64,000 bases of DNA. Origin: a virus. The DNA lies in the IMG/VR virus record IMGVR_UViG_3300033553_000165, positions 1-64,000 of that record; one strand, given 5' to 3'. The notes beneath the pieces are model-generated. The model saw nothing but the letters and a program-made list of their open reading frames with translations. It searched no databases and was not told the DNA's origin. The translations under genes and the position numbers were made by a program. Each line of letters starts with the position of its first letter. The first letter of the stretch is position 1. This document shows, one piece after another, positions 1 through 64,000 of the stretch.

Positions 1-5
1 GCATA

Positions 6-38
6 TCGTCGGCAGCGTCAGATGTGTATAAGAGACAG
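6..38 (+). other. Sequencing adapter (Nextera transposase read-1 adapter)
   Basis: The 33 bases match the Illumina Nextera read-1 oligonucleotide, ending in the 19-bp mosaic end AGATGTGTATAAGAGACAG. This is library sequence, not phage DNA. Genuine sequence starts at about base 39, and bases 1-5 are of unknown origin. The left edge is therefore an assembly end inside the adjoining reading frame. Confidence 0.97.
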
Positions 39-1603
39 ACTGTACTCCAAGTAGATATACTTTGATTAAACGAAGTAGCATTTTTGAATATACTACTAAA
101 AGAAGTTACCAGTGAAGTATTCCATCCACTTACTGAACTGTTAAAGCTAATCGCACCATCAAACATACTACTCATCTGCGTACAAGATGAAAGATTAAGG
201 GTGCTTAAAGGTTGATTGAACGCTTCTGCAGATTGTAAGAAAGAACCAAAGGTTATAACTAATGCAGTATTCCAATTCGACAGTGATTGATTAAATACTG
301 TACACCCTCTAAATGTATAAGCCATATCTGTAACCTTAGCGGTGTTAAAATGGCTTACTGATTGATTAAATGCAGGACATTGATAAAATGAGAAGCCTAA
401 GTTTGTTACATTAGTTGTTACCCAACTTGTTAATGGTTGATTAAATACAGCGCAAGTGCTAAAGATGCTGTTTAAATTGGTAGCAGAAGTAGTTACTAAT
501 CCCGAAACAGAACTATCAAAACTAGCACAGTCTTTAAACATAGATTGGTAATTTTGACCAGCCGTTGTAGTCCAATTAGATACTGGATAATTATATGCAG
601 CACAACTATCGAACATAAAACTATAGTTAGTAACATTAGAAGTGTTGCTTCCCCAAACGCTTAAATCCCTATTAAAAATAGTACAACCACTAAACATTGC
701 AGAAAGGTTAGTTGCACCGCTTACATTCCAAGTGCTTACATCAGCATTAAAATTAGCGCAGTTTCTAAAACATTCACTAAAAGTAGTAACACCACTTACA
801 TTCCAGTTTTCTAATCCCACTCCATCAAAAGAAGCGCAGTCTTTAAAATTAACAGTTGCTAAATTCGTGTTCCACTCGGATAATCTAGGTATACTAGAAA
901 AACCGCAGTTAATAAGAGATAGCCTAGTTATAGTCTGTTGTGGCAACCCATAATTATCAGGGAAAGTTAAATTTAAACCGTTAGTCATATACAACCGCTG
1001 AAGCGATGCCCCAAAGTTTAAAAACTCTGTGATCTTAAAGCAGTCTGTGGTAGGAAAAACAGTTTCATTAATATTTCCTTTAATTTTAACTATGTAAATA
1101 CCTGGCGCTGCATATTGATGCACTATACCTGACGATGATCCTGCTCCTGTTCCTACTGCTTCAGTAGTGCCATCACCCCAATCAATTGTACCATTTATAT
1201 TCGTAGATAGCGGAGCGGTTAAAAAAGGAGATGTATAGCTATCAACTCCACTATCATTTACTCCTCCATTTGTTTTTGTAGTATCGACTTTAAAAGCTAT
1301 AGCTTCTCCACCTTGCGCAATTCTAAAATACAAGTTCTTACCAGCTGTATTGTCTAATGGGGGATTCATTGCATTTAAGTAATCCGCTATACCTTGTTCA
1401 TCCGGAGAAGTTAAATCAAACTCAGGTAAGTCAATAAACATATTAACGTTAGGGTTACCACTTCCCTCTCCTGCAGGTATGGGTCCTTTTGTACCGTTAG
1501 TTCTCCAGTACTCAGCAGCACTACCGCCAGCAGGGTCTTGAACCCCTTCGGTGATAACTTTACCTTGTATTCTTATATCTGAAGTGAATTTCTTTTCAGC
1601 CAT
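39..1603 (-). CDS. BspA-like leucine-rich-repeat tail/adhesin protein with PKD-like domain (3' truncated)
   Basis: The frame is open from ATG at 1603 to the adapter, about 521 codons, with no stop; the C-terminus is missing. After a roughly 120-residue N-terminal part comes a PKD-like segment at about residues 125-180 (IDWGDGT, then HQYAAPGIYIVKIKG). From about residue 240 there are eleven tandem 25-residue repeats of the type S-x-W-N-T-S-x-V-T-x-x-x-x-M-F-x-x-C-x-x-F-N-Q. These are characteristic of the DUF285/BspA-like surface-protein LRR family. The start lies 4 bp past the stop of the upstream gene (1608), and it is the last of five consecutive fibre-type genes. A receptor-binding or host-surface adhesin role is inferred. 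Confidence 0.85.
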
Positions 1604-1607
1604 TATT

Positions 1608-2744
1608 TTATCCTACTATTGTTACGTGGTATTGATTTAATGTCGGAGCAGTATTAAATTGAAACTGAACCGTATTTATTGTCGGTGCCGTCCAAGCTCC
1701 ATCTATTGCTTCCGTTCCTTCTTTCATATTTACTAATACATCAGTGGTTCCTAAGTTATGAGTAACTGTGATAGCAGTGGCAGCGGCATCCCCTATGTTC
1801 TGAGAGTAGGTTTTAACGTAACCTCCAAGAACAGTTCCTAAATGAGCAGGAGAAACAGCTACGTTCGTCAAAGTTAATGCATCAACCTCAGCGGCAGTAG
1901 CTAATCGGATTATACCCTTTTCAACTTCAGTCGCATCTACGATATCCGGAATGTTTCTTTCTATTCTGATCCAATCTGCAAGTACAGTCGGAGCATCAAT
2001 TTTCGCTATCAACGTATCTCCTATACTAACGTCTTCTGTGAAGAAGGTACCAGCGGCAGATACAACATAAAAATCACCTTTTTTAACCGCTCCTGCTCCC
2101 GTTTCTAAATCCGGAACATTTGTAGATGCGTTGTAAGATTCTATCGTAGGAGTCGGTACACCTGAAAGTGCCGCAGCGATTTCAGCTTCAATTTTAGTAG
2201 AACTCCACGTGTCTGTAGAATTAGTTACCGCATCATTGATTACGGCTGCTCCTATATCAGCCGCAGTAAGTGATCTTGTAGCAAAACCTGTTACGTGACC
2301 TTCTGCGTTTACTTCTACGTCTGAGATAACTTGGGCTCCCGATAAAGCGACCCCTAAATCGTTTCCAGCAAAAGTTGGGTGAACGTAATTATTCGCATCA
2401 GCTGCTCCCGTGTACCCTAAATCTGCAAGAGTAAGAACCCTTGTGGTCAGTACATCTACGTGTCCTTCCGCATCAGTTTGAAATGTAGCTAATACGTTCG
2501 CTCCTGTCAGTGTAGGAGTTTGAGCTCCGTTAGTTGCTTCTGGATGCGTGTAGGTCGCTCCTCCGGAAGCCATCATATCTACCCAAACCGTTCCGTTATA
2601 ACCCCATAGAATCTTATTGGCAGTGTTGAAATAGATTTGTCCCTGTAAAGGACTCGTTGGGTCTGTAGCTAAATTTTGAACTACGGCATTCAATAATTGA
2701 TTTTTATTTAGATCAATATGAACGATAAATTTTTTTGCGGCCAT
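1608..2744 (-). CDS. Tail fibre protein with tandem internal repeat
   Basis: 378 aa. The N-terminal segment (LLNAVVQNLATDP, then GQIYFNT and YNGTVWVDM at about residues 18-56) is a widespread phage fibre attachment signature. It is followed by two roughly 50-residue repeats built on THP/VHP, then SGAQV/TGANV, then NAEGHV/DAEGHV, then LTxADxG (about residues 70-168). The C-terminal 60 residues (ITVTHNLGTTDVLVNM to YHVTIVG) form a beta-rich module typical of fibre tips. It sits between two other fibre genes and is probably part of the adsorption apparatus. The specific position in the virion is not determinable. Confidence 0.75.
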   Translation of the reverse strand: MAAKKFIVHIDLNKNQLLNAVVQNLATDPTSPLQGQIYFNTANKILWGYNGTVWVDMMASGGATYTHPEATNGAQTPTLTGANVLATFQTDAEGHVDVLTTRVLTLADLGYTGAADANNYVHPTFAGNDLGVALSGAQVISDVEVNAEGHVTGFATRSLTAADIGAAVINDAVTNSTDTWSSTKIEAEIAAALSGVPTPTIESYNASTNVPDLETGAGAVKKGDFYVVSAAGTFFTEDVSIGDTLIAKIDAPTVLADWIRIERNIPDIVDATEVEKGIIRLATAAEVDALTLTNVAVSPAHLGTVLGGYVKTYSQNIGDAAATAITVTHNLGTTDVLVNMKEGTEAIDGAWTAPTINTVQFQFNTAPTLNQYHVTIVG

Positions 2745-2765
2745 AATTGTTTATTTAATATTAAG

Positions 2766-4511
2766 TTAGTTAAGAGTTGCTTTTCCTGAAAACGGTGCGT
2801 TAAATTCTATTGTTAAATTATTAATATCTGTATGTATGATTTCACCTTCGACTTCATTGTTGGCAGTATCCAAAACGTGGGGAGTTGGATATTTACCTAA
2901 TCCGTGAGCTATCGTCCAAATTGCGGAAGCAGTTCCTTGATCGTGTACATAATTTTTATCCCCACTTCCAGTTCCGGAAGGCTTTGGCTCCCATACTATA
3001 CTCCCGTCTAATTGAGAGACTGGTATTAAATCTTGCGTTTCTGGAACAAAGAATTTAGCAACCGTTTGTTTCTCAATTAGGGTGTAATTTTCTTGAGATA
3101 AACCGTATCCTGCTATTTTATCAACCTTTAATGCGTCTTGTTGGTCTACATACGCTACAGTGGCATAATCCCCAAAAGATGGATTTGAAGTTCCCTTTAT
3201 TGTAAAAATATTATCTAACCAAAGTCCAAAACTTAAATTAGATGCCGTCCAAATGACGAAACGAATCTTAGTAAGGGTGGTCATTATTGAATCTTGAGGA
3301 ACTGTAGCAGCTAAATTTTGCCAAGATGTACTATTAGATATGTCGAAAGAAGGGTCACTTGGTAAGTATAAATTAACAGGATTTGCCCCTGCGTCAGTTC
3401 CTATAAATTGAATTCTATAAGCGTCTCCTCTATGTTTATTGTAATTTCCGGCTTTTATGAATAAGCTATAACCTAAAGAAGACAAGTCAGAAAGAAGTAT
3501 CGGAGCATCTGGAGTAAATTCTACAGCGTCAAACTGTTGTAAAAGTGTTCCCTCAATTGAGATAGTATTCGTTAAAGGTTTTGTTGTACTATTAAGTACG
3601 AACCGAGTCATAGCCGCAGGGAAATTCGCTGTATTATATTCTCCACCTACAACCTGAGCATTTTCATCGTAAACTTTACCTGTCGTTACACCGTCTGGAG
3701 TTAAGGCTCCCGCTTTTATGATTATGATAGCAGCCTTTAATTGCGTTAGAGGATCAATGGAAGGCTCTACGGGATTTAATGCCGGAGTACCTTCTATAAT
3801 TGAACCCGTTCCGTCAGAATTTAAAGCGAAAACCGCTATACGATCAAACGTTGGGTCTGCTGTAGCGGCAGTTTGTGGGTCTTGATTTAATATATATGTA
3901 GTTCCTCCAAATTCCCACCTTGCTGTCCATAAATACTCAAGTCCTCCTTGATAACCATCGTTGAAATAAATTATTCTATCCCCAGTTCCTGCGGCAAAAA
4001 TTGATTCATCTAAAAAGACCTTACCATCAGCACCTGTAGTTAAGGCTTGATTCGGGTCTGTAGATACACCTTCGAGCGCATCGAACTTCAATAGGTTATT
4101 TACAGTAATTAGCGTATTCACGCCACCATATTCTCCTTTTCCTAATCCTGTTAAGAAAAACTTATCTCCATTTATTATGCGGACGATTATTACTTCTTTA
4201 TCTGAAATTGTAAGTCCAACGTTCAAAAATTCCGCAACCCCCTCTTCGTCTTGAGTCGTTAGACTCGCTGAAGGGATTGTTATTACTCTAAATTTATTAT
4301 CTTGATCAAGAGCAGGTAAATTTTGTATATTTGCCGCATCTAAAATTATACTATCAATCAGCGCATTATTCTCATCCAGAAAATTTATCTGGAAAGGATT
4401 CGTGCCGTCATATTCAGCGACTTTGAAAATCTGTTTTGTGACGTGACCCGTTAAACCGTTGAAGCTTTCAACGACTCTTCCATTTAATATGTTTATACTG
4501 TTAACAGCCAT
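2766..4511 (-). CDS. Tail fibre/structural protein with conserved C-terminal fibre module
   Basis: 581 aa. The last 60 residues (YVHDQGTASAIWTIAHGLG, then PTPHVLDT, then EGEIIHTD, then SGKATLN) match a module repeatedly found at the C-termini of phage fibre and baseplate proteins. The central part is beta-rich with DPxFDRIAVF-type segments and no recognisable enzymatic motif. The start overlaps the neighbouring stop by one base (TAATG). Structural protein; the fold is uncertain. Confidence 0.75.
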   Translation of the reverse strand: MAVNSINILNGRVVESFNGLTGHVTKQIFKVAEYDGTNPFQINFLDENNALIDSIILDAANIQNLPALDQDNKFRVITIPSASLTTQDEEGVAEFLNVGLTISDKEVIIVRIINGDKFFLTGLGKGEYGGVNTLITVNNLLKFDALEGVSTDPNQALTTGADGKVFLDESIFAAGTGDRIIYFNDGYQGGLEYLWTARWEFGGTTYILNQDPQTAATADPTFDRIAVFALNSDGTGSIIEGTPALNPVEPSIDPLTQLKAAIIIIKAGALTPDGVTTGKVYDENAQVVGGEYNTANFPAAMTRFVLNSTTKPLTNTISIEGTLLQQFDAVEFTPDAPILLSDLSSLGYSLFIKAGNYNKHRGDAYRIQFIGTDAGANPVNLYLPSDPSFDISNSTSWQNLAATVPQDSIMTTLTKIRFVIWTASNLSFGLWLDNIFTIKGTSNPSFGDYATVAYVDQQDALKVDKIAGYGLSQENYTLIEKQTVAKFFVPETQDLIPVSQLDGSIVWEPKPSGTGSGDKNYVHDQGTASAIWTIAHGLGKYPTPHVLDTANNEVEGEIIHTDINNLTIEFNAPFSGKATLN

Positions 4512-5458
4512 TATCCTCTAAATTGTTTTGAACCGAAATCACTAATTCTTGACGTCCATTCCGTGTAAACATCTAATCTTTCCGGATCAGGTGTATATGT
4601 AAGCTCACCAACCGCAATATCATTAGGAAAGGATAAAACTTGACCAACCGTTATATCTACTCCTCTTAATCTTAACCATCCAAACTCAGGTAATGAATCT
4701 ACAATTAATTCAAACGGATCATCATTTTCTGGATCAGCATAATTAGGAGTGCTCTTAGTCGTAAAGTCCGCTACAGTGTATTCGTACACCTCACTTGTTT
4801 GAACCGCTATCGACGTGCTTCCTACGGCACTCGGTGGTTGGTTAACGGTTGTTTCTCTAGCATTTATAAATCCTGTTGGGACGAAACTCCATTGGGCTAC
4901 ATTACTTTCTCTATCCGCTGTATCTGTAGTAACAAAATCAAATGCGAATCTTTCGGCATCTACAAGTCTTCCGCTAAGATAAACAATATCGGTATCGCTC
5001 TTTTTAAAAGTTAGCGTACCATCTATATTATCCAATAAAGCATACCCTAATGCGGCATATTCTTCTATTATTAAACTAATCTCTTTATCAAATTCATACG
5101 CTATTCCATTATAAACCGCAAACGCATCCGAAAGTTCAAATTTCAAACCGCTTGAATTTAAGACCGCAATCGTATCTCCTTCTCTAACTATCACTCCTAA
5201 ATATTTTAATTGAGGAACATCAGGAAGTGTTTTTATAATTACATTTTTGTAGGTATTTCCTTCCGCACTAAAATCTTTAGTGAAGCTGGAAAGTGAAAAT
5301 GTGTATATAGTTTCAGTCAATGAATCCGAATTATTTGCGACATAAACCCCTATCGTTTCACAGCTTCTAATTAAGACACTGCCTACATATACATTACAAA
5401 TCTCTATGGATCCGAGATGTATATTCCAGTCATCTATATTATTCAAGTGTACGGGCAT
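4511..5458 (-). CDS. Structural protein with cadherin-like C-terminal domain
   Basis: 315 aa. Residues about 205-300 (PPSAVGSTSIAV, then YEYTVADFTTKSTPNYADPE, then LPEFGWLRLRGVDITVGQVL, then GELTYTPDP) resemble the cadherin/VCBS-like beta-sandwich units seen in virion and surface proteins. The N-terminal half has no clear match. It lies within the fibre gene cluster, 4 bp from the next gene. Probably a fibre or adhesin accessory; moderate certainty. Confidence 0.65.
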   Translation of the reverse strand: MPVHLNNIDDWNIHLGSIEICNVYVGSVLIRSCETIGVYVANNSDSLTETIYTFSLSSFTKDFSAEGNTYKNVIIKTLPDVPQLKYLGVIVREGDTIAVLNSSGLKFELSDAFAVYNGIAYEFDKEISLIIEEYAALGYALLDNIDGTLTFKKSDTDIVYLSGRLVDAERFAFDFVTTDTADRESNVAQWSFVPTGFINARETTVNQPPSAVGSTSIAVQTSEVYEYTVADFTTKSTPNYADPENDDPFELIVDSLPEFGWLRLRGVDITVGQVLSFPNDIAVGELTYTPDPERLDVYTEWTSRISDFGSKQFRG

Positions 5459-5461
5459 AAT

Positions 5462-6832
5462 CTAGACTGTTTTTGGAGTCAAATAGATAATAGCTGGGTC
5501 TAGAGTCCCGGCAGTGTTCATTGCTTCCCATTCTGCGTACGGGAGATAAATTATTTTTGTTAAATTGTCGCTCTTTTGTAGAAGCTTAGCAAGTTCTACT
5601 GATAAGTTCGTAACTGTAGATATGGCCTGAACCCCAGTATGATTTGCTCTATCTCTTGAATCTATATCGGCTTGCTCCAACAACGTCATCTTCTGATCAT
5701 ATTCGGTCTTATTATTGGTTACCGTTTGATCTATGGTATTATTGAAGGTCGTTTGATTTGATAAGAAAGCATCGTGAGAAATACTTAACGCTAATAAATC
5801 ACTGTTTGTATTATTTATCTCTTCCCAAAGTTTTGCTATCTGCTCATTGTAATTCCCCTCTTCAGAATAATTATTAGAACCTAATAAGGGAGCCCAAGTT
5901 CCATTAAATAAAGCAGCATTTACAATTGATGCTTCCATATCTTGGGTTTTAATCCCTATAAACTTCCTAAATTCATAGCAATTTGTAGGGATGACGTAAG
6001 ATGGCTCGCACTGTGCACTTCCTACCTTTAATACGATTGACCCAGAAAATCCTGAAACACCATTAGTCGAAACCTTTAATCGTGCTACACTTCCGTTTAT
6101 CGTTTTTATAAAACTATCCGCTGTTCCGGCTTCATTATAGATAACGAAATTATCGGTGGAGTTGGCGTCGGTGTTCAGTTCTAAAATTCCTTCGGCAGAC
6201 CAAGCTGCATCTTTTATGATTTCAAAATATTGCTGAGAAAGGTTTGGAATTAATGTCGTTCCTCTTTTTAGCGTTATCTCTATAATGTTTCCATAAACTA
6301 AGTTTGTGAAATCAATTCTTACACCTTCCGTAACTGGAGTGAGTGCGAATGAACCTGTCGAGCTTTTTATTGTAAAACTATCTACCCAAGAACATACTTC
6401 ACAAGCGACTTCATATTTCGGTTCAACGCTAAAGTTTAAACCTGACTCATCGTCAGCAAAACCTACGTATGTGAAGTTTCCTCCACCGCTTCCAGATCCA
6501 TCAAAAGCTGTCCACCTTCCGGAAAATAAAGTTGAGGTCAAAGTTGTAATTGGAGTCGTTGAAGTAATTACCGCCCAATAAGTAGAAGTGACTTGTTTAG
6601 TGGTTGTAAAATTCGCTCCTTCTGTACTTGTAGCATATCCAATATAGGTATAAATACCATTTACCGTCGCACCGCTTCCTAAGGGAGTCCAAGCTGCCCC
6701 AATTACGCTATAATATTTATGTATTTTGATTCCAGGATTATCATCGAACCAAATAATCTTGGTATTCAACGGAGGATTTACTCCTACGTGAATTGCTTTT
6801 ATTAAGCCAAAGTTCTTGGTTTCTCTACTCAT
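5462..6832 (-). CDS. Putative tail fibre/baseplate protein
   Basis: 456 aa. Two related segments (TYIGYATSTEGANFTTTK near residue 41 and TYVGFADDESGLNFSVEPKY near residue 122) form an internal duplication. The region at about residues 320-420 is predicted helical or coiled coil (AKLWEEINNTNSDLLALSIS, TEYDQKMTLLEQADIDSRD), as in trimeric fibres. The start shares one base with the portal stop, so the two are translationally coupled. Fibre assignment comes from context and composition. Confidence 0.65.
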   Translation of the reverse strand: MSRETKNFGLIKAIHVGVNPPLNTKIIWFDDNPGIKIHKYYSVIGAAWTPLGSGATVNGIYTYIGYATSTEGANFTTTKQVTSTYWAVITSTTPITTLTSTLFSGRWTAFDGSGSGGGNFTYVGFADDESGLNFSVEPKYEVACEVCSWVDSFTIKSSTGSFALTPVTEGVRIDFTNLVYGNIIEITLKRGTTLIPNLSQQYFEIIKDAAWSAEGILELNTDANSTDNFVIYNEAGTADSFIKTINGSVARLKVSTNGVSGFSGSIVLKVGSAQCEPSYVIPTNCYEFRKFIGIKTQDMEASIVNAALFNGTWAPLLGSNNYSEEGNYNEQIAKLWEEINNTNSDLLALSISHDAFLSNQTTFNNTIDQTVTNNKTEYDQKMTLLEQADIDSRDRANHTGVQAISTVTNLSVELAKLLQKSDNLTKIIYLPYAEWEAMNTAGTLDPAIIYLTPKTV

Positions 6833-8460
6833 TACTTCTTAAGATTATTTTTAAACGCCTTCAGAAAGGGATTATCGTCCTCATCCATATTACCGTAATT
6901 CAAGAAAGGATTATCACCTCCTTCATTCCATTCCTCTTCTTCGTCGTCCATATTTACACCTTCAAGAAAAGGATTCGGTGCTTCGCCTTCCATTCCCATT
7001 CCTGCTTGAGCTTGTTGTTGCTCCATCATTTTCATTTGGGTGTAAGTAGGATTCAAAATTATATCTCCTCCGTCAACTGGCGGGAGATTGTACTTTTTAC
7101 GAATTTCATTTAGTGTTTGGAAGTTGGTAAGTTTTTTAATCTCCATTTCCAACTCTTCCTCAATCGTCATACCGTTCAACCCTACGAACTGAAGCTCATA
7201 ATCTGGATCAAGTTGGCTAACAATATGCTTGTTGAGTTTTCTCTGAATAAATTTCAGAAGAGGAAATAAACCTTTATCTTGAGAATGCTTTAATTTACTT
7301 TCATTATTACTTTCATAAGAAGTTTTAACTCCGGCACTCGCAAGGTTAAATCCTATCTCATTTGGATCAATTGAATAAACTGAACAAGAAAGTTTTATAA
7401 GATATTCGCTCCAAGAAGAGAACTCCATATCTCTATTATTCTTCTGTAAATCTATCCAGTCAATATCTGCATCTACAATCGGAGTCTTCCAAGATTGTTG
7501 AACCCCCGTTATCATAGATAACCATTCTTGTCTGAAGGCTGAAAGTTGCTTTTCGCTCACATTACCCTTAACCTTTAATAAACCTTTCGGTGCGGCTCCT
7601 TGGCTGAAGAATCTCTTATTATATTCATCTGCCCAAAGCATAGCTGTTACCGTGCTTATTAATTCTTCAAGTTCCGAAATTCCATATCCAGTGTTATGAA
7701 TACTGGTTGAGGGATTCCTAACTCCGAAGCAAAGTTCCCAAGGATAAAAGTCATTAACTACGTTTCCTTGATAAATTTGAACGTATGACGGATAGTAACC
7801 TTTTATCGCTTCCCGTTCCATCCCGTCATATTCATCATCGTCGTAAGAATCGGCAACCCTGAAAGTTGTAGCATCTGTAGCGAAAAACTCGAACGGTCTC
7901 CCGAACGAATCCCTTACTACTTCAAAAGTCAATTGATCAAAAGTTAAACTATCCTCCGTTATCTTTCTTATAAAGGTCTCAAAATCGTCATTCTCCCAGT
8001 TTTCATTGACTCCGCAATTAAGTATGAAGTTTTGAATCTCTTCGATTTTAGCCCAATCTTCCGGCTCGTCTTCTATCTGTCCTGGCTTCTTCTTTTTACG
8101 GATAATGAAGCCTGTCGAATATTTATCAGCTTGCGGTTCAGCGAAATCAGCTATTTGGTTTTTTCTGGTCTTGATAATAGCGTTGATAATTGGAGTCTTG
8201 GACATAGCCTTTAGCGTTGAATATGTTAACGCATATGGTTTGTCTTTGTATCCAAAACTACTATTAAATTCCAGTGGGTCTATTACAAAAGACTTCTTAT
8301 CACTATGTTGTCTTTCCTCAACCCCCTGTAGAACCTTTTGGGCTCTCATTATATCCGTTGGTGAAGAAGACTTCAACCCTTCGTCAGTCAGGAGAGCCTT
8401 CTTCACTTCTAGCTTTTGTTGTAGAATTTCTAACTTATCAAGCTTTTTACTAATCGACAT
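6832..8460 (-). CDS. Portal protein
   Basis: 542 aa. Recognised by the portal core: ALTYSTLKAMSKTPIINAII (two-thirds helical clip entry), IAD, a central wing with FEFFATDATTFRVAD, YPWELCFGVRNPSTS, GYGISELEELISTVTAMLWA, and the long crown helix with FSQGAAPKGLLKVKGNVSEK. This is typical of the HK97/SPP1-like portal families. The portal dodecamer is the DNA gateway and terminase docking site. The C-terminus is glutamine- and acid-rich. It follows the 590-aa acidic LNILKGF protein by 13 bp and is translationally coupled to fibre genes downstream. Confidence 0.88.
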   Translation of the reverse strand: MSISKKLDKLEILQQKLEVKKALLTDEGLKSSSPTDIMRAQKVLQGVEERQHSDKKSFVIDPLEFNSSFGYKDKPYALTYSTLKAMSKTPIINAIIKTRKNQIADFAEPQADKYSTGFIIRKKKKPGQIEDEPEDWAKIEEIQNFILNCGVNENWENDDFETFIRKITEDSLTFDQLTFEVVRDSFGRPFEFFATDATTFRVADSYDDDEYDGMEREAIKGYYPSYVQIYQGNVVNDFYPWELCFGVRNPSTSIHNTGYGISELEELISTVTAMLWADEYNKRFFSQGAAPKGLLKVKGNVSEKQLSAFRQEWLSMITGVQQSWKTPIVDADIDWIDLQKNNRDMEFSSWSEYLIKLSCSVYSIDPNEIGFNLASAGVKTSYESNNESKLKHSQDKGLFPLLKFIQRKLNKHIVSQLDPDYELQFVGLNGMTIEEELEMEIKKLTNFQTLNEIRKKYNLPPVDGGDIILNPTYTQMKMMEQQQAQAGMGMEGEAPNPFLEGVNMDDEEEEWNEGGDNPFLNYGNMDEDDNPFLKAFKNNLKK

Positions 8461-8473
8461 ACTGTCTTAAATT

Positions 8474-10246
8474 TTATTTCTTATTACCGCCTTTTCTTCT
8501 ACTCTGTTCCAACTTATCAAGTGCCATAGATTGGGCTCTTGCTAAGTCTTTAGAAGTAAAAGTTTCTCCACCGCTTCTTTTAAGTTCTTTATTCGTTTCC
8601 GCTTCTATAAACTTAAAGTCTTCAACGTCTTTTACAATTGCGTGATATCTTTCTGCTACACTACCTCCAGTTGGTTCAGGTTTATCTCTATCTTCTTCAT
8701 CATCATCTCCTTCGTCTTCTCCATACTGTTCCTTAGAAGCTTTTCTAGAAGCTTCTTCGTCATCTTCTTCATCTTCTTCCCCGTCTTGCTCTTTCATAGC
8801 ATTCTGGTAAGCTTCCTCATCTTCTTCCTCGTCTTCTTCTTCGTCGTAGAAATTCCCACTTCCAGTTTCTCTCCTGTAGTCTTCCATATCTTCATCCTCT
8901 TCATCCTCTTCGTCGTCCCAATCCTGTCCTGGGTCTTCTTCTTCATCTCCGTCGTGATCCATTCCTGGTCTATCGCTTCCTGGTACCTCATCATCTTCAT
9001 CTTTATCTGTAGGCTCGTTTCCGTCTTCATCTCTCATCATCCAACCCTCTACTTCTCCTCCAGCTTCCTTGAATCTATTTATTAAATCTTGATCCCATTT
9101 CCCTTCTCCGTCATCGAAAGCATTAGCCATTGCGTGAATATCGTCCCACATAGCATCTAAATCACTATCGTCTCCATCGAAGCTTCCGTCGTTTTCATCT
9201 TCATCTTCGTCTCCACCTATAATTTCCTTATCATAGGTTTCGTCAGCGTCAGGGTCATCCTCAGAAGTTTCAAACCCATAACCTTCAGCTCTGAATTTTT
9301 CCATTGCTTGATCAACTAACGCCTCATCAATCGTTCCATCCTCACCATAAAGATCGTCAAATTCTAATCCAACTCCGCCTAACATTCTATCGATATCTTC
9401 AGAAAATTGCTCATCATCTGTACCGTTCATTAAGGCTTCCTTGACTCCTTCTAAACTATCTGCACCGCTTTCTCCCCCACCTTCCCCAGCGTCTGGATGT
9501 CCAGCGTGAGCTTTAAGGTCGTCAAGTGCCGCTTGAGCCGCATCTATCTTAGCGTGAGTTTCGGGACTCTTACCTGCGTTTTGAGCTTGGTGAATCTTAA
9601 CTGCCATAGAAGCAGTCATATTTGGGTCTTCCATTAGCATACCCATTATAGCTTCGTGATTTTCGGATACATATGCCCCTAAATCTACTTCAGCCTGACC
9701 TTCTTCGTCGGTCATCTCTCCACCTTCTCCGCCTTGACGTTGTTCTAATTCTTCTTGAGCGATTTCAACCTCAGCCATTCTTTCTCCAATATTACCGTTC
9801 TTTTCGATAAATTCTTGGAGTTGTTCGTCGGATAATTGAGAAGCGAAACTTCTTAGTTCTTCCTCTGAATGTTCACCTTGGTTCCGGTCTTGGTTGAATT
9901 GTTGATCTGCGCTTCCGTCATCTTCTGAATTGGAAGTCTTGGGCGAAGCTTGTTGTTTTTGAACACCTCCTTCTTTTACGTTAGATTTTGCTTCGCCCTC
10001 CTCTTCCTCACCGCCCATCGGTTTCTTTTCAGCTTTTGGATCTTCCCCATTTTTTACCCATCGAGTAGTTTGGTGACCCCTTTTATCTTGAACCTTTTTT
10101 TGAACCAGTTGGCTCTTTGGTTTATCTTTCTTATCCCCAAAATCCATATGCCCTTTAGTTAATTCCTCAAAGTCTTTGAAACCTTTGAGGATATTTAACT
10201 TTCGGGATGCTTGGTGTTCGTGGATGCTTTCAAATTTATCCGACAT
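8474..10246 (-). CDS. Very acidic LNILKGF-module protein (head-associated?)
   Basis: 590 aa, dominated by Glu/Asp runs (about residues 330-540) and Gln/Gly-rich stretches. Residues about 10-24 carry HQASRKLNILKGF, the same N-terminal module as the genes at 14608 and 15030. This is followed by a basic stretch (VQKKVQDKRGHQTTRWVKNG) resembling the HPNGKWVWKE segment of the 372-aa relative. No enzymatic motif is visible. Immediately upstream of the portal, it could be a scaffold, internal head or DNA-mimic protein; function unassigned. Confidence 0.6.
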   Translation of the reverse strand: MSDKFESIHEHQASRKLNILKGFKDFEELTKGHMDFGDKKDKPKSQLVQKKVQDKRGHQTTRWVKNGEDPKAEKKPMGGEEEEGEAKSNVKEGGVQKQQASPKTSNSEDDGSADQQFNQDRNQGEHSEEELRSFASQLSDEQLQEFIEKNGNIGERMAEVEIAQEELEQRQGGEGGEMTDEEGQAEVDLGAYVSENHEAIMGMLMEDPNMTASMAVKIHQAQNAGKSPETHAKIDAAQAALDDLKAHAGHPDAGEGGGESGADSLEGVKEALMNGTDDEQFSEDIDRMLGGVGLEFDDLYGEDGTIDEALVDQAMEKFRAEGYGFETSEDDPDADETYDKEIIGGDEDEDENDGSFDGDDSDLDAMWDDIHAMANAFDDGEGKWDQDLINRFKEAGGEVEGWMMRDEDGNEPTDKDEDDEVPGSDRPGMDHDGDEEEDPGQDWDDEEDEEDEDMEDYRRETGSGNFYDEEEDEEEDEEAYQNAMKEQDGEEDEEDDEEASRKASKEQYGEDEGDDDEEDRDKPEPTGGSVAERYHAIVKDVEDFKFIEAETNKELKRSGGETFTSKDLARAQSMALDKLEQSRRKGGNKK

Positions 10247-10262
10247 CGTGGTTTGTTTTAGA

Positions 10263-10811
10263 TTATGCTACTGTTAATGTCGCAGTTCCGACTTTGGTTC
10301 CGTCAGCCGCAGAAGTAGCAGTTACAGTATAATTTCCAAGCGTTACTGTTCCAACTGTAACTAAACCGTTTTGGTTAATACTTAGATTTGCGGCTGCCGC
10401 TATGCTCCAAACTACATCTTGTGAAGCAAGTGCTGGTAGAACGCTTGAAGTGAATTGAACGGTCGTGTCGACTCCTGTACTTGTAGTTGCTGGAGTAACC
10501 GAAACGCTATCGACCACCGCAGTAATATCAGCGCCCTTAACAGCGTCTTTAATAACTAAAGTATTCCCGATAAGTGCGCCAAATTTAGCTTTCACTTCGT
10601 CTTCGGTAACAGTTTGCTCGGCTTTGAAGTCAAACTTATTTCTTAAGTCAGTCTCTCCTAAAGTAAGTAATTCCGCATCCCATTCAGGTGAGGTGGTTAT
10701 GTGAGAGATTACAAATTCTTTTTCTTTTACCGCCAAGCCTTTAATATCAAGCCTTTTTGTAGGGTCTGCAGCGTTGACTACCTGATATAGTCTTACATTT
10801 GAGTTGCTCAT
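10263..10811 (-). CDS. Ig-like (Big_2) domain virion protein
   Basis: 182 aa. The C-terminal 85 residues (VDSVSVTPATTSTGVDTTVQ, VVWSIAAAANLSINQNGLVT, NYTVTATSAADGTKVGTATL) form a bacterial Ig-like group 2 domain, common on phage capsids and tails. The N-terminal 95 residues are unrecognised. It lies between the acidic LNILKGF gene and the hypermodification genes, preceded by an 83-bp leader with a hairpin. Decoration or adhesion role inferred. Confidence 0.7.
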   Translation of the reverse strand: MSNSNVRLYQVVNAADPTKRLDIKGLAVKEKEFVISHITTSPEWDAELLTLGETDLRNKFDFKAEQTVTEDEVKAKFGALIGNTLVIKDAVKGADITAVVDSVSVTPATTSTGVDTTVQFTSSVLPALASQDVVWSIAAAANLSINQNGLVTVGTVTLGNYTVTATSAADGTKVGTATLTVA

Positions 10812-10843
10812 AATGAATTCATTTTAATTTTTAATAACTAGTC

Positions 10844-10871
10844 AAATTGATAATAGCTGTTTATCAAATTT
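10844..10871 (-). promoter_or_regulatory. Intergenic inverted repeat upstream of the Ig-domain gene
   Basis: AAATTGATAA and TTATCAAATTT flank a 7-nt spacer, giving at least 7 uninterrupted pairs plus a bulge. No T-tract follows, so an operator or mRNA leader hairpin fits better than a terminator. The surrounding 83 bp holds no ORF. Confidence 0.35.
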
Positions 10872-10894
10872 TACTTCGTCAAAATTAAACGTCC

Positions 10895-11899
10895 TTACAT
10901 TTTTTGTATTTCATCCGCTTTACTTTGAGGAACGAATTGGCTTCTCTGCTTCCCCTTACCGATTGTCATCTTCCAATACTTCTGAAATTCACATAACCAC
11001 ATTTCTACTTGATGTAAGGTAATTTTCCCGTCCTTTTTTACGGAATAGCTTTTAGTCTCCTTATCCCAATTTAAATATTTGAAATCACCGAACTGACCTA
11101 ACTGTTCTTGAGCTAAATCCCTCAACCAGTAAATGCCCACTGTCTGATCTTTACCGTTCTTCAAGTTAGGAAATATTAATCTTATACCTACAGACGCTCC
11201 TGGTCCTACGTTTGTAAAGTCATCCTGGTCAAAACGCATAAGATTCACTTCAGAATATTTCGGAGCATAAGTAAAATCTTGGTAAAATTCGTGAGCTATG
11301 AAATCAGCTACAGCCGGAAGCGTCTTGAGGAAAGTTATTATGACTTCCGGACTTTTCGCCTTAGCTAAAACTAATTGAAGCTTTCTTACTTTTTTATGTA
11401 AAGTTGGGATAACCTTATTAGCATAGCACCAATCTCTTTTCCTTCCTGGGCAAGCCATAGAATTTATTAAGTAGGCATTTGTGAAAGGATTCTCACCCGT
11501 TTCCCTATAATCTGCCATCTGTTGTTCTAATGTCGCTTGATCATATTCCTCATAACTCGGAACTCCTCCTATGAATTCAAAAAATTCCGGCTTGTTGAAA
11601 TATCTGAATAGCATAATTCTCCAAAGTAAATCTACATTACCATTTTTCTTTTCGTGCTTAAGAAATACGTTTTTGATTTGCCATTGACTGTGACGGTCTA
11701 ACTCACGGTAAACATTTGTGAATTTATTGTTACTAAAAAATGGGTCTTCTGTCCAAGGTCTTTCTTGACCTAATATAAACCGCTTATGCCAGATTTCTTG
11801 ACGCTCGAACATAGTTTTAAAGAATAATTCTAGATTCGGCTCATATACGTCTAATTCAGCGTCCGGAAGATCGCCTGTCCAGCTTGAGACATAACTCAT
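10895..11899 (-). CDS. 5-hmdU DNA kinase helical-domain (HMUDK / thymine-hypermodification) family protein
   Basis: 334 aa. Signature of the alpha-glutamyl/putrescinyl-thymine-pyrophosphorylase / HMUDK helical family: ERQEIWHKRFILGQERPWTE (residues 32-51), then KFTNVYRELDRHSQWQ (59-74), later FDQDDFTNVGPGASVGIR (223-240), a helix-hairpin-helix-like GPGA loop. In hmU-containing phages, members of this family take part in converting 5-hydroxymethyl-dU in DNA toward hypermodified thymines. No P-loop is visible, so this is the helical part only; a kinase partner would have to be elsewhere. It overlaps the glycosyltransferase gene by 4 bp (ATGA), implying joint function. Confidence 0.75.
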   Translation of the reverse strand: MSYVSSWTGDLPDAELDVYEPNLELFFKTMFERQEIWHKRFILGQERPWTEDPFFSNNKFTNVYRELDRHSQWQIKNVFLKHEKKNGNVDLLWRIMLFRYFNKPEFFEFIGGVPSYEEYDQATLEQQMADYRETGENPFTNAYLINSMACPGRKRDWCYANKVIPTLHKKVRKLQLVLAKAKSPEVIITFLKTLPAVADFIAHEFYQDFTYAPKYSEVNLMRFDQDDFTNVGPGASVGIRLIFPNLKNGKDQTVGIYWLRDLAQEQLGQFGDFKYLNWDKETKSYSVKKDGKITLHQVEMWLCEFQKYWKMTIGKGKQRSQFVPQSKADEIQKM

Positions 11900-12720
11900 A
11901 ATTTTATACTTTGAAATTCTTTGGTTCTTGCGATATCGGGTTCAAACGTCCAAGTCTTTTTAACAGGCTTCCATTTTAGATATGGATATTTCTCACTCAT
12001 TATTTCTTTAGTCTTAAGAACGGCTGCTCCTCTGTCGAAATCTTGTACTCCTCCCGCATTTTTGCCTACTGGTCTGTAATCAAGTCCAAGTTGTTCGTGG
12101 CGAACCGTATTGAATCCTGAATGCACTAAATGGAAGAAGGTATCAAAATCCTCAAAACCACTATTATCTAGATGTTCTGGATATGGAAATAAATGTTCGG
12201 TCTCTACAATGTAGGAACTTTGGAACCTTTTATTTAGCCTATCCCAAATTATGCTTAAATCTTCTTGACGCAATTCTTGACCGTAACAAAATGAGACACC
12301 TTTAATTTGGCTCCCCAATTCTTCTAGAATAATAAGGCTATCATCAATTGCTTTATCCAAAAAGGTTTGTGTCCGGAATTTTCTATCAACTTTATGTATT
12401 TCTTTCAACTCCGTAATATTCCGCACCCTTATATTATTGATATCATCATCCATCTTGAAAACATACTTATAATTGTTTTCTCTGGCGTATTCTTGAATAC
12501 ATAATTTCGCATAACATAGTCCTTCGTCGTTAGCGTCAATTATAACCAGCTCGTCATCCGTGAAGGATTTTGAGTAACTTTCATATTGTTGCGGCTCAAC
12601 GAATATTTTGTAAGGGAATTTTGAATGTTTGATGAATGAGTGAGTGTCCTTCTTTAAACCTTCCGCTCGACTTCGGCTTGGTATTGCGATTAAAATTTGA
12701 CCATTAGTAGAGTCTTCCAT
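11896..12720 (-). CDS. GT-A glycosyltransferase, TAGT-like (DNA base glycosylation?)
   Basis: 274 aa. An N-terminal Rossmann-like strand with ILIAIPSRSRAEGLKK (residues 9-24), IFVEP (39-43), GLCYAKLCIQEYA (67-79) and a DxD-type nucleotide-sugar/metal site YVFKMDDDI (86-94). The layout matches the TET/JBP-associated glycosyltransferases (TAGT), a family linked to modification of oxidised or hydroxymethylated bases in phage DNA. A downstream GGVQDFDRG may contribute acceptor or metal residues. Coupled by ATGA to the HMUDK-family gene. A general GT2-like glycosyltransferase acting on another substrate cannot be excluded. Confidence 0.7.
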   Translation of the reverse strand: MEDSTNGQILIAIPSRSRAEGLKKDTHSFIKHSKFPYKIFVEPQQYESYSKSFTDDELVIIDANDEGLCYAKLCIQEYARENNYKYVFKMDDDINNIRVRNITELKEIHKVDRKFRTQTFLDKAIDDSLIILEELGSQIKGVSFCYGQELRQEDLSIIWDRLNKRFQSSYIVETEHLFPYPEHLDNSGFEDFDTFFHLVHSGFNTVRHEQLGLDYRPVGKNAGGVQDFDRGAAVLKTKEIMSEKYPYLKWKPVKKTWTFEPDIARTKEFQSIKL

Positions 12721-12961
12721 TTTTAATTAGGCTTTTGAGTATATTAATATTTGAAACTTCTAAAACTATTTTCCCCGTCTTTTTGGTAATTGTTTCTTTA
12801 AATATGATATTCACGTACATCTCTCTGGAGGAAGAATACGACATATAAAATTCGTTTTCCCCTTCCAGAAGTGACTTAGCTAAACTTTTAAATTTTGGGT
12901 GGATTTTTCTTTGACGACTCGCTTCTTCCAATTGAAGCTTTATTTTCTTTCTCCAACTCAT
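12704..12961 (-). CDS. Hypothetical protein, 85 aa
   Basis: The N-terminus is basic (WRKKIKLQLEEASRQRKIHP); the remainder looks like a small alpha/beta protein. It overlaps the glycosyltransferase start by 17 bp and the next gene by 4 bp, so it is embedded in the hypermodification operon. No family recognised. Confidence 0.55.
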   Translation of the reverse strand: MSWRKKIKLQLEEASRQRKIHPKFKSLAKSLLEGENEFYMSYSSSREMYVNIIFKETITKKTGKIVLEVSNINILKSLIKNGRLY

Positions 12962-13221
12962 AAACTATCTAGATGTATTTCGGCCAAACTTTCAACTGCT
13001 TCAAATACCTTCGGCTTCAGATTTTTTATTTCTTCCATTATATCTTTTTCCCTTCTCATCATTATCCAAGCGTCAGACGCTCTAAGATTTTTCCAACAAT
13101 CATCAAATGATGTAAATGATAAAATGAGGTCGGTTGTCTTCTCCTTATGTTTTATATAGATATCGTTGGCTCCTAATTTTCTTAGAAATAAAAAACGGTC
13201 TATAATAGCTTGATTTCTCAT
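12958..13221 (-). CDS. Hypothetical protein, 87 aa
   Basis: Small mixed alpha/beta protein (DRFLFLRKLGANDIYIKHKE at residues 9-28). ATGA-type overlap with the downstream 85-aa gene. Not recognised; the operon position suggests co-expression with the base-modification genes. Confidence 0.55.
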   Translation of the reverse strand: MRNQAIIDRFLFLRKLGANDIYIKHKEKTTDLILSFTSFDDCWKNLRASDAWIMMRREKDIMEEIKNLKPKVFEAVESLAEIHLDSL

Positions 13222-13260
13222 ACTACTATAAACCGTGTAAGGTTTTAAGGTGAAAGGTCT

Positions 13261-13650
13261 TTAGAGACCGCTCTTCTTATTGATCTCGGTAAGTATTGCT
13301 GTTAATATTAGGAAGATTGAATGGTTGGTTAAATCAGGGAACCTTCCGCTTAATTTGTCGTATATTTCTGACGAAGCTTCTAATATGGCTTCCTCTCCGA
13401 AAAGGTCTTGAGGACCATAGGTATTCCAGAAGAATGATTTTACAAGAGATTCGTTATCCAAAATGAACCCGAACCCGTTGTTGATGGTTTCTATGGAAAA
13501 GTTCTTTTCTCCCAATCTGTCCATTTCTAAAATTACTCTATCGCCTTCCCATCTTTTAAAGATAGCTAACCTTCCGTCTAATTTAGACTGAAGCATTTTA
13601 GCAGTTAGAAGATTAACGTTGATTGCGGATAAGTTGTTTTGAGTTGCCAT
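13261..13650 (-). CDS. Hypothetical protein, 129 aa
   Basis: First gene after the strong promoter-like block at 13684-13731, with leader element ATCGTAAAAATTTT before the ATG. Mostly helical, no recognised domain. As promoter-proximal gene of the unit 13650 to about 10.9 kb it may be the first product of that transcript. Confidence 0.6.
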   Translation of the reverse strand: MATQNNLSAINVNLLTAKMLQSKLDGRLAIFKRWEGDRVILEMDRLGEKNFSIETINNGFGFILDNESLVKSFFWNTYGPQDLFGEEAILEASSEIYDKLSGRFPDLTNHSIFLILTAILTEINKKSGL

Positions 13651-13683
13651 AATATTAAAATTTTTACGATTAGAAATTAATTA

Positions 13684-13731
13684 CCTTACAAAGATATAAC
13701 TCTTTTTGTAAATAAAAAAATATTTTGTAAA
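13684..13731 (-). promoter_or_regulatory. Bacteroidota-type phage promoter (copy 1)
   Basis: On the minus strand, TTTACAAAATATTTTTTT is followed about 14 nt later by GTTATATCTTTGTAAGG. The element TATCTTTG fits the Bacteroidota -7 consensus TAnnTTTG. The block recurs almost unchanged at 17.6, 25.6 and 55.4 kb, each time in a gene-free gap upstream of a minus-strand gene. Confidence 0.75.
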
Positions 13732-13748
13732 TTAATTTCTAATCTTTG

Positions 13749-14582
13749 TTAAAATTTTAATGCAATCATCTGCTTAGCTGTTAATTCGTATGTACTTTTG
13801 TCGTCTAAATTATTTTCGTACATTTCAATAGCTTTTACTTCGGCTGCATTTTCTAACCATTGATATACTAAATTATTATAATTACTATTTAACTTTGCGT
13901 CGGCTGGACTAGCACACGCAGACAAGGCTTCTCCAGACGCAGAGTCAATTGAAGGAGAACCGTTATCACAATACGTCTGACTCCAGTCAAAAACCTTATA
14001 CGGGCATTTAACCAGTTCTCTATAACCGTATGTATTTGGACTCTGAGTAGGAAGATTCGGCAAAGCTTCCATAGCTACCATAATCTGGGAACAAAGTTCC
14101 TCACATTTATCTTCAATAGCATCCTTAACATTTATGAGTCTACTTTTTATATCACCTCCAGTTTTCTTGAATACAATATTTCCGGAATACTCAAAAGCTT
14201 CCATAACCCCCTTTTCAAGCTCATTTTCATTTCCCTTCTTTAAGGTATCTTCAACGGCTTTCTGGAGAACGTACACCGTCCGGATATTTCCTTCGTGAGA
14301 AACTTTAATAGGCTTTAAGCTACCAAGATCAGCCGAAGCTTTTGATAAGAACCCATTAACTTCTTCGGTGTCATTGAAACCGCCTTTTACAATTTCCCCT
14401 CCAACCGACTCATAAGTTTTACGGATAAACTCATCAATATTTGATTTTTCAAATGTTAAGAATTTGGTTTCCGGATATCTTGTAGCTAATTGTTCCTCTG
14501 TAATTGATTTTTCAACGTTGGTGAAGATGCCCATATTTAGACGTCCTTCAAATTTATCTGCTGATAAGAATAAGTTTTCCAT
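13749..14582 (-). CDS. Hypothetical protein, 277 aa
   Basis: No recognised family. Helical central part; the C-terminal part has several cysteines (DKCEELCSQ near residue 158, VKCPYK, YCDNG, SACAS). It is the last gene before the promoter block at 13.7 kb and follows the LNILKGF genes, so it may belong with head or internal proteins. The start at 14582 has the usual A-rich leader. Confidence 0.6.
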   Translation of the reverse strand: MENLFLSADKFEGRLNMGIFTNVEKSITEEQLATRYPETKFLTFEKSNIDEFIRKTYESVGGEIVKGGFNDTEEVNGFLSKASADLGSLKPIKVSHEGNIRTVYVLQKAVEDTLKKGNENELEKGVMEAFEYSGNIVFKKTGGDIKSRLINVKDAIEDKCEELCSQIMVAMEALPNLPTQSPNTYGYRELVKCPYKVFDWSQTYCDNGSPSIDSASGEALSACASPADAKLNSNYNNLVYQWLENAAEVKAIEMYENNLDDKSTYELTAKQMIALKF

Positions 14583-14607
14583 TTTATTTATTTCTAATTA
14601 TTTTGTT

Positions 14608-15027
14608 TTATTTTTTGGGTCTGGGAGGATACGCTTCCTTCACCTCGTGTATTTTTACTTGACCAGTAACAACTAATTTCCCGTCCTTCCGACTTATCAT
14701 ATGCCTAGGAACGTGATAAACATTTACTTTGTGATCTCCTGGAAAAGTGTTAACCTGAACATAATCCTTATGAAGGTCAACGATATTAGATTTCTCTCCA
14801 ACGATTCCCCCACCCGTTACCTCATTACCGTAATCTAATCTTGGTGCTTTGTTTTCTCCCTTTTGGCCATATTTTAATCCTACTCTTCCTAATCTACGGT
14901 TTTCTGGGTTATCCCCATAAACTCCACTCTTCGCCTTTTCCAAAGCGTCATCTGATTCCTTAAATCCCTTTAGGATATTTAAACGCCTTTTAGCGTTATC
15001 CTCATTTATTTCGTCTTGCCAATTCAT
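14608..15027 (-). CDS. LNILKGF-module protein, 139 aa
   Basis: N-terminus MNWQDEINEDNAKRRLNILK, then GFKESDDALEKAKSGVYG: the shared module of this phage (compare genes at 8474 and 15030). The remainder is a small beta-rich domain (VDLHKDYVQVNTFPGDHKVN, VYHVPRHMISRKDGKLVV). It is 3 bp from its 372-aa relative, probably a tandem paralogue pair. Function unknown; a head-targeting N-terminus is one possibility. Confidence 0.65.
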   Translation of the reverse strand: MNWQDEINEDNAKRRLNILKGFKESDDALEKAKSGVYGDNPENRRLGRVGLKYGQKGENKAPRLDYGNEVTGGGIVGEKSNIVDLHKDYVQVNTFPGDHKVNVYHVPRHMISRKDGKLVVTGQVKIHEVKEAYPPRPKK

Positions 15028-15029
15028 AA

Positions 15030-16148
15030 CTACTTTTTTGTTTGTCTTACTTTATAACTGGCTTCCCCATAAAATTCGCTATCCTGATAACCACGGTCGT
15101 CGTAATTGTCGTCGTCTTGTTTTATAGTCTTAGCTGTGATCTCTTTACCGCTATATCGGTTGATAGGCTTTTTATCTACATATTCCAATCCAGCTGGTAA
15201 ACTTGGTAAGGAAGCACTCATAGCCTTCTTATCAGCGTCCCGAGGATATCCCCTTTTCCCATTTACCGCAACTTGTAGAAGATAGCTTCCATCTTTTTGC
15301 TTATCAGTTAATCGGAAGTCAACATCGAGACCTCCGGAACGATAGGATTTTTTCTCCAACTCATCATTCACCTTATCAACATCAATCTGGATAGGCTTCT
15401 TCATTGGCTTGATTGGTGGAGCTTTCTTTTCAGATAAATCCTCAACCTTATCCCAAAGGTCTTTACTTCCGTTCCAACGGTAATTTTCTTTTTTGAATCC
15501 CTCCAATTTTTTAGCTTGTTGAAATTCTGAAGATGATAAGCTTGATTGTTTTAATAATGGGCTTGTCTTAGCTGCCCCTCCCCTACTTGCTAATGCAGAT
15601 TTTGCCGAAGCAACTACTTTGTCTGGGGATTTCTTACCTCCGTCACGCTGACCGAGAACGTATTTTTTACCAGTGATCTCAACGTATTTCTTTTGAAGTT
15701 TGGATATCTTATTATCAGTGTGTCCCGAAACGTGACCAACTGTTTCAATTTGAGATTTCCTGTCCCATAGAACGGAACTTAGCTCATCTTCTAATTTTGT
15801 CTGCTCGGAACGAACCTTTTTAACTGCGTTCGCAATAACTTCTTTTTGGTTTTGGTTGGCGATGTCTTTCCTGTTTGCTTGAGCTCTTGGGGAATTACTT
15901 GCCCCACCCGTTCCGGAATCAGTTTTACCGCTTGCCGAAGCACCCCCAGTTTTATCGGAAGCTTTTGCCCCTCTCCAGTCAAACTTTCCTGGTGCGTATT
16001 CCTTCCACACCCATTTACCGTTCGGGTGCATTTCTCCTACTTTTCTATTCTTTGCTTTCATAAGTTCGTCTTCTACTTCGACAAAACCTTTGAGAATATT
16101 TAGCCTTTGATTAGCTTGGTGATTGAGAATATCGTCGTGCCAATTCAT
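15030..16148 (-). CDS. LNILKGF-module protein, 372 aa
   Basis: N-terminus MNWHDDILNHQANQRLNILK, then GFVEVEDELMKAK. A segment HPNGKWVWKEYAPGKFDWRG (about residues 42-61) resembles linker motifs in other phage head-associated proteins. The centre is low-complexity, basic and Ser/Gly/Ala-rich; the C-terminal region (about 255-340) looks folded (LDVDFRLTDKQKDGSYLLQV). No catalytic motif visible. Twin of the 139-aa gene next to it. Confidence 0.65.
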   Translation of the reverse strand: MNWHDDILNHQANQRLNILKGFVEVEDELMKAKNRKVGEMHPNGKWVWKEYAPGKFDWRGAKASDKTGGASASGKTDSGTGGASNSPRAQANRKDIANQNQKEVIANAVKKVRSEQTKLEDELSSVLWDRKSQIETVGHVSGHTDNKISKLQKKYVEITGKKYVLGQRDGGKKSPDKVVASAKSALASRGGAAKTSPLLKQSSLSSSEFQQAKKLEGFKKENYRWNGSKDLWDKVEDLSEKKAPPIKPMKKPIQIDVDKVNDELEKKSYRSGGLDVDFRLTDKQKDGSYLLQVAVNGKRGYPRDADKKAMSASLPSLPAGLEYVDKKPINRYSGKEITAKTIKQDDDNYDDRGYQDSEFYGEASYKVRQTKK

Positions 16149-16196
16149 AACATACTTAGTTTTGTCTTATTAATAGTTGTAAGGAAGCTGTTTAAT

Positions 16197-16532
16197 TCAA
16201 CAGCTTTGCTTTTTGATAAATTCTTCTTCGGTATCAACTACCAGTTCTTGACCTGATAATTTCAACTTCCCTAATAATGCTAAATGTAGCTGGATATAAG
16301 GTTGACCGCTTTTTGTTTTTTGAGCCAGTATCATCGCCCCAGCGCATTGACGTCGTTGTGGGTCTATTTCCCCTTGCTCTTTATCGTAATCAACGGTCTT
16401 GTGACAAACGAACCCTTCGGTCTTATTTTGATCAATGATTTCCTTGGCTCTTTTAGCTCCTAAGTGACCGACACCCCCTTCTTTACGAAAGGGGCATTGA
16501 TCACAAACTTCTTTACGGTGAAAATTTTTCAT
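16197..16532 (-). CDS. Cysteine-rich DUF6283-like protein
   Basis: 111 aa. Cys pattern VCDQCPFRKEGGVGHLG (residues 8-24), FVCHKTVDYD (about 41-50), RRQCAGAMI (about 60-68). CPFR plus a later F-x-CH and C-x-G resembles the DUF6283 family, small phage and bacterial proteins that probably bind metal. The cysteines and histidine would give a Zn or Fe-S site. Biochemical role unknown. Confidence 0.65.
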   Translation of the reverse strand: MKNFHRKEVCDQCPFRKEGGVGHLGAKRAKEIIDQNKTEGFVCHKTVDYDKEQGEIDPQRRQCAGAMILAQKTKSGQPYIQLHLALLGKLKLSGQELVVDTEEEFIKKQSC

Positions 16533-16533
16533 T

Positions 16534-16740
16534 TTAAGATTTTTTATCTTTTAACCATTCCTTATAAGATTTTGAATTTAGCATACCAAATTGGCATAAA
16601 CCGCCTTCAATAATTTCCACAGTGGCTACGTGAGCCAACTCGTTATGCCTTCTAACTAAATCTTCTTTACCATTGTAAGAAATAAGCGTCGTTGGAGAAA
16701 TAGTGTCGTCAATATATAATTTGATGATTTCCGTTTTCAT
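16534..16740 (-). CDS. Hypothetical protein, 68 aa
   Basis: Small alpha/beta protein (IIKLYIDDTISPTTLISYNG at residues 5-24; VATVEIIEGG). 1-bp gap to the DUF6283-like gene and ATGA overlap with the small membrane protein upstream. Confidence 0.55.
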   Translation of the reverse strand: MKTEIIKLYIDDTISPTTLISYNGKEDLVRRHNELAHVATVEIIEGGLCQFGMLNSKSYKEWLKDKKS

Positions 16741-16874
16741 AATGATGCTATATAAATGAATGCGTATAAAGTCGGTACCAGTATCAGGACGGCTAAACCG
16801 TCCCGAATCATACCTTTTCTGTCTGCTTCCCAGCTTTCTTTGATCATCTGGGCTATTAGTTTCAAATCTTTCAT
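16737..16874 (-). CDS. Small membrane protein, 45 aa
   Basis: Reading frame from ATG at 16874: basic N-terminus (MKDLKLIAQMIKESWEADRK) and a C-terminal hydrophobic helix (LAVLILVPTLYAFIYIASL). It ends inside the start codon of the next gene (ATGA). Overlap and position support a real gene. Confidence 0.6.
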   Translation of the reverse strand: MKDLKLIAQMIKESWEADRKGMIRDGLAVLILVPTLYAFIYIASL

Positions 16875-16890
16875 ATCGTGCTTATTTATC

Positions 16891-17364
16891 TTAGTTAATT
16901 CCCCAACCTTGTCCGTAAGTTCTTGAGTCTTGACCTACTGCCTCTATTCTGTAGCTGAATGGTCCTTCTACCCAACCTTCACATCCGTCCATAAATTCGT
17001 GAAAGTCATCCAGACTTCTTATCTTCGTGCTTCCTTCTCCGTGAACCCCGTCACAATCCGTGGTACTCCAGTTGATGTAAGCGCATCCGTTCTTAGCTAC
17101 AAGCTTTTCAATTTTATCAAGTTCCATCTCCTCCCAAGTTTTGGGCTTTTCAAGGTCTGGAAGAATACTTACTACTACACATTCCATTTCTCTCATTTCC
17201 TGATCGGTTAAAAGTTCCGCTACATCGGATTTCAATAACATTCCGTCATTAGCCTTATTGAGAACTAAATCTATGAATTTTTCGGTCGTTTCCGGATTTT
17301 TTAGAAAGTCCTTTTTGGTGAAATAACCTACTACGTCTTGAGTTCTAAATTTTGAATTTTTCAT
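16891..17364 (-). CDS. Hypothetical protein, 157 aa
   Basis: C-terminal half has YINWSTTDCDGVHGEGSTKI and a final GQGWGIN; N-terminal half helical. No family recognised. Leader AACCGTAAAAATATTTCAAA precedes the ATG, an element shared with many genes in the window. Confidence 0.6.
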   Translation of the reverse strand: MKNSKFRTQDVVGYFTKKDFLKNPETTEKFIDLVLNKANDGMLLKSDVAELLTDQEMREMECVVVSILPDLEKPKTWEEMELDKIEKLVAKNGCAYINWSTTDCDGVHGEGSTKIRSLDDFHEFMDGCEGWVEGPFSYRIEAVGQDSRTYGQGWGIN

Positions 17365-17382
17365 TTTGAAATATTTTTACGG

Positions 17383-17526
17383 TTAAAAATTAAGTTGAAT
17401 CCAAACGTCGGTTAATCGGTTGTCTAAACGATCAACTAAATCTTGGCTGTTTTTCTTAGCTTCCGCTCTTCTGATTGCGGCTGTTAGCTTTTGAAATTTT
17501 TCAGATAATTTTGCTCTTGTTCCCAT
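17383..17526 (-). CDS. Small basic protein, 47 aa
   Basis: Frame from ATG 17526: MGTRAKLSEKFQKLTAAIRR, then AEAKKNSQDLVDRLDNRL, ending VWIQLNF. Amphipathic helices, basic. Directly downstream of promoter copy 2 with the leader AACCGTAAAATTATTTCAAA, which makes it the promoter-proximal gene. Confidence 0.6.
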   Translation of the reverse strand: MGTRAKLSEKFQKLTAAIRRAEAKKNSQDLVDRLDNRLTDVWIQLNF

Positions 17527-17551
17527 TTTGAAATAATTTTACGGTTGAAAT

Positions 17552-17600
17552 ACCTTACAAAGATAGTACGAAATTTACAAAGAAAAAAATATTTTGGTAA
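17552..17600 (-). promoter_or_regulatory. Bacteroidota-type phage promoter (copy 2)
   Basis: Minus strand: ACCAAAATATTTTTTTCTTTG, then GTACTATCTTTGTAAGG. TATCTTTG matches the -7 element TAnnTTTG. It lies between the terminator at 17.63 kb and the gene starting at 17526. Confidence 0.72.
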
Positions 17601-17621
17601 TTATTTTATAAAACTTTGGTA

Positions 17622-17655
17622 AAATAAAAAAAGTCCCTCCTATTTGGGGGGACTT
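17622..17655 (-). terminator. Rho-independent terminator
   Basis: Minus strand: AAGTCCCCCC, loop AAATA, then GGAGGGACTT followed by TTTTTATTTTA. Stem of 10 pairs with one imperfect position. It ends the transcript of the secreted protein gene at 17680 and is directly followed by promoter copy 2. Confidence 0.85.
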
Positions 17656-17679
17656 TCTTAATATATAGTAACCTTTAAC

Positions 17680-18057
17680 CTAACACGACAACGAGTGCGT
17701 CATCCTATGAAGGTAAATCAGATTATCCGGATTGGTAGCTTTATAATTAATTGTGGTAGAATTTATATCAGGTTTATAGTCCTCCGCCATATTCAGGCTT
17801 TTATAGGTTTCTACAACTCCGGAAATTCTCCCTGTTTGGTAAATGTAAATGTTTTGCTTTAGATCGACATCTTGTACCGAGACCGCTTCGTCAAATACTT
17901 CCGTATTAATAACGATTACAAAATCTACAGATACAACATCCATACTGGCAATGTTTTCTTTTTCCGAAATACCATCCCCAACGTCATTAACTACTCCCGC
18001 AGTCATAACGCCCGAAAACAAGAAGAGGGCAAAAATTAAGGTGAAAATGTTTTTCAT
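17680..18057 (-). CDS. Secreted/periplasmic protein, 125 aa
   Basis: Clear signal peptide: MKNIFTLIFALFLFSGVMTA (residues 1-20). The mature part is about 105 residues, beta-rich (VVSVDFVIVINTEVFDEAVS, KQNIYIYQTGRISGVVETYK), with no lipobox. No family recognised. Exported phage proteins of this kind sometimes alter the cell surface or block superinfection; that is only inference here. Last gene before a terminator. Confidence 0.65.
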   Translation of the reverse strand: MKNIFTLIFALFLFSGVMTAGVVNDVGDGISEKENIASMDVVSVDFVIVINTEVFDEAVSVQDVDLKQNIYIYQTGRISGVVETYKSLNMAEDYKPDINSTTINYKATNPDNLIYLHRMTHSLSC

Positions 18058-18115
18058 AATTGAAAAGTGTTTAATTATAAGGTTATAAACCTTGTATGAG
18101 TTTATTTAATAGTTG

Positions 18116-19792
18116 TTAAAGAAACTTAAAGCTAAATCCAGTTGTTAACTTTTTAACTCCTACGGAATTTAACCATAGCGACATCGCTTGATCATCGTGT
18201 TCCCCAACCCCTTCTAAACCTTTCTCCGTCCAAGTCACCGACATCAATTCTGAAGCTAAGGAATCTGAGATATCAATACTTTGTTGGTTCCCTCTCGGAA
18301 TTTTGATCTTACCTCGTTCAAAGGTGATTGCTAAGCCAGGAAGACCAGCTTTCAGATCGTACTTATTAGTTCCAGTCGTATGACCCTGTACGGGCAAGTT
18401 ATATCGTTCTCCTTCTTGTACGAATATTTGCTGGAAGACGTTATTTTCTAATATCATAATATCAGGTCGGAAGGAATGATTGATCTGGCGCATAATCGCT
18501 AACTGTTCCGCAAACGTTTTACCTTTAAATCTAGTTATGTTCATCAACCACATTGTTTCATTTTCATCAATACCCGAAGTTATCATTACCGTGTAATCGG
18601 CTCCGACTGATGACGAAATACTAAAATCGATAGAAGTAACAACTTGGTCAAATTTACGTTGGTAAGCTTCTCTGGATTGGACGAAGGTGTAATTCTCCAT
18701 ACCAACGTATGCCCGTTTGATAATAGCTTCCGGAAATATAGTAGACTCATTCGTCACAGGTCTTACTAAGTTTTCTCTGGAGAAAATTAGGTTTCCTTGA
18801 GTCTCCCTTTTGTCTAATAGGTTTTGAAAATCCCAACGCTCTCTCCATAGTATTTTACCGTCCGGAAAGATAGCGGGATATTCCCGCACGTGCCAACCCT
18901 TTTTAGTTTTTAAATCCCCATATAAATCCGCAGCGTGAAAAGGTGTCCCCACTACAATCACTTGACCATTAGGGACAATCATATTCATAATTACAGCGTG
19001 GAAATAATCAATTGACTTTTTACGTTGAACGCTTGAATAAATAACGTTATCTTTCAGCCCATCATCTACCACTATGTATCCTGGGTGAGCCCCACGCACT
19101 GAAGACCCAAAACCTTTAGTTGTAATTCTTGCCCCATTTTTACCTACGATATCCGTCTTAGCCCAACCGTCTCCCTTTCCAGGAAATAGCTTTTCACGCA
19201 ACTCATCATTTTCCTCAATGGTACTTTTAACAATATCTAGAAGGTCAACTGCCTGTTCCTTGGAGAATGAAAATAGATACCCACGCTTAGATAAGGCTAA
19301 ATCCCGTCGTCCTCCAGGAACGAACTTTTTATATCGGTACATTTTCCAAACGAAATATGCGTTGCTCCAAAAATAGCTTTTACCGTGATCTCGGGCAGCG
19401 ATAACATTCGCCTTCAAATACCTCATAGCAACGTCACCCCATTCCAAGTGATGCCAGTTAATCTCAAATTGGGGCATTCTGGAAGTAATGAAATATGTAA
19501 GATTTTCAATACATAAGGTTTCCTCAACGCTATTGGTCAGATGGTCAAAATAACCTAATTTATGTTGAAGATCATTTCCTTTACCATATAAGGAACTCAG
19601 AATCTCTTCCATTAATACGCCATAAAGTTGCTCTATGTCCGCTTCCGTTCCTCCGAATAGTTCTCTCGTCCCCTTCTCGTCTAAGTTTTCTAGTATCTCG
19701 TCTAAAATGCGAAACGCCTCATCCATTTTGTTTATGGATAAGACGCTATCATATTTCCCAAGTATTTTTAAATCCTCTTGTTCTAAAATCAT
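18116..19792 (-). CDS. terL: Terminase large subunit
   Basis: 558 aa. ATPase: Walker A-like VIAARDHGKSYF (about residues 131-142), Walker B YIVVDDG (about 240), coupling motif VVGTPFHAADLYG. Nuclease: SIDFSISSSVGADYTVMITS (about 390-410), LENNVFQQIF (about 450), with a C-terminal EHDDQAMSLWL carrying late metal-binding acids. Packages DNA into the prohead with the portal as docking ring. Follows the 200-aa gene by 1 bp. The Walker A lacks the canonical GxGKS spacing, as is common in TerL. Confidence 0.92.
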   Translation of the reverse strand: MILEQEDLKILGKYDSVLSINKMDEAFRILDEILENLDEKGTRELFGGTEADIEQLYGVLMEEILSSLYGKGNDLQHKLGYFDHLTNSVEETLCIENLTYFITSRMPQFEINWHHLEWGDVAMRYLKANVIAARDHGKSYFWSNAYFVWKMYRYKKFVPGGRRDLALSKRGYLFSFSKEQAVDLLDIVKSTIEENDELREKLFPGKGDGWAKTDIVGKNGARITTKGFGSSVRGAHPGYIVVDDGLKDNVIYSSVQRKKSIDYFHAVIMNMIVPNGQVIVVGTPFHAADLYGDLKTKKGWHVREYPAIFPDGKILWRERWDFQNLLDKRETQGNLIFSRENLVRPVTNESTIFPEAIIKRAYVGMENYTFVQSREAYQRKFDQVVTSIDFSISSSVGADYTVMITSGIDENETMWLMNITRFKGKTFAEQLAIMRQINHSFRPDIMILENNVFQQIFVQEGERYNLPVQGHTTGTNKYDLKAGLPGLAITFERGKIKIPRGNQQSIDISDSLASELMSVTWTEKGLEGVGEHDDQAMSLWLNSVGVKKLTTGFSFKFL

Positions 19793-19793
19793 T

Positions 19794-20396
19794 TTACAAT
19801 TTTAACGATAGTTTCCTTTTGAGGGCAGTAAGTTTTTTCTTCGCCTCAGTATCGTTAATAACTGTTTTCGCTAAATCTATTTGTTGTGTTAGTTCTGTAA
19901 TCTTCCTGTTGATTGTCTCCATATGGTTTCGGTCAATCATTTCCTTCTGGAGAACGATACGGAAATATTCAGGCTCTGTCTCTTTATCAAGCCATTGTAT
20001 ATGACCGAATAATTCTAAGGTATCAATTACCGTATTGAATCTCTTCCAGCTAAGGTTGGTCAAATCCTTCCAACGTCGTCTCTGAGGAAAATTATTTTCA
20101 TTCTCATACTCCTTATTATGCTTTTCCATTTCATCAATAAGCTTATTGGCGAACCCGTGAGCATTTTCCTGCTCTTGCTTATTGGCTAAAAATTCCTTAA
20201 CCGCTTCCCCTTGCTTCAAACCTTTACGGTTATCAATGATGCTTATGATTTCCGGCTTCTCTAAATGTATAACTTGCATACTTGGATTTTTACAATGCTC
20301 TAACCACTGTTTCCTAAATTCCGCAAGCTGTTCTTCGGGAATATTACCGCCCATCATCAAGATAGGCTTAACTTCTTCTTCTACTTTTTTACTCAT
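19794..20396 (-). CDS. Hypothetical protein upstream of TerL (possible small terminase)
   Basis: 200 aa. Middle RRWKDLTNLSWKRFNTVIDT, then LELFGHIQWLD (about residues 110-140), looks like a winged helix-turn-helix; the C-terminus is a coiled coil. A DNA-binding segment plus oligomerising coil directly before terL fits a small terminase, but no family is recognised. Overlaps the preceding gene by 8 bp. Confidence 0.5.
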   Translation of the reverse strand: MSKKVEEEVKPILMMGGNIPEEQLAEFRKQWLEHCKNPSMQVIHLEKPEIISIIDNRKGLKQGEAVKEFLANKQEQENAHGFANKLIDEMEKHNKEYENENNFPQRRRWKDLTNLSWKRFNTVIDTLELFGHIQWLDKETEPEYFRIVLQKEMIDRNHMETINRKITELTQQIDLAKTVINDTEAKKKLTALKRKLSLKL

Positions 20397-21009
20397 AATA
20401 ATAGGTTATTTCAATTTTGACTTTAGTTGCTTTTCCTTGTTGATTCTTAACCTTATCCAAAACCTTTAGTTCTGGGTCTTCTTTATGTTTTGCCGTTTTC
20501 ATAGGCATCTTGATAAAATCCCCTTTATGGGTTTTCATATAGGTCGGCTGGTGAAGCATATTATTTTTGGCTCTCCATCTCATCTCCTCAATCCAAGCAT
20601 CCTTGCGCTCCGCATATTCTACATTATTATCCTCTTCCTCAACTTCTTCCCCTTTAGCTTTCCGTGCCTCATCTAACTTCTCTTTAAGCTTCCTCGCTTT
20701 TCGATCTGCCTTTCTTCTAGCTTTCTCCTCGTCGCTAATTTTAGCAGCGCTCTCCCTTACCTTTTGATTCCCGTATTCAATAACCTCATCAACCATTTTG
20801 ATATCTGGGTGTCTATCCGCTATCCAAAGATAATTTTTACTATCAACCTTTTCAATTATCTTCAAAGATATAAGGTTTGAAAATACGGCTCGGCTGATCT
20901 TCCTTTCTTCTGTGAATGTTGAGGCAGTTAATTCCTCTTTCCTTTTGATCTGGGTATAAAGTTCTTGTAGAGCTTTAAAATACCTCTTTTGTGTTAACGT
21001 GTGTTCCAT
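20389..21009 (-). CDS. Putative winged-helix protein with charged coiled coil
   Basis: 206 aa. N-terminal 70 residues (LTASTFTEERKISRAVFSNL, then ISLKIIEKVDSKNYLW) resemble a winged helix; residues 85-140 are a highly charged helix (EEKARRKADRKARKLKEKLD). Possible DNA-packaging accessory alongside the 200-aa neighbour. The leader contains ATCGTAAATTTTTT. Confidence 0.5.
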   Translation of the reverse strand: MEHTLTQKRYFKALQELYTQIKRKEELTASTFTEERKISRAVFSNLISLKIIEKVDSKNYLWIADRHPDIKMVDEVIEYGNQKVRESAAKISDEEKARRKADRKARKLKEKLDEARKAKGEEVEEEDNNVEYAERKDAWIEEMRWRAKNNMLHQPTYMKTHKGDFIKMPMKTAKHKEDPELKVLDKVKNQQGKATKVKIEITYYYE

Positions 21010-21041
21010 TACTAAAAAATTTACGATTTAAAAATTCATTG

Positions 21042-21671
21042 TTAAAATTGGAACGACAACCTCAGCTTTTTATTTTCCGCCTTTTTTACAGCAACCGCTG
21101 AATTGCCTGATCTCAATTTGTTTATATAAACCTTGGCCATTTCTACAGTCGCCAAAGTATCATTCATCGCACGGTGAGCACCGCTTAATTCTACGTCTAT
21201 TTCTTTACAACAATTCCCCAAACTTAACGACGTAGCATCTTTATTGAACATCTTACTCAATAACATTGTACACATTGGGGTTGGGCTAAAAAAGTCAAAT
21301 AGTTCTTTATTACAACGCTCAAATAAGCTTCCGGTCATCCTTATATCAAATTGTACATTATGACCCACTAAGATGGGACGGTTTTCCGGACGACTATTCG
21401 GTGAGTTCTTCTTGGCAAAATCAATAATAAGCTTCACCGCTTCCTTTTTATCGTATCCGTTATTAATATCAACCATCTTCAATCCCGTGACGTCTAATGC
21501 CCCCTTAGTGATTTCTAGATCATCATACGGCTTAATATACATTTCGAACCTATTAAGTTCCTTCAACGAACTTCCGTCAAGTGCTACTAAGGCTATTTGT
21601 GTAATGGGGTTTTCCTTTTCAGAAAGACCCCCAGTTTCACAATCGAATACAATATAATTCGCTTTTTTCAT
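21042..21671 (-). CDS. DnaQ-like 3'-5' exonuclease (DEDDh)
   Basis: 209 aa. Exo I: YIVFDCETGG (residues 6-15, catalytic D/E). Exo II: GHNVQFDIR (about 107-115). Exo III: GAHRAMNDTLATVEMAK (about 163-179), with H and D spaced as in DEDDh nucleases. Probably supplies proofreading for the phage DnaE polymerase, whose PHP domain has lost metal ligands. Abuts the 69-aa gene. Confidence 0.9.
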   Translation of the reverse strand: MKKANYIVFDCETGGLSEKENPITQIALVALDGSSLKELNRFEMYIKPYDDLEITKGALDVTGLKMVDINNGYDKKEAVKLIIDFAKKNSPNSRPENRPILVGHNVQFDIRMTGSLFERCNKELFDFFSPTPMCTMLLSKMFNKDATSLSLGNCCKEIDVELSGAHRAMNDTLATVEMAKVYINKLRSGNSAVAVKKAENKKLRLSFQF

Positions 21672-21881
21672 TTATTCAAGCATTTCTGTAATTAACGTTG
21701 GGTGAACGCTTTGAATCTTATTGTCTTCACCCTGTATCATATAAGTATCATAGGACATAACCTGACCCGTATCATTTACAAATGAATTACGGAATTTATC
21801 AAGTACAACTCCTGAACCCGTTTGAGTCGTATCATTATCGACTGGGAACTCATAACCTACTTTTTTACCAATTATTGACAT
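21672..21881 (-). CDS. Hypothetical protein, 69 aa
   Basis: Start taken at ATG 21881 (MSIIGKKVGYEFPVDNDTTQ), because a longer frame to 21956 would overlap the dUTPase end by 53 bp and the shorter form has a good A-rich leader (AAAAACAGAAATAGAT). Small beta-rich protein with VLDKFRNSFVNDTGQVMSYD. Not recognised. Confidence 0.6.
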   Translation of the reverse strand: MSIIGKKVGYEFPVDNDTTQTGSGVVLDKFRNSFVNDTGQVMSYDTYMIQGEDNKIQSVHPTLITEMLE

Positions 21882-21903
21882 ATCTATTTCTGTTTTTAAA
21901 TTA

Positions 21904-22338
21904 CTACTTATTTCCCGTGCTACCAAAACCGCCTTCACCTCTTTGGGTTGGATCAAGTTTACTGACTTCTACCCAATCGGCTCTTTCGTGCTTAGCTATT
22001 ACCAATTGGGCGATACGGTCTCCTGCTGAAATTACAACTCTTTCGTTTGAAAGGTTTACCAAGATAACTCCAATTTCTCCCCGATAGTCAGCGTCAATAG
22101 TTCCTGGGGAATTTAATACGGTAATTCCTTGTTTGGCTGCTAAACCGCTTCTGGGTCTAACTTGAGCCTCAACTCCCGTTGGTAACTGGATGAAAAGTCC
22201 TGTTGGGATAACCCTTCTTTCTAATGGTCCTAATTCTACTAAGTCTTTTAAAACCGCTCTCAGATCCATTCCGGCAGATTGCCAAGTTTCATACTTTGGT
22301 AAATCGTGACCCGATTTGTTGATAATTTTAATATCCAT
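21904..22338 (-). CDS. dut: dUTPase
   Basis: 144 aa, the normal length for a trimeric dUTPase. Motif 1 SAGMDLRA (about residues 21-28), motif 2 [12 protein letters not shown], motif 3 [17 protein letters not shown], motif 4 DRIAQLVI, motif 5 [10 protein letters not shown]. Hydrolyses dUTP to dUMP, keeping uracil out of DNA and supplying dUMP to the thymidylate-synthase-fold enzyme at 52092. In hmU phages the same step feeds dUMP hydroxymethylation. Confidence 0.95.
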
Positions 22339-22356
22339 TTTTATAAATTAATTGAT

Positions 22357-22620
22357 TTAACTTCCTTCTATAACTTTGATGAATTCGTGGCTCTCTAGAA
22401 CCATCATAAGAGTCTCCATTTTATTGTCTCTAAGTTCTTCGGTCTTATAGCTAAATGTTAACGGCATATCGGTACCAAACCCTTCGTTGTAAGGTCGGTT
22501 AAATTCGATATTATAATCCATCCTCAAATCATTATCATTCCACCGCTCCGCTTTCTCTACAAATTTGATTTTATAAACATCAATCAGTTTACCTTCAAAC
22601 GCCAAAAGTGTCTTGCTCAT
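22357..22620 (-). CDS. Hypothetical protein, 87 aa
   Basis: Beta-rich small protein (FEGKLIDVYKIKFVEKAERW at residues 9-28; MPLTFSYKTEELRDNKM). Overlaps the DnaA-domain gene by 26 bp out of frame. Not recognised. Confidence 0.55.
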   Translation of the reverse strand: MSKTLLAFEGKLIDVYKIKFVEKAERWNDNDLRMDYNIEFNRPYNEGFGTDMPLTFSYKTEELRDNKMETLMMVLESHEFIKVIEGS

Positions 22621-23185
22621 CTGTATGGTTTTTTATCTTTTCGCCTTTAGGCTTATTAAATTGATCTTCGTGTTGCTTGGATATTTTATCATCCTCTTCA
22701 CGCTTGTCCTCTTCTTCCTTTTCCTTTCTACGTTTTCTTATGTTCATAATTAAATCATCTATTTGTTCAATGTTTAGTTTAAATTTATCCGCCAATATTT
22801 TAACGTCTTTTTCAGAAATTCCCGTATCAACAAATGATCTGGGGTGTTGAGTCATAAATGTAAATGCTAATTCCTCAAAAAGAAATGGGGAAGATAACTC
22901 CCCCTCCTCATTTTTAATACGTGCCTTTAATATTGCCAACTCCCGTCTCCAATCTTCATAACATTCCTCATAAAACTCAATCTTCTTAATAGCTTTCATA
23001 CACGCCACGTGGGTCTTCATCTTGAATTTGGCTCCGATAGCTTCGTAACCAGCTCCTTCAATTTTCCAAATGAGATATTGGCATATATGCTTGGGTCGGA
23101 TGATTTCTGTCTTCCTTGTCTTTGACGTCATTAATTCTTTATCAACTCCATAAAAGTCCGAAACGATCCGTATAATCCTTTCCAC
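22595..23185 (-). CDS. DnaA domain IV-like DNA-binding protein
   Basis: 196 aa. Residues 1-70 match the DnaA C-terminal DNA-binding domain: VSDFYGVDKELMTSKTRKTE (8-27), IIRPKHICQYLIWKIE (28-43), IGAKFKMKTHVACMKAIKKI (51-70), equivalent to the DnaA signature region around the DHTTV loop. There is no AAA+ domain; the rest is a charged helix (IMNIRKRRKEKEEEDKREED) and a hydrophilic tail. Likely binds DnaA-box-like sites for phage replication initiation, or interferes with host DnaA. Confidence 0.75.
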   Translation of the reverse strand: MERIIRIVSDFYGVDKELMTSKTRKTEIIRPKHICQYLIWKIEGAGYEAIGAKFKMKTHVACMKAIKKIEFYEECYEDWRRELAILKARIKNEEGELSSPFLFEELAFTFMTQHPRSFVDTGISEKDVKILADKFKLNIEQIDDLIMNIRKRRKEKEEEDKREEDDKISKQHEDQFNKPKGEKIKNHTDEQDTFGV

Positions 23186-23401
23186 TTAGGAAATCTGTTT
23201 GAAATTTAGCTTTCTCTCAGATAGGAAGGCTTCTATTTTCTCTCCCTCTTCCTTATCCTTAACGCTGAAGTAAATTAGTTCGGTGCCCCCTTTGCGCTTC
23301 CCTACGGAGATCTGGAGTGTGTTGAAGTGCTTAAGCATTTGCTTGTGCGCTTTCTTAACGTTGTACGAAGTTTCTAATTGGTAACGGAAATTTTTTGACA
23401 T
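23186..23401 (-). CDS. Hypothetical protein, 71 aa
   Basis: Lysine-rich small protein with LQISVGKRKGGTELIYFSVK at about residues 30-49. The frame from 23401 overlaps the macro-domain gene by 47 bp; an internal ATG at 23338 would remove the overlap. Not recognised. Confidence 0.5.
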   Translation of the reverse strand: MSKNFRYQLETSYNVKKAHKQMLKHFNTLQISVGKRKGGTELIYFSVKDKEEGEKIEAFLSERKLNFKQIS

Positions 23402-23876
23402 TGCTTGGTAGTTTTACGATTGTAACATTAAAATCTTTTAGCTCTTTTCTAATTAACTTTGAAACCTCTTTCCAATCTCCTCCGGCAATTCCGCACCCTA
23501 TTAATGGTAACCCTATATTAATCGCCTCAATATCATCTTCACTCAGCGTTTCTTTCATAACGGTTGCGAACTCACGAAAAGAACTTTCTAAGGCTTTAAT
23601 CCTTAAATCTGGTCCTGGCATAAATTGGGTATAAAAATTGACTACCATAACGCCATATTTTATATTTTCTCCAACTGTGAAGCTTCCTAATCTTTTTTCT
23701 GGTGTAGCTTTCCAATTCTGATCTGCTTTATAAGCTTCCGGAAAAGCTTCTTTGATTGGTTTAGCAATTCCTGCCTGCATAGTAGCGAAGCAATTACATC
23801 CGTGGCCAATGATATCAAACTTACCAGCCTTCGCCAGTACGATCAAATCGCCTTCAATTTCTTTATAAGTTCCCAT
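23355..23876 (-). CDS. Macro-domain (ADP-ribose-binding) protein
   Basis: 173 aa. Starts with the macro fold: EIEGDLIVLAKAGKFDIIGH (residues 6-25), GCNCFATMQAGIAKPIKEAF (26-45, in place of the usual NAAN...GGGV loop), GVMVVNFYTQF, INIGLPLIGCGIAGGDW (phosphate-binding loop). Macro domains bind or hydrolyse ADP-ribose, O-acetyl-ADPR and ADP-ribosylated targets. In a phage this could remove ADP-ribose marks or scavenge NAD-derived molecules from host defence; that is inference. Confidence 0.85.
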   Translation of the reverse strand: MGTYKEIEGDLIVLAKAGKFDIIGHGCNCFATMQAGIAKPIKEAFPEAYKADQNWKATPEKRLGSFTVGENIKYGVMVVNFYTQFMPGPDLRIKALESSFREFATVMKETLSEDDIEAINIGLPLIGCGIAGGDWKEVSKLIRKELKDFNVTIVKLPSNVKKFPLPIRNFVQR

Positions 23877-23914
23877 TTTGAATATATTTCCGTTTTAAAG
23901 ATAAACCTTGTAAA

Positions 23915-24037
23915 TTATTTTCTTTGGTAAATTTTTTCCTTTTGTTCAACTTCTTTTACCAATTCGTAAGAAATATAAAAAGAAACCGCCAATAATAATA
24001 CAACAACGGCAACGCTTAATTTGAGATTTTTATACAT
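23915..24037 (-). CDS. Small membrane protein, 40 aa
   Basis: Frame from ATG 24037: MYKNLKLSVAVVVLLLAVSF, then YISYELVKEVEQKEKIYQRK. One N-terminal transmembrane helix and a charged tail. Lies in the gap between the macro gene and the 84-aa Cys protein; its 3' end overlaps the region that must hold the macro-gene promoter. Confidence 0.6.
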   Translation of the reverse strand: MYKNLKLSVAVVVLLLAVSFYISYELVKEVEQKEKIYQRK

Positions 24038-24074
24038 AACTCTAAGACCTTTAGCTTCTTAGAAATAATACCTG

Positions 24075-24329
24075 TTAATTAACGGCATCGTAACAGTCCG
24101 TACATATTTGCTCGTCGTCATCTGCTCTTTCAACCGTTTCGCACCACCAATTACATTCCCCACATAGGAAAATTTCCCCGTCAATTTCCTTACATTGATC
24201 TTCTGTTAAAGAATCCTCGTCTAAATCGTCATTTCCCGTCACTTCTTGAATCGCTCCAGATAGCGTGTCGCAAGTTCCCTGAAGAGTCTCTATAATCTCT
24301 TGAACCTCGCTGTTTTTGATCTTAGTCAT
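24075..24329 (-). CDS. Zinc-ribbon-like protein, 84 aa
   Basis: C-terminal CGECNWWCETVERADDDEQI, then CTDCYDAVN, gives CxxC...CxxC (about residues 56-79), a likely zinc ribbon. N-terminal half is an acidic helix (EVQEIIETLQGTCDTLSGAI). Function unknown. Confidence 0.6.
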   Translation of the reverse strand: MTKIKNSEVQEIIETLQGTCDTLSGAIQEVTGNDDLDEDSLTEDQCKEIDGEIFLCGECNWWCETVERADDDEQICTDCYDAVN

Positions 24330-24334
24330 CTTAT

Positions 24335-24871
24335 TTACCTTTTGATTTCAAATATTACCGTCGTATCATTCAATCTGGATACGAATAACGTATAAACTAA
24401 TCCCCTCGGAAGGTTGTGAAGGCTTATCAGATCATTATTCACATAAAAGGTTTTTGATATTCCTCTTCCCTCAATCGCAACTTGATAAATCTTACTTTTA
24501 GAATGTAAACGCAATATGCTATTCTTATCGTCTTCCCATTCCCAAGTTATGATATTTGCTATGGTTCTATTATAATTGGTAAGGTTGGTAACAGGCTCCG
24601 GAGATTGCTTCCCTCTAATCCTAATCGGAACCGCCTTTTTACCGTTGATCCAAATTAAGGAATTACCATCAACTATAATTTCCCCAATCCCTGTGATATT
24701 TCCCATCACGTCAAGATGAGTGTTGATGAGCTTTAAGGTTTTGTTGTTAAGGTGAATCGCTTGGTATTTTAATTCCTTATTGTAAATCTCTTGATCTACG
24801 TCTACGTCTAAAATCTGAGAATGCGCCCCCAGAGAGAGCGCAAACATCAGTGTAATTAATTTCCCTTTCAT
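24335..24871 (-). CDS. Secreted/periplasmic protein, 178 aa
   Basis: Signal peptide MKGKLITLMFALSLGAHS (residues 1-18). Mature part is beta-rich (KTLKLINTHLDVMGNITGIG, YNRTIANIITWEWEDDKNSI, LRLHSKSKIYQVAIEGRGIS). Fibronectin-like folds are possible but not clear. Ends a transcription unit with the 210-aa gene 1 bp upstream. Confidence 0.6.
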   Translation of the reverse strand: MKGKLITLMFALSLGAHSQILDVDVDQEIYNKELKYQAIHLNNKTLKLINTHLDVMGNITGIGEIIVDGNSLIWINGKKAVPIRIRGKQSPEPVTNLTNYNRTIANIITWEWEDDKNSILRLHSKSKIYQVAIEGRGISKTFYVNNDLISLHNLPRGLVYTLFVSRLNDTTVIFEIKR

Positions 24872-24872
24872 C

Positions 24873-25505
24873 TTAGCTTTTTAGGTTTAATTCTGCCTTT
24901 TGAGCATAGTCCTTACTGGAGTTGATATTGCTCCAATAGTTATGACCTTGTGGAGTATCGTCCCAGTCAAAGGCTGCTTTTAAAGATACCTTATGAAGAT
25001 CAAAATCCGAATCCATAACTTTTCTGGTTGTATCAGCGTCCTCAAAAAACGCTCTATCAAAGTAACCTTTCGCCATTTCTCTTAACCCTTGAGGAAGGCT
25101 TCCTAATGTTCCGTCAAACTCGAACTCCTCAACTTCCGCTTCCGGAGCCACCTCAACTTCTGGTTGTGGATAGGTGTTAGGCTTGATGGTTACTTGGATT
25201 GGAAGTCCCCAACCTTGGAAGTAAGTGTGGTGGTTCATATTTCTAACGTCGTCCATACGGTTGATCGCTATCCCTCTATATTTCTTTACCGATATGTCCT
25301 CGGTAGAAATTCCGGCTAAACCGCTATTCTTTACCAACTGCTCTATAAGGTCTCCTGTTAGTTTGTCGTAACAGCTTTTCTCAAGATAGATGGCTTCTGG
25401 TTGGGCGCCCATTTGTTCGATCATTCCGATCTGTTGTCCAATAATTGATTGGATGGTTGCGATTTCGATGTTAACGTTTGCGGAAGTGTTTGATTCTGTA
25501 CACAT
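24873..25505 (-). CDS. Hypothetical protein, 210 aa
   Basis: First gene after promoter copy 3, leader ending AAATCGTAAAATT. N-terminal two-thirds (EIATIQSIIGQQIGMIEQMG, YLEKSCYDKLTGDLIEQL) has alpha/beta character, then an acidic linker (PQPEVEVAPEAEVEEFEFDG) and a helical C-terminus. No family recognised. Confidence 0.6.
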   Translation of the reverse strand: MCTESNTSANVNIEIATIQSIIGQQIGMIEQMGAQPEAIYLEKSCYDKLTGDLIEQLVKNSGLAGISTEDISVKKYRGIAINRMDDVRNMNHHTYFQGWGLPIQVTIKPNTYPQPEVEVAPEAEVEEFEFDGTLGSLPQGLREMAKGYFDRAFFEDADTTRKVMDSDFDLHKVSLKAAFDWDDTPQGHNYWSNINSSKDYAQKAELNLKS

Positions 25506-25543
25506 AATTTTACGATTTAAAAGTGAATATTTAATTGTTTTCT

Positions 25544-25590
25544 TTTACAAAGATATAACGAAATTTACAAAGAAAAAAATATTTTGTAAA
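25544..25590 (-). promoter_or_regulatory. Bacteroidota-type phage promoter (copy 3)
   Basis: Minus strand: TTTACAAAATATTTTTTTCT, then TTGTAAATTTCGTTATATC, then TTTGTAAAAG. The 5' half is nearly identical to copy 2 and the -7 region (TATATCTTTG) to copies 1 and 4. Confidence 0.72.
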
Positions 25591-25628
25591 CTTTTTTACT
25601 TATTTTGTAAACTTTAACGTTTTGTAAA

Positions 25629-25895
25629 TTAGAAGTCCTCGTCTTTAGGAGCTTTTGTCTCCATCGTCCTTTTTACAAAAGCTTTTAGTTCTTTATACTT
25701 TACCTCATTAAAGTTCTTTTCATAGAACACATCTATTTTAGTTTCTTTAAGACCGCTCGGTATAATAAGAATGTAGTAACTATCACTCATCCCCATTTTT
25801 TCAATTGATGATCCAAGTTCGGCTATCTTAGCCTGTGACGCTTGGGCTTCGTGAACCCTTATCGTCAGTATCGGTTTTGGTTGTTTTCTTTCCAT
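25629..25895 (-). CDS. Hypothetical protein, 88 aa
   Basis: Small alpha/beta protein (PILTIRVHEAQASQAKIAEL, SDSYYILIIPSGLKETKIDV). Ends just upstream of promoter copy 3, and overlaps the 77-aa gene by 68 bp in another frame; both look protein-like. Confidence 0.55.
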   Translation of the reverse strand: MERKQPKPILTIRVHEAQASQAKIAELGSSIEKMGMSDSYYILIIPSGLKETKIDVFYEKNFNEVKYKELKAFVKRTMETKAPKDEDF

Positions 25896-26061
25896 TTTTT
25901 ACATCTTTTATAAATCTGTTCTTTATACCTACTTCAACCCGCATTAGTGCTTCGGTTAATATTCCAAGTACTTCGTACTCGTGTAAACCTTCCAACGTTG
26001 TACTTGTACGGATCGCATCTCCTTCGTCAAATATCTCAATCGTTATCTTCTTTTTCGCCAT
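25828..26061 (-). CDS. Hypothetical protein, 77 aa
   Basis: N-terminus KKKITIEIFDEGDAIRTSTT, helical centre YEVLGILTEALMRVEVG, basic hydrophilic tail. Overlaps both neighbours (26 and 68 bp). Not recognised. Confidence 0.55.
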   Translation of the reverse strand: MAKKKITIEIFDEGDAIRTSTTLEGLHEYEVLGILTEALMRVEVGIKNRFIKDVKNGKKTTKTDTDDKGSRSPSVTG

Positions 26062-26209
26062 TAGCTAATAAATTAAATTTCTCAATTATGTTTTCAGTTT
26101 GTTCGTTTGTTAATTTGTGACGGGTCTTTACTTTATTCTCCAACCAATCAAAAAACATTTCTGCTTCCTTAATAGGGCAATAATCTTTACTTAAAATTAA
26201 AATGTTCAT
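26036..26209 (-). CDS. Small protein, 57 aa
   Basis: Frame from ATG 26209: MNILILSKDYCPIKEAEMFF, DWLENKVKTRHKLTNEQTEN, IIEKFNLLANGEKEDND. Preceded by the common leader AACCGTAAAAAATTTTGAT and by the structured element at 26.2-26.3 kb. No family recognised. Confidence 0.6.
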   Translation of the reverse strand: MNILILSKDYCPIKEAEMFFDWLENKVKTRHKLTNEQTENIIEKFNLLANGEKEDND

Positions 26210-26228
26210 ATCAAAATTTTTTACGGTT

Positions 26229-26300
26229 AAAAAAACTGCCCCGATAACGTCCCCTACAGACTTGGCGAGTATAAGAGCTCAAACCTTCTAATCGGGACAG
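26229..26300 (-). ncRNA. Candidate structured RNA (three-way junction) with T-tract
   Basis: Minus strand CTGTCCCGAT (26300-26291) pairs with ATCGGGGCAG (26245-26236), 10 pairs including one G-U. Inside are GG-GAG/CTC-CC and GTC/GAC helices, giving a three-way junction, followed by TTTTTTT. No ORF covers it. Could be an unusual terminator, a leader RNA for the 57-aa gene, or a small ncRNA. No tRNA cloverleaf could be fitted. Confidence 0.45.
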
Positions 26301-26325
26301 CTTAAATTAGTAAACCGTGTAAAGA

Positions 26326-26358
26326 AAAAAGTCCCGAACCGCAGTCCAGGACAAAAAA
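26326..26358 (-). terminator. Possible weak terminator
   Basis: Minus strand: TTTTTTGTCC, then 13 nt, then GGGACTTTTTTCTTT. The stem is only 4-5 strong pairs but has T-runs on both sides and sits in the 173-bp gap after the 70-aa membrane-protein gene. Confidence 0.35.
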
Positions 26359-26382
26359 CCAGATGTAGGGCAAATCCGATTT

Positions 26383-26595
26383 CTATTCAGCTTCCTTCTG
26401 GCGTACCCTTTCCAAGTGAGCCTTCCGGACAATTTCATCATATACGGTTTTCCGAGGATACCCCCTAAACCATATGGTAATATTACTTACAAATAATTCC
26501 ATTAGATACAAAATAAAATGTAGAAATATAGCTATTAGGATAAGGCATCCCCAGAATACCCAAAACCCACTAAACATAAAGTTAATAATCTGCAT
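26383..26595 (-). CDS. Small membrane protein, 70 aa
   Basis: One or two N-terminal transmembrane helices (FMFSGFWVFWGCLILIAIFL, HFILYLMELFVSNITIWF) and a basic cytoplasmic tail. Overlaps the 47-aa gene upstream by 14 bp. Function unknown. Confidence 0.6.
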   Translation of the reverse strand: MQIINFMFSGFWVFWGCLILIAIFLHFILYLMELFVSNITIWFRGYPRKTVYDEIVRKAHLERVRQKEAE

Positions 26596-26725
26596 ACTGT
26601 CTTTCTTTGTTCTTCTTGTTCTTACGGTTGTCTTTGTAAGCGATATACATTACCGCTATGAAACTTGTGGTTCCGCTTACTATTATAAGTGAGCCGATAA
26701 ATGTCCATAAATTAAATACTTCCAT
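26582..26725 (-). CDS. Small membrane protein, 47 aa
   Basis: Frame from ATG 26725: MEVFNLWTFIGSLIIVSGTT, SFIAVMYIAYKDNRKNKKNK, ERQYADY. One long N-terminal transmembrane helix and a strongly basic tail, a holin-like or signal-anchor topology. Overlaps the next gene. Confidence 0.55.
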   Translation of the reverse strand: MEVFNLWTFIGSLIIVSGTTSFIAVMYIAYKDNRKNKKNKERQYADY

Positions 26726-26745
26726 TAGTGGGGGATTTTAGGTTA

Positions 26746-27111
26746 TTATTTTTCTGATTTAAAAATTATTAATCTCATTGTTATTTTTTGATGATCTGGA
26801 TTGGTAGCAAAAACGGGATTTATTCTCTCTGTAATTATTTCTATGAATTTACCTGCTTCCTCAAGCAATTCCCTTCTCATTACCTGCTTCTCATACGTGA
26901 GCATTTTAGAATTAATATCTACTATCCTTTCGCTTCTTAATACAATCGGCTTAGCGCTCTGTTCTATGAACCGAGGAGGCATACTCGTCAGTTCTTTAGA
27001 TTTCTCCTTTAATTTCTTTTCTAGCTTCCTAATCTTAGAGGTGTAATGCGATAATAATAAAACTATACACGTCCCAGCTATCACTACAAGGTATAAATAT
27101 TCCTGCCACAT
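26746..27111 (-). CDS. Membrane-anchored coiled-coil protein, 121 aa
   Basis: N-terminal transmembrane segment (LYLVVIAGTCIVLLLSHYTS at about residues 6-25), a charged helix (KIRKLEKKLKEKSKELTSMP), then a helical domain. The topology resembles Rz/i-spanin-type or other inner-membrane anchored phage proteins, but no signature is present. Start overlaps the 104-aa stop by one base. Confidence 0.55.
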   Translation of the reverse strand: MWQEYLYLVVIAGTCIVLLLSHYTSKIRKLEKKLKEKSKELTSMPPRFIEQSAKPIVLRSERIVDINSKMLTYEKQVMRRELLEEAGKFIEIITERINPVFATNPDHQKITMRLIIFKSEK

Positions 27112-27425
27112 TACTTTACAATTTTTAATTGGTTATCCTCATCGTCATCCTCAGATGATGGTAAATCTTTTTCCGTCTCGTCAATGATTTCTTCCGGTTC
27201 TGGAAATAAAGTTTGCGTATCTTTTACAACTACCTTCCCTTGAGAAACTATTTGTAAAGGCTCTACGTGTTTACTCCGGATAGGCTCTAAGGTCGCTTGG
27301 AGTTGATACTCCCTCCCCCTTACCTTTAAGACTCCGATTGCTACGGTGACCTCTTCCGTAATACTCTTGTCTTGATTAACGGCTTCCGCTAATACGTTTA
27401 CAATTTGTCCTAATTCAATTTCCAT
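27111..27425 (-). CDS. Hypothetical protein, 104 aa
   Basis: Beta-rich core (GREYQLQATLEPIRSKHVEP, LQIVSQGKVVVKDTQTLFPE) and an acidic C-terminus (ETEKDLPSSEDDDEDNQLKI). Overlaps the 80-aa gene by 11 bp. Confidence 0.55.
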   Translation of the reverse strand: MEIELGQIVNVLAEAVNQDKSITEEVTVAIGVLKVRGREYQLQATLEPIRSKHVEPLQIVSQGKVVVKDTQTLFPEPEEIIDETEKDLPSSEDDDEDNQLKIVK

Positions 27426-27657
27426 CTCTTCTTAATTCAATTAATTTTTCTACTTTAAATTTTCTGTCTAAAAATACGTTTGCATTTGGATTTTCATCAA
27501 AAGCATTATCTACTTCCGCTACAAATTCGTTAACCGTGGGATACCTTTCAGCTTCGTCTTCATCACGAACCCAAGAACTATCACCTTCCCACCACTTACC
27601 ATTATAGTATCTTCCGGTGTCGGCATCTTTAATTACTATAAATTCCTCAACTAACAT
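27415..27657 (-). CDS. Hypothetical protein, 80 aa
   Basis: Small domain VIKDADTGRYYNGKWWEGDS, then WVRDEDEAERYPTVNEFVAE; Trp/Tyr-rich beta motif. Part of the overlapping small-gene chain. Confidence 0.55.
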   Translation of the reverse strand: MLVEEFIVIKDADTGRYYNGKWWEGDSSWVRDEDEAERYPTVNEFVAEVDNAFDENPNANVFLDRKFKVEKLIELRRDGN

Positions 27658-27919
27658 CTTTATCCTTTTTGTTTAAATATGCGGGACGATTTAATACCTT
27701 CCCATTGATTTGATTTAACTCTGTAACGATATCCGTTCCTACCCTTATAAATTTACGGTTGTCCAATAATATATCTTCTGTCGTTTGGTACCTTTGCCGT
27801 CCTCTGTACCCGCATTCCGGTCTATCAGGCTCATCCAGTCTTTTACTACCTATAAATTTCGTACCAATATAATAGTCTATTGAATACCCCAATACCTCAA
27901 ATCTATTCTCTTTTTCCAT
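27647..27919 (-). CDS. Hypothetical protein, 90 aa
   Basis: YSIDYYIGTKFIGSKRLDEP at about residues 12-31, then CGYRGRQRYQTTEDILLDNR. Small beta-rich protein. Overlaps both neighbours by 11-17 bp. Confidence 0.55.
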   Translation of the reverse strand: MEKENRFEVLGYSIDYYIGTKFIGSKRLDEPDRPECGYRGRQRYQTTEDILLDNRKFIRVGTDIVTELNQINGKVLNRPAYLNKKDKDVS

Positions 27920-28202
27920 CTTGAATAAATTTTTCGTATAATTTCTCTAATGTAAAAAATTGTATCTCTACCAATTCGCCTTCCGTGACTAAGTGAATGA
28001 CTTTTTCATTACTTAATCTCCAGCGCCCCATCTCCGTATCAGGTATGTATCCGGAATCTATTACCCAATCTAAAAAACTTATAGATTCTTCTTCTACGTG
28101 CTTCTTTATCCGCTTATTAAAATTGAAGAAAATTAGGAATAACATTACCACGAGAGATAAAATTAGTACCGACAGGAAGATAACGCTTATAATTTCATAC
28201 AT
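27903..28202 (-). CDS. Membrane-anchored protein, 99 aa
   Basis: N-terminal transmembrane helix (ISVIFLSVLILSLVVMLFLI at residues 5-24), basic stop-transfer NFNKRIKKH, then a soluble alpha/beta domain (WRLSNEKVIHLVTEGELVEI). Function unknown. Confidence 0.6.
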   Translation of the reverse strand: MYEIISVIFLSVLILSLVVMLFLIFFNFNKRIKKHVEEESISFLDWVIDSGYIPDTEMGRWRLSNEKVIHLVTEGELVEIQFFTLEKLYEKFIQDGKRE

Positions 28203-28218
28203 AATTTCTAACTATTTA

Positions 28219-28332
28219 AAACCCTAAATCAATCCCTTGCAAACTGTTCATCTCGGTGAATTAATAAACCAAAAGAGAATTAAAAATAACAGTTGAGATT
28301 CTTTGAACTCGTAGTGAATATCATTAGGGTTT
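28219..28332 (-). repeat. Nested inverted repeat in a gene-poor gap
   Basis: AAACCCTAA (28219-28227) and TTAGGGTTT (28324-28332) form a 9-bp outer arm; AACTGTT (28242-28248) and AACAGTT (28288-28294) form an inner 7-bp arm. The 141-bp gap has no ATG-started gene. It may be a leader RNA for the 99-aa gene. Confidence 0.4.
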
Positions 28333-28343
28333 ATTTCTACCTA

Positions 28344-28844
28344 TTATAACTTTGGTAAACCCCAGTCTGTTGCTAAAATATCAGTCTGGGAAGCTAACCA
28401 AGGTACGAATTTATTATCCGCAGTCTTCATTCCTATCCAAGGTAAAAAACCGTCCGTATCCTTATTTATCTGTTCGTAGACTGTCCCCAATCCCCATTTT
28501 CCGCTTTCTATCATTAACAGATACATACCCTTTCCATTCCAGCCTTTACGACTCACCATTTTTCCGGCTTTCAGTGCTTCTACAGCTTGACCAAAAGTTC
28601 CCCTTTCAAGATGTAAACCCCCAAAAGGTCCTGGAGACGCTGTTTCCCCCCAACTCTGGACGAAGGCTTCCTCATTTATCCCTTCCTTACTATAATCCTC
28701 AATCTCCTTAGCGATTTTAAGGATCTCTTCCGTATCAGCGGCAGTTTCTCCAGCCTTAGCTTCTAACCACCCTTGAGCGTGAGCCTTTCTGGCTATCCGG
28801 AACGCTTCTGAGTCAATCGGCTTAGTTTCTTTTTGTTCGTCCAT
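28344..28844 (-). CDS. DUF2829 protein, Tad2-like (anti-Thoeris)
   Basis: 166 aa. C-terminal half (about residues 80-166) is a DUF2829 domain: TFGQAVEALKAGKMVSRKGW (83-102), NGKGMYLLMI, PWIGMKTADNKFVPWLASQT, DILATDWGLP. Family members include Tad2, which sequesters the cyclic-ADP-ribose signal of the Thoeris defence system. Unusually, about 75 helical residues precede the domain (AFRIARKAHAQGWLEAKAGE). Anti-defence activity is inference; many DUF2829 phage proteins are untested. Confidence 0.8.
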   Translation of the reverse strand: MDEQKETKPIDSEAFRIARKAHAQGWLEAKAGETAADTEEILKIAKEIEDYSKEGINEEAFVQSWGETASPGPFGGLHLERGTFGQAVEALKAGKMVSRKGWNGKGMYLLMIESGKWGLGTVYEQINKDTDGFLPWIGMKTADNKFVPWLASQTDILATDWGLPKL

Positions 28845-29299
28845 TACCTTGCTTCTTTAGTTTCGTCAGAACTTTGAGAACTATTAATATGGTGTTGATT
28901 TCCATACTGGTCTACTCCTCCTGGTCCGTTTTTGGTGTCGAAAAGTGTTCTCTTGTATTCCGTATTTCTCACCAAGCCCATAGTGACGTCTTTGGTAAAT
29001 TGGGTCTTGTCCTTTTCGGTTTGAAGCTCATACTTCAACTTCTCAATCTCAGCTTGACGCTCCCTTTCTGATACGTCCTTCTCACGCTTTTCCAAAGTGG
29101 CGTTTCTGGTATCAAATTCTTGGTACTCCGAAATGATCCTTTTAAGTCCTGCGATTTCTTCCTTCCTTTCAGAAGCTGCACTTAATAAAAGTTCAATTTC
29201 ATTTTCATCACGTTCTGCTTTTTCAAGCCTTTCTCTTAGAACCATTCCAACCTGAGCTGGTAAGTTCTTTTCGATAATTTCTTTGATCTCTTTTTCCAT
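28844..29299 (-). CDS. Coiled-coil protein, 151 aa
   Basis: Almost entirely helical and charged (RLEKAERDENEIELLLSAAS, LEKREKDVSERERQAEIEKL); C-terminal GPGGVDQYGNQHHINSSQSS is disordered. Leader AAATCGTAAAACA. One-base overlap with the DUF2829 gene. Confidence 0.6.
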   Translation of the reverse strand: MEKEIKEIIEKNLPAQVGMVLRERLEKAERDENEIELLLSAASERKEEIAGLKRIISEYQEFDTRNATLEKREKDVSERERQAEIEKLKYELQTEKDKTQFTKDVTMGLVRNTEYKRTLFDTKNGPGGVDQYGNQHHINSSQSSDETKEAR

Positions 29300-29322
29300 T
29301 GTTTTACGATTTTAAAATTTAC

Positions 29323-29457
29323 TTACTTAACTTTGGTAAGTCTTACGTCTAAATCTGCTTTAAATACCGCATAGGAATTAGTTATGCGCTCAAATAGTTC
29401 TGGATTGATGGATCCTCCGGAGTCTCTTACTAAAAGATCACCCGTTTGTCTCATCAT
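29323..29457 (-). CDS. Small protein, 44 aa
   Basis: Frame from ATG 29457: MMRQTGDLLVRDSGGSINPE, LFERITNSYAVFKADLDVRL, TKVK. Overlaps the 81-aa gene by 20 bp. Protein-like composition and chain overlap support it. Confidence 0.55.
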   Translation of the reverse strand: MMRQTGDLLVRDSGGSINPELFERITNSYAVFKADLDVRLTKVK

Positions 29458-29683
29458 TATTATTTTTCCCATTATGATTTTTTACAATTACGCAATCTTT
29501 TGCTTGTTCGAATGTTAAACCTACAATTTTCTTTTCCTTCTTTAATTTTTGTAAAGCTGCCCTCAATTGAACCGCTCTCCTCCCGAATATACGGACTTCA
29601 ATCATTCCTCTCCCATTTGACTTTAACGTCAAAGGCAACCTGTGGTAGTCCGAGATTGCCTGTAGATTCCGTATTATGTCCAT
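29438..29683 (-). CDS. Hypothetical protein, 81 aa
   Basis: MDIIRNLQAISDYHRLPLTL, then MIEVRIFGRRAVQLRAALQK, VGLTFEQAKDCVIVKNH. Small alpha/beta protein, no family recognised. Confidence 0.55.
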   Translation of the reverse strand: MDIIRNLQAISDYHRLPLTLKSNGRGMIEVRIFGRRAVQLRAALQKLKKEKKIVGLTFEQAKDCVIVKNHNGKNNNDETNG

Positions 29684-29717
29684 ACCCTACTATTTCCTCT
29701 TTCATAGCTGATAATGA

Positions 29718-30461
29718 CTATTTAAGGTTTTTAATGAGCTCTATGCGCTTATCTTTTATGCGATTGATATAATCCTTTAAGTCTAAAGTCCCATTCTGGA
29801 TACGGTCTAATTTATCTCCTAATTTCTTATAGAAGTCAATCTCTAGAACGGTTTCGTGACGCTCCGCAAATTCCCCTAATTTTCGGTTGATAACTTTTCC
29901 CGTATTTTCTTCAATTCGCCTTTCGCAATAATCATTGATGGTTGATTGGCTTAAATGGTAGCTTAACCTTTTCGCAGTTGTATGAAATTCATCATTAGCT
30001 TCCTTAAGAACATCCGGAAGATTATTCCAAAGTTTGATCAATGTAGATAAATCCTTAGATAATTCCGCCAAGCTTTCTTCCATAATTGTAGGTCGCTCTT
30101 TACCTTGAAGTTCTCTTATGCGCTCTTTATCTTCTTCGGCGAACGGGACAGTGTACCGAAGTGGCGGACCAACGCTATTAATTGGTAAATTTAGATTTTG
30201 TAATTCTTCTCCTGTTGCGGCTCTCGGCATTTCGACTTTATAATATAAATCCCCATCTATCACTATCACTTCGCCATCTTTACCTAACCTATCAACCTTA
30301 TTATAATTAACAGAGTCACCCTCCTCTACTCCCTCTATTTTATACAAGATTTTGCGAATATAGCTGATCTCTCTTGTTAATTGTGCGTGTGTTCCTGATA
30401 GTGAAAATTCCCAAATATTGGATAGGGCATTTCTAATTTCTTCAATGTGTTTTGATTTCAT
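29718..30461 (-). CDS. Helical protein, 247 aa
   Basis: Long amphipathic helices, particularly residues 125-247 (LAELSKDLSTLIKLWNNLPD, KKLGDKLDRIQNGTLDLKDY). The middle has VIVIDGDLYYKVEMPRAATG. No family recognised; overlaps the 70-aa gene by 20 bp. Confidence 0.6.
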   Translation of the reverse strand: MKSKHIEEIRNALSNIWEFSLSGTHAQLTREISYIRKILYKIEGVEEGDSVNYNKVDRLGKDGEVIVIDGDLYYKVEMPRAATGEELQNLNLPINSVGPPLRYTVPFAEEDKERIRELQGKERPTIMEESLAELSKDLSTLIKLWNNLPDVLKEANDEFHTTAKRLSYHLSQSTINDYCERRIEENTGKVINRKLGEFAERHETVLEIDFYKKLGDKLDRIQNGTLDLKDYINRIKDKRIELIKNLK

Positions 30462-30654
30462 CTTTATAACTTTTTCCGTTGATTAATACTTTGTTAGAAT
30501 TACGCTCTTCCCAAGCTTCTGGATCAAATCCAGCCTTTACATATTGTTGATAGGTTATTTCCGGAACGAAATTTATATCTACCATATAACGATTCTTACC
30601 ATTTAAATTTTTCAGCGTGTTGTCGCTAAATCCTACGATTTTAATTTGCGCCAT
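30442..30654 (-). CDS. Hypothetical protein, 70 aa
   Basis: AQIKIVGFSDNTLKNLNGKN at the start; contains a YVKAGFDPEAWEERNSNKVL segment. Flanked by overlapping genes on both sides. Confidence 0.5.
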   Translation of the reverse strand: MAQIKIVGFSDNTLKNLNGKNRYMVDINFVPEITYQQYVKAGFDPEAWEERNSNKVLINGKSYKDEIKTH

Positions 30655-30776
30655 ATCTTATTTATAAACTTCATAAAATCTCTTTCTTTTTCAAACGTCA
30701 TAAAACACCAAACTAATACCCAAGAAAATAATATTATACAAATCATTAACCCTTTAGCTAATAGTTCCCGTTCCAT
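30633..30776 (-). CDS. Small membrane protein, 47 aa
   Basis: Frame from ATG 30776: MERELLAKGLMICIILFSWV, LVWCFMTFEKERDFMKFINK, IWRKLKS. One transmembrane helix at about residues 8-26, basic C-terminus. Overlaps the 70-aa gene by 22 bp. Confidence 0.6.
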   Translation of the reverse strand: MERELLAKGLMICIILFSWVLVWCFMTFEKERDFMKFINKIWRKLKS

Positions 30777-30777
30777 C

Positions 30778-31131
30778 TTAAAGTTTTTTGGTAATTTTAT
30801 CAATATTAAATTTCCTTAACCTTTCCTCAATTCCGCCAGCGCTTAAAATATCTAAAGATTTTACGGAAATGAATATTTGAACTCCGTTCTTAAGTGATGG
30901 GGCAACAAGTGGACGCCCATACCGCCTTTCTAATTTTAAACCTATGTATCCTGGATATTGTTCCATCCATCGGTTGTCGCTTATTATTTTATTACCAAAA
31001 TATATACAATCCTTTTCCTCATCAAATACGTGAGAATGAAATTTCTCAGTAGTATATTTTTCGCACTCATCTTCACCTACAATCTCTGGGTGAGAATACC
31101 GTATATCTATTTCCAAATAAAATCTTTTCAT
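30778..31131 (-). CDS. Hypothetical protein, 117 aa
   Basis: MKRFYLEIDIRYSHPEIVGE, then HSHVFDEEKDCIYFGNKIIS, YIGLKLERRYGRPLVAPSL. Mixed alpha/beta, unrecognised. Confidence 0.55.
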   Translation of the reverse strand: MKRFYLEIDIRYSHPEIVGEDECEKYTTEKFHSHVFDEEKDCIYFGNKIISDNRWMEQYPGYIGLKLERRYGRPLVAPSLKNGVQIFISVKSLDILSAGGIEERLRKFNIDKITKKL

Positions 31132-31133
31132 AA

Positions 31134-31241
31134 TTATTCTACGTATGGTTTTTCTATTCCTTTAAGCTTATAATATTGATCTGATAAATCTACAATGATT
31201 GCCCCGATCATCATTACCGCAAATATTACAATTACTCTCAT
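31134..31241 (-). CDS. Small membrane protein, 35 aa
   Basis: Frame from ATG 31241: MRVIVIFAVMMIGAIIVDLS, then DQYYKLKGIEKPYVE. Single transmembrane helix; ATGA overlap with the upstream 80-aa gene. Confidence 0.6.
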   Translation of the reverse strand: MRVIVIFAVMMIGAIIVDLSDQYYKLKGIEKPYVE

Positions 31242-31480
31242 CCCCAATAAATATATCCGTTAGCACCGTCTCCCGCCATATGTCGACCTTCATGCCCCTT
31301 TTCCCTCCAACACTGATAACCTTCACAGCTATCGCCCCAATCGTCCGTTATGTCCTTTCCGGCTTTCTCTTCGCACTTATCTTCACTTTTGATAGCTACC
31401 TTATGCTTGGGAGTTGATTCGTCCTTTAAAGCTTGAATTGCTTGGTCAATTGGTAGTCTTGCTAAATGTTCAGTTTTCAT
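31238..31480 (-). CDS. Hypothetical protein with CxxC-like motif, 80 aa
   Basis: LARLPIDQAIQALKDESTPK near the N-terminus; C-terminal DSCEGYQCWREKGHEGRHMA supplies two Cys and two His that could bind zinc. Leader has AATCGTAAAT. Confidence 0.55.
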   Translation of the reverse strand: MKTEHLARLPIDQAIQALKDESTPKHKVAIKSEDKCEEKAGKDITDDWGDSCEGYQCWREKGHEGRHMAGDGANGYIYWG

Positions 31481-31614
31481 TATTTACGATTAAAATGTTT
31501 ATGTATTCTATTAACTATGTAGCCGAATCCTATTCCTAACCAAACCACGAGCCAGTACACGACCGCTCTTTTCCAATCTACGTTCGGAACCAACATGGCT
31601 TCCAATTCTTCCAT
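31480..31614 (-). CDS. Small membrane protein, 44 aa
   Basis: Frame from ATG 31614: MEELEAMLVPNVDWKRAVVY, WLVVWLGIGFGYIVNRIHKH, FNRK. One transmembrane helix with basic C-terminus; TAATG junctions at both ends. Confidence 0.6.
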   Translation of the reverse strand: MEELEAMLVPNVDWKRAVVYWLVVWLGIGFGYIVNRIHKHFNRK

Positions 31615-31778
31615 TATTTCCGTTTTGTAATATTCATTATTCTCCAGACCGTGTAATACTCCAATCCTAAAACCTTAGCGATTGACTTGTACTTTAGCTT
31701 TCCTTCGCAAGCCCAGACCTTGGCGACGATTTCTGGGGAGAGTTTTTTATTTACTTTAGTTCGGGGGATAACTTCCAT
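31614..31778 (-). CDS. Helix-turn-helix protein, 54 aa
   Basis: Start taken at ATG 31778 (MEVIPRTKVNKKLSPEIVAK), since a longer frame to 31823 overlaps the preceding gene. LKYKSIAKVLGLEYYTVWRI, at about residues 29-48, is a compact HTH like those in resolvases and phage regulators. A DNA-binding regulator is likely. Confidence 0.6.
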   Translation of the reverse strand: MEVIPRTKVNKKLSPEIVAKVWACEGKLKYKSIAKVLGLEYYTVWRIMNITKRK

Positions 31779-31785
31779 AACTACA

Positions 31786-31902
31786 TTAATTTTTATTGTG
31801 GTTTTTGCGCATATCAGAAGCAATACCTAATTTAAGCTTCCAATTCTTATTTAGTTTAATCTTAGCTTTGAATTTACTCAAAAGCTTTTTTAATTTACTC
31901 AT
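31786..31902 (-). CDS. Small highly basic protein, 38 aa
   Basis: Start taken at ATG 31902 (MSKLKKLLSKFKAKIKLNKN, WKLKLGIASDMRKNHNKN); the upstream frame to 31983 lies in the 131-aa gene. Very Lys-rich amphipathic helix; nucleic-acid or membrane association possible. Confidence 0.5.
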   Translation of the reverse strand: MSKLKKLLSKFKAKIKLNKNWKLKLGIASDMRKNHNKN

Positions 31903-32290
31903 TTTCTGGTCTTGTAGTTTTACTTTCGGCTGATGGTTGACCCTCACTTTTGATATTATAAAATGAGAACGGATATGCCCCACTATGTTGTTTAGAGTCC
32001 GAATTACTTTTAGGGAGTGCTTTCCCTAATAAGATATCTGCACAATACCAAGAACCTTGAATACCTGAATTATCAGGATAAGCTAAACCTGCCCCGCATA
32101 TACATCTTGCTTCAGCTGAAAATACTAACTCATCTATTGTAAATTTATCCTCTAACATCTGAACCGATTTAAGCTTCTCTTTTATCTCTTCTTCTCGCTT
32201 AGTCCATAGTTCTCGCCTTTCAACTTGAAGTGGTTCTAATTTGCTCTCAAGAGCTTTAATTTCCTGATTTAATTCTTCTAATCTATCCAT
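31895..32290 (-). CDS. Coiled-coil protein with Cys motif, 131 aa
   Basis: N-terminal coiled coil (RLEELNQEIKALESKLEPLQ) followed by ARCICGAGLAYPDN and SWYCAD, which could chelate a metal, and a disordered tail. Not recognised. Confidence 0.55.
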   Translation of the reverse strand: MDRLEELNQEIKALESKLEPLQVERRELWTKREEEIKEKLKSVQMLEDKFTIDELVFSAEARCICGAGLAYPDNSGIQGSWYCADILLGKALPKSNSDSKQHSGAYPFSFYNIKSEGQPSAESKTTRPENE

Positions 32291-32300
32291 TATTTTAGTT

Positions 32301-32657
32301 TTAAAATTTCTTTGAACTTGTAAGTGTCATCGTTTCCCTGTCTTCGTCTACCTGATGAATATTAGAAACCAACCCTACCATTGCCGCTGAGGATAATTTA
32401 ATCTGAGATACTTGAATAAATATCCGACTATCAGGATTTCTCCTTATTAATTGTATTTCGGCACTTTGGCGACAACAAACCATTCTCTTCAAATCCTCAT
32501 CCGTCTTAGCCTTAACAACCCGTAAAAATCTTATGACGAATAACTCTTCCCCTAAATCTGATTTCTCATCTATCTTGTAGGTTTCTATTCTTCGCCCTCT
32601 AAATTTAGTCTCTACGCAGTTGGGGTGATGTACGTGATGTAAAATTAATCTTTCCAT
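32301..32657 (-). CDS. Hypothetical protein, 118 aa
   Basis: MERLILHHVHHPNCVETKFR is His-rich; the rest is beta/alpha (LFVIRFLRVVKAKTDEDLKR, IQLIRRNPDSRIFIQVSQIK). TAATG overlap with the 53-aa gene. Confidence 0.55.
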   Translation of the reverse strand: MERLILHHVHHPNCVETKFRGRRIETYKIDEKSDLGEELFVIRFLRVVKAKTDEDLKRMVCCRQSAEIQLIRRNPDSRIFIQVSQIKLSSAAMVGLVSNIHQVDEDRETMTLTSSKKF

Positions 32658-32818
32658 TATTTATCAATTAATTGGTTATATTCTTTTACCCATTCCTCAT
32701 CAACTTTTAAATCCGCATCTAAATATCTGGTGATGGATTCTTTTAATTGCTTCCTTCGCCTTTCGTCCCAAATGTACTTTGGTACTACTCCGATTGGTGG
32801 TTTAGTGTTTTCTGGCAT
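32657..32818 (-). CDS. Small conserved-type phage protein, 53 aa
   Basis: Frame from ATG 32818: MPENTKPPIGVVPKYIWDER, RRKQLKESITRYLDADLKVD, EEWVKEYNQLIDK. The pattern P-IG-P-IW-E-R...EW-EYN is familiar from small phage proteins of unknown function. TAATG junctions with both neighbours. Confidence 0.7.
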   Translation of the reverse strand: MPENTKPPIGVVPKYIWDERRRKQLKESITRYLDADLKVDEEWVKEYNQLIDK

Positions 32819-33927
32819 TACTTCCCGTTTTTATTTTTAGTATCTACATTCAAGTCAGCTTGCCCTTTACCTAACTTTGATTGCTTAGCTTTTAACTTTG
32901 CTAACATTTTAGCCTTTATATCATTCGCCCTATCTCCGTCCTTTTCCTCATCTTCTTTGGCGTCAATCAATACTGCTTCCTCAACGTTTCGGTCTAAGGC
33001 TTTTTGGGCTTTACCAATACGCTCAAAGTCATAATTCATCTGAGATGGGTAAATTGCATCCCCTTCCGCTTCAACGGGATCAAAGTCGCCGAGGACGTTG
33101 CTAAATCTTTTGTAATACGAACTATTAAGACTGTAAATCAATTTGACTGGACTAACGCCCATACGTGCCGCAACCCTTCCTAAGATCACCTCCTTTAAGT
33201 TCATCGTCCGGAATATCTCATTCCTTAAATGTTGTTGTAAATTACTTTCGTATGTAACGTCTATTTTGCCTTCTATTGTTAGCCTATCCCCTTCGCTTTC
33301 TTTCCTGATACTTTCTAGCGTTTGTAAAAGAAGTCTGTAGCTATCGTTACTCTTGCTATCCTCGTACTTCGTTTTCTGTTGCCCATAGAGATATGTATAT
33401 TCTTCCAATCGGGAACGCTTAACGCCTAAACGAATATCTGAGTATGATGCTTTGTAACGTTCTATTGCCGCCTCAATTTCTTTGGAGTGTTGCTTCCGGA
33501 ACTCTTGTAATTTCTTTATGCTGTTAAACTTGATTCCCCAGTCTTTGTTAATTACCTTTAGAACTTCAGCCGTTGTAAACATACGCCCAAAATAGTCTAT
33601 TATTTCCGTACCCCTTAGATCAAGAAGGCTCGGAGTCCCGTCTTTGGTAGCACCTCTCCCCTGCTTTAGCCCAAAAGCTAATCTTTTTTGTACAGTAGCA
33701 TTATTGTTAATCGAGCTGTAGGTATCTTTCATTATCAATATATCCTCCTGCTCATTATCCGGAAGGTGCTCAATCTTCTTTTTTAGGAAGTGCGGGAACC
33801 ACGCTAAGTTAATATCCTCGCCATCTGAGGCTTTAAAGATCATCGCCTCATTTAGTATCGGATGTCTATCTAACTTTATGTATTTTATATAGGCTTTCTT
33901 ATCAATTACTCCGTCTGGGAACTTCAT
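32818..33927 (-). CDS. Putative DNA-binding protein, 369 aa
   Basis: Helical throughout. TEIIDYFGRMFTTAEVLKVI, then NKDWGIKFNSIKKLQEFRKQ (about residues 107-146), looks like an HTH. Further on are LRNEIFRTMNLKEVILGRVA and ARMGVSPVKLIYSLNSSYYK, and the C-terminus is charged and basic. The layout recalls small-terminase-like proteins, but terL is 13 kb away. Function uncertain. Confidence 0.5.
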   Translation of the reverse strand: MKFPDGVIDKKAYIKYIKLDRHPILNEAMIFKASDGEDINLAWFPHFLKKKIEHLPDNEQEDILIMKDTYSSINNNATVQKRLAFGLKQGRGATKDGTPSLLDLRGTEIIDYFGRMFTTAEVLKVINKDWGIKFNSIKKLQEFRKQHSKEIEAAIERYKASYSDIRLGVKRSRLEEYTYLYGQQKTKYEDSKSNDSYRLLLQTLESIRKESEGDRLTIEGKIDVTYESNLQQHLRNEIFRTMNLKEVILGRVAARMGVSPVKLIYSLNSSYYKRFSNVLGDFDPVEAEGDAIYPSQMNYDFERIGKAQKALDRNVEEAVLIDAKEDEEKDGDRANDIKAKMLAKLKAKQSKLGKGQADLNVDTKNKNGK

Positions 33928-34039
33928 TTTTTCTTTGTATTTATTTACAGGCTTTTATAAGTTAAAACCTCATACCTGTAATACGTGTTTCCTTCTTGTG
34001 TCGCCTTGTACAATATACTCCTGTATCTTTTTTATAGCT
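33928..34039 (-). promoter_or_regulatory. Gene-free gap / leader
   Basis: 112 bp without an ATG-started gene. One frame reads YKATQEGNTYYRYEVLTYKS up to a stop but lacks a standard start (a TTG is available). A short A-rich leader (AAATACAAAGAAAAA) precedes the 369-aa gene. No clear -7 element seen. Confidence 0.3.
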
Positions 34040-34420
34040 TTACTTTATTTTCGCTAAAAATTCTAGTTTATCAATATCATACCTTAGTAAGTAACTCTCA
34101 ATCTGTTCTTTGTTTTCTGGAGAAGAATTACACCAATTTTCTATCCTATGAATATCATAATTGATACCATTTTGTATATCTTCTCTTTGTCGTTTTGATT
34201 CTTCCTCATTTAGCATTCTTGAGTAGACGATAGAATCATTCTTAAAGTAGTAAGTCTCTACACTATTTAGGATATCAATTAACTCTTGCTTAGGAATAGA
34301 ATTTACATCTAACTCAATAGTTCTCTCTTTACCGTCTAAGTTCTTTAGTTCTTTCCTACGGTGTTGTAGTAATTTGATAGCGTCGGCAAAAGCAGCCTTT
34401 ATTGTTATTTTATTTTCCAT
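34040..34420 (-). CDS. Hypothetical protein, 126 aa
   Basis: Start taken at ATG 34420 (MENKITIKAAFADAIKLLQH); the longer frame to 34468 would lie within the preceding 58-aa gene. Helical, charged (LQHRRKELKNLDGKERTIEL, ESYLLRYDIDKLEFLAKIK). Confidence 0.55.
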   Translation of the reverse strand: MENKITIKAAFADAIKLLQHRRKELKNLDGKERTIELDVNSIPKQELIDILNSVETYYFKNDSIVYSRMLNEEESKRQREDIQNGINYDIHRIENWCNSSPENKEQIESYLLRYDIDKLEFLAKIK

Positions 34421-34425
34421 AGCTT

Positions 34426-34602
34426 TTACATCCAACCTAAAGATTCCAATTCGTCTATTCTGGTACAAACCTCCTTTAGCTTATTTGCTTGGTCTATTAT
34501 GAAGTCTGCGTTATACCTTATCTTGGGATTGTTTACACGGTTCAAGATATCCCTTTTATTGTCTTTATGAGTTTGTAGCCTCAATTTTATTTTTTCTTCC
34601 AT
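34426..34602 (-). CDS. Small helical protein, 58 aa
   Basis: Frame from ATG 34602: MEEKIKLRLQTHKDNKRDIL, NRVNNPKIRYNADFIIDQAN, KLKEVCTRIDELESLGWM. TAATG overlap with the 68-aa gene and 5 bp from the 126-aa gene. Confidence 0.6.
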   Translation of the reverse strand: MEEKIKLRLQTHKDNKRDILNRVNNPKIRYNADFIIDQANKLKEVCTRIDELESLGWM

Positions 34603-34808
34603 TACTCAATATATTTTATCATTTGGGAATTTACAAGAACCTCTATATTTTTCCCTTTATCTACGCACTTTAAATGCCCGTCAACTGAATCAACATCATA
34701 GTCTACTCTTTTGACCGTTATCCAAGCATCTAGATAAATCATTTTCTTTAGTTCTTCTTTAGTCTCACGGACTGTAAAGGAATCTCCTGTAAATTTTATT
34801 ACTGCCAT
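34602..34808 (-). CDS. Hypothetical protein, 68 aa
   Basis: Beta-rich: MAVIKFTGDSFTVRETKEEL, YLDAWITVKRVDYDVDSVDG, KNIEVLVNSQMIKYIE. Not recognised. Confidence 0.55.
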   Translation of the reverse strand: MAVIKFTGDSFTVRETKEELKKMIYLDAWITVKRVDYDVDSVDGHLKCVDKGKNIEVLVNSQMIKYIE

Positions 34809-34818
34809 ATTCTTTTAT

Positions 34819-35334
34819 TTAGTTAAACTCTTTAGCGATTTCCGTTATCTTCTTTGTAAAGGCTTCTTCACTTCCGTTCGGAATATTTACGTGAATCATT
34901 TTACCATTTAACCCTTCCCCAAATTCTACCCCAAAGTCTTTACCAAAGTCCACCCCTAACATCTCATCAGTCATTTTCATCAGCCTATCATTTAGTTCGG
35001 CAACCGCTTGAACCTTTCCATAGACCTCCGCTTGCTTCTTATCTCTTTCCTTTATAATATTCTCACGGACTTCTACAAAGGCATCCCTTTTATTTAGGAA
35101 CGCTGTGTAATCGCTTGTGTAATATTTCATCTTAAAACTATGCCGCTCTTCAAATGGTAAATCTACATCGTCAGCTGGAGAAGGGAGCCTTTCGTAAACA
35201 TACTCAACTGCCTCAATTTTCTTCTTTTCCAGCTTGGTTATCTTCCTTTCTATTATCTCTAAACCCCTTACCACATATACTGGGAAATCAATCTTTAAAT
35301 CGCCTATTTTAATCCTTCGTGTTAAATCTTCCAT
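34819..35334 (-). CDS. Coiled-coil-containing protein, 171 aa
   Basis: LEIIERKITKLEKKKIEAVE (about residues 25-44) and VRENIIKERDKKQAEVYGKV form helical segments; C-terminal repeats of DFGKDFGVEFGEGLNG. No family recognised. Confidence 0.55.
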   Translation of the reverse strand: MEDLTRRIKIGDLKIDFPVYVVRGLEIIERKITKLEKKKIEAVEYVYERLPSPADDVDLPFEERHSFKMKYYTSDYTAFLNKRDAFVEVRENIIKERDKKQAEVYGKVQAVAELNDRLMKMTDEMLGVDFGKDFGVEFGEGLNGKMIHVNIPNGSEEAFTKKITEIAKEFN

Positions 35335-35411
35335 ACCTTAACTTTTTTACATTATTTATGCTTATACGGTTTTGTAATATCCAGTTCTGGGGTCAGTCTC
35401 AGTTTTAATGT

Positions 35412-35699
35412 TTAAAGGTCTTCCTGCTTAAACTTCTTGTAACTCATTTCCGCTTCGTCTTTAGCTTCTCTCGCTTCATCGTACGTCATAACACTAAGTT
35501 CGTCTTCCCTTATACGGAATCTTTTCCTAATCTTTTTAACGCATTCTTCAGCTTTTTCGTAAGTTGGGAAAATCTTACTTAGCTCTAGTCTCTTGGACCA
35601 TTGAACACTTCTTAGCTTCTCTTTGTTTACAAAAAATAACGGATAGATTTCAAACCGCTTTATTACAAACATTTTCCATTTTAAAAATTTATCTCGCAT
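35412..35699 (-). CDS. Hypothetical protein, 95 aa
   Basis: Basic N-terminus (MRDKFLKWKMFVIKRFEIYP), later KAEECVKKIRKRFRIREDEL and an acidic helical tail. Overlaps the 109-aa gene by 11 bp. Confidence 0.55.
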   Translation of the reverse strand: MRDKFLKWKMFVIKRFEIYPLFFVNKEKLRSVQWSKRLELSKIFPTYEKAEECVKKIRKRFRIREDELSVMTYDEAREAKDEAEMSYKKFKQEDL

Positions 35700-36018
35700 T
35701 AAGTCTATTTACCAAATAATGCGCAATATTATCTTTCCTTTTCCTTGGTTCCGGTTTATGTTGTAGTCTTGACCATCCCCTTATATTTCCAACGCTCAAG
35801 CCAGTTTTTATATCTACAAACATACCGCTTTTATTTAGCTCAAACCTCGCTTCAATATCTTCTACCTCAATAAATTTTCCAGTCAACCTATCTGATATAT
35901 CATCGTCAAGTTTGTCTGCTATCAAATTATCGGCTTTATCGTATAAACGATCACCAACTACCTTTAACGGAAAGTTAACGTCTTCGAGTAACATTTCCTC
36001 TTCATATTGTAAAAACAT
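35689..36018 (-). CDS. Hypothetical protein, 109 aa
   Basis: Beta-rich repeats: PLKVVGDRLYDKADNLIADK, ARFELNKSGMFVDIKTGLSV. First gene downstream of the structured RNA candidate at 36070-36136, which may control it. Unrecognised. Confidence 0.55.
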   Translation of the reverse strand: MFLQYEEEMLLEDVNFPLKVVGDRLYDKADNLIADKLDDDISDRLTGKFIEVEDIEARFELNKSGMFVDIKTGLSVGNIRGWSRLQHKPEPRKRKDNIAHYLVNRLNAR

Positions 36019-36069
36019 AGTATTTCCTTTTAAATTAAATCTAAGTTAATAAATTTTATCTTTACGATC

Positions 36070-36136
36070 GTGTATCCATTCCCCTAAACTTTATTAGGGG
36101 AACTTAGCTATCAAATTGAGTAGCCTTCGGATACAC
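36070..36136 (-). ncRNA. Candidate three-way-junction RNA / riboswitch-like leader
   Basis: Minus strand: P1 GTGTATCC/GGATACAC (8 perfect pairs, 36129-36136 with 36070-36077). P2 GCTA/TAGC with a 10-nt loop. P3 TTCCCCTAA/TTAGGGGAA (9 perfect pairs). The 67-nt element has no ORF and lies about 50 nt before the start of the 109-aa gene. Compact P1-P2-P3 architecture is typical of riboswitch or ribozyme-like RNAs; hammerhead core bases are absent. No known class recognised. Confidence 0.55.
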
Positions 36137-36159
36137 AGATAATTTGTGCCCACATTAAC

Positions 36160-36249
36160 TTATCCAGCTATATGTGCAAAGGCAAAAATTAAGCCCACGA
36201 AACTAAATCCGTAAATCATCGTACGAGTGGTTACATTTCTAAATTGCAT
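36160..36249 (-). CDS. Small membrane peptide, 29 aa
   Basis: Frame from ATG 36249: MQFRNVTTRTMIYGFSFVGL, then IFAFAHIAG. One hydrophobic helix after a basic N-terminus; 2 bp from the 76-aa gene. Confidence 0.5.
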   Translation of the reverse strand: MQFRNVTTRTMIYGFSFVGLIFAFAHIAG

Positions 36250-36251
36250 AA

Positions 36252-36482
36252 TTATTTATTTAAACATTGGTCTATAATTCCGCTCTCCACTTCCGAACCC
36301 TTCCTCTTTATTTCTTCTTCTCTGAAGTGAGGAATTAAATAATTACCTTTTTCAAACCAACACTTTTTTAAACCTAACTCTCCCGCCATTTCGTGTAAGT
36401 TGTCTAAACTATACGGCAAACAGATTAATCTTCCGTCCTTGTCGTATAATATTTTAAGATTCTGCCCGTTCTTTGTTCTCAT
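36252..36482 (-). CDS. Hypothetical protein, 76 aa
   Basis: MRTKNGQNLKILYDKDGRLI, CLPYSLDNLHEMAGELGLKK, CWFEKGNYLIPHFREEEIKR. Overlaps the 133-aa gene by 29 bp. Sequence style (DNLHEMAxELGLKxxWFE) is common in small phage proteins of unknown function. Confidence 0.6.
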   Translation of the reverse strand: MRTKNGQNLKILYDKDGRLICLPYSLDNLHEMAGELGLKKCWFEKGNYLIPHFREEEIKRKGSEVESGIIDQCLNK

Positions 36483-36855
36483 CTTTCACGAAATTAAAAT
36501 GCTTCATAAAACCCTCTTTGTTATTCTTGAATTGCTCCAATATCATTTCGGCATCTTCCAACTCTTCAGGGTCGTATGAAGATAATAACTTTGTAACGTT
36601 TTCAAACATCCTTAACATATACTGAAAGTCCTCAGGGGACCGATCGTGTATTTGACTTATTTGTTGCTCTATTACTTTATGCCCCAAACTCTTATTGAAA
36701 GCCTTACCGCTATTTTTTATATTCATAGCCCAAACTGGAAGGTCACTCAACTCATCGAGATATTCCATCATCAACATACTCAAAAGATAAACGTGTAGCG
36801 TTAAAACCCGAACCCTTGAAACTTCAGGGGTTTCGTCAATATTTACTTTCATCAA
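36454..36855 (-). CDS. Helical protein, 133 aa
   Basis: VSRVRVLTLHVYLLSMLMME, EYLDELSDLPVWAMNIKNSG, MLRMFENVTKLLSSYDPEEL. Acidic C-terminus. ATGATG start overlapping the 70-aa gene by 4 bp. Unrecognised. Confidence 0.55.
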   Translation of the reverse strand: MMKVNIDETPEVSRVRVLTLHVYLLSMLMMEYLDELSDLPVWAMNIKNSGKAFNKSLGHKVIEQQISQIHDRSPEDFQYMLRMFENVTKLLSSYDPEELEDAEMILEQFKNNKEGFMKHFNFVKDENKERAES

Positions 36856-37064
36856 TAACTAAATTTTTTATAAGCACAAACAAATTTTACACCAGGATTT
36901 TTCTTTCTTAGAATTTTAAGTATTTTCCGAAACTTTGCGTCTTTCATATAAAAGTCAAAGTCATTAACTAAAATCACGTATTGGTATTGTCCGTGCCCTT
37001 CTTCAATATCCCAGTCGTACTCTGGAAAGATATCCGCTAAATGTAATACAATATCTTCAATCAT
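36852..37064 (-). CDS. Hypothetical protein, 70 aa
   Basis: Start taken at ATG 37064, which gives the ATGA overlap with RNase H used throughout this genome (MIEDIVLHLADIFPEYDWDI); an upstream ATG at 37085 overlaps more. Beta/alpha, with KFRKILKILRKKNPGVKFVC. Confidence 0.55.
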   Translation of the reverse strand: MIEDIVLHLADIFPEYDWDIEEGHGQYQYVILVNDFDFYMKDAKFRKILKILRKKNPGVKFVCAYKKFSY

Positions 37065-37513
37065 TTTACAAATTTTTCGAGACAATATTTTCTAGCTTCT
37101 CCCGCCAGATAATCTGCACGTTCATTATATTCTACTCCTGTGTGACCTTTTACTTTTTTGAATCTTACTTTGTTAATTCTTTGGAATATTTCATCAAGCA
37201 TTTCCTGCCAAACTTGAGGATTCTTAACCTCATACCATTCCGTCTCTATCCATCTCAGGTACCAACGCTCCTTAAAGCAATTAACCACCGTCGCATAATC
37301 TGTAACGATATGCACTTCAATTCCTTTATAGTTGTTATTCGCATATCTTATAGCTTTAATAACCGCCATCATTTCCATCACGGCTGAAGTAGTATCCGGA
37401 TAGGCTCCTAAGTCTTCGTCTATTATCTTATCTCCCTCAACTACTACGAACGCCCAACCTCCTGCTCGGTCTTTATGATAACAACTGCCGTCGGTCCAAA
37501 TCTCTACTCCCAT
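37061..37513 (-). CDS. rnhA: Ribonuclease HI
   Basis: 150 aa, standard length. Catalytic acids: D8 in EIWTDGSCYH, E47 in AVMEMMAVIKAI, D72 in VHIVTDYATVV, and the late D in VEYNERADYLAGEARK, preceded by the VKGHTG histidine loop. Degrades RNA in RNA-DNA hybrids such as replication primers. Between a UvrD-type helicase unit and small genes. Confidence 0.93.
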   Translation of the reverse strand: MGVEIWTDGSCYHKDRAGGWAFVVVEGDKIIDEDLGAYPDTTSAVMEMMAVIKAIRYANNNYKGIEVHIVTDYATVVNCFKERWYLRWIETEWYEVKNPQVWQEMLDEIFQRINKVRFKKVKGHTGVEYNERADYLAGEARKYCLEKFVK

Positions 37514-37794
37514 TATCCTAGAACTTCCACGTTATCCCCTTCCGGAACGTACTGTCCCCCCTTTCGGTCATCCAATTGATTTACTACAATTTTATATCCT
37601 ACATAATGTGTAATGTCCAAGACTCCAAAGCTTAAATTAGTGGTAATTTTTGTATTCTTAAGTCCAACTAAATGCCTCTTAAATTTGAAATAGGCTGAAT
37701 GGCCTAGAAGAATATATTTTGGCTCAATATTTTTCATTATTTTTGCCGATATCCCCTCTTCTATTTCCTTCATTATTTGTTTCTCAGTTTTCAT
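37513..37794 (-). CDS. Hypothetical protein, 93 aa
   Basis: MKTEKQIMKEIEEGISAKIM, PKYILLGHSAYFKFKRHLVG, ISHYVGYKIVV-like beta segment. Overlaps the helicase by 11 bp and RNase H by one base. Not recognised. Confidence 0.55.
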   Translation of the reverse strand: MKTEKQIMKEIEEGISAKIMKNIEPKYILLGHSAYFKFKRHLVGLKNTKITTNLSFGVLDITHYVGYKIVVNQLDDRKGGQYVPEGDNVEVLG

Positions 37795-39265
37795 CTTCTA
37801 TTGATTTTAAAATTATCTTTTCAACTTTATCATAATCCTCAACAATAATAAACCTATCCTCGGCTCTGGTAATTGCTACATAGAATAAATTTTGCTCTTG
37901 CTCTAGTTGCCATTCTTGCGTCGCATACTTACTTGGAAGTAACTCTGGACATAATAGGAATATTGTGCCGTTCTCCAACCCTTTACTTTTATGAATGGTA
38001 GATAGTACAACCGCATTTTCTTGGGCTCTAAAAACGTCTCTAATTCTTGTTATTACAGATTTGGTATCTAAGCAATTTCTTGATAGAACTTTTATGATGT
38101 CCCGTTGTTGAATCATCCTGTCAATCTTTTCCGTCTTAAAGGGATTTCTAACGCCTTTCTTCTTAAGTTTAGATATCTCCTTCGCAATATCCTGTTCAAC
38201 TGCCGCTCCCAGAGTAGCGACTCCGGACGCACCTAATTTCTTTATGTAGTTCTCCAACTTCTGACCTATCTCAACTCCCTTAACATAACTCTTAACACCT
38301 TTAGTAATTAGGTATAAATTAAGAATTATCAAAGGTTTCAGGTTTCTACATAAAACCCAATCTTCGCTTCTTATTTCTTTACAGAAACCATTTCTCACCT
38401 CACCATCCTCATTCCCATCATAGGCTTCAATCTGAGGATTCAGCTTCTTAGCATATGCGACTATATTTTTCCCGCAACGGTAATTTACCGACAGGGGAAG
38501 CTCAACGGTGTTAGGAAATACATTCTTCAGATTATTATAGCTATTAGCATCTGCACCCGCAAAACCGTATATCGCTTGTCTTGGGTCTCCAACCGCTATC
38601 ATCCTACCATTTCTTTTCAATATTCTACTTACTATCTTTTGTTGTAATACGGATAAATCTTGCGCCTCATCTATAAATAATATATCGAATTTTGGTAACC
38701 TTATATTATCAATGTGGGCACGGTAAATCATATCTGTGAAATCAAAAACCCTATTATTTTTGTCCATCAGTCTTAGCGTCTCTATCGCCATATCTTCCAT
38801 ATCGGGTGTAAGTTCTAAATCATACCTCATAGCCAATTCAGCAAGGTCTTCCTTTTCGGTCATAAGGTTATGCCTCATCACATCTACCATTTTTGATACG
38901 ACGAACATATAATACCCATACTTCTTTTTATCAATTTTAGCCTTGATGCATAGCTTTTGTATAATCTGAGCTGACTTCCCTTTCTTTAACTCCTTCTTTC
39001 CTGGCTTGGCTCTTAATAGTGCTCTCCAGCAAAAACTATGCATCGTGGTGATCGTTGTGTTCCGGCTTTTTATAGTTAGTTTTAATTCATCCACTATGGA
39101 ATTGTTAAATGCTATAAACGCCTTATCAAGATCATCAGGAAGTCTAGTAACAGCTTCTTTTATTGTAGTAGTTTTTCCGGAACCCGCAACGGCATTGACG
39201 ACGACGTTGTTTGCCGTATTCTCAATCTCATTGAAAATACGAATTTGGTATTTTGAAAAATTCAT
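37784..39265 (-). CDS. UvrD/Rep-family SF1 DNA helicase
   Basis: About 493 aa from ATG 39265 (MNFSKYQIRIFNEIENTANN, the Q-motif position); an upstream ATG at 39292 overlaps the preceding gene. Walker A AVAGSGKTTTIKEAV, motif Ia TTMHSFCWRAL, Walker B DILFIDEAQDLS, motif III GDPRQAIYGFAGAD, motif IV VNYRCGKNIV, motif V STIHKSKGLENGTIFLL, motif VI LFYVAITRAEDRFIIV. ATP-driven 3'-5' unwinding in replication or recombination, comparable in role to T4 Dda-type helicases. Confidence 0.92.
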   Translation of the reverse strand: MNFSKYQIRIFNEIENTANNVVVNAVAGSGKTTTIKEAVTRLPDDLDKAFIAFNNSIVDELKLTIKSRNTTITTMHSFCWRALLRAKPGKKELKKGKSAQIIQKLCIKAKIDKKKYGYYMFVVSKMVDVMRHNLMTEKEDLAELAMRYDLELTPDMEDMAIETLRLMDKNNRVFDFTDMIYRAHIDNIRLPKFDILFIDEAQDLSVLQQKIVSRILKRNGRMIAVGDPRQAIYGFAGADANSYNNLKNVFPNTVELPLSVNYRCGKNIVAYAKKLNPQIEAYDGNEDGEVRNGFCKEIRSEDWVLCRNLKPLIILNLYLITKGVKSYVKGVEIGQKLENYIKKLGASGVATLGAAVEQDIAKEISKLKKKGVRNPFKTEKIDRMIQQRDIIKVLSRNCLDTKSVITRIRDVFRAQENAVVLSTIHKSKGLENGTIFLLCPELLPSKYATQEWQLEQEQNLFYVAITRAEDRFIIVEDYDKVEKIILKSIEDEN

Positions 39266-39267
39266 CC

Positions 39268-39540
39268 TTAATCTTTCTGGAAGAATCTCCAAATGTGATT
39301 ATCGGAAAATTGGAAAAGTATGTCTGGATCTCTTTCGTCAATTGCTCTAAGGTTATTTACCAGAACCTCTGCCGTTGGAGACATAGTGTAATTTTCTATA
39401 AATTGAGTAATATCTTTCCCTTTTAATTCGAAGAACGGTGCACTCTGAATACTACCGACGCTCGATTTTTCAAAAGTTTTACAAAGGAAGAAATTTGATT
39501 CATCTTGAATAATCACTTCCAAAATTCTGTAGTTTGCCAT
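39268..39540 (-). CDS. Hypothetical protein, 90 aa
   Basis: Start taken at ATG 39540 (MANYRILEVIIQDESNFFLC), which fits the A/T leader and avoids overlap with the preceding gene; another ATG at 39585 is possible. Contains APFFELKGKDITQFIENYTM. Unrecognised. Confidence 0.55.
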   Translation of the reverse strand: MANYRILEVIIQDESNFFLCKTFEKSSVGSIQSAPFFELKGKDITQFIENYTMSPTAEVLVNNLRAIDERDPDILFQFSDNHIWRFFQKD

Positions 39541-39571
39541 AACTAACAAAAGCAACAGATTTTTCTTTTCA

Positions 39572-40408
39572 TTATAATTCGCCATTTTCTCTTAGTTTTA
39601 AAATTATTTTCTTTACGTTTTTTAAAGTGGCATAATATTTACCCGAGGAAAAGTCTGAATTCTTCTCCAGGAAAACCGCCTTCTTTTCATTATTTAACTT
39701 TGAGCGCAATACTACTTCCTCTTGGTCGGTCAAATTCAATTGCTCTATCAAAAGGTCTAAACTATGGTTTCCGTTGCGGGACTTAGTTTCAGAAGTATTA
39801 ATCTTCTCAGAGGAATATTTACGATGCTTATCAAGTCTCTGTACCGTATTGAAGAACATACGATAAAAGTTCCGACCCAATGCTTTATTATAATAGAAAT
39901 AGAAACACCATTTGGGTTTCGCCTTAAATTTATCTATACAATTATCTAAAATTACCCAAGACTCACCTATCATTTCGTCACGGTCATAGCACTCATCGGT
40001 GACTGGAGAATTATAGGCTAAATTCATATAATTATTGATATTCTTAACAACTACCTTACTCATCATATTGAAAAGCTCAAACTTTAAATCAGAAGATTCC
40101 TTTTCCCATTTCCTAACTAAAATCCTCTTCTTAATTTCAATCTTACCAACTTCGTTTGTAGCCTTTAGATTTTCGCTCCTTTTTACATTAGCTATTTTCT
40201 TAAGGTTGGTTGAGTCTTTTACCCTTTTTATCTCTATGATACGGAGTGTAATATTCTTTTGAGCTTGATTGGTAACCTCAGATATTTTACTATCGGTACA
40301 CGTCTCACTTTTGGCGATTAATCTATTTAATTTTTGAACTCTTAAAACTAACTCATTCGCTCTTTCTCTATTGTATGTAGAATGTTCTACTTTGAAGATA
40401 TCGTACAT
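39572..40408 (-). CDS. Sigma-factor-like protein
   Basis: 278 aa. DRDEMIGESWVILDNCIDKF, then KAKPKWCFYFYYNKALGRNF (about residues 140-180), resembles sigma region 2; LIEQLNLTDQEEVVLRSKLN with a following helix (about 225-270) resembles region 4. The N-terminal 130 residues are charged helices. One of two sigma-like genes in the window, suggesting phage control of middle or late transcription. Divergent; moderate confidence. Confidence 0.55.
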   Translation of the reverse strand: MYDIFKVEHSTYNRERANELVLRVQKLNRLIAKSETCTDSKISEVTNQAQKNITLRIIEIKRVKDSTNLKKIANVKRSENLKATNEVGKIEIKKRILVRKWEKESSDLKFELFNMMSKVVVKNINNYMNLAYNSPVTDECYDRDEMIGESWVILDNCIDKFKAKPKWCFYFYYNKALGRNFYRMFFNTVQRLDKHRKYSSEKINTSETKSRNGNHSLDLLIEQLNLTDQEEVVLRSKLNNEKKAVFLEKNSDFSSGKYYATLKNVKKIILKLRENGEL

Positions 40409-40410
40409 AA

Positions 40411-40716
40411 CTATTTAGCTTCAAAGTCATTAATCAGCTTTTTATTCATTTCGTACTTCTGCTCCTTGATCTCTTTTTTGAAATGATCTGAGGAACGCTT
40501 TTGAAGCATCTTTTTTAAAGTCGCCTTATCATTTGACTTTAGAAAATCCGGAACGCCCTCTTTGGGGATAGATGTAAGAACATTTCCGGTTTTTGGATTG
40601 GTTATGAGTTTACGTGTATGTTTATCCACGTTGACCCATTTACCGTTTCTAGAGACTAGACTGAAGTTAGGAACGGTGAATTTTTCGCCTGTTTTTTCAT
40701 CAATAAAATTTGCCAT
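40411..40716 (-). CDS. Conserved-type small phage protein, 101 aa
   Basis: MANFIDEKTGEKFTVPNFSL, VSRNGKWVNVDKHTRKLITN, KKMLQKRSSDHFKKEIKEQK. The layout (beta hairpin domain, then a basic KRSxxHFKKEI helix) is familiar from small replication-region phage proteins; function unknown. Confidence 0.6.
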   Translation of the reverse strand: MANFIDEKTGEKFTVPNFSLVSRNGKWVNVDKHTRKLITNPKTGNVLTSIPKEGVPDFLKSNDKATLKKMLQKRSSDHFKKEIKEQKYEMNKKLINDFEAK

Positions 40717-40723
40717 AGTTTTG

Positions 40724-41263
40724 TTAGGAGTTTATTTTTGATTTTAGATAGTGTAAGATATGTAGTGCGTCAGACTCGTTATCGTCTTCGCCTTGGTAGT
40801 CCCATAATTTTTTAGCATACTCCACCATCAACGGTTTGCCTGCGTTTCCATTAAAAGTGGCAAACTTTTTAATAGAACTGGCTGAGAACTCAATGTACTC
40901 AACTCCTAATTCAACGCAAACCTTCTCGATTATACCTATCAATTTTGAAGAATGTATGATAGGCTTAATATTCCTTCCAGCTGGGAGCTCATAAGCTACG
41001 ACATCGATTTCGTGCTTAGCGAGGAATTTCCGGACTCTGGCGTCAAACCGAATCCATTTCATTCCTTGGCTTTCTTTTGATTTTATATTCAAATCCCAAA
41101 GTTCAACTTTAGGCTCCCCCGTCCCCTCTAATTCGTAAGAAACTCCGCAAATAGTAGCTTGATCAAATGCGGCGATATTTAGAGTGGTTTTTAATCTAGC
41201 GAGCTTTATTTCTTTGGCTCGCTTTAGTTTTTCTTCCCTTTTTAATCTTTCTGCTTTATTCAT
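40724..41263 (-). CDS. RuvC-like Holliday-junction resolvase
   Basis: 179 aa. RNase H fold: first acid in LNIAAFDQATICGVSYEL (about residues 28-45), second in VVAYELPAGRNIKPIIHSSK, and a C-terminal DNESDALHILHYLK with the terminal metal-binding acids. Resolves branched recombination intermediates before packaging. Follows the gp46/gp47 genes. Confidence 0.8.
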   Translation of the reverse strand: MNKAERLKREEKLKRAKEIKLARLKTTLNIAAFDQATICGVSYELEGTGEPKVELWDLNIKSKESQGMKWIRFDARVRKFLAKHEIDVVAYELPAGRNIKPIIHSSKLIGIIEKVCVELGVEYIEFSASSIKKFATFNGNAGKPLMVEYAKKLWDYQGEDDNESDALHILHYLKSKINS

Positions 41264-41338
41264 TTACTGGGGGGTTGAGGGGATTTGTAATTAATAGTTA
41301 AATTTTTAACTAAAATCATAATAATTTAACGAAGTTAG

Positions 41339-43246
41339 TTAACTTTTTTTTAATATACTAATGCCATTTACTTTTTTTATTATCAATTCGTTATTTGCTC
41401 CGATGGGTGTATTTCTGTGGGAGACTACCAATGTAGTAACCCCGAGACCTTCCAATATTTTTATCAGATCTTTTTGGCCCGTAACATCCAGACCCTCAAA
41501 TACTTCATCTAATCCTAAGAAATTCAAACCACCATTTGGAGCCGACATATTGAATAACTTCTGCATACCTACGATATTGGCTAAATTTATGCGCCCCTTC
41601 TCTCCTCCACTATACTTCTCATATACTCCTACGTTCTTACCGTTCCGGATAATTGAGACGTCTATTTTCTCCCTTACATCGCCACTCTTTAAAACGGTAA
41701 ATCCATCTATGTTTACTTGGAGATCAGTATTGATTTTCTTAAGATAGCTGTTTGTGATACCTTCTATGGATTTTATACTCTTATTAGTTAAAAAAGTCAT
41801 AAAACCCTTTTTTCCTAAATGGTGTATCCAAAACTCATTTTCATCTACTTTCATTTCCCACTCCAGCATTTCTTTCGTGTGAACTTTTAGCTTCGTGCGG
41901 GCATTACCAAACTCTTCCTTCAGCTTAACGATTTTTTCGTCCTTATTTGCCCCTTCTTTTAGTTTCTCTATAATCTCCTCGTTATTCTTTATAGAACGCT
42001 TAAATCCTTCTATTTCATCCTCTAGTATAGTGTATGAGTTCTTAAGGCTTTTATGTTTACGCTTGGCGTCTAAATATTCTTGATCAGCTTCATCAGCCTT
42101 CTCAATTTCAACCTCAATATTTTTAATCCGCTTCTCCAACTTTTTAATCGAAACTCCATCAATCTCTATATTCTCCTTAAGAATCTTAATATTCTCATTA
42201 GTGGCTTCCATTAGTTCCGGAACCTCTTCTAAACTTATATTGGCCGAAGGATTAAATCCAAACTTACATTCTGGACAATCTATTCTCCCCTTCTTGATAT
42301 TCTCCAAGTGGTTTATTAAATGCTCAGCTTCCGCTATATCATCTTGAGTTTTATTTCGCTCCTTTTTTATCTTAGCGATTTTCCCCTTCAACTTCTTAAC
42401 CCTATCATATAATTCAGTGGTATCTTTAAGAGCATCCTTTTTAATTAGGATATCTCGCTCCGCAAGAATAACCTTTTCCTCCAATTCCATTCTCTTTTCA
42501 CCGCCTTCTGAAATCTTTAATTTATACTTATCAATCTGGTTAGTGTAGCCGGAAATTTTAGTCTCAATCCTCTGTAAATAATTTTCCTTTTCATCCTTAA
42601 TTTCACCCTCAATAAATTCCATTTTATTCTCCAATTTCGTAACCTTTTCCTTCAGATCATTTAGCTTTAAATTGTTACCCTTATTGGATGATTTAAGTTC
42701 CTCAATCTTATCACTTATAAATTGGGTGTTTGAAAATCTAGCAATAATATTTTTCTTTTCAGCGTCTCCAGCCGTCAAGAAAGAATAATGCGTATCTTGC
42801 CCTATAACGAAGAAGTGAATGAAGTCCTCACGAGTTAATCCGATAAGTTCTAAGATTCGGTTATTTGCCTCAATTACCGAAGTAACTTGCGTATTCTTCT
42901 CACCGTTCTCCCATAGCTCAATACGTGAAGATTTCTTCCTATCAAACCAGCGTCTAATACTTAGCGTCTTTATTTTGCATACTTGGTTAGTCAGATCAAA
43001 TTGGACATAGGTTTCATCAGCGTCGTCAGCTATGAAACTATCCTTATTTACGTCCCGATTTGTTGAACCTGTTATTGCCAACGTTATTCCTTCAATCAGA
43101 GTAGACTTTCCGGAACCATTACTATCTGCTCCTGGGTCGGTTTCATTTTCTCCGTAAATCATCACGCATTGATTATTCTGGAATTCATATTCTGAATCAG
43201 CGTGGGACATTAAGTCTTTAAGTATTATTTTGGTTGGTTGCCACAT
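41339..43246 (-). CDS. Rad50/SbcC-like recombination nuclease ATPase (T4 gp46-like)
   Basis: 635 aa. N-terminal Walker A in YGENETDPGADSNGSGKSTL (residues 31-50), long coiled-coil arms around a zinc hook CPECKFGF (about residue 322), ABC signature KYSGGEKGRINLANI, Walker B NFLGLDEVFEGLD, and a switch histidine in LVVSHRNTP. The P-loop carries an insertion (TDPGAD). Works with the Mre11-like product at 43559 to process DNA ends for recombination-dependent replication. Confidence 0.92.
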   Translation of the reverse strand: MWQPTKIILKDLMSHADSEYEFQNNQCVMIYGENETDPGADSNGSGKSTLIEGITLAITGSTNRDVNKDSFIADDADETYVQFDLTNQVCKIKTLSIRRWFDRKKSSRIELWENGEKNTQVTSVIEANNRILELIGLTREDFIHFFVIGQDTHYSFLTAGDAEKKNIIARFSNTQFISDKIEELKSSNKGNNLKLNDLKEKVTKLENKMEFIEGEIKDEKENYLQRIETKISGYTNQIDKYKLKISEGGEKRMELEEKVILAERDILIKKDALKDTTELYDRVKKLKGKIAKIKKERNKTQDDIAEAEHLINHLENIKKGRIDCPECKFGFNPSANISLEEVPELMEATNENIKILKENIEIDGVSIKKLEKRIKNIEVEIEKADEADQEYLDAKRKHKSLKNSYTILEDEIEGFKRSIKNNEEIIEKLKEGANKDEKIVKLKEEFGNARTKLKVHTKEMLEWEMKVDENEFWIHHLGKKGFMTFLTNKSIKSIEGITNSYLKKINTDLQVNIDGFTVLKSGDVREKIDVSIIRNGKNVGVYEKYSGGEKGRINLANIVGMQKLFNMSAPNGGLNFLGLDEVFEGLDVTGQKDLIKILEGLGVTTLVVSHRNTPIGANNELIIKKVNGISILKKS

Positions 43247-43569
43247 TATCTTGTTGGGTTTACGATGAATCTGTATCTGGGTGAAAGGAACTTATTACCT
43301 ACTTTCTTTTCGATCATTTGTTGAGCCTTGTGTTCACCCTTCTTCTCAATTATTTTTTGTACGAAACGGATTGCGGATTTTTTACTTTTATGTAAAGCAG
43401 ATACCTTCGTTCCGGATTTGGCTTCGCTAATACAAAGCCGATTATTAAATTTATGTAAGAATAATTCTAAGCTATCAAAACCATCTATCTGTATTGGGAG
43501 ACCGCTAACCTTTTTGAAGGTATTTCCGTTCCGGACATAATAATTTTCGTTGACTAATCTAATCCACAT
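43246..43569 (-). CDS. Hypothetical protein, 107 aa
   Basis: MWIRLVNENYYVRNGNTFKK, LPIQIDGFDSLELFLHKFNN, basic C-terminus SPRYRFIVNPTR. Inserted between the gp46- and gp47-like genes, overlapping both; an accessory to them is plausible but not shown. Confidence 0.55.
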   Translation of the reverse strand: MWIRLVNENYYVRNGNTFKKVSGLPIQIDGFDSLELFLHKFNNRLCISEAKSGTKVSALHKSKKSAIRFVQKIIEKKGEHKAQQMIEKKVGNKFLSPRYRFIVNPTR

Positions 43570-44599
43570 TTTGTTTAAGTATTTTAAGACCTCGTTTGCG
43601 GCTGATAGAATCTATACCTTGGATTTTACAATATTCGGCGAAATACTTTATTATAGCTTTTTGATCAAGTTCTTTTAGATCACCGCTCTCAATTTTAAGT
43701 ATTTCTTCATTGATATCATTCAGCTCAAACTTACAGTCAATTCCTAAACTACTTAACTTTGCTTGATCTACCTTATGAATCTCAGATTTATCTCCAGAGA
43801 ATATAAACCGTACATTATCTTCTTTTCCACCGTACATCTCAATCTCATTATCAACGTCGTCATTAACGTCCAACTTGATCTTTATGTATTTAGGGAAGTT
43901 TGTAGGCTCAAAATCTATATCTCCATTTTCCATTAGGATAGTAAATCCTTTGTCCTCTATATTTTCCCCATAATTACCTTGATAGGCTGAACCAATATAA
44001 AAGATATTTTTACCGATTTCACTCCCATCGTGATAATGCCCGACTAAGACCTTATCCCAGCTTTTTACGTCCTTCGGCGAAATAGCATCTTCAACTACTG
44101 AACCGTCGTTATTTCGTACCCCATTAAAGGCGACGTGAGTTATTAAGATTGACTTCTCATACGGAACCTTTTCTCTCAGGGTTTCAAGCTCTTTTAATCT
44201 CGCTTTATAACTATTGGAGAAGTATGGTAAAAATCCTACCGATATGTCCCCCATTTTTATACATCTAAAGTTTCTGACCAATTGGAAGTTTACCGTATTA
44301 TCAAATACATCTAAATAGCTATCCTCACTATCTAAATCCGTCTTATCGTGGTTACCAGGAATACCAACTAACGTTATTCCCGTTCCCTCAAATATACCTA
44401 AGATTTTCTTCATAGTAATCAACGTCATCAGGTTTTGACCTATACGATTTGTGAAGAAGTCTCCACCGTGAATTACATAATCGACTCCTAATAAATTAGC
44501 AAGGTCATATGCCTGCACAAAAATATTATAGACTAAATCTAAATTATCACGCTTTAAATGCGTATCGGTCAAAACTACTGCTAACGGCTTATTGATCAT
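43559..44599 (-). CDS. Mre11/SbcD-like nuclease (T4 gp47-like)
   Basis: About 346 aa from ATG 44599 (MINKPLAVVLTDTHLKRDNL); an ATG at 44617 is also possible. Calcineurin-type phosphoesterase motifs: DTHLKRD, YVIHGGDFFTNR, GIPGNHDKTD, ITHVAFNG, VGHYHDGSE. Partner of the Rad50-like ATPase; exo/endonuclease at DNA ends. Overlaps uvsX by about 11 bp. Confidence 0.92.
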   Translation of the reverse strand: MINKPLAVVLTDTHLKRDNLDLVYNIFVQAYDLANLLGVDYVIHGGDFFTNRIGQNLMTLITMKKILGIFEGTGITLVGIPGNHDKTDLDSEDSYLDVFDNTVNFQLVRNFRCIKMGDISVGFLPYFSNSYKARLKELETLREKVPYEKSILITHVAFNGVRNNDGSVVEDAISPKDVKSWDKVLVGHYHDGSEIGKNIFYIGSAYQGNYGENIEDKGFTILMENGDIDFEPTNFPKYIKIKLDVNDDVDNEIEMYGGKEDNVRFIFSGDKSEIHKVDQAKLSSLGIDCKFELNDINEEILKIESGDLKELDQKAIIKYFAEYCKIQGIDSISRKRGLKILKQNVD

Positions 44600-45674
44600 A
44601 ACTTTCTCTTTCTTCAATTACTTGTTGATGTCTTTGCTTTGTAATCTTCTTATGGATAATCTCCATATATTTATTCTTGCTCCAGTACAGCTGATAGAGT
44701 GTCCGCTTACTACTCCAACTAACTTTGCCCTTCATAGCCGAGTGCTTTAGAGCTCCTTCTTTTTCAATAATCCCGTGCTCAACACCAAAGGTAATATCTT
44801 CAGCGCTCAATACCATACCGAACCCCATTAGGATTTCAATATTTGTTTCTCGTCGGCTTCCGAAGTCATTCTTTTCAACCGAAACTTTTGTTATCTGAGC
44901 TACCTTAGCATCGTCAATCTTTTCACTCTTAATAGTGACCATCCTTAACCGTATTGTGGACATTAATTCAACCCACTCACCACCTGTCGATTTCTTACCG
45001 TGACCTCCGATTTTATCATAAACGTGGTTCAACATTATGAAGTGTATGGTGGTGTTATACATTTCCCCTACTAAGAACTTGGCGAACATCTTAGCTGGTT
45101 TAGCAAAGGCTCCGATTTTTTCGTGCTTCAACTTTTCCATATCTTTCCCCTTCGTCATTGTCTTTTCCATAGCGGCAGTATTCTCCTGCATAGTATCAAG
45201 CTCAGATCGAGATAGGGTTGCCCCTAAACTATCCCAAAGGAAATAAAATTTAGGCTCTCCCATCTTTTCCGCTCTGAAAATATCCTTAGCTTCTTCAATA
45301 AGGTTTTTGACTTGAAGAAACATCATCTCAACATAGCGGATTTTTATTATCATAACCTTTTCCAAATCAATACCGAGACGTGTAGCGTATTCACGATTGT
45401 CCCTATTTTCTGAAGATAGGATAACCGCTATTCCATCAGGTTGAGCATTGAGGAAATTTCTCATACCTACTAATCCCAACGTTGTCTTTCCGGAAGCACT
45501 TGGCCCAGCTATTTCAACGATTCCTGTAGGTAATCCAAAAGTTCCTAAATTGTAATCTAATTCGGGGGATCCCGTATGCGCCCAACTACTAACTTCCTTG
45601 AAGCTATTTTTGTCGGAGAACTTGATAACGTCTCCGGAGTTGAACCGCTTTACCAGTTTGTCTATTATACTCAT
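44589..45674 (-). CDS. uvsX: UvsX/RecA-like recombinase
   Basis: 361 aa. Walker A GPSASGKTT (residues 57-65), Walker B-like YFLWDSLGATL, L1/L2 region with QENTAAMEKTMTKGKDMEKL, then HFIMLNHVYDKIGG and KKSTGGEWVELMSTIRLRMV. Forms the strand-exchange filament. Sits directly upstream of gp47/gp46-like genes and downstream of the ssDNA-binding protein, as in T4-type recombination modules. Start is preceded by a terminator-containing 79-bp gap. Confidence 0.9.
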   Translation of the reverse strand: MSIIDKLVKRFNSGDVIKFSDKNSFKEVSSWAHTGSPELDYNLGTFGLPTGIVEIAGPSASGKTTLGLVGMRNFLNAQPDGIAVILSSENRDNREYATRLGIDLEKVMIIKIRYVEMMFLQVKNLIEEAKDIFRAEKMGEPKFYFLWDSLGATLSRSELDTMQENTAAMEKTMTKGKDMEKLKHEKIGAFAKPAKMFAKFLVGEMYNTTIHFIMLNHVYDKIGGHGKKSTGGEWVELMSTIRLRMVTIKSEKIDDAKVAQITKVSVEKNDFGSRRETNIEILMGFGMVLSAEDITFGVEHGIIEKEGALKHSAMKGKVSWSSKRTLYQLYWSKNKYMEIIHKKITKQRHQQVIEERESYDQ

Positions 45675-45696
45675 AATTTTAACTTTATTTTAATAT

Positions 45697-45732
45697 AAAA
45701 AACCGTGGGCAGATTTCTCCACTCACGGTTTT
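45697..45732 (-). terminator. Rho-independent terminator
   Basis: Minus strand AAAACCGTG (45732-45724), 16-nt loop, CACGGTTTT (45707-45699), followed by TTATATTAAAA. Ends transcription of the ssDNA-binding protein gene, allowing it to be expressed at a higher level than uvsX. Confidence 0.75.
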
Positions 45733-45753
45733 CTTAACATAAATTAAGGGAGA

Positions 45754-47019
45754 TTATTTTTTATTTCTAAGTCGGCTTCGGATATCATCTATGGACATTT
45801 TACCCTTTTTCTTTGGGGCTTCTTCCTCTTCCTCTTCTTCCTCATCCTCTTCTTCCTCATCCTCTTCTTCCTCAACCTCGTCGGCTTCTTCTTCCTCAAC
45901 CTCTTCTTCGTCTTCTTCCTCTTCACCTACTTCCTCACGGATAGCGTCTCGGATTTCTTCGTCGGTCATAGATTTCAGAACCTTTATATCTAAGTCCTCT
46001 GCCTTGATATATTTCAGAAGTTCCTTCCGGCTCATATCATCCAGCTCATCTCCTTCTTCGTCTTCCTCTTCCTCCTCTTCATCTTCTTCCTCTTCAACTT
46101 CTTCAACTTTAGCCTTCTTAGCTTTCTTGGACTTTTTATCTTCCTTCTTAGCTTTTTTAGGCTTTTCATCCTCCTCTTCGTCTTCATCCTCTTCTTCATC
46201 ATATTGGTCTTTAACTTCCTCAACGATTTCTAACCACCTGTCGTCGTCAAAAAAGTCAAACTCATTATTCGTATCATAATGCTCCAAACCTTTTAAAGCT
46301 CTCTGAAAATCCTTTAGCGTATAAACTTCACGGAATAATTCAATCAAACTCTTTGCTTTATCGAACTTATCAAGTTCCTCATCTTCCAAAGGCTCTGATC
46401 TTTTACTTACCGTGACTGAATAATAGTCCTCGCCTTTCTTCTTATTAGGCTTGCTAATATACTTAATAAGTATCGGAAGACCGTCGTCGATATCTGTGAA
46501 CGGATCAACCTCTATCGGGTCAGATTCGTCTTCCATAAATAATTCCTTATTCAGCGCATCACGAACCGTTTTCTTGAAAGCAAGTAAACCAAATTCCCTT
46601 TTAGATTTAGAAATTTTAACAGCGTATGCTACCCATTCTAAATCATAACTTAATCCAGTTTTCCAATCGCCAAGCAGCTTCAATTTATCGTCGTCCTTCA
46701 AATTCGCCTTAGCAAATTTAATATACTCATCAATAATATCCAATTTGGTTCCCCCGTGTAAAACTGAGTTGAGAACCGTTCTGCGGATTTCTTTACCCTC
46801 GTCATCTTCCAGCGTTAACCACGCTTGTTTTTTCATTATGAAAAAATCAACCCCATCGTGAGGTGGAAATAAACGGAATTTGGTAGCTTTACCGTCTTCG
46901 AATTCAAGATAGTCGTTAAAACCTCTTACGCCAATAAGCTCGTTTTCTTGGTCCGCCTTTTCTTTAAGGTCTCCAATTTTTACGCTCTTAGCTTTGTACT
47001 TTTTTCTTAAGTCTGACAT
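45754..47019 (-). CDS. ssDNA-binding protein with acidic tail (gp32-like)
   Basis: 421 aa. N-terminal about 270 residues folded (VRGFNDYLEFEDGKATKFRL, LSYDLEWVAYAVKISKSKRE, FGLLAFKKTVRDALNKELF) and a very long acidic tail with KKAKK patches (about 270-400), ending SIDDIRSRLRNKK. Acidic C-tails are the hallmark of SSBs that recruit partners; the tail here is far longer than usual. Position between the UvsY-like gene and uvsX supports this. No cysteine zinc module as in T4 gp32. Confidence 0.65.
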   Translation of the reverse strand: MSDLRKKYKAKSVKIGDLKEKADQENELIGVRGFNDYLEFEDGKATKFRLFPPHDGVDFFIMKKQAWLTLEDDEGKEIRRTVLNSVLHGGTKLDIIDEYIKFAKANLKDDDKLKLLGDWKTGLSYDLEWVAYAVKISKSKREFGLLAFKKTVRDALNKELFMEDESDPIEVDPFTDIDDGLPILIKYISKPNKKKGEDYYSVTVSKRSEPLEDEELDKFDKAKSLIELFREVYTLKDFQRALKGLEHYDTNNEFDFFDDDRWLEIVEEVKDQYDEEEDEDEEEDEKPKKAKKEDKKSKKAKKAKVEEVEEEEDEEEEEEDEEGDELDDMSRKELLKYIKAEDLDIKVLKSMTDEEIRDAIREEVGEEEEDEEEVEEEEADEVEEEEDEEEEDEEEEEEEEAPKKKGKMSIDDIRSRLRNKK

Positions 47020-47038
47020 CGTTTTTAAAATTTAATTT

Positions 47039-47563
47039 TTAATCGGTTATTGTTCCCTTTTTTATTTTGAAGTAAACTTTGTTAAGCTGAGACTGAAGAA
47101 TTTGATCATCCATATCCCCAAACTTTAACGTCATACTCAATTTATCCAGCTTGTGGCTTTTATCTTTAGCAGATTGGTAAATTGTGTACATAAACTCCTT
47201 TTCTTTAGTAACCCTGTTAAACTTTTGCTTCTTCTTCTGCCATATTTTGTCCATTGTTAAAGCATCGTCTACTTCAGCTATCGTGTAACGCTTCCGTTCA
47301 TCATCAGCGTCAAAAGCATTCCGGATTCTTTCCTTAGCCTTCGCCTCATAAATAGAGAGGTCAAGTTTTGATTCCTGAACCAACCCGTCCATTTCAGCCG
47401 CCAATAGTCCAAACCTATTAACCACCACTGGAAAAGTTATAAGTTCCGCCATAAGATTTGAATAATCTATCTTCAATAGTTTATCAATATCCATATTGTC
47501 TTCAAAGTCGTCCAACTTAAATTGGATAACATTGTCTCCCATTGTAAATTTTAGTTCTCTCAT
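47039..47563 (-). CDS. Putative UvsY-like recombination mediator
   Basis: 174 aa. Helical: MAELITFPVVVNRFGLLAAE, MDGLVQESKLDLSIYEAKAK, then RYTIAEVDDALTMDKIW, and a C-terminal helix pair. The spacing resembles UvsY-type mediators that load UvsX on SSB-coated DNA. Genomic order (this gene, SSB, uvsX) fits; sequence match is weak. Confidence 0.5.
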   Translation of the reverse strand: MRELKFTMGDNVIQFKLDDFEDNMDIDKLLKIDYSNLMAELITFPVVVNRFGLLAAEMDGLVQESKLDLSIYEAKAKERIRNAFDADDERKRYTIAEVDDALTMDKIWQKKKQKFNRVTKEKEFMYTIYQSAKDKSHKLDKLSMTLKFGDMDDQILQSQLNKVYFKIKKGTITD

Positions 47564-47829
47564 CCTTCTATTACTTCAATTTTATTAGCCTTTAGTTGTT
47601 CATTAACCTCAATCATCCTCTCCAGATAATCCTTAGCTTTTATAAGGTCTATTTGATTATTCCCCTTACTACTTTCAGGTCGGATGAAACGGTCTAAATA
47701 TCGTTCTACGTGTCCCGCACAATAAGCGTCCCCGTGGGTTTTGCTTCTCCTATACATACGGGATATCATATCGTGTTCCTTTTCACCGTATTTAGAACGG
47801 TTGGAAGCTTCCAGTTCGTCTCTAGTCAT
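47560..47829 (-). CDS. DUF3310-like protein, 89 aa
   Basis: HGDAYCAGHVERYLDRFIRP, then QIDLIKAKDYLERMIEVNEQ resembles the DUF3310 pattern of small phage proteins sometimes called nucleotide kinases, though no P-loop is present. ATGA-type overlaps with both neighbours. Confidence 0.55.
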   Translation of the reverse strand: MTRDELEASNRSKYGEKEHDMISRMYRRSKTHGDAYCAGHVERYLDRFIRPESSKGNNQIDLIKAKDYLERMIEVNEQLKANKIEVIEG

Positions 47830-48451
47830 TGTATTTCCAATTTATAGTTTTTAAATCAAATAAAATATTCAGGTCTTTAGTCTCAAGAATAAATGAATTT
47901 TCTTGGTAATAATCTATACATTCATCAACGGCCAAGTTTAGGTTTTTGATACAATATTTATACTTAACCTTTAAGATCAAGTTCCCTAACTCCATCTCCT
48001 TTTTAATGTAGAACGCCATACTCATCCAGTCTGCGACTTTCACTAATAATTTTACATATTTATGCTTCATAGCGAAATTATCCCGAAATAAGGAATTTGA
48101 TTTCGTTTCAGATCCAAATAAGTTTTCTATGGAAACATCTACGAAACTATCAAGTTCTTGGCGAATTTTGATACCGTTGTGTTTGTTGTACTTAACGTTG
48201 TGGTTAATGTCACCTGTGAACATTTCGTCAAAGTCGTGAAAGGCAGCATAAGTCATAACCGCTAATTTCTGTTCACACGCTTCCTTTTCGAATATCTCCT
48301 CGGCAAGTATCCTTGAGAACCAAGTTACCAAGAAGCTGTGGTGAGCAACGGTTTCATCCTTTATTCGGTGCATACCGTTCCAACGGATCATATTATTTAG
48401 TTGATCAAAATTTTCATCAAATAGGATATTTTCAAATAAATTAACTTTCAT
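47822..48451 (-). CDS. HD-domain 5'-deoxynucleotidase (YfbR-like)
   Basis: 209 aa. H in IKDETVAHHSFLVTWFSRIL (about residues 30-49), HD pair in TYAAFHDFDEMFTGDINHNV (about 68-87), later D in VKLLVKVADWMSM. This is the HD layout of YfbR-type dNMP phosphatases. It could lower competing dTMP or salvage nucleosides; hmU phages are known to remove dTMP with phage phosphatases, so it may belong to the proposed base-replacement pathway (inference). Confidence 0.75.
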   Translation of the reverse strand: MKVNLFENILFDENFDQLNNMIRWNGMHRIKDETVAHHSFLVTWFSRILAEEIFEKEACEQKLAVMTYAAFHDFDEMFTGDINHNVKYNKHNGIKIRQELDSFVDVSIENLFGSETKSNSLFRDNFAMKHKYVKLLVKVADWMSMAFYIKKEMELGNLILKVKYKYCIKNLNLAVDECIDYYQENSFILETKDLNILFDLKTINWKYND

Positions 48452-48463
48452 AAGTTGTGGGGA

Positions 48464-51400
48464 TTATAATTCTATTACCTTAGTTCTAGAAGTAACTTTG
48501 AACATATTTTTACCTCTAAAATCGTCAAAGAAGGCTCCACCGTGAACGGCAAACATTCCTTTAGTTATATTGAGTTCCTTAAATTGTTTTCCATATTTCT
48601 TGGCTTCCTCTTTCCAGAGAACGGTTAATATGATCGCATTGTTAGATTCTATAGAGACTTTATGGTAAATGTCCCCATTTCTATCTACAGCGTCAAATAT
48701 AGCTAATACCCTTCCAGCTATCGTACAAGGCTCTCCATCATCATACCTTCCTCTCTTTCCTTTTTTAGTATCATTCCAACTTAAAAATGATTGTCCGTTC
48801 CAGTAACTACTTATAACACGCTTCACTTTGGTTTTCTTCATAAGAAGTTCCTTATAATCAATCTCACCAAACCCCGTGATGTCTCTTTGCTTATATGTCC
48901 AGAACCAGTTCTTATCATTATTTTCGTCAGTCTCTATTTCTTCTGGAATATCGGCTTTAATCAACTCATAATAAGTTTTTAAAACCTTATACCGCTTTCG
49001 GGATTGATTTCCTACTACGTCTCCCTCTGAGTCCTCAATAGCGTCAAACGCTCCTGCGACTATCAAGTTAGTCACAACCCTTTTATTTACCTTGCTCTTG
49101 GGAACCCTATTTAAAAATTCTTCCAATGAAAAGAACATCCCGCCATCTTCTCTAGCTCTAAGGATTTCCGCTACAGCTACCTCCCCTGCGTGCTTAATTT
49201 TGGTCAACGACCAGTATATGGTATTTTCCTCAGGATCAGAAGTAAAGTGCCTGTCAGACTTATTTATATCTGGGGGCATAACTTTTATCTTTTTCTTAGA
49301 ATTTAAGTTAATTGCCGTGATCTCTGAAAGTCTATTCGGAACCTCATTTTTCTCGTCCGAAAAGTTTAAAGAACCCGTCCAAAACTCCAACGGATATTTA
49401 ACTTTAAGATATTGACACCAGTACCCCATCAGGGTGTAGGCTGCGGAGTGAGAACGGTTAAATCCATAAGCAGAGAAAGCATAAAGTTTGTCCCATACTT
49501 TAATAGCTATTTCTTCCCCATCACCTTCGGCGAATAGGACTGAGTATCCTTGGATGAATTTTTCCTTGAATTTAGCTAATGATTTATCATCAAACTTTTT
49601 CATATAAGTTCTGACCTGATCGGCTTCGGCTAATGTTAATCCACCGACCACCATCGCTTGCATTACTTGTTCTTGAAATACATATAGACCGTGAGTATTT
49701 TTGGTTATCACGTCCATATATGGGTCAAACTTCGCTTTCTTCTCCTTATGCTTAATTTTAGCAAAATCATTATGCGCATCACTATCCATCGGTCCTGGTC
49801 TAAATAATGCGTTCATAGAAATTAGGTCTTCTATATTATCAGGTCTTACCTTTTTAGAATAGCTTTTAAGTCCGGAAGTACCAAATTGAAATACGTCTTC
49901 ATTCCAACCCTTCTGGAAGAACTTAAAAACGCTCCTACGATTTACCGGAATTTTGTTTAAATTGATCTTTTTACCTTGGTTAACTTTTATCAGCCTCAAA
50001 ACTTCTTTAAATTTATCCAGCTGTGCTATCCCCAGAATATCTTCCTTTAAGAACCCAGCACGATCTACATACTTCCCTTCCCATTCTGCTACTAAGTTCC
50101 CATCAATTTTCTTAACAGGCAACCAATCAAAAACCGTCATAGGGTTTCCGTCTTTATCTTCCTTTGGTACAATTAAAACCGCTGACGGATGTATAGAACC
50201 TGCCCTCGGTTGCCCCAAGACTCCTTTTATTACCTCACAGACTTCCGCATTCTTTTGTACGAAGCTTTTCAACTTCGGCTTAATCATAGCGTTATCAAAT
50301 ATCTCTTGCCAGTTTGCCTTTTGAGAATCCGGAATTTCTTTAGTTGCGAAATTTATATCCTGAAACTGTAAGCCCATTACCCTTCCAAAATCCTTAAGAG
50401 CCGACTTGACTTTCATCCTACTATAAGTTCCCACGGAACATACGCTTGAAACTCCGTATTTCTGTTCTATGTACCTTTTTACTTCCTGCCGCTTACTACC
50501 TTCAAAATCCACATCAATATCCGGAAGAGCATCAGCCGATTTGGCTCTTTCCCCAGATACTCTAGTTTTATTCATAAATCGCTCAAAAAGTAAATCATAC
50601 TCAATCGGGTCAATTTCCGTAACTCCTAATAAATAGGCTACCAAAGAACCCCCAGCGGAACCCCTTCCTGGTCCTACTAAGATATCATTTTTCTTAGACC
50701 AATCCACTATGTCCCAAAGTATCATAAAATAGTCAACAAACCCCGCACCTACAATAACGTCGTTTTCTTCCTGAATCCGCTCAACGTATTCATTTATAGT
50801 TTTTTCGTCTTCAAACTTATTAAGAACTTTTTCGGTGAACCCTTCCTCAATTTTTTGGTAATATAAACCTATCGTGTCTTCGTGTTCAAATTTAGGTAAT
50901 TTGTGATTTCCTACGTCTATTAGAAAATCGCAAGCTTCAGCAACCTCAACCGTATTGGTTAGGGATTCTATGAATATATCCAACTTATCTTCGTCTCCAA
51001 ATAAGGGGAGATTTTCATTAATGATCGTTTGTGAATCCTTGTAATATTGCTGTGATGAAACTGGTTGAGATTTTCGGCTGATATCGTTCAATAGTTTTTT
51101 AACACCGCTATTTACTTTCTCACTATAATAACAGTCTCCTATGTAAATAGGCTTTAAAACCTTATAGAATTTCTTCATATAAGTTTTTATGTTATTCAGA
51201 TTTTCCATATCAATGACTTCGTCTTCAAGTTCATTTAGGTCTATCTGGTAATAAAGGTTTTCTTTGCCGTAAATCTCTTGATAAATTTCTATCCTCTCAA
51301 GAAATAATTTACTCTTATTGATAATTCTATTGAAGTAGCTATCCCTCGGAATTACACAAATGATACCTTCGTTGTATTGGAGTAGAATTTCCTCTGGAAT

Positions 51401-52090
51401 GAAACCGTTGAAATTTACGTTCACTTCCGTGTTGATTCTTAATAAGTTTCTCCAACCCTTCTCATTCTTAGCATAAACTTTTATCTCAAAAATATTTTGA
51501 AAGTCGGCTTCCGGATCATAATCGTACGCAACCGAATAGGTCGCCCCCATAATTGACTTAACTTCGCTGCCGCATTCTAATTGAAAAGCCAGTGTTCCTG
51601 CTAAGGTGTCTTTGTCGCAAATTGCTAAAGACGGGTGCTTGAAATACTTAGCTTTCTTAACCCAATCTTTCGGCTCCCCAGATCCATTTAATAATTCGTA
51701 TCCAGTGTGTACTCCCAGATTTACGAAAGGAATCGGAACCTCGGGTTCATATTCCCCTAAACTTAGAAATTCGTTAAATTCGGGCAGATAAATCACGTCG
51801 TTGATTTGATCCTTTCCGGTTTTTGAAGTACTTGAATAATAGAACCTTGAACCCCATCTGAAAAGCAAGAATCTTACCTCATCTTCCTCTTCAACAAAAT
51901 CCTTTTCCTCATCGGTCATTTTGAAATAGTACTCCCCTTGATCTTTTGAGTCTTCGTTCGTTAATAGGATACCATTTTTAGGTTCAACAAAAAGAAGAGT
52001 CCCCAATTTAGGGACTCTTATACAATTTACTTCCTCAACGATTTCGCAATTAATATTGTGATCTTCTATCCAAGCCTTCAATTCTTCCAT
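48464..52090 (-). CDS. dnaE: DNA polymerase III alpha-like (C-family) replicative polymerase
   Basis: 1208 aa. An unusual N-terminal region of about 120 residues precedes a PHP domain (FVNLGVHTGYELLNGSG) in which the metal ligands are changed (CDKDT replaces TDHG). Polymerase core: GPGRGSAGGSLVAYLLGVTE (about 472), PDIDVDFEGSKR with catalytic aspartates (about 523-529), LFRPGPMDSDAHNDFAKIKH, YGFNRSHSAAYTLMGYWCQY, then HhH and OB-like C-terminus. Main replicase of the phage; proofreading probably comes from the separate DEDDh protein. Confidence 0.95.
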   Translation of the reverse strand: MEELKAWIEDHNINCEIVEEVNCIRVPKLGTLLFVEPKNGILLTNEDSKDQGEYYFKMTDEEKDFVEEEDEVRFLLFRWGSRFYYSSTSKTGKDQINDVIYLPEFNEFLSLGEYEPEVPIPFVNLGVHTGYELLNGSGEPKDWVKKAKYFKHPSLAICDKDTLAGTLAFQLECGSEVKSIMGATYSVAYDYDPEADFQNIFEIKVYAKNEKGWRNLLRINTEVNVNFNGFIPEEILLQYNEGIICVIPRDSYFNRIINKSKLFLERIEIYQEIYGKENLYYQIDLNELEDEVIDMENLNNIKTYMKKFYKVLKPIYIGDCYYSEKVNSGVKKLLNDISRKSQPVSSQQYYKDSQTIINENLPLFGDEDKLDIFIESLTNTVEVAEACDFLIDVGNHKLPKFEHEDTIGLYYQKIEEGFTEKVLNKFEDEKTINEYVERIQEENDVIVGAGFVDYFMILWDIVDWSKKNDILVGPGRGSAGGSLVAYLLGVTEIDPIEYDLLFERFMNKTRVSGERAKSADALPDIDVDFEGSKRQEVKRYIEQKYGVSSVCSVGTYSRMKVKSALKDFGRVMGLQFQDINFATKEIPDSQKANWQEIFDNAMIKPKLKSFVQKNAEVCEVIKGVLGQPRAGSIHPSAVLIVPKEDKDGNPMTVFDWLPVKKIDGNLVAEWEGKYVDRAGFLKEDILGIAQLDKFKEVLRLIKVNQGKKINLNKIPVNRRSVFKFFQKGWNEDVFQFGTSGLKSYSKKVRPDNIEDLISMNALFRPGPMDSDAHNDFAKIKHKEKKAKFDPYMDVITKNTHGLYVFQEQVMQAMVVGGLTLAEADQVRTYMKKFDDKSLAKFKEKFIQGYSVLFAEGDGEEIAIKVWDKLYAFSAYGFNRSHSAAYTLMGYWCQYLKVKYPLEFWTGSLNFSDEKNEVPNRLSEITAINLNSKKKIKVMPPDINKSDRHFTSDPEENTIYWSLTKIKHAGEVAVAEILRAREDGGMFFSLEEFLNRVPKSKVNKRVVTNLIVAGAFDAIEDSEGDVVGNQSRKRYKVLKTYYELIKADIPEEIETDENNDKNWFWTYKQRDITGFGEIDYKELLMKKTKVKRVISSYWNGQSFLSWNDTKKGKRGRYDDGEPCTIAGRVLAIFDAVDRNGDIYHKVSIESNNAIILTVLWKEEAKKYGKQFKELNITKGMFAVHGGAFFDDFRGKNMFKVTSRTKVIEL
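51988..52019 (-). promoter_or_regulatory. Terminator-like hairpin within the 5' coding region of dnaE
   Basis: Minus strand AAGAGTCCC, loop TAAATTG, GGGACTCTT, then CTTTTTG: nine perfect pairs followed by a T-run, at codons about 25-35 of dnaE. It may act as an attenuator, or be a coincidence of the codons for RVPKLGTLLF. Confidence 0.45.
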
Positions 52091-52091
52091 A

Positions 52092-53279
52092 TTATAACTT
52101 AGCTGATTGTATTAGTTTTTCCGCTATCACTTCGCCTACTTCGTTATCTAACTTTGAATAGAAAAAATTCTGCGCTAATGCTAAGATATCAAGTGGGGGA
52201 TATAATTCGGCAATATCAATAATCTGAAGAAGTTTCTCAAACTTTGCCTTTTCGCTTCTATCAGAAATAAATTTATAATCAATATACAAAAACAGTAATT
52301 CGTAAGTCAGGTACAAGAAGTTTGAAAACGCCTTTACGGATTCTTCTTGTTTTTCCGTTAACTCCGTTTTATTTCTACAAGCATCAATTACTAAGCTGAA
52401 CATTTTATCAATTTGCCTTAGCCTTAAATTAACATCTATAGAGTCAAAATTGAAATCCATCTTAAACGGAATAGCGTTATCATAAAGGTCTTCAAATTTA
52501 CCGTTCGTGATTTGAATATTATCATACATATTGAAGGTCGTTGGGTTGGAAGTGTAAACGTGTAAACTTTGAGAATTATGCGTTTGCGTTCCTAACTCTA
52601 CCCCTAATATTCTTGCCATAACTTCCGTCACAAAACTAAACTGGAAGACGTTAGTGGGTAAACCCCAATGTAAATCGTTGCTTCTGTTAGCTATCGTCGT
52701 GATCATTTTTCCGTCCCTTATTTTAAGCATAACAAAATCGTTACACGGGATATCTACAGAGTCCGTACCTAAATCAAGTTCGGCATTCCAAATCTGTAGG
52801 GCAACCCTTCTGGTTTCCGGATTTTCATCTAACATTTGTAAAGCTTTCTCAACTTGATCAAACCCATCAATGATCTGTTGTGATGCGTGACCGTTGTTTT
52901 CCGGAGAAGTGGAATTTATTTCATCATAACTACTTACCCCGTGTTTCCGCATTCTGAAACCGTATGGTGCGTGAAATACCTTCCCATCGTCTGAGAATGT
53001 TTTCATTTTCGTATTAAAGATTTCCAGAAATTCTACATCCTTTTCCCCTTTGAAAATCCAAAGTGCTTCAGCTAATAAAAAAAATATGTTTATATCCCTT
53101 TCATTATTCCCAACGCATCTAAAATATGGATTGGTTATCTTCAGCTTGAAATCTAAAATCTCTCTCGTGTCCCCATATCGGCTGGGAATGAAGTCCCCGT
53201 TCTCAATAATATATTTATTGACGAAGGGATAATCATATGAAAACCTTTCGGTCTTTAAAGATTCATTTACTATATTCAT
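52092..53279 (-). CDS. Thymidylate synthase-fold dUMP (hydroxy)methylase
   Basis: 395 aa. Catalytic Cys179 in DSVDIPCNDFVML, Arg199-Ser200-x-Asp202 in IANRSNDLHWG, Asn210 in GLPTNVFQFSF, and SLHVYTS nucleotide site. The Asn at 210 (Asp in dCMP hydroxymethylases) indicates dUMP as substrate. The product may be dTMP or hydroxymethyl-dUMP; sequence alone cannot decide. About 120 residues longer than standard ThyA, with changed neighbours around the folate site. Immediately upstream of dnaE (1-bp gap). Confidence 0.85.
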   Translation of the reverse strand: MNIVNESLKTERFSYDYPFVNKYIIENGDFIPSRYGDTREILDFKLKITNPYFRCVGNNERDINIFFLLAEALWIFKGEKDVEFLEIFNTKMKTFSDDGKVFHAPYGFRMRKHGVSSYDEINSTSPENNGHASQQIIDGFDQVEKALQMLDENPETRRVALQIWNAELDLGTDSVDIPCNDFVMLKIRDGKMITTIANRSNDLHWGLPTNVFQFSFVTEVMARILGVELGTQTHNSQSLHVYTSNPTTFNMYDNIQITNGKFEDLYDNAIPFKMDFNFDSIDVNLRLRQIDKMFSLVIDACRNKTELTEKQEESVKAFSNFLYLTYELLFLYIDYKFISDRSEKAKFEKLLQIIDIAELYPPLDILALAQNFFYSKLDNEVGEVIAEKLIQSAKL

Positions 53280-53318
53280 AACTTACTTTTTTAATTATAA
53301 TAAATAACCGTGTAATAG

Positions 53319-53342
53319 AAAAGGCTCCCGAAGGAGCCTTTC
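53319..53342 (-). terminator. Rho-independent terminator (bidirectional)
   Basis: AAAGGCTCC (53320-53328), loop CGAA, GGAGCCTTT (53333-53341): nine perfect pairs with a tetraloop and T-runs on both strands. Ends the transcript of the lysine-tailed protein gene. Confidence 0.88.
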
Positions 53343-53370
53343 CAAACTTACCGCTAAAATCTACCCCCAC

Positions 53371-54387
53371 TTATTTCTTAGCGGCAGTTTTCTTTTTAGA
53401 AGTGGTTTTCTTAGCTGCGGGTGCCTTTGAAGAGGATTTCTTCTTAATGATTTTCTTCTTCGGCTTTTTAGCTGGAGCAGTCTCCTCTACCTCAGCTTCA
53501 GCTTCGGCTTCTACTTTCGGAGCCTTTTTGCTTTTAATAGCAGCAACCTTTTCTTCTTTATCACTTTTTAAATCGTCCATCATCTTCTTACGATTTTTCC
53601 CAAGCTTCTCATCTTTCTTACCGAGTCCAGTCAGAATAGCTTGAAACTTTTCAGCGTCGTCGGTCATAAGCGTTACAAGGTCATTAACATCTACGTCGTG
53701 AACTAAATGGTTTCCGGACCAGTCGGATTTTATTTCATAATCTTCACCAAATAGGCTTCTCACATCGTCCTCTTTTTTCAGGACTGGGAAGTAAACCCGA
53801 GCAAGTATTTGTTCACCCTTACACTTCGGAGAGTCAAAAGAGAAGAAAGCACGTTTACTATTATCTCCAAGGAACTTAACCGTAACACCCCCGTTGGCGA
53901 TAAAGTTGAAATCAAATGCGTCATCAGGTGATAATGCCTCAACCGCTGATACAAGTGCGTCGTACCTTTTAGCGTCTTCCGGATTATTTTTCGGATCAAG
54001 ACGTTTTGTAACTCGCTTCACTTTATCCTTTTTCTCAGCCTTTGGTTTAGTAGCTTTAGGCTTCGGTGTCTTTTTGGCGGGTTTGGTATCTTCTTCTTCC
54101 TCTTCCATTTCTTCTTCCTCAACTTCCGCTTCAATTTCCGCTTCCAAATCTTCTTCAGCTTCTACCTCTTCTGCCAGTTCGTCGTTTTCTTTATCAGAAC
54201 CTTCATACATTAGGGAAGACATTTCAAAAAGTTCATCGAAGGTATCTTCATCAACGTCTTCAATATCTTCTGAGTGAAGGAAAGCAATCATTGCCTTTCT
54301 TCCGGCTTCTACGTCTTTAGCGTTTTTGATTCCGATTGACTGAAGTTGTTTAACTTGAGCCTTTGATAATTTTTCCGATTTTGCCAT
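53371..54387 (-). CDS. Acidic/lysine-tailed putative DNA-binding protein
   Basis: 338 aa. N-terminal helical part (LSKAQVKQLQSIGIKNAKDV), a Glu-rich stretch (about 70-100), a folded core (about 135-265: RYDALVSAVEALSPDDAFDF, GDNSKRAFFSFDSPKCKGEQ), and a histone-H1-like tail rich in KKAPAK (about 290-338). The gene lies between a sigma-like gene and a terminator, so it is probably highly expressed. Nucleoid or transcription-associated role is possible; no family recognised. Confidence 0.55.
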   Translation of the reverse strand: MAKSEKLSKAQVKQLQSIGIKNAKDVEAGRKAMIAFLHSEDIEDVDEDTFDELFEMSSLMYEGSDKENDELAEEVEAEEDLEAEIEAEVEEEEMEEEEEDTKPAKKTPKPKATKPKAEKKDKVKRVTKRLDPKNNPEDAKRYDALVSAVEALSPDDAFDFNFIANGGVTVKFLGDNSKRAFFSFDSPKCKGEQILARVYFPVLKKEDDVRSLFGEDYEIKSDWSGNHLVHDVDVNDLVTLMTDDAEKFQAILTGLGKKDEKLGKNRKKMMDDLKSDKEEKVAAIKSKKAPKVEAEAEAEVEETAPAKKPKKKIIKKKSSSKAPAAKKTTSKKKTAAKK

Positions 54388-54463
54388 TGTTTCTAAAATT
54401 TAAATGATTATTAATTGTTTTCGATTTATTATTGTTAATTGTTAGTAATTAACTTTGTAAATT

Positions 54464-55033
54464 TTATGAAGATGTAAATACTTCAAATTCATTTACATTA
54501 GTTTTATTCGCTTCTAAATATTCCCTCAAGTATTCCAGCGTGGTGTTAATTAGGATATCTGCATTACAAGTTCCCTTATATAGTTTCTTTGTCTTTTTGA
54601 CATCAAAATCCCTTAGGATGAGGATTTGTAAAATTTTACGCTGTTCTCCCTTAAAAATGTTAAGTATACTTTCCGAACCTATCTTCACATCCATACGTTC
54701 AATAGTTAGTAGCTCAACCTCAACCCCACGGTCATACCCCATTTCTGAATCTCTGACGAAGCTCATCTGATTGATCTCCTTGATCATATCCCGTGATTTA
54801 TTCAACATAGTAGTTTTAAGGTAAAATTCGATAGGGATGGGTCGGTTGCGTCCCGTCTTCTTAAATTCGTTCCAGCGTCGGGCATAGGCTTTAATCGCTA
54901 AAAATAAACGGATTTTTAGTTCCTGCTGAATATCCTCTTTTTCTAATCCGAGATTTTCCTCGTTCCAAATCTTACTTGCGTAAAAATTTGCTAAACCTTC
55001 GTACTTGTGGAATATTTTTTCGACTGTGGTCAT
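54464..55033 (-). CDS. Sigma-70 family-like transcription factor
   Basis: 189 aa. Region-2-like segment EGLANFYASKIWNEENLGLE, KEDIQQELKIRLFLAIKAYA (about residues 13-52), FYLKTTMLNKSRDMIKEIN, and a C-terminal helical part with EQRKILQILILRDFDVKKTK and CNADILINTTLEYLREYLEA as region-4-like. The second sigma-like protein of the window. Likely directs phage middle or late transcription; divergent. Confidence 0.6.
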   Translation of the reverse strand: MTTVEKIFHKYEGLANFYASKIWNEENLGLEKEDIQQELKIRLFLAIKAYARRWNEFKKTGRNRPIPIEFYLKTTMLNKSRDMIKEINQMSFVRDSEMGYDRGVEVELLTIERMDVKIGSESILNIFKGEQRKILQILILRDFDVKKTKKLYKGTCNADILINTTLEYLREYLEANKTNVNEFEVFTSS

Positions 55034-55057
55034 ATCGCCTGTGGGGGATTTGTACGG

Positions 55058-55312
55058 TTAAACTAATTCTCTTTCCATTAGGGTGACTTCATAATCTCCA
55101 AAACTCGTGGCCCAATCTTCTATGATCTCTCCTACGGTTTCGCCTGTCTCCTCGGCTCTGAGTTTGGCCTCCTCAACTAATTGTTGACCACTGCCTTCAT
55201 ATATCCTTGGAAAATATAAACCCTTTTGAATACAAAGCCACTGTTCTGCCCTGTCGAAAGTTTCTTCGTCAACCCCTTCAATTATGATATTTAAAATTAT
55301 AGTATTTGCCAT
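55058..55312 (-). CDS. Hypothetical protein, 84 aa
   Basis: MANTIILNIIIEGVDEETFD, RAEQWLCIQKGLYFPRIYEG, ETVGEIIEDWATSFGDYEVT. Small alpha/beta protein and first gene after promoter copy 4, leader AACCGTAAAAATTTTCAAG. Confidence 0.6.
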   Translation of the reverse strand: MANTIILNIIIEGVDEETFDRAEQWLCIQKGLYFPRIYEGSGQQLVEEAKLRAEETGETVGEIIEDWATSFGDYEVTLMERELV

Positions 55313-55342
55313 CTTGAAAATTTTTACGGTTAAAAATTAATT

Positions 55343-55391
55343 ACCTTACAAAGATATAACTCTTTTTACAATAAAAAAAATATTTTGTAAA
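55343..55391 (-). promoter_or_regulatory. Bacteroidota-type phage promoter (copy 4)
   Basis: Minus strand TTTACAAAATATTTTTTTTA, TTGTAAAAAGAGTTATATC, TTTGTAAGGTAATTAATTTT. Nearly identical to copy 1, including the sequence after the -7 element and into the leader. Confidence 0.75.
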
Positions 55392-55406
55392 TTATTTTAA
55401 AAACTT

Positions 55407-55841
55407 TTACAATATCCTTTTAATTTCATTTAGGTCAACCTCACACTCATTATCACCTTGCTCAATTGTGGCCATACCTTCCGTCAAGTCATATTGTAGT
55501 AACTTGGCTCCTCTACCTTGGTAAGAAAAATCGCTCCCTATAAAGTAATAGAAATATCGATCACGATTGGATAACCCCTGAGGATTTCCAAACTCATTAT
55601 AAAATTTATTTTCAGCTTCCTTTCTAACGCCTTCTGAATTGAAGATATTTAACAAATCATTCTTTCCGGAGATATCCTCAATTTTTTCCTTTTTAAATTC
55701 CAGTACATCAAAATACTTTTCTTTGTCCCTTTTAGATGGATAGATTTTTGTCCTCAGCTCATACAATAGGTATTCCTGTTGAAGCTGATCAAAATAATCT
55801 AATATTGAAATATGTCTTCTTTTTTTAACCTCGTTTTTCAT
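55407..55841 (-). CDS. Hypothetical protein, 144 aa
   Basis: Helical N-terminus (ILDYFDQLQQEYLLYELRTK), C-terminal FYYFIGSDFSYQGRGAKLLQ and NECEVDLNEIKRIL. Located directly after the primase gene; not recognised. Confidence 0.55.
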   Translation of the reverse strand: MKNEVKKRRHISILDYFDQLQQEYLLYELRTKIYPSKRDKEKYFDVLEFKKEKIEDISGKNDLLNIFNSEGVRKEAENKFYNEFGNPQGLSNRDRYFYYFIGSDFSYQGRGAKLLQYDLTEGMATIEQGDNECEVDLNEIKRIL

Positions 55842-56825
55842 CTATAACTTTTTTACAAATTTTCTATCAAAGTAGTGCACATCGTACAATCTATCAAAGA
55901 TTTCAATAATTTCCTTTTCGCTTGAATCGTTTATATCCTTATTATAGGTGAAACTAATCTTAACATTAAAAAAGTCGTTAAGAATTTTTCCGTATTTCTT
56001 CATTTCTCTTATAGCATCATAATCAAAAATGAGAATAATATTCTTTACACCCTTCCTCAAAAGTTTCAAAATCTGACTCTGTGAAATCTTCTTACCGAAA
56101 GTACAACAACATTTTACTTCTTCTTGTTCGTATAATTGTAATGTATTGTCTAAAGTAACTTTATCGGTAAACCCCTCAAGTAATATTACCGTATCTGTTT
56201 TTTCCGTTATTTCATCATAACCTAATAATAGGTTTGAAAATTTCGCTCCACTATCATTTAGATATCTGAGCTTCTTCCGTCCTGTACGTTCTTCGTACCT
56301 TTCAACCTTTTCCTTACTCCAAGTGAGTCTGGACAAATAACCTTTAACCTCGTCGTCCTCTTCAACCGCTAATATAATATAATCTTTTAAATTAGGAACC
56401 AAATTTGTGTATCCGAATTTCAACTTTTTTAAGTTTTCCGGAAGGAACCTTCTAGAATAAAGGTATTCGTCGTCTGTGACTCTTTTGAACCCTATCGGAA
56501 GTCTGCGCTTCTCAGGCTCAAGATCAACCTCATCATCATTTACATCAAATGCAAATTCTGAGAGAGACTTCAACTTTGTACGATCAATGCTTTTAAATTC
56601 TCCAAGTAGAAATAACTTACCAAGGAAAGTTAGTAGCTTTATGATATTACCTTCCTCACCGCATTTTTTACAATCCCAGAGTTGTGTATGTCTATTAATA
56701 TAAAAGTGACGTTCCTTATTACAATATGGACAGTTGGAGATATATTGATTCCCTCCACCTAAACGAAATTTTTTATCGAATAGGGAACGTAAATCGTTAT
56801 CGGGAATTGTAACATTTTTAGCCAT
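55842..56825 (-). CDS. dnaG: DnaG-type DNA primase
   Basis: 327 aa. Zinc-binding domain NCPYCNKERHFYINRHTQLW, DCKKCGEEGN (C32, C35, C52, C55). TOPRIM core: VILLEGFTDKVTLDN (about 210-225) and NIILIFDYDAIREM (about 260). Shorter than bacterial DnaG and lacking a helicase-binding C-domain, as usual for phage primases. Overlaps the replicative helicase gene by 8 bp. Confidence 0.9.
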   Translation of the reverse strand: MAKNVTIPDNDLRSLFDKKFRLGGGNQYISNCPYCNKERHFYINRHTQLWDCKKCGEEGNIIKLLTFLGKLFLLGEFKSIDRTKLKSLSEFAFDVNDDEVDLEPEKRRLPIGFKRVTDDEYLYSRRFLPENLKKLKFGYTNLVPNLKDYIILAVEEDDEVKGYLSRLTWSKEKVERYEERTGRKKLRYLNDSGAKFSNLLLGYDEITEKTDTVILLEGFTDKVTLDNTLQLYEQEEVKCCCTFGKKISQSQILKLLRKGVKNIILIFDYDAIREMKKYGKILNDFFNVKISFTYNKDINDSSEKEIIEIFDRLYDVHYFDRKFVKKL

Positions 56826-58209
56826 TGTCTATTATTTCATCAATATCATCTTCATACTCTACCATTAAGTCTAACGTCTTACGACGGTCGTAGAAGCGTG
56901 ATCGTTTGAAATTAGTAACTATGCGAGTTATTTGACCGGAACTGTATTCCCGCATCTTATCAGCAAATATCCGAAGCTGAGAGAATACTTCCCCCGATTC
57001 TTCATCAACAGCTTTCATTTCATCATAGGTTTGATTCATTGTAAAGAAGAAGTCAAATGGACGAATCTTACCTTTGTCCTCAGAAAGAAATTCTCTGGTC
57101 ATAACGAAGTTTGGATCTTTCTTGAGTTCGGAAGGTAAATTTGAAGCCTGTGTAACCGTTCCGACCACAACATTTTGCTCCATAGCTAACTCCTTCATAA
57201 ATCGCCCTATCTTCTGTTGACGGAAACGTTCATTTTGGGGACCATAAGATATTCCGTCTCCAATTTCCAATAACTCCAAATAATCTATAAGTACGAGCCT
57301 CAAATCATCACCATATAACTTCTTCAACTCAATTACAGAATTTCGGATTTCAATAGTAGTAACTCCCCCAAACTTTTCAAACGCCTCAACATATATTTCC
57401 CCTCGTACCTTTTTAATAATCTGACCGACTTTCTTATATCGGCTCTGCTCCATCTTACCTCCCTTTATATCGTGATACAGTGCCCCAGTCCAAGCTGAAT
57501 CTAATCTATCCATAACCTGCCGTTCCGTACCTTCAATCTGGAATAAAGCAACCTTATCTCCTCTACGTGCCGTTTGAACCGCCCAGTGGATAAGCCATTG
57601 AGATTTACCGATACCTGATTCCGCCATCATTAAAACAACCTCTCCCGTTTCCGGACCACCATTACTAAATTCATCCAGCCTATCTATCACGAAAGGAACT
57701 TTATGGCGAACATCGTCTCCTAAAATCCTTTCGCTATTTCTTTCATTGAAACCCGCAAATACCTTTTTAAAGATTTTGTCTTTAATGCTAAAATTATGAA
57801 TTTCTTCCGCACCTTTAGCAAATACCTTAAAAGCTTCCTTTTCGTCTCCACGGTTGTAAAGCTCTCCGGAAGATTCATAAATCTCCACGAACATACTTTC
57901 TTTAATAAAATCTTGGAAGGCATCAATCACCGACATCGGGTCAGAAACTTCATTGTCTTTAATTTCAACAATGAAATCCTTAACCTTTTCGTCTTTTCGT
58001 AATTCTACCTGAATAAGTCCTAAGGATGGGACTTTATTTTTTAACCGATAAATTTGGTTAGCTTTTTTCCAGAACTTCTTTTCGTGTTCTAGCGTGAGAT
58101 AGGAGTATTTTAAATGTTGCGCTAATATCTCAAAAAATTCTTCTTTTTTAAATGCAATTGTAAATAAATCTAGAATGTACTCACCTGTTAAGTGTTGATT
58201 GTCTGCCAT
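56818..58209 (-). CDS. dnaB: DnaB-like replicative helicase
   Basis: 463 aa. N-terminal helical domain, then RecA-like core: Walker A MAESGIGKSQWLIHW (about 197), H1a/H2 FQIEGTERQVMDRL, Walker B RLVLIDYLELLEIGDG, NERFRQQKIGRFMKELAMEQ, VVGTVTQASNLPSEL (motif H3), and a final RFYDRRKTLDLMV. Hexameric 5'-3' fork helicase, paired with the primase. Confidence 0.92.
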   Translation of the reverse strand: MADNQHLTGEYILDLFTIAFKKEEFFEILAQHLKYSYLTLEHEKKFWKKANQIYRLKNKVPSLGLIQVELRKDEKVKDFIVEIKDNEVSDPMSVIDAFQDFIKESMFVEIYESSGELYNRGDEKEAFKVFAKGAEEIHNFSIKDKIFKKVFAGFNERNSERILGDDVRHKVPFVIDRLDEFSNGGPETGEVVLMMAESGIGKSQWLIHWAVQTARRGDKVALFQIEGTERQVMDRLDSAWTGALYHDIKGGKMEQSRYKKVGQIIKKVRGEIYVEAFEKFGGVTTIEIRNSVIELKKLYGDDLRLVLIDYLELLEIGDGISYGPQNERFRQQKIGRFMKELAMEQNVVVGTVTQASNLPSELKKDPNFVMTREFLSEDKGKIRPFDFFFTMNQTYDEMKAVDEESGEVFSQLRIFADKMREYSSGQITRIVTNFKRSRFYDRRKTLDLMVEYEDDIDEIIDNG

Positions 58210-58673
58210 ACTTTACCGTCGTTATAATCGTACTCCAGGAACGTTCTTTCGTTGGGGGAGCCGAAGTCAATTATATATTTTCCTTTAGTTCGGTCGTCCG
58301 AGTACCAGTGAATAACTCTCTGGTCGTATTCCTTTCTCGTAATACCTAATTTCTTTACAGCTTGTTGAAGATTCGAAACAATCAACCAATATATATTACT
58401 GTAACTTTTACTTTGAACTTTACCGCTTATGCGATTAAAACCCTTTTCTGTTACTCTTATAACTGGAACAACTGCCCGAAAGTTTTCCTTATCTACCAAT
58501 GTGTGAGTTACCTTAAATGTACCATTTATTATATGATAATCTGTAGGCAACCACCTCCCATTAGTTTTTAACATATACCCATAATCATTCAGCCATTCAT
58601 AAAAATGCTTCCGCTTAAATCCAAGCATCTTTGCTACCTCCGTAACCATTAAATTTCTAGTCGCTTGTCCCAT
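58188..58673 (-). CDS. Phage regulatory/KilAC-like protein
   Basis: 161 aa. Residues about 8-75 (VTEVAKMLGFKRKHFYEWLN, DYGYMLKTNGRWLPTDYHII, NGTFKVTHTLV) resemble the KilAC/antirepressor C-terminal domain. The rest (SNIYWLIVSNLQQAVKKLGI) is unassigned. Between replicative helicase and SF2 helicase genes, so a replication role is also possible. Confidence 0.6.
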   Translation of the reverse strand: MGQATRNLMVTEVAKMLGFKRKHFYEWLNDYGYMLKTNGRWLPTDYHIINGTFKVTHTLVDKENFRAVVPVIRVTEKGFNRISGKVQSKSYSNIYWLIVSNLQQAVKKLGITRKEYDQRVIHWYSDDRTKGKYIIDFGSPNERTFLEYDYNDGKVWQTINT

Positions 58674-59256
58674 AACCTCGCTTTTTATAAATCTTAGGAT
58701 ATTGAAGTTTTAATTCTTCCTTACATTCTTTTATTTTAGGGCATTTCATACATAATGGACTCTTGTGGTTATATAGGGTTGTTGCTAATAAACAATTGTA
58801 AAACCCTTTAACCGTTCCGAAGAACCTAACTTTCTCATCTTCCTCAACGGGATTGAGATTTAAAAGCAAATCGTCCCAGTTTTCTTTTACTAACCTTGAC
58901 TTCAATTTAACGTCCGTCTTCAGATTTTTTCTTACAATAAAACCTATAATTTTTTTATCAACCTTCTTCCACCTCGCAATAGCTTTCTTTCCCACAATCC
59001 ACTCAATCTGGATAGCCTTAACGGAGCTCTTACTGTCGTACTTGTACCAATGGTTAAATTGAAATTCAAAATACTGGCGAAGGTAATCTTCCTGGAGAAC
59101 TTTAGTCTTGGAAAGTTCTTTTATATCCCGTACAAAATTCTCTATGGTTTTTTCCTTACTGTCCGTGATCTTAAATCTGTAATTGGTTACATTTAATACA
59201 CTGGAATAGTAGTATTTGAATAAATTTACAATTAATCTAAGTTCACTCTTTTTCAT
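58657..59256 (-). CDS. Hypothetical protein with C-terminal Cys cluster, 199 aa
   Basis: Helical, basic protein (KLKSRLVKENWDDLLLNLNP) with a C-terminal FYNCLLATTLYNHKSPLCMK, CPKIKEC cluster (four cysteines, C-x14-C-x2-C-x5-C), a candidate Fe-S or zinc site. Located in the helicase/primase operon; could be a loader or nuclease accessory. Unrecognised. Confidence 0.55.
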   Translation of the reverse strand: MKKSELRLIVNLFKYYYSSVLNVTNYRFKITDSKEKTIENFVRDIKELSKTKVLQEDYLRQYFEFQFNHWYKYDSKSSVKAIQIEWIVGKKAIARWKKVDKKIIGFIVRKNLKTDVKLKSRLVKENWDDLLLNLNPVEEDEKVRFFGTVKGFYNCLLATTLYNHKSPLCMKCPKIKECKEELKLQYPKIYKKRGYGTSD

Positions 59257-60814
59257 TCAACCATTCTTTTATACTTTCAGTCATAAGGCTAAATTCGTCG
59301 AACATATAAACCTCAAGCCTATCGTTCGGAACTTCTTTACCGTAAACCTCTAATCTATTTAAACTATGTTCAGAAAAGTGCTTAGTTCCTACATCCATAA
59401 TATCTATAATCGCTGCCCGAGTCTTCCCCTCAATTGATCCTAGAACCCTTCCCTGCTTTTGTGTGATATTACTTCCTTCTAAACCTCCGTCGGCTAAAAT
59501 CAGTATCTCTGCCTCCGGAAGTGTTATCCCTTTCTTGTAGATATTACTGGCCAATAAGATTTTCCCCTTTCCTTTCAAAAACTTTAATTTTGCCCGTTCT
59601 CGCTCGGTTGGTTTACTGTCCCCACTAATAAACATCTCACCCGTCTCCTCAGAAATAATATATCCGTGCTTCTTGGAATTAAATATGACTAAAGTTTTCC
59701 AGTGGTTCTTTTTACAAGTTTTGATTAATTTCGTAAGAATATGGTTCCGCTCGTCGTTGTGGTGAATTGTCTGAGAAAGATAATCGTGGTAACTTTCTGC
59801 CTTATAAATTCTATTGCGCCTTATGTAATCTGAATGATCATAACTAACCAAGAAAATTTTATCTAAGGCTAAAAATCCCTCATCTTGTAACCGCTTCTTT
59901 TTAACCTCATAACAGATGCCGCCAAAAAATCCTTTAATCTTCAGATTTTCAATCAACCCACCGACCTGTTTGAATGGCGTGGCTGAAAGTCCCAAAAGTT
60001 GATTCATACTTTTACAATTATTTAGAACATTCATACGTTTTGTACTTGAATATTCGTGAATCTCATCTACTATCAGAAAATCAACCTGACGCATATACTT
60101 TTGAACCCTTCGCTTCTCAGCATTCTTGATTTTATTCTTAGCTTTAATCTCTTCCTTGCTTAAACTTACCTTTTCCTTGTTAACGGTCTTACTTTCCGAA
60201 ACTTTCCCGTACAATTTAGAAGTTAGCGTCTGGATCATAGCGACTGTTACTTGCTTGGGTTCAAAGCCTTTATCGTTAACATATCCCATATCTTCTAGAT
60301 TGGCTCCTAAATATCCCGCAATTTCTTCTGTTGCTTGCTTAAATAAGTCAACCGTATCAACTACAAACAAAATATTCGCATTCTCATTAAATTGTAAAGT
60401 TTGCCGGATCGTTTCTGAAGCAATAAACGTTTTACCTCCCCTCGTGGGGACAATCATAATACCAATATTGTTTTTGAAAAATTCGTTAATGCCCTCCCTC
60501 TGGTGTGGGCGCAATTTTTTCGGCAAATCTTTGGGAATTATCTTATGTCGGCTAAATTTATAAGAATCCTTGATTTTGTATTGCAATTCATCCTTATCCA
60601 TATTGTAAATCACCTCATCCAGTAACCCAAAGTCAAAAAAGTCTTTTTTATCGTAAAATCGGTGATAACCATCCCAATCTCCTTTTTTAAAGATTTCAGA
60701 GAAATGAGCCCCATCTACATAAAATTCCAAATATTCCTTAACCCAACGTAATTCTCTTGGTTTATCAGCCGTTAATTTACAACGGGACATATTTACACGT
60801 GTTATCGTTATCAT
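59243..60814 (-). CDS. SF2 DNA helicase (UvsW-like)
   Basis: 523 aa. Q-region LRPHQREGINEFFKNNIGIM, Walker A IVPTRGGKTFIASE, DEAH-type DFLIVDEIHEYSSTKRM, motif III LLGLSATPFKQVGG, C-terminal motifs LLASNIYKKGITLPEAEILI and ITQKQGRVLGS. N-terminal ITRVNMSRCKLTAD domain as in UvsW. Branch migration and fork-regression helicase. Starts the replication operon after the non-coding region at 60.8-61.3 kb. Confidence 0.9.
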   Translation of the reverse strand: MITITRVNMSRCKLTADKPRELRWVKEYLEFYVDGAHFSEIFKKGDWDGYHRFYDKKDFFDFGLLDEVIYNMDKDELQYKIKDSYKFSRHKIIPKDLPKKLRPHQREGINEFFKNNIGIMIVPTRGGKTFIASETIRQTLQFNENANILFVVDTVDLFKQATEEIAGYLGANLEDMGYVNDKGFEPKQVTVAMIQTLTSKLYGKVSESKTVNKEKVSLSKEEIKAKNKIKNAEKRRVQKYMRQVDFLIVDEIHEYSSTKRMNVLNNCKSMNQLLGLSATPFKQVGGLIENLKIKGFFGGICYEVKKKRLQDEGFLALDKIFLVSYDHSDYIRRNRIYKAESYHDYLSQTIHHNDERNHILTKLIKTCKKNHWKTLVIFNSKKHGYIISEETGEMFISGDSKPTERERAKLKFLKGKGKILLASNIYKKGITLPEAEILILADGGLEGSNITQKQGRVLGSIEGKTRAAIIDIMDVGTKHFSEHSLNRLEVYGKEVPNDRLEVYMFDEFSLMTESIKEWLNEKE

Positions 60815-61240
60815 AATTGGATTTTTCTAAAATAACGTTGTATGTGTTTTTGCTTTTTAGTTTAGAGATATCTTGAGAAATTTAGGTATAAGAGACAAAC
60901 CCCCTCCCCTCAATGTAAATTAATACATTAAAGGAAAAAAGTTTGTACCTAAACTATCAAGAATTACTTGAGCGAATTTGAGGCTGGCACGGCTCACAAC
61001 CCCTAAAAAGAACCAGTTGCCATTTAAACATAAGAAGTTTCTAAGATAACTTAGATTATAACTTCTCTCCCAACTAAACTTTGGTGAAAATCTTATCGGT
61101 ATCAGATTCTATACCTGATATTTTTAGGAAGGTAATAAAACGATTTTAAGGCATTTTAACGATGTGTTAGGGTTTTCTTAACTACTTACTTCCCTACGAA
61201 AAGTACAATTATAACCAATAGGATAAATGTGGAAACCAAA
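60815..61240. other. Non-coding region with several inverted repeats (candidate origin/leader)
   Basis: No credible ORF on either strand. Contains the long inverted repeat at 60871-60962, a hairpin at 61033-61066 (AGAAGTT-TCTAAG / CTTAGA-TTAT-AACTTCT) and an imperfect hairpin at 61095-61119 (ATCGGTAT / ATACCTGAT). AT-rich with a G/C-rich CCCCCTCCCC tract. It must hold the promoter of the replication operon, but no clean TAnnTTTG element was found. Function not determinable from sequence. Confidence 0.5.
60871..60962 (-). repeat. Long imperfect inverted repeat
   Basis: Left arm 60871-60900 (TCTTGAGAAATTTAGGTA, then ACAAAC) and right arm 60941-60962 (GTTTGTACCTAAACTATCAA, then GA). About 20 matched positions with small bulges, enclosing 40 nt. 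Confidence 0.55.
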
Positions 61241-61268
61241 AGTGCCCTCTAGTATTTTAGAAGGCACT
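61241..61268 (-). terminator. Rho-independent terminator
   Basis: Minus strand AGTGCC-TTCTA, loop AAATAC, TAGAGGGCACT followed by TTTGGTTT. Two 5-6-bp stems separated by one mismatch. Ends the structural unit 64.0-61.3 kb, 28 bp after the stop at 61296. Confidence 0.78.
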
Positions 61269-61295
61269 AATGAGAAAACAATAAAAAATCGAAAA

Positions 61296-62093
61296 TTAAT
61301 CGAAGCTGAACAAAACGTCTAAAGATTCACTCTTATTTAAATCCTCACTGAAATCAATAACTAATTGCGGCTTAACTTTTCGTCTAACCCAAATTCCTAA
61401 AGATTTTCCAGCGTCTAAAGAAGCGACTAAAGAAGTTTCTCCGTCAACGTAACCGCTAAAATTAACTATGTTACTTTCGGCAGTTCCCGTTGAAGTTATT
61501 TGAACCACCGCATCGGTCTTCGTTAAGGCTTCTCGTCTTATATAGACGCTCGTGTTTGAATATTTTTGAACCGTAAATTCCGGAACCAACTCAAAGTGCG
61601 CTATAATCTCATCCACCATATGTTCTAAGGTACTGCCGACAAAAAGAATCGCTTGACCTAATAGATTGAAGGTTTCTCCGGAAGCAGGAACCGTAACCAT
61701 TTTTAGGATACAGCTTTCTCGAACGGTTGTTGGATTAAAGAAGTCAGCATTGAAAGGCGATTCTTGAGAACTTCCGATAACTTCTATTTGGTGATCGTCT
61801 GTTGGTTCAACTATCGCCCAATCAAAATCAGCGTCATTATCAACCTCTCCTAAAAAATCTTGATATATTTGCTGAATGGATAAATTGGTTATTGCAGTTT
61901 GAGTTTCGTTATAAATGAAGAAGGCTAAAGTTTCTTCAATTCTATTCTTCTGAGAATAAATGGACAGGGAAGAGAATAACGCTCCTGGTCTCCCATTGGG
62001 GATCGGCGTTGAAGACATATACCCTCCAAGGCTTTGTGTTTTGTCGTTTTGAGCTGACAGCGAGTGTTTTGCTCCTGAGAATAAAAATTTCAT
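61296..62093 (-). CDS. Phage structural protein, 265 aa
   Basis: MKFLFSGAKHSLSAQNDKTQ, SLGGYMSSTPIPNGRPGALF start; beta-rich core (LAFFIYNETQTAITNLSIQQ, SCILKMVTVPASGETFNLLG). The gene abuts the collar-type fibre gene. The N-terminus is of a kind seen in virion proteins; exact role (tail or baseplate) not known. Last gene before the terminator. Confidence 0.6.
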   Translation of the reverse strand: MKFLFSGAKHSLSAQNDKTQSLGGYMSSTPIPNGRPGALFSSLSIYSQKNRIEETLAFFIYNETQTAITNLSIQQIYQDFLGEVDNDADFDWAIVEPTDDHQIEVIGSSQESPFNADFFNPTTVRESCILKMVTVPASGETFNLLGQAILFVGSTLEHMVDEIIAHFELVPEFTVQKYSNTSVYIRREALTKTDAVVQITSTGTAESNIVNFSGYVDGETSLVASLDAGKSLGIWVRRKVKPQLVIDFSEDLNKSESLDVLFSFD

Positions 62094-64000
62094 TTAGACT
62101 ATTTTTTCTATGTATATGAATTTTATATGTTTCGGTTGAATTTTAACATCTTCCACTGCACCATCTTTCTTATTAATTTCCAGACCACCTGTGTAAGTTG
62201 TTCTAGTTAATGGATCTCCGTTAGCGTCCGGAGAAATATGAACTTGGTTAATATTATATCCAGAACCACTCGTATTTCTATCTGAACTTCTACCCCAAAC
62301 TTCGTGACGGTGAGATGGAATATTTGCTAAGGTTAATTTAACTTTATCTGTACCTCCCGTTTGACCCAACTCAGTCCAAATTGCCGTACCCATAACAAAT
62401 TGATCTTGCATTTCACTTACAATTCTCCATCCCCAGAATCCTGATCTAACTCCCATACCGTCTACGGTGAAGCTATTTTGAGGAACATCTTTTAACATCC
62501 TCACCATACCTTTAGGATTTATATCGGAGTCGTAATGGCAAATCCAATTTCCGGTATCATCAAAGGTACATCTTATGAATAATCCGCTTGAAAGCTTTTC
62601 GGCACTCTTAGAATTATTCTTAATGTAAGCAGTGTCGTTGCTGGTAATGTTTGCTAAAGTTTTGAAAGAAGTAGGATTTGAATAATCTTGAACGATTTTA
62701 AGTGTAAAATTGTTTAAGGTTATGAATTGATCTATATGTAAAATAAATTCGTTTCCTTGCCTTAAAGAACCCCCTTCTTCATCCGTCTTCGCAAGGTTAA
62801 TAACCATATTTGCGGACATACTCAAGGTGCCCGTATAATGTTGATATCTTTTATCCCTACCAACTATCAGATCAACCACTGGGATTGAATTGTCTAAAGA
62901 AGACGTGTTGACTCCAAAAACATCTCCCGTAACAACTTGCCCCTTGAAGTTCCAAAAAGAATCTGGATGAGGACATACCTCTATGAATCCTTTAGTAAGG
63001 TGTCCTGTGTAAGGTTTCAAAGTTCTATTTATAGTTTCTACCTTTAAATTCCCTACATCGTCAAAAGAATCTTCATCATAATATCCTATCGTATCATTCG
63101 GGAATTTCTTCCAGTCTGTAAAATCATTTTGGATTTTATACCTATAAGTAAGATTGTATTTGTAGCAACTTTCAAAGGACGGAACCTGAAGACTGGCAAT
63201 TGGCGTATTTATAGGAAAGTTAAAAATCTTATCAATCAACGCTGTTGTATTTATATCTCCGTCTTGACGAACCTTTACTTCTATCTCTTCATATGGAGGA
63301 GCAATAAATAATGCCGCCTTATCTGTATAATCAGTAGGATTTAAAACATCAAGTGTTACCACGATTTGAGTTCCGGAATCTTGACTGTCGATAATTTCCT
63401 TCCAGTCTCCGTTGGAAGAATAAATTCTCCAGCCGTTAAAATCTCCATTAGTAAATTGCGAAGTATCTTTAAACACCCCACCATTACCTATCAAGATACT
63501 GATCTTTTTAGAAGAAGTATCTATGGTATAAGAATTTATTCTGAATCCAAATGCTAACTGGATAAAGTTATCCGCTTGCGTGCTAGTTTTTACTCCGTAT
63601 CTTATATTCTCAACTCCGATTATTGGATTGGCGGCAGTTCGGTTAATACTTCTTAAGTAATTAAACGCCTCACTCCTCCACCACTTTTTTCTTTTATCTT
63701 GAATCGTTAAATCTATTCCCGTATTTTTTACCCTTGCTACGAAAAATTCTTTATCGGCTATATGAGCTGGTTCTATGTTAAAGTTGTTTTCCCTTACTAA
63801 TTGAACCTTCACCGAATCATAACGGAAGATCATTTGGTTTTCGGCAGGAACGGGATATCCTGGAGTGAAAGTTCCTACGACCCCATATTTCAAGTTATTT
63901 TCAGAATTGAAATCTCCGCTAATAATACAACTCGTGTCGTCTATTACTTTAACAACTTCATAATCATCCGCATTTCCATTTAAGGAATTTTCTAATCTGA
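62094..64000 (-). CDS. Tail fibre protein with collar-type C-terminus (5' truncated at window edge)
   Basis: The frame stays open from the stop at 62094 to base 64000. A TTG at 63893 is not a convincing start, since in-frame coding continues upstream (NSLNGNADDYEVVKVIDDTS, then CIISGDFNSENNLK). At least 635 residues visible. C-terminus GGTDKVKLTLANIPSHRHEV, then QPKHIKFIYIEKIV, typical of phage tail-collar/fibre tips; the middle is beta-rich. Fibre or receptor-binding role. Confidence 0.75.
   Translation of the reverse strand, partial: RLENSLNGNADDYEVVKVIDDTSCIISGDFNSENNLKYGVVGTFTPGYPVPAENQMIFRYDSVKVQLVRENNFNIEPAHIADKEFFVARVKNTGIDLTIQDKRKKWWRSEAFNYLRSINRTAANPIIGVENIRYGVKTSTQADNFIQLAFGFRINSYTIDTSSKKISILIGNGGVFKDTSQFTNGDFNGWRIYSSNGDWKEIIDSQDSGTQIVVTLDVLNPTDYTDKAALFIAPPYEEIEVKVRQDGDINTTALIDKIFNFPINTPIASLQVPSFESCYKYNLTYRYKIQNDFTDWKKFPNDTIGYYDEDSFDDVGNLKVETINRTLKPYTGHLTKGFIEVCPHPDSFWNFKGQVVTGDVFGVNTSSLDNSIPVVDLIVGRDKRYQHYTGTLSMSANMVINLAKTDEEGGSLRQGNEFILHIDQFITLNNFTLKIVQDYSNPTSFKTLANITSNDTAYIKNNSKSAEKLSSGLFIRCTFDDTGNWICHYDSDINPKGMVRMLKDVPQNSFTVDGMGVRSGFWGWRIVSEMQDQFVMGTAIWTELGQTGGTDKVKLTLANIPSHRHEVWGRSSDRNTSGSGYNINQVHISPDANGDPLTRTTYTGGLEINKKDGAVEDVKIQPKHIKFIYIEKIV

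Follow-up and report, generated by a model that had tools for sequence, protein, structure and literature searches.

We propose that the phage behind the 96,896-base linear viral record IMGVR_UViG_3300033553_000165 (G000 hereafter), an uncultured member of a clade of related phages, incorporates 5-hmdU into its DNA and subsequently glycosylates it, perhaps with de-N-acetylation of the sugar, and that its HMUDK_hel protein serves as a kinase-independent, base-engaging factor; we put the probability of this reading as a whole at about 0.5. The record is possibly incomplete, and its bases 1-64000 constitute the window analysed here, a stretch of 64,000 nucleotides. To our knowledge, no function has been tested for HMUDK_hel, which is named after the kinase often found with it. 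Since the clade keeps HMUDK_hel together with a hydroxymethylase-type enzyme, mostly without a recognisable kinase, this function becomes directly testable. If the glycosyltransferases do act on 5-hmdU, the product would be a new sugar-bearing, perhaps amino-sugar-bearing, thymine, of interest for the evasion of restriction and for enzyme tools that modify DNA.

Two ORFs on the minus strand, encoding proteins of 334 aa (10895..11899) and 274 aa (11896..12720), overlap by 4 bp, just as the original prediction had described them; the shared bases read ATGA on the coding strand, and the motifs that the prediction quoted are present in the translations (ERQEIWHKR, PWTEDP, FTNVYRELDR and GPGA in the former, IPSRSRAEG and MDDDI in the latter). 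HMM searches bear out both of its family assignments. The 334-aa protein matches the HMUDK_hel family PF18723 in Pfam with 180.9 bits (cut-off 25; E 4.4e-53) over profile positions 4-278 of 281; this is the only Pfam family that exceeds its cut-off in this protein, and PF18724, which was also looked for, does not do so. The 274-aa protein matches the TAGT family PF20691 with 54.7 bits (cut-off 27.5; E 1.7e-14). The best PHROGs matches of the two proteins are phrog_2396, to which no function is assigned (1.7e-49), and phrog_842 'beta-glucosyl-HMC-alpha-glucosyltransferase' (3.4e-12), respectively, and NCBIfam offers no name for either of them.

HMUDK_hel of G000 is a stand-alone protein that consists of the all-helical domain only and contains no P-loop. 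Its AlphaFold (AF2) model (pLDDT 89.4, pTM 0.86) has as its best viral structural match the 5-hmdU DNA kinase of SP10 (F8WQ30; E 6e-15), followed by helical-domain proteins from phiRSL1 and phiW-14 and then, ranking slightly lower, by amino acid:DNA transferases. Ranks 1-5 of the comparison with the PDB are taken by the PaMx11 gp46 glycinyltransferase and archaeal 8-oxoguanine glycosylase, at E-values of 0.26-0.85 that make these weak matches suggestive at most. Searches of the PDB with the sequence profiles of HMUDK_hel, the TAGT and the GT-B glycosyltransferase described below returned nothing usable. Among 22 diverse HMUDK_hel members, including that of G000, 22 positions are (nearly) invariant, and 10 of these are charged or strongly polar (R33, N62, R65, D68, R99, D208, E299, E304, K307 and Y308). 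As the invariant positions are kept in G000 too, the site is under constraint in this phage. In one relative (G006; L012 7149-8135), an in-frame stop close to the GPG motif splits HMUDK_hel in two, so that it is read as a pair of ORFs, which may reflect a sequencing error, decay or something else.

The 274-aa protein is a TAGT-family GT-A glycosyltransferase. The DDD motif (D92, D93), D191 and G224 are invariant in an alignment of 8 TAGTs, so that the GT-A metal/catalytic residues are in place. Its nearest named relative, at 27.5% identity, is a protein of Nonlabens phage P12024L, the gene of which adjoins those for a TET oxygenase and a methyltransferase. The TAGT family is defined by DNA-modification neighbourhoods, and the association with TET/JBP is the source of its name rather than a sequence criterion. 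A scan of viral contigs using the window's own TAGT alone returned no close relative, and the base composition of the gene does not support a recent transfer (GC z -0.7, GC3 z -0.9).

The two genes had been regarded as a two-gene cassette; however, the HMUDK_hel-TAGT pair is not conserved as a unit. We found 42 loci with close relatives of HMUDK_hel in the viral-contig scan, and in every sufficiently long one HMUDK_hel lies just upstream of the portal gene (6832..8460 in the window, minus strand; phrog_12, E 3.2e-56), which by synteny is its constant neighbour in the clade. The other flank of the HMUDK_hel module is formed by the gene for the terminase large subunit (18116..19792, minus strand; phrog_38, E 1.2e-52). 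HMUDK_hel is thus a core gene beside the portal gene, whereas the window's TAGT has no counterpart at the HMUDK_hel locus in the seven near-complete relatives and occurs at this spot only in G000. A gene for a conserved small protein of 85 aa without a Pfam match (12704..12961, minus strand) has homologues in G001, G002, G006 and G007, as well as in L008 and L039; it directly adjoins HMUDK_hel in L008, L012 and L039, while in G000 the TAGT gene stands between the two. Because the 85-aa gene and HMUDK_hel abut in these relatives, the simplest account is an insertion of the TAGT next to a long-standing core gene. The suggestion that the genes at 12704-13650 are further pathway members finds no support in family matches, there being no significant one for the ORF upstream of the 85-aa gene (12958-13221) or for that at 13261-13650 either, and the 85-aa gene, though kept next to HMUDK_hel in several relatives, shows no sign of an enzymatic role. 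No HMUDK_hel was detected in Bacteroides phage DAC19, which represents the group of the nearest named terminase.

The likely source of the hydroxymethyl group lies elsewhere in the window. At 52092..53279 (minus strand), a 395-aa dUMP-hydroxymethylase-type member of the thymidylate synthase (TS) superfamily is encoded (PF00303, E 2.2e-22), adjoining the gene for DNA polymerase III alpha (48464..52090, minus strand; PF07733, E 4.2e-69), and it possesses both the catalytic Cys (in PCN) and the conserved Asn (in TNVFQF) of the superfamily. The PCN, NRSND and [FY]SDDG motifs occur both in the TS-like proteins of the clade and in the dUMP-hydroxymethylase-type proteins that SPO1-like and YuA-like phages encode. 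True thymidylate synthases have an IWD motif, which the clade proteins lack, and a phylogenetic tree splits the clade proteins from them with 100/99 support, albeit on long branches. Both this gene and HMUDK_hel are present in all 8 near-complete genomes (G000 and the seven relatives), and in the cultured phages LysYB1, BILI, PaMx11 and SH-Ab 15599 the hydroxymethylase-type gene adjoins HMUDK_hel. The window further encodes a dUTPase, a supplier of dUMP (21904..22338, minus strand; PF00692, E 3.1e-31), and a YfbR-like HD 5'-deoxynucleotidase (47822..48451, minus strand; PF12917, E 4.2e-18), which is also found in 8/8 genomes, has analogues neighbouring the hydroxymethylase in MW2 and PaMx11, and probably serves to control the dTMP/dNMP pool. 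For phages M6, ViI and phiW-14, the current view is that 5-hmdU is incorporated and later modified via a phosphorylated intermediate (PMC6449724, PMC5977210). Since the hydroxymethylase-type core gene is accompanied in G000 by the dUTPase and the HD nucleotidase, 5-hmdU is likely to occur in the DNA of this phage as well, and judging from these gene sequences we consider its presence highly probable. On the other hand, TET/JBP (PF12851) is absent from G000 and its relatives, whereas the positive control P12024L matches (2.8e-29), and a search of the G000 record for a C5-cytosine methyltransferase found none. We therefore rejected TET/JBP plus C5-methyltransferase as the hydroxymethyl source, and the hydroxymethyl handle of the TAGT is most simply 5-hmdU. 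The original prediction of a hydroxymethyluracil-derived, possibly sugar-bearing base thus survives as a general idea, plausibly on better reasons than those first given, namely, the hydroxymethylase-type enzyme at 52092-53279, which had not been linked to it, and the recurrence of TAGTs in the clade.

Thymidine hypermodification of the YuA/M6/PaMx11 and ViI types combines a dUMP hydroxymethylase, a 5-hmdU DNA kinase, HMUDK_hel and an amino acid:DNA transferase. G000 resembles these systems in having a dUMP-hydroxymethylase-type enzyme, HMUDK_hel and an HD nucleotidase, with post-replicative decoration of 5-hmdU assumed, but it differs from them in harboring neither a PF18748 kinase nor a PF18724 transferase, in the location of HMUDK_hel beside the portal gene instead of in a kinase-hydroxymethylase operon, and in possessing glycosyltransferases and a PIG-L-like deacetylase. 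The TAGT with its DDD motif is reminiscent of the TET-TAGT cytosine hypermodification in P12024L; however, neither a TET/JBP oxygenase nor a C5-methyltransferase was found in G000, where the nucleotide pool would supply the hydroxymethyl group. A sugar on a hydroxymethylpyrimidine, the proposed end product, would be similar to base J, the glucosylated 5-hmU of kinetoplastids, and to glucosylated hmC in T4, although the G000 enzymes are different, the hydroxymethylase is a phage enzyme acting on the nucleotide pool, and a de-N-acetylation step may be involved. Lastly, the fused kinase of the SP10 type, despite providing the best structural match, has a P-loop kinase part that is missing in G000.

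The description of HMUDK_hel as a kinase-family protein fails not only for want of a P-loop: the 5-hmdU kinase family PF18748 is found in 0 of the 41 clade records, while all three control phages are positive. We also ran a local HMM of five known 5-hmdU kinases, unfiltered, against the ORFs of 16 clade genomes/contigs. It detected nothing in the ORFs of G000 (best score 4.2 bits), and weak P-loop relatives in only two members, G012 and G006, the E-values for the pair being 1e-8 and 1e-7. In G012, a diverged member, HMUDK_hel has directly upstream genes for an amino acid:DNA transferase (PF18724, E 6.4e-18), a glutamine amidotransferase and an FkbM methyltransferase, and this transferase has no homologue among the G000 ORFs. 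HMUDK_hel thus keeps its place as the decorating enzymes near it vary, suggesting that it acts on the modified base in a general capacity. Where HMUDK_hel occurs with a kinase in cultured phages, the two are fused (SBSphiC), adjacent (BILI, PaMx11 and LysYB1) or separate (phiMAM1). As a kinase probe, phrog_800 ('terminase small subunit') was rejected because it responds to any P-loop, with matches in all 14 control genomes. We likewise rejected as the missing kinase a 493-aa protein (record positions 88475-89956) with the P-loop GGAGVGKS, AAA-like features and no Pfam family match, since FDDxD and ILFLTNM-type motifs follow its P-loop, as in AAA ATPases. It is one of several repeated proteins, encoded at window positions 15030-16148 and record positions 86380-89956, that have a WTEYxPGKFDWR-like motif in common.

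PF20691 matches were found in 10 of the 41 clade records, and additionally in G008 and, on closer inspection, in G011. These TAGTs occur in five arrangements: beside HMUDK_hel (G000), as the gene after the terminase (G008, G014, G015, G019, G021 and G022), followed by a nucleotidyltransferase that is just over its cut-off (PF00483; G009), beside a radical SAM gene (G033), and as a PIG-L-TAGT fusion (G011, G025 and G041). G000 itself has a GT-B glycosyltransferase gene and a PIG-L-like deacetylase gene with a 4-bp overlap at record positions 89996-92070, outside the window, the deacetylase gene being at 91408-92070. The fusion has a head-morphogenesis gene on one side and an AAA-like gene on the other, and occupies the locus that elsewhere holds separate PIG-L and GT-B genes, and no GT-B homologue was found in the available sequence of G011, G025 and G041; hence, TAGT and GT-B look interchangeable as partners of PIG-L, and the fusion links the three functionally. 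Ten of 12 PIG-L-like proteins match PF02585, weakly and, in the scans examined, with scores below the curated cut-off (best E 1.1e-4); these proteins have the invariant zinc-site motifs QPHSDD and HPxH, and the best-ranking PDB match is Dbv21 (9.4e-5), a glycopeptide deacetylase. The structure model of the PIG-L-TAGT fusion was poor (pLDDT 61.7), and its PDB matches were disregarded. The same HMUDK_hel-portal-PIG-L-GT-B order is seen in a contig assigned by binning to a Sulfuricurvum genome (L139 1-12092), which is either a phage in a Sulfuricurvum host or a binning error.

In the mechanism that we favour, some or all of the thymine would very likely be replaced with 5-hydroxymethyluracil by the nucleotide-pool route, in which the dUTPase and the dUMP hydroxymethylase would act together with the HD nucleotidase, the latter holding dTMP low, and the hydroxyl of 5-hmdU would be decorated after replication. 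The TAGT (11896-12720) would most likely move a sugar onto 5-hmdU in DNA, and we consider its action on this base somewhat probable. The GT-B and PIG-L pair would be the standard sugar-adding and sugar-de-N-acetylating step of the clade and may use the same base; that PIG-L acts on a DNA-linked sugar is possible, though we are more doubtful here. HMUDK_hel, a DNA-glycosylase-like helical protein, would flip or present the modified base or pick sites for whichever decorating enzyme is resident, and its position next to the portal gene is consistent with a late role, just ahead of packaging. We advance this kinase-independent, base-engaging role tentatively, at slightly less than even odds. In a more specific form, the modification would place an N-acetylated sugar on 5-hmdU without a kinase, PIG-L would de-N-acetylate it to leave an amine-bearing sugar on thymine, and HMUDK_hel would be a late base-flipping factor common to glycosyltransferase and aminoacyl-transferase versions of the system, a scenario that we rate as rather unlikely.

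It is unlikely as well that the glycosyltransferases and PIG-L have virion proteins or the host surface as their substrate instead of DNA, leaving HMUDK_hel and the hydroxymethylase to yield only plain 5-hmdU or a separate modification. HMUDK_hel and GT-B/PIG-L have head genes around them, the latter pair being flanked by head-morphogenesis and AAA genes, so that the glycosyltransferases could decorate virion proteins, and TAGT-like sequences also match in a Bacteroides genome; however, the DNA-modification neighbourhoods that define the TAGT family, including that of the P12024L relative, argue for DNA as the target, as do the overlap of the TAGT with HMUDK_hel in G000 and the status of the hydroxymethylase as a clade core gene. 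We consider it quite unlikely that the classical route operates, with a 5-hmdU DNA kinase that is too diverged, host-borne or missing from the assembly, as it could be since the record is linear and possibly incomplete, HMUDK_hel being its partner domain and the TAGT an extra. HMUDK_hel does accompany a kinase in the cultured phages examined, and two clade members have kinase-like P-loop proteins, one of them together with an amino acid:DNA transferase, but nothing kinase-like was found in G000 or in six of the seven near-complete relatives, all of which have HMUDK_hel, and no PF18724-like transferase was found in G000 or those six.

The structural neighbours of HMUDK_hel, namely, amino acid:DNA transferases and the PaMx11 gp46 glycinyltransferase, together with its ten invariant polar residues, would be accounted for if HMUDK_hel belonged to the amino acid:DNA transferase superfamily and, as a transferase in its own right, attached a group directly to 5-hmdU. 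This is very improbable, given that the structural scores are weak, that phages with a separate transferase retain HMUDK_hel (PaMx11, with gp46 and gp50, and G012), and that the base should then bear a leaving group, yet no kinase is present.

Several other genes were observed in the clade and in the window. Radical SAM/SPASM enzymes, not found in G000, adjoin PIG-L or TAGT genes in relatives (L036 1947-2936, L108 371-1309 and L112 12038-13006) and possibly carry out further base or sugar modification. In G011 (L035 11374-12210), a D12-class adenine methyltransferase gene is located between HMUDK_hel and the portal gene (PF02086, E 3.6e-20). Genes that by eye resemble GIY-YIG homing endonucleases are found near the modification/packaging genes of relatives (L032 6716-7615, L041 6842-7468 and L139 9412-10116). 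At the start of the window (2-1603), a gene that extends past the window start encodes a 534-aa protein with three DUF285 stretches (E 3e-77), which is likely to be a surface or tail protein.
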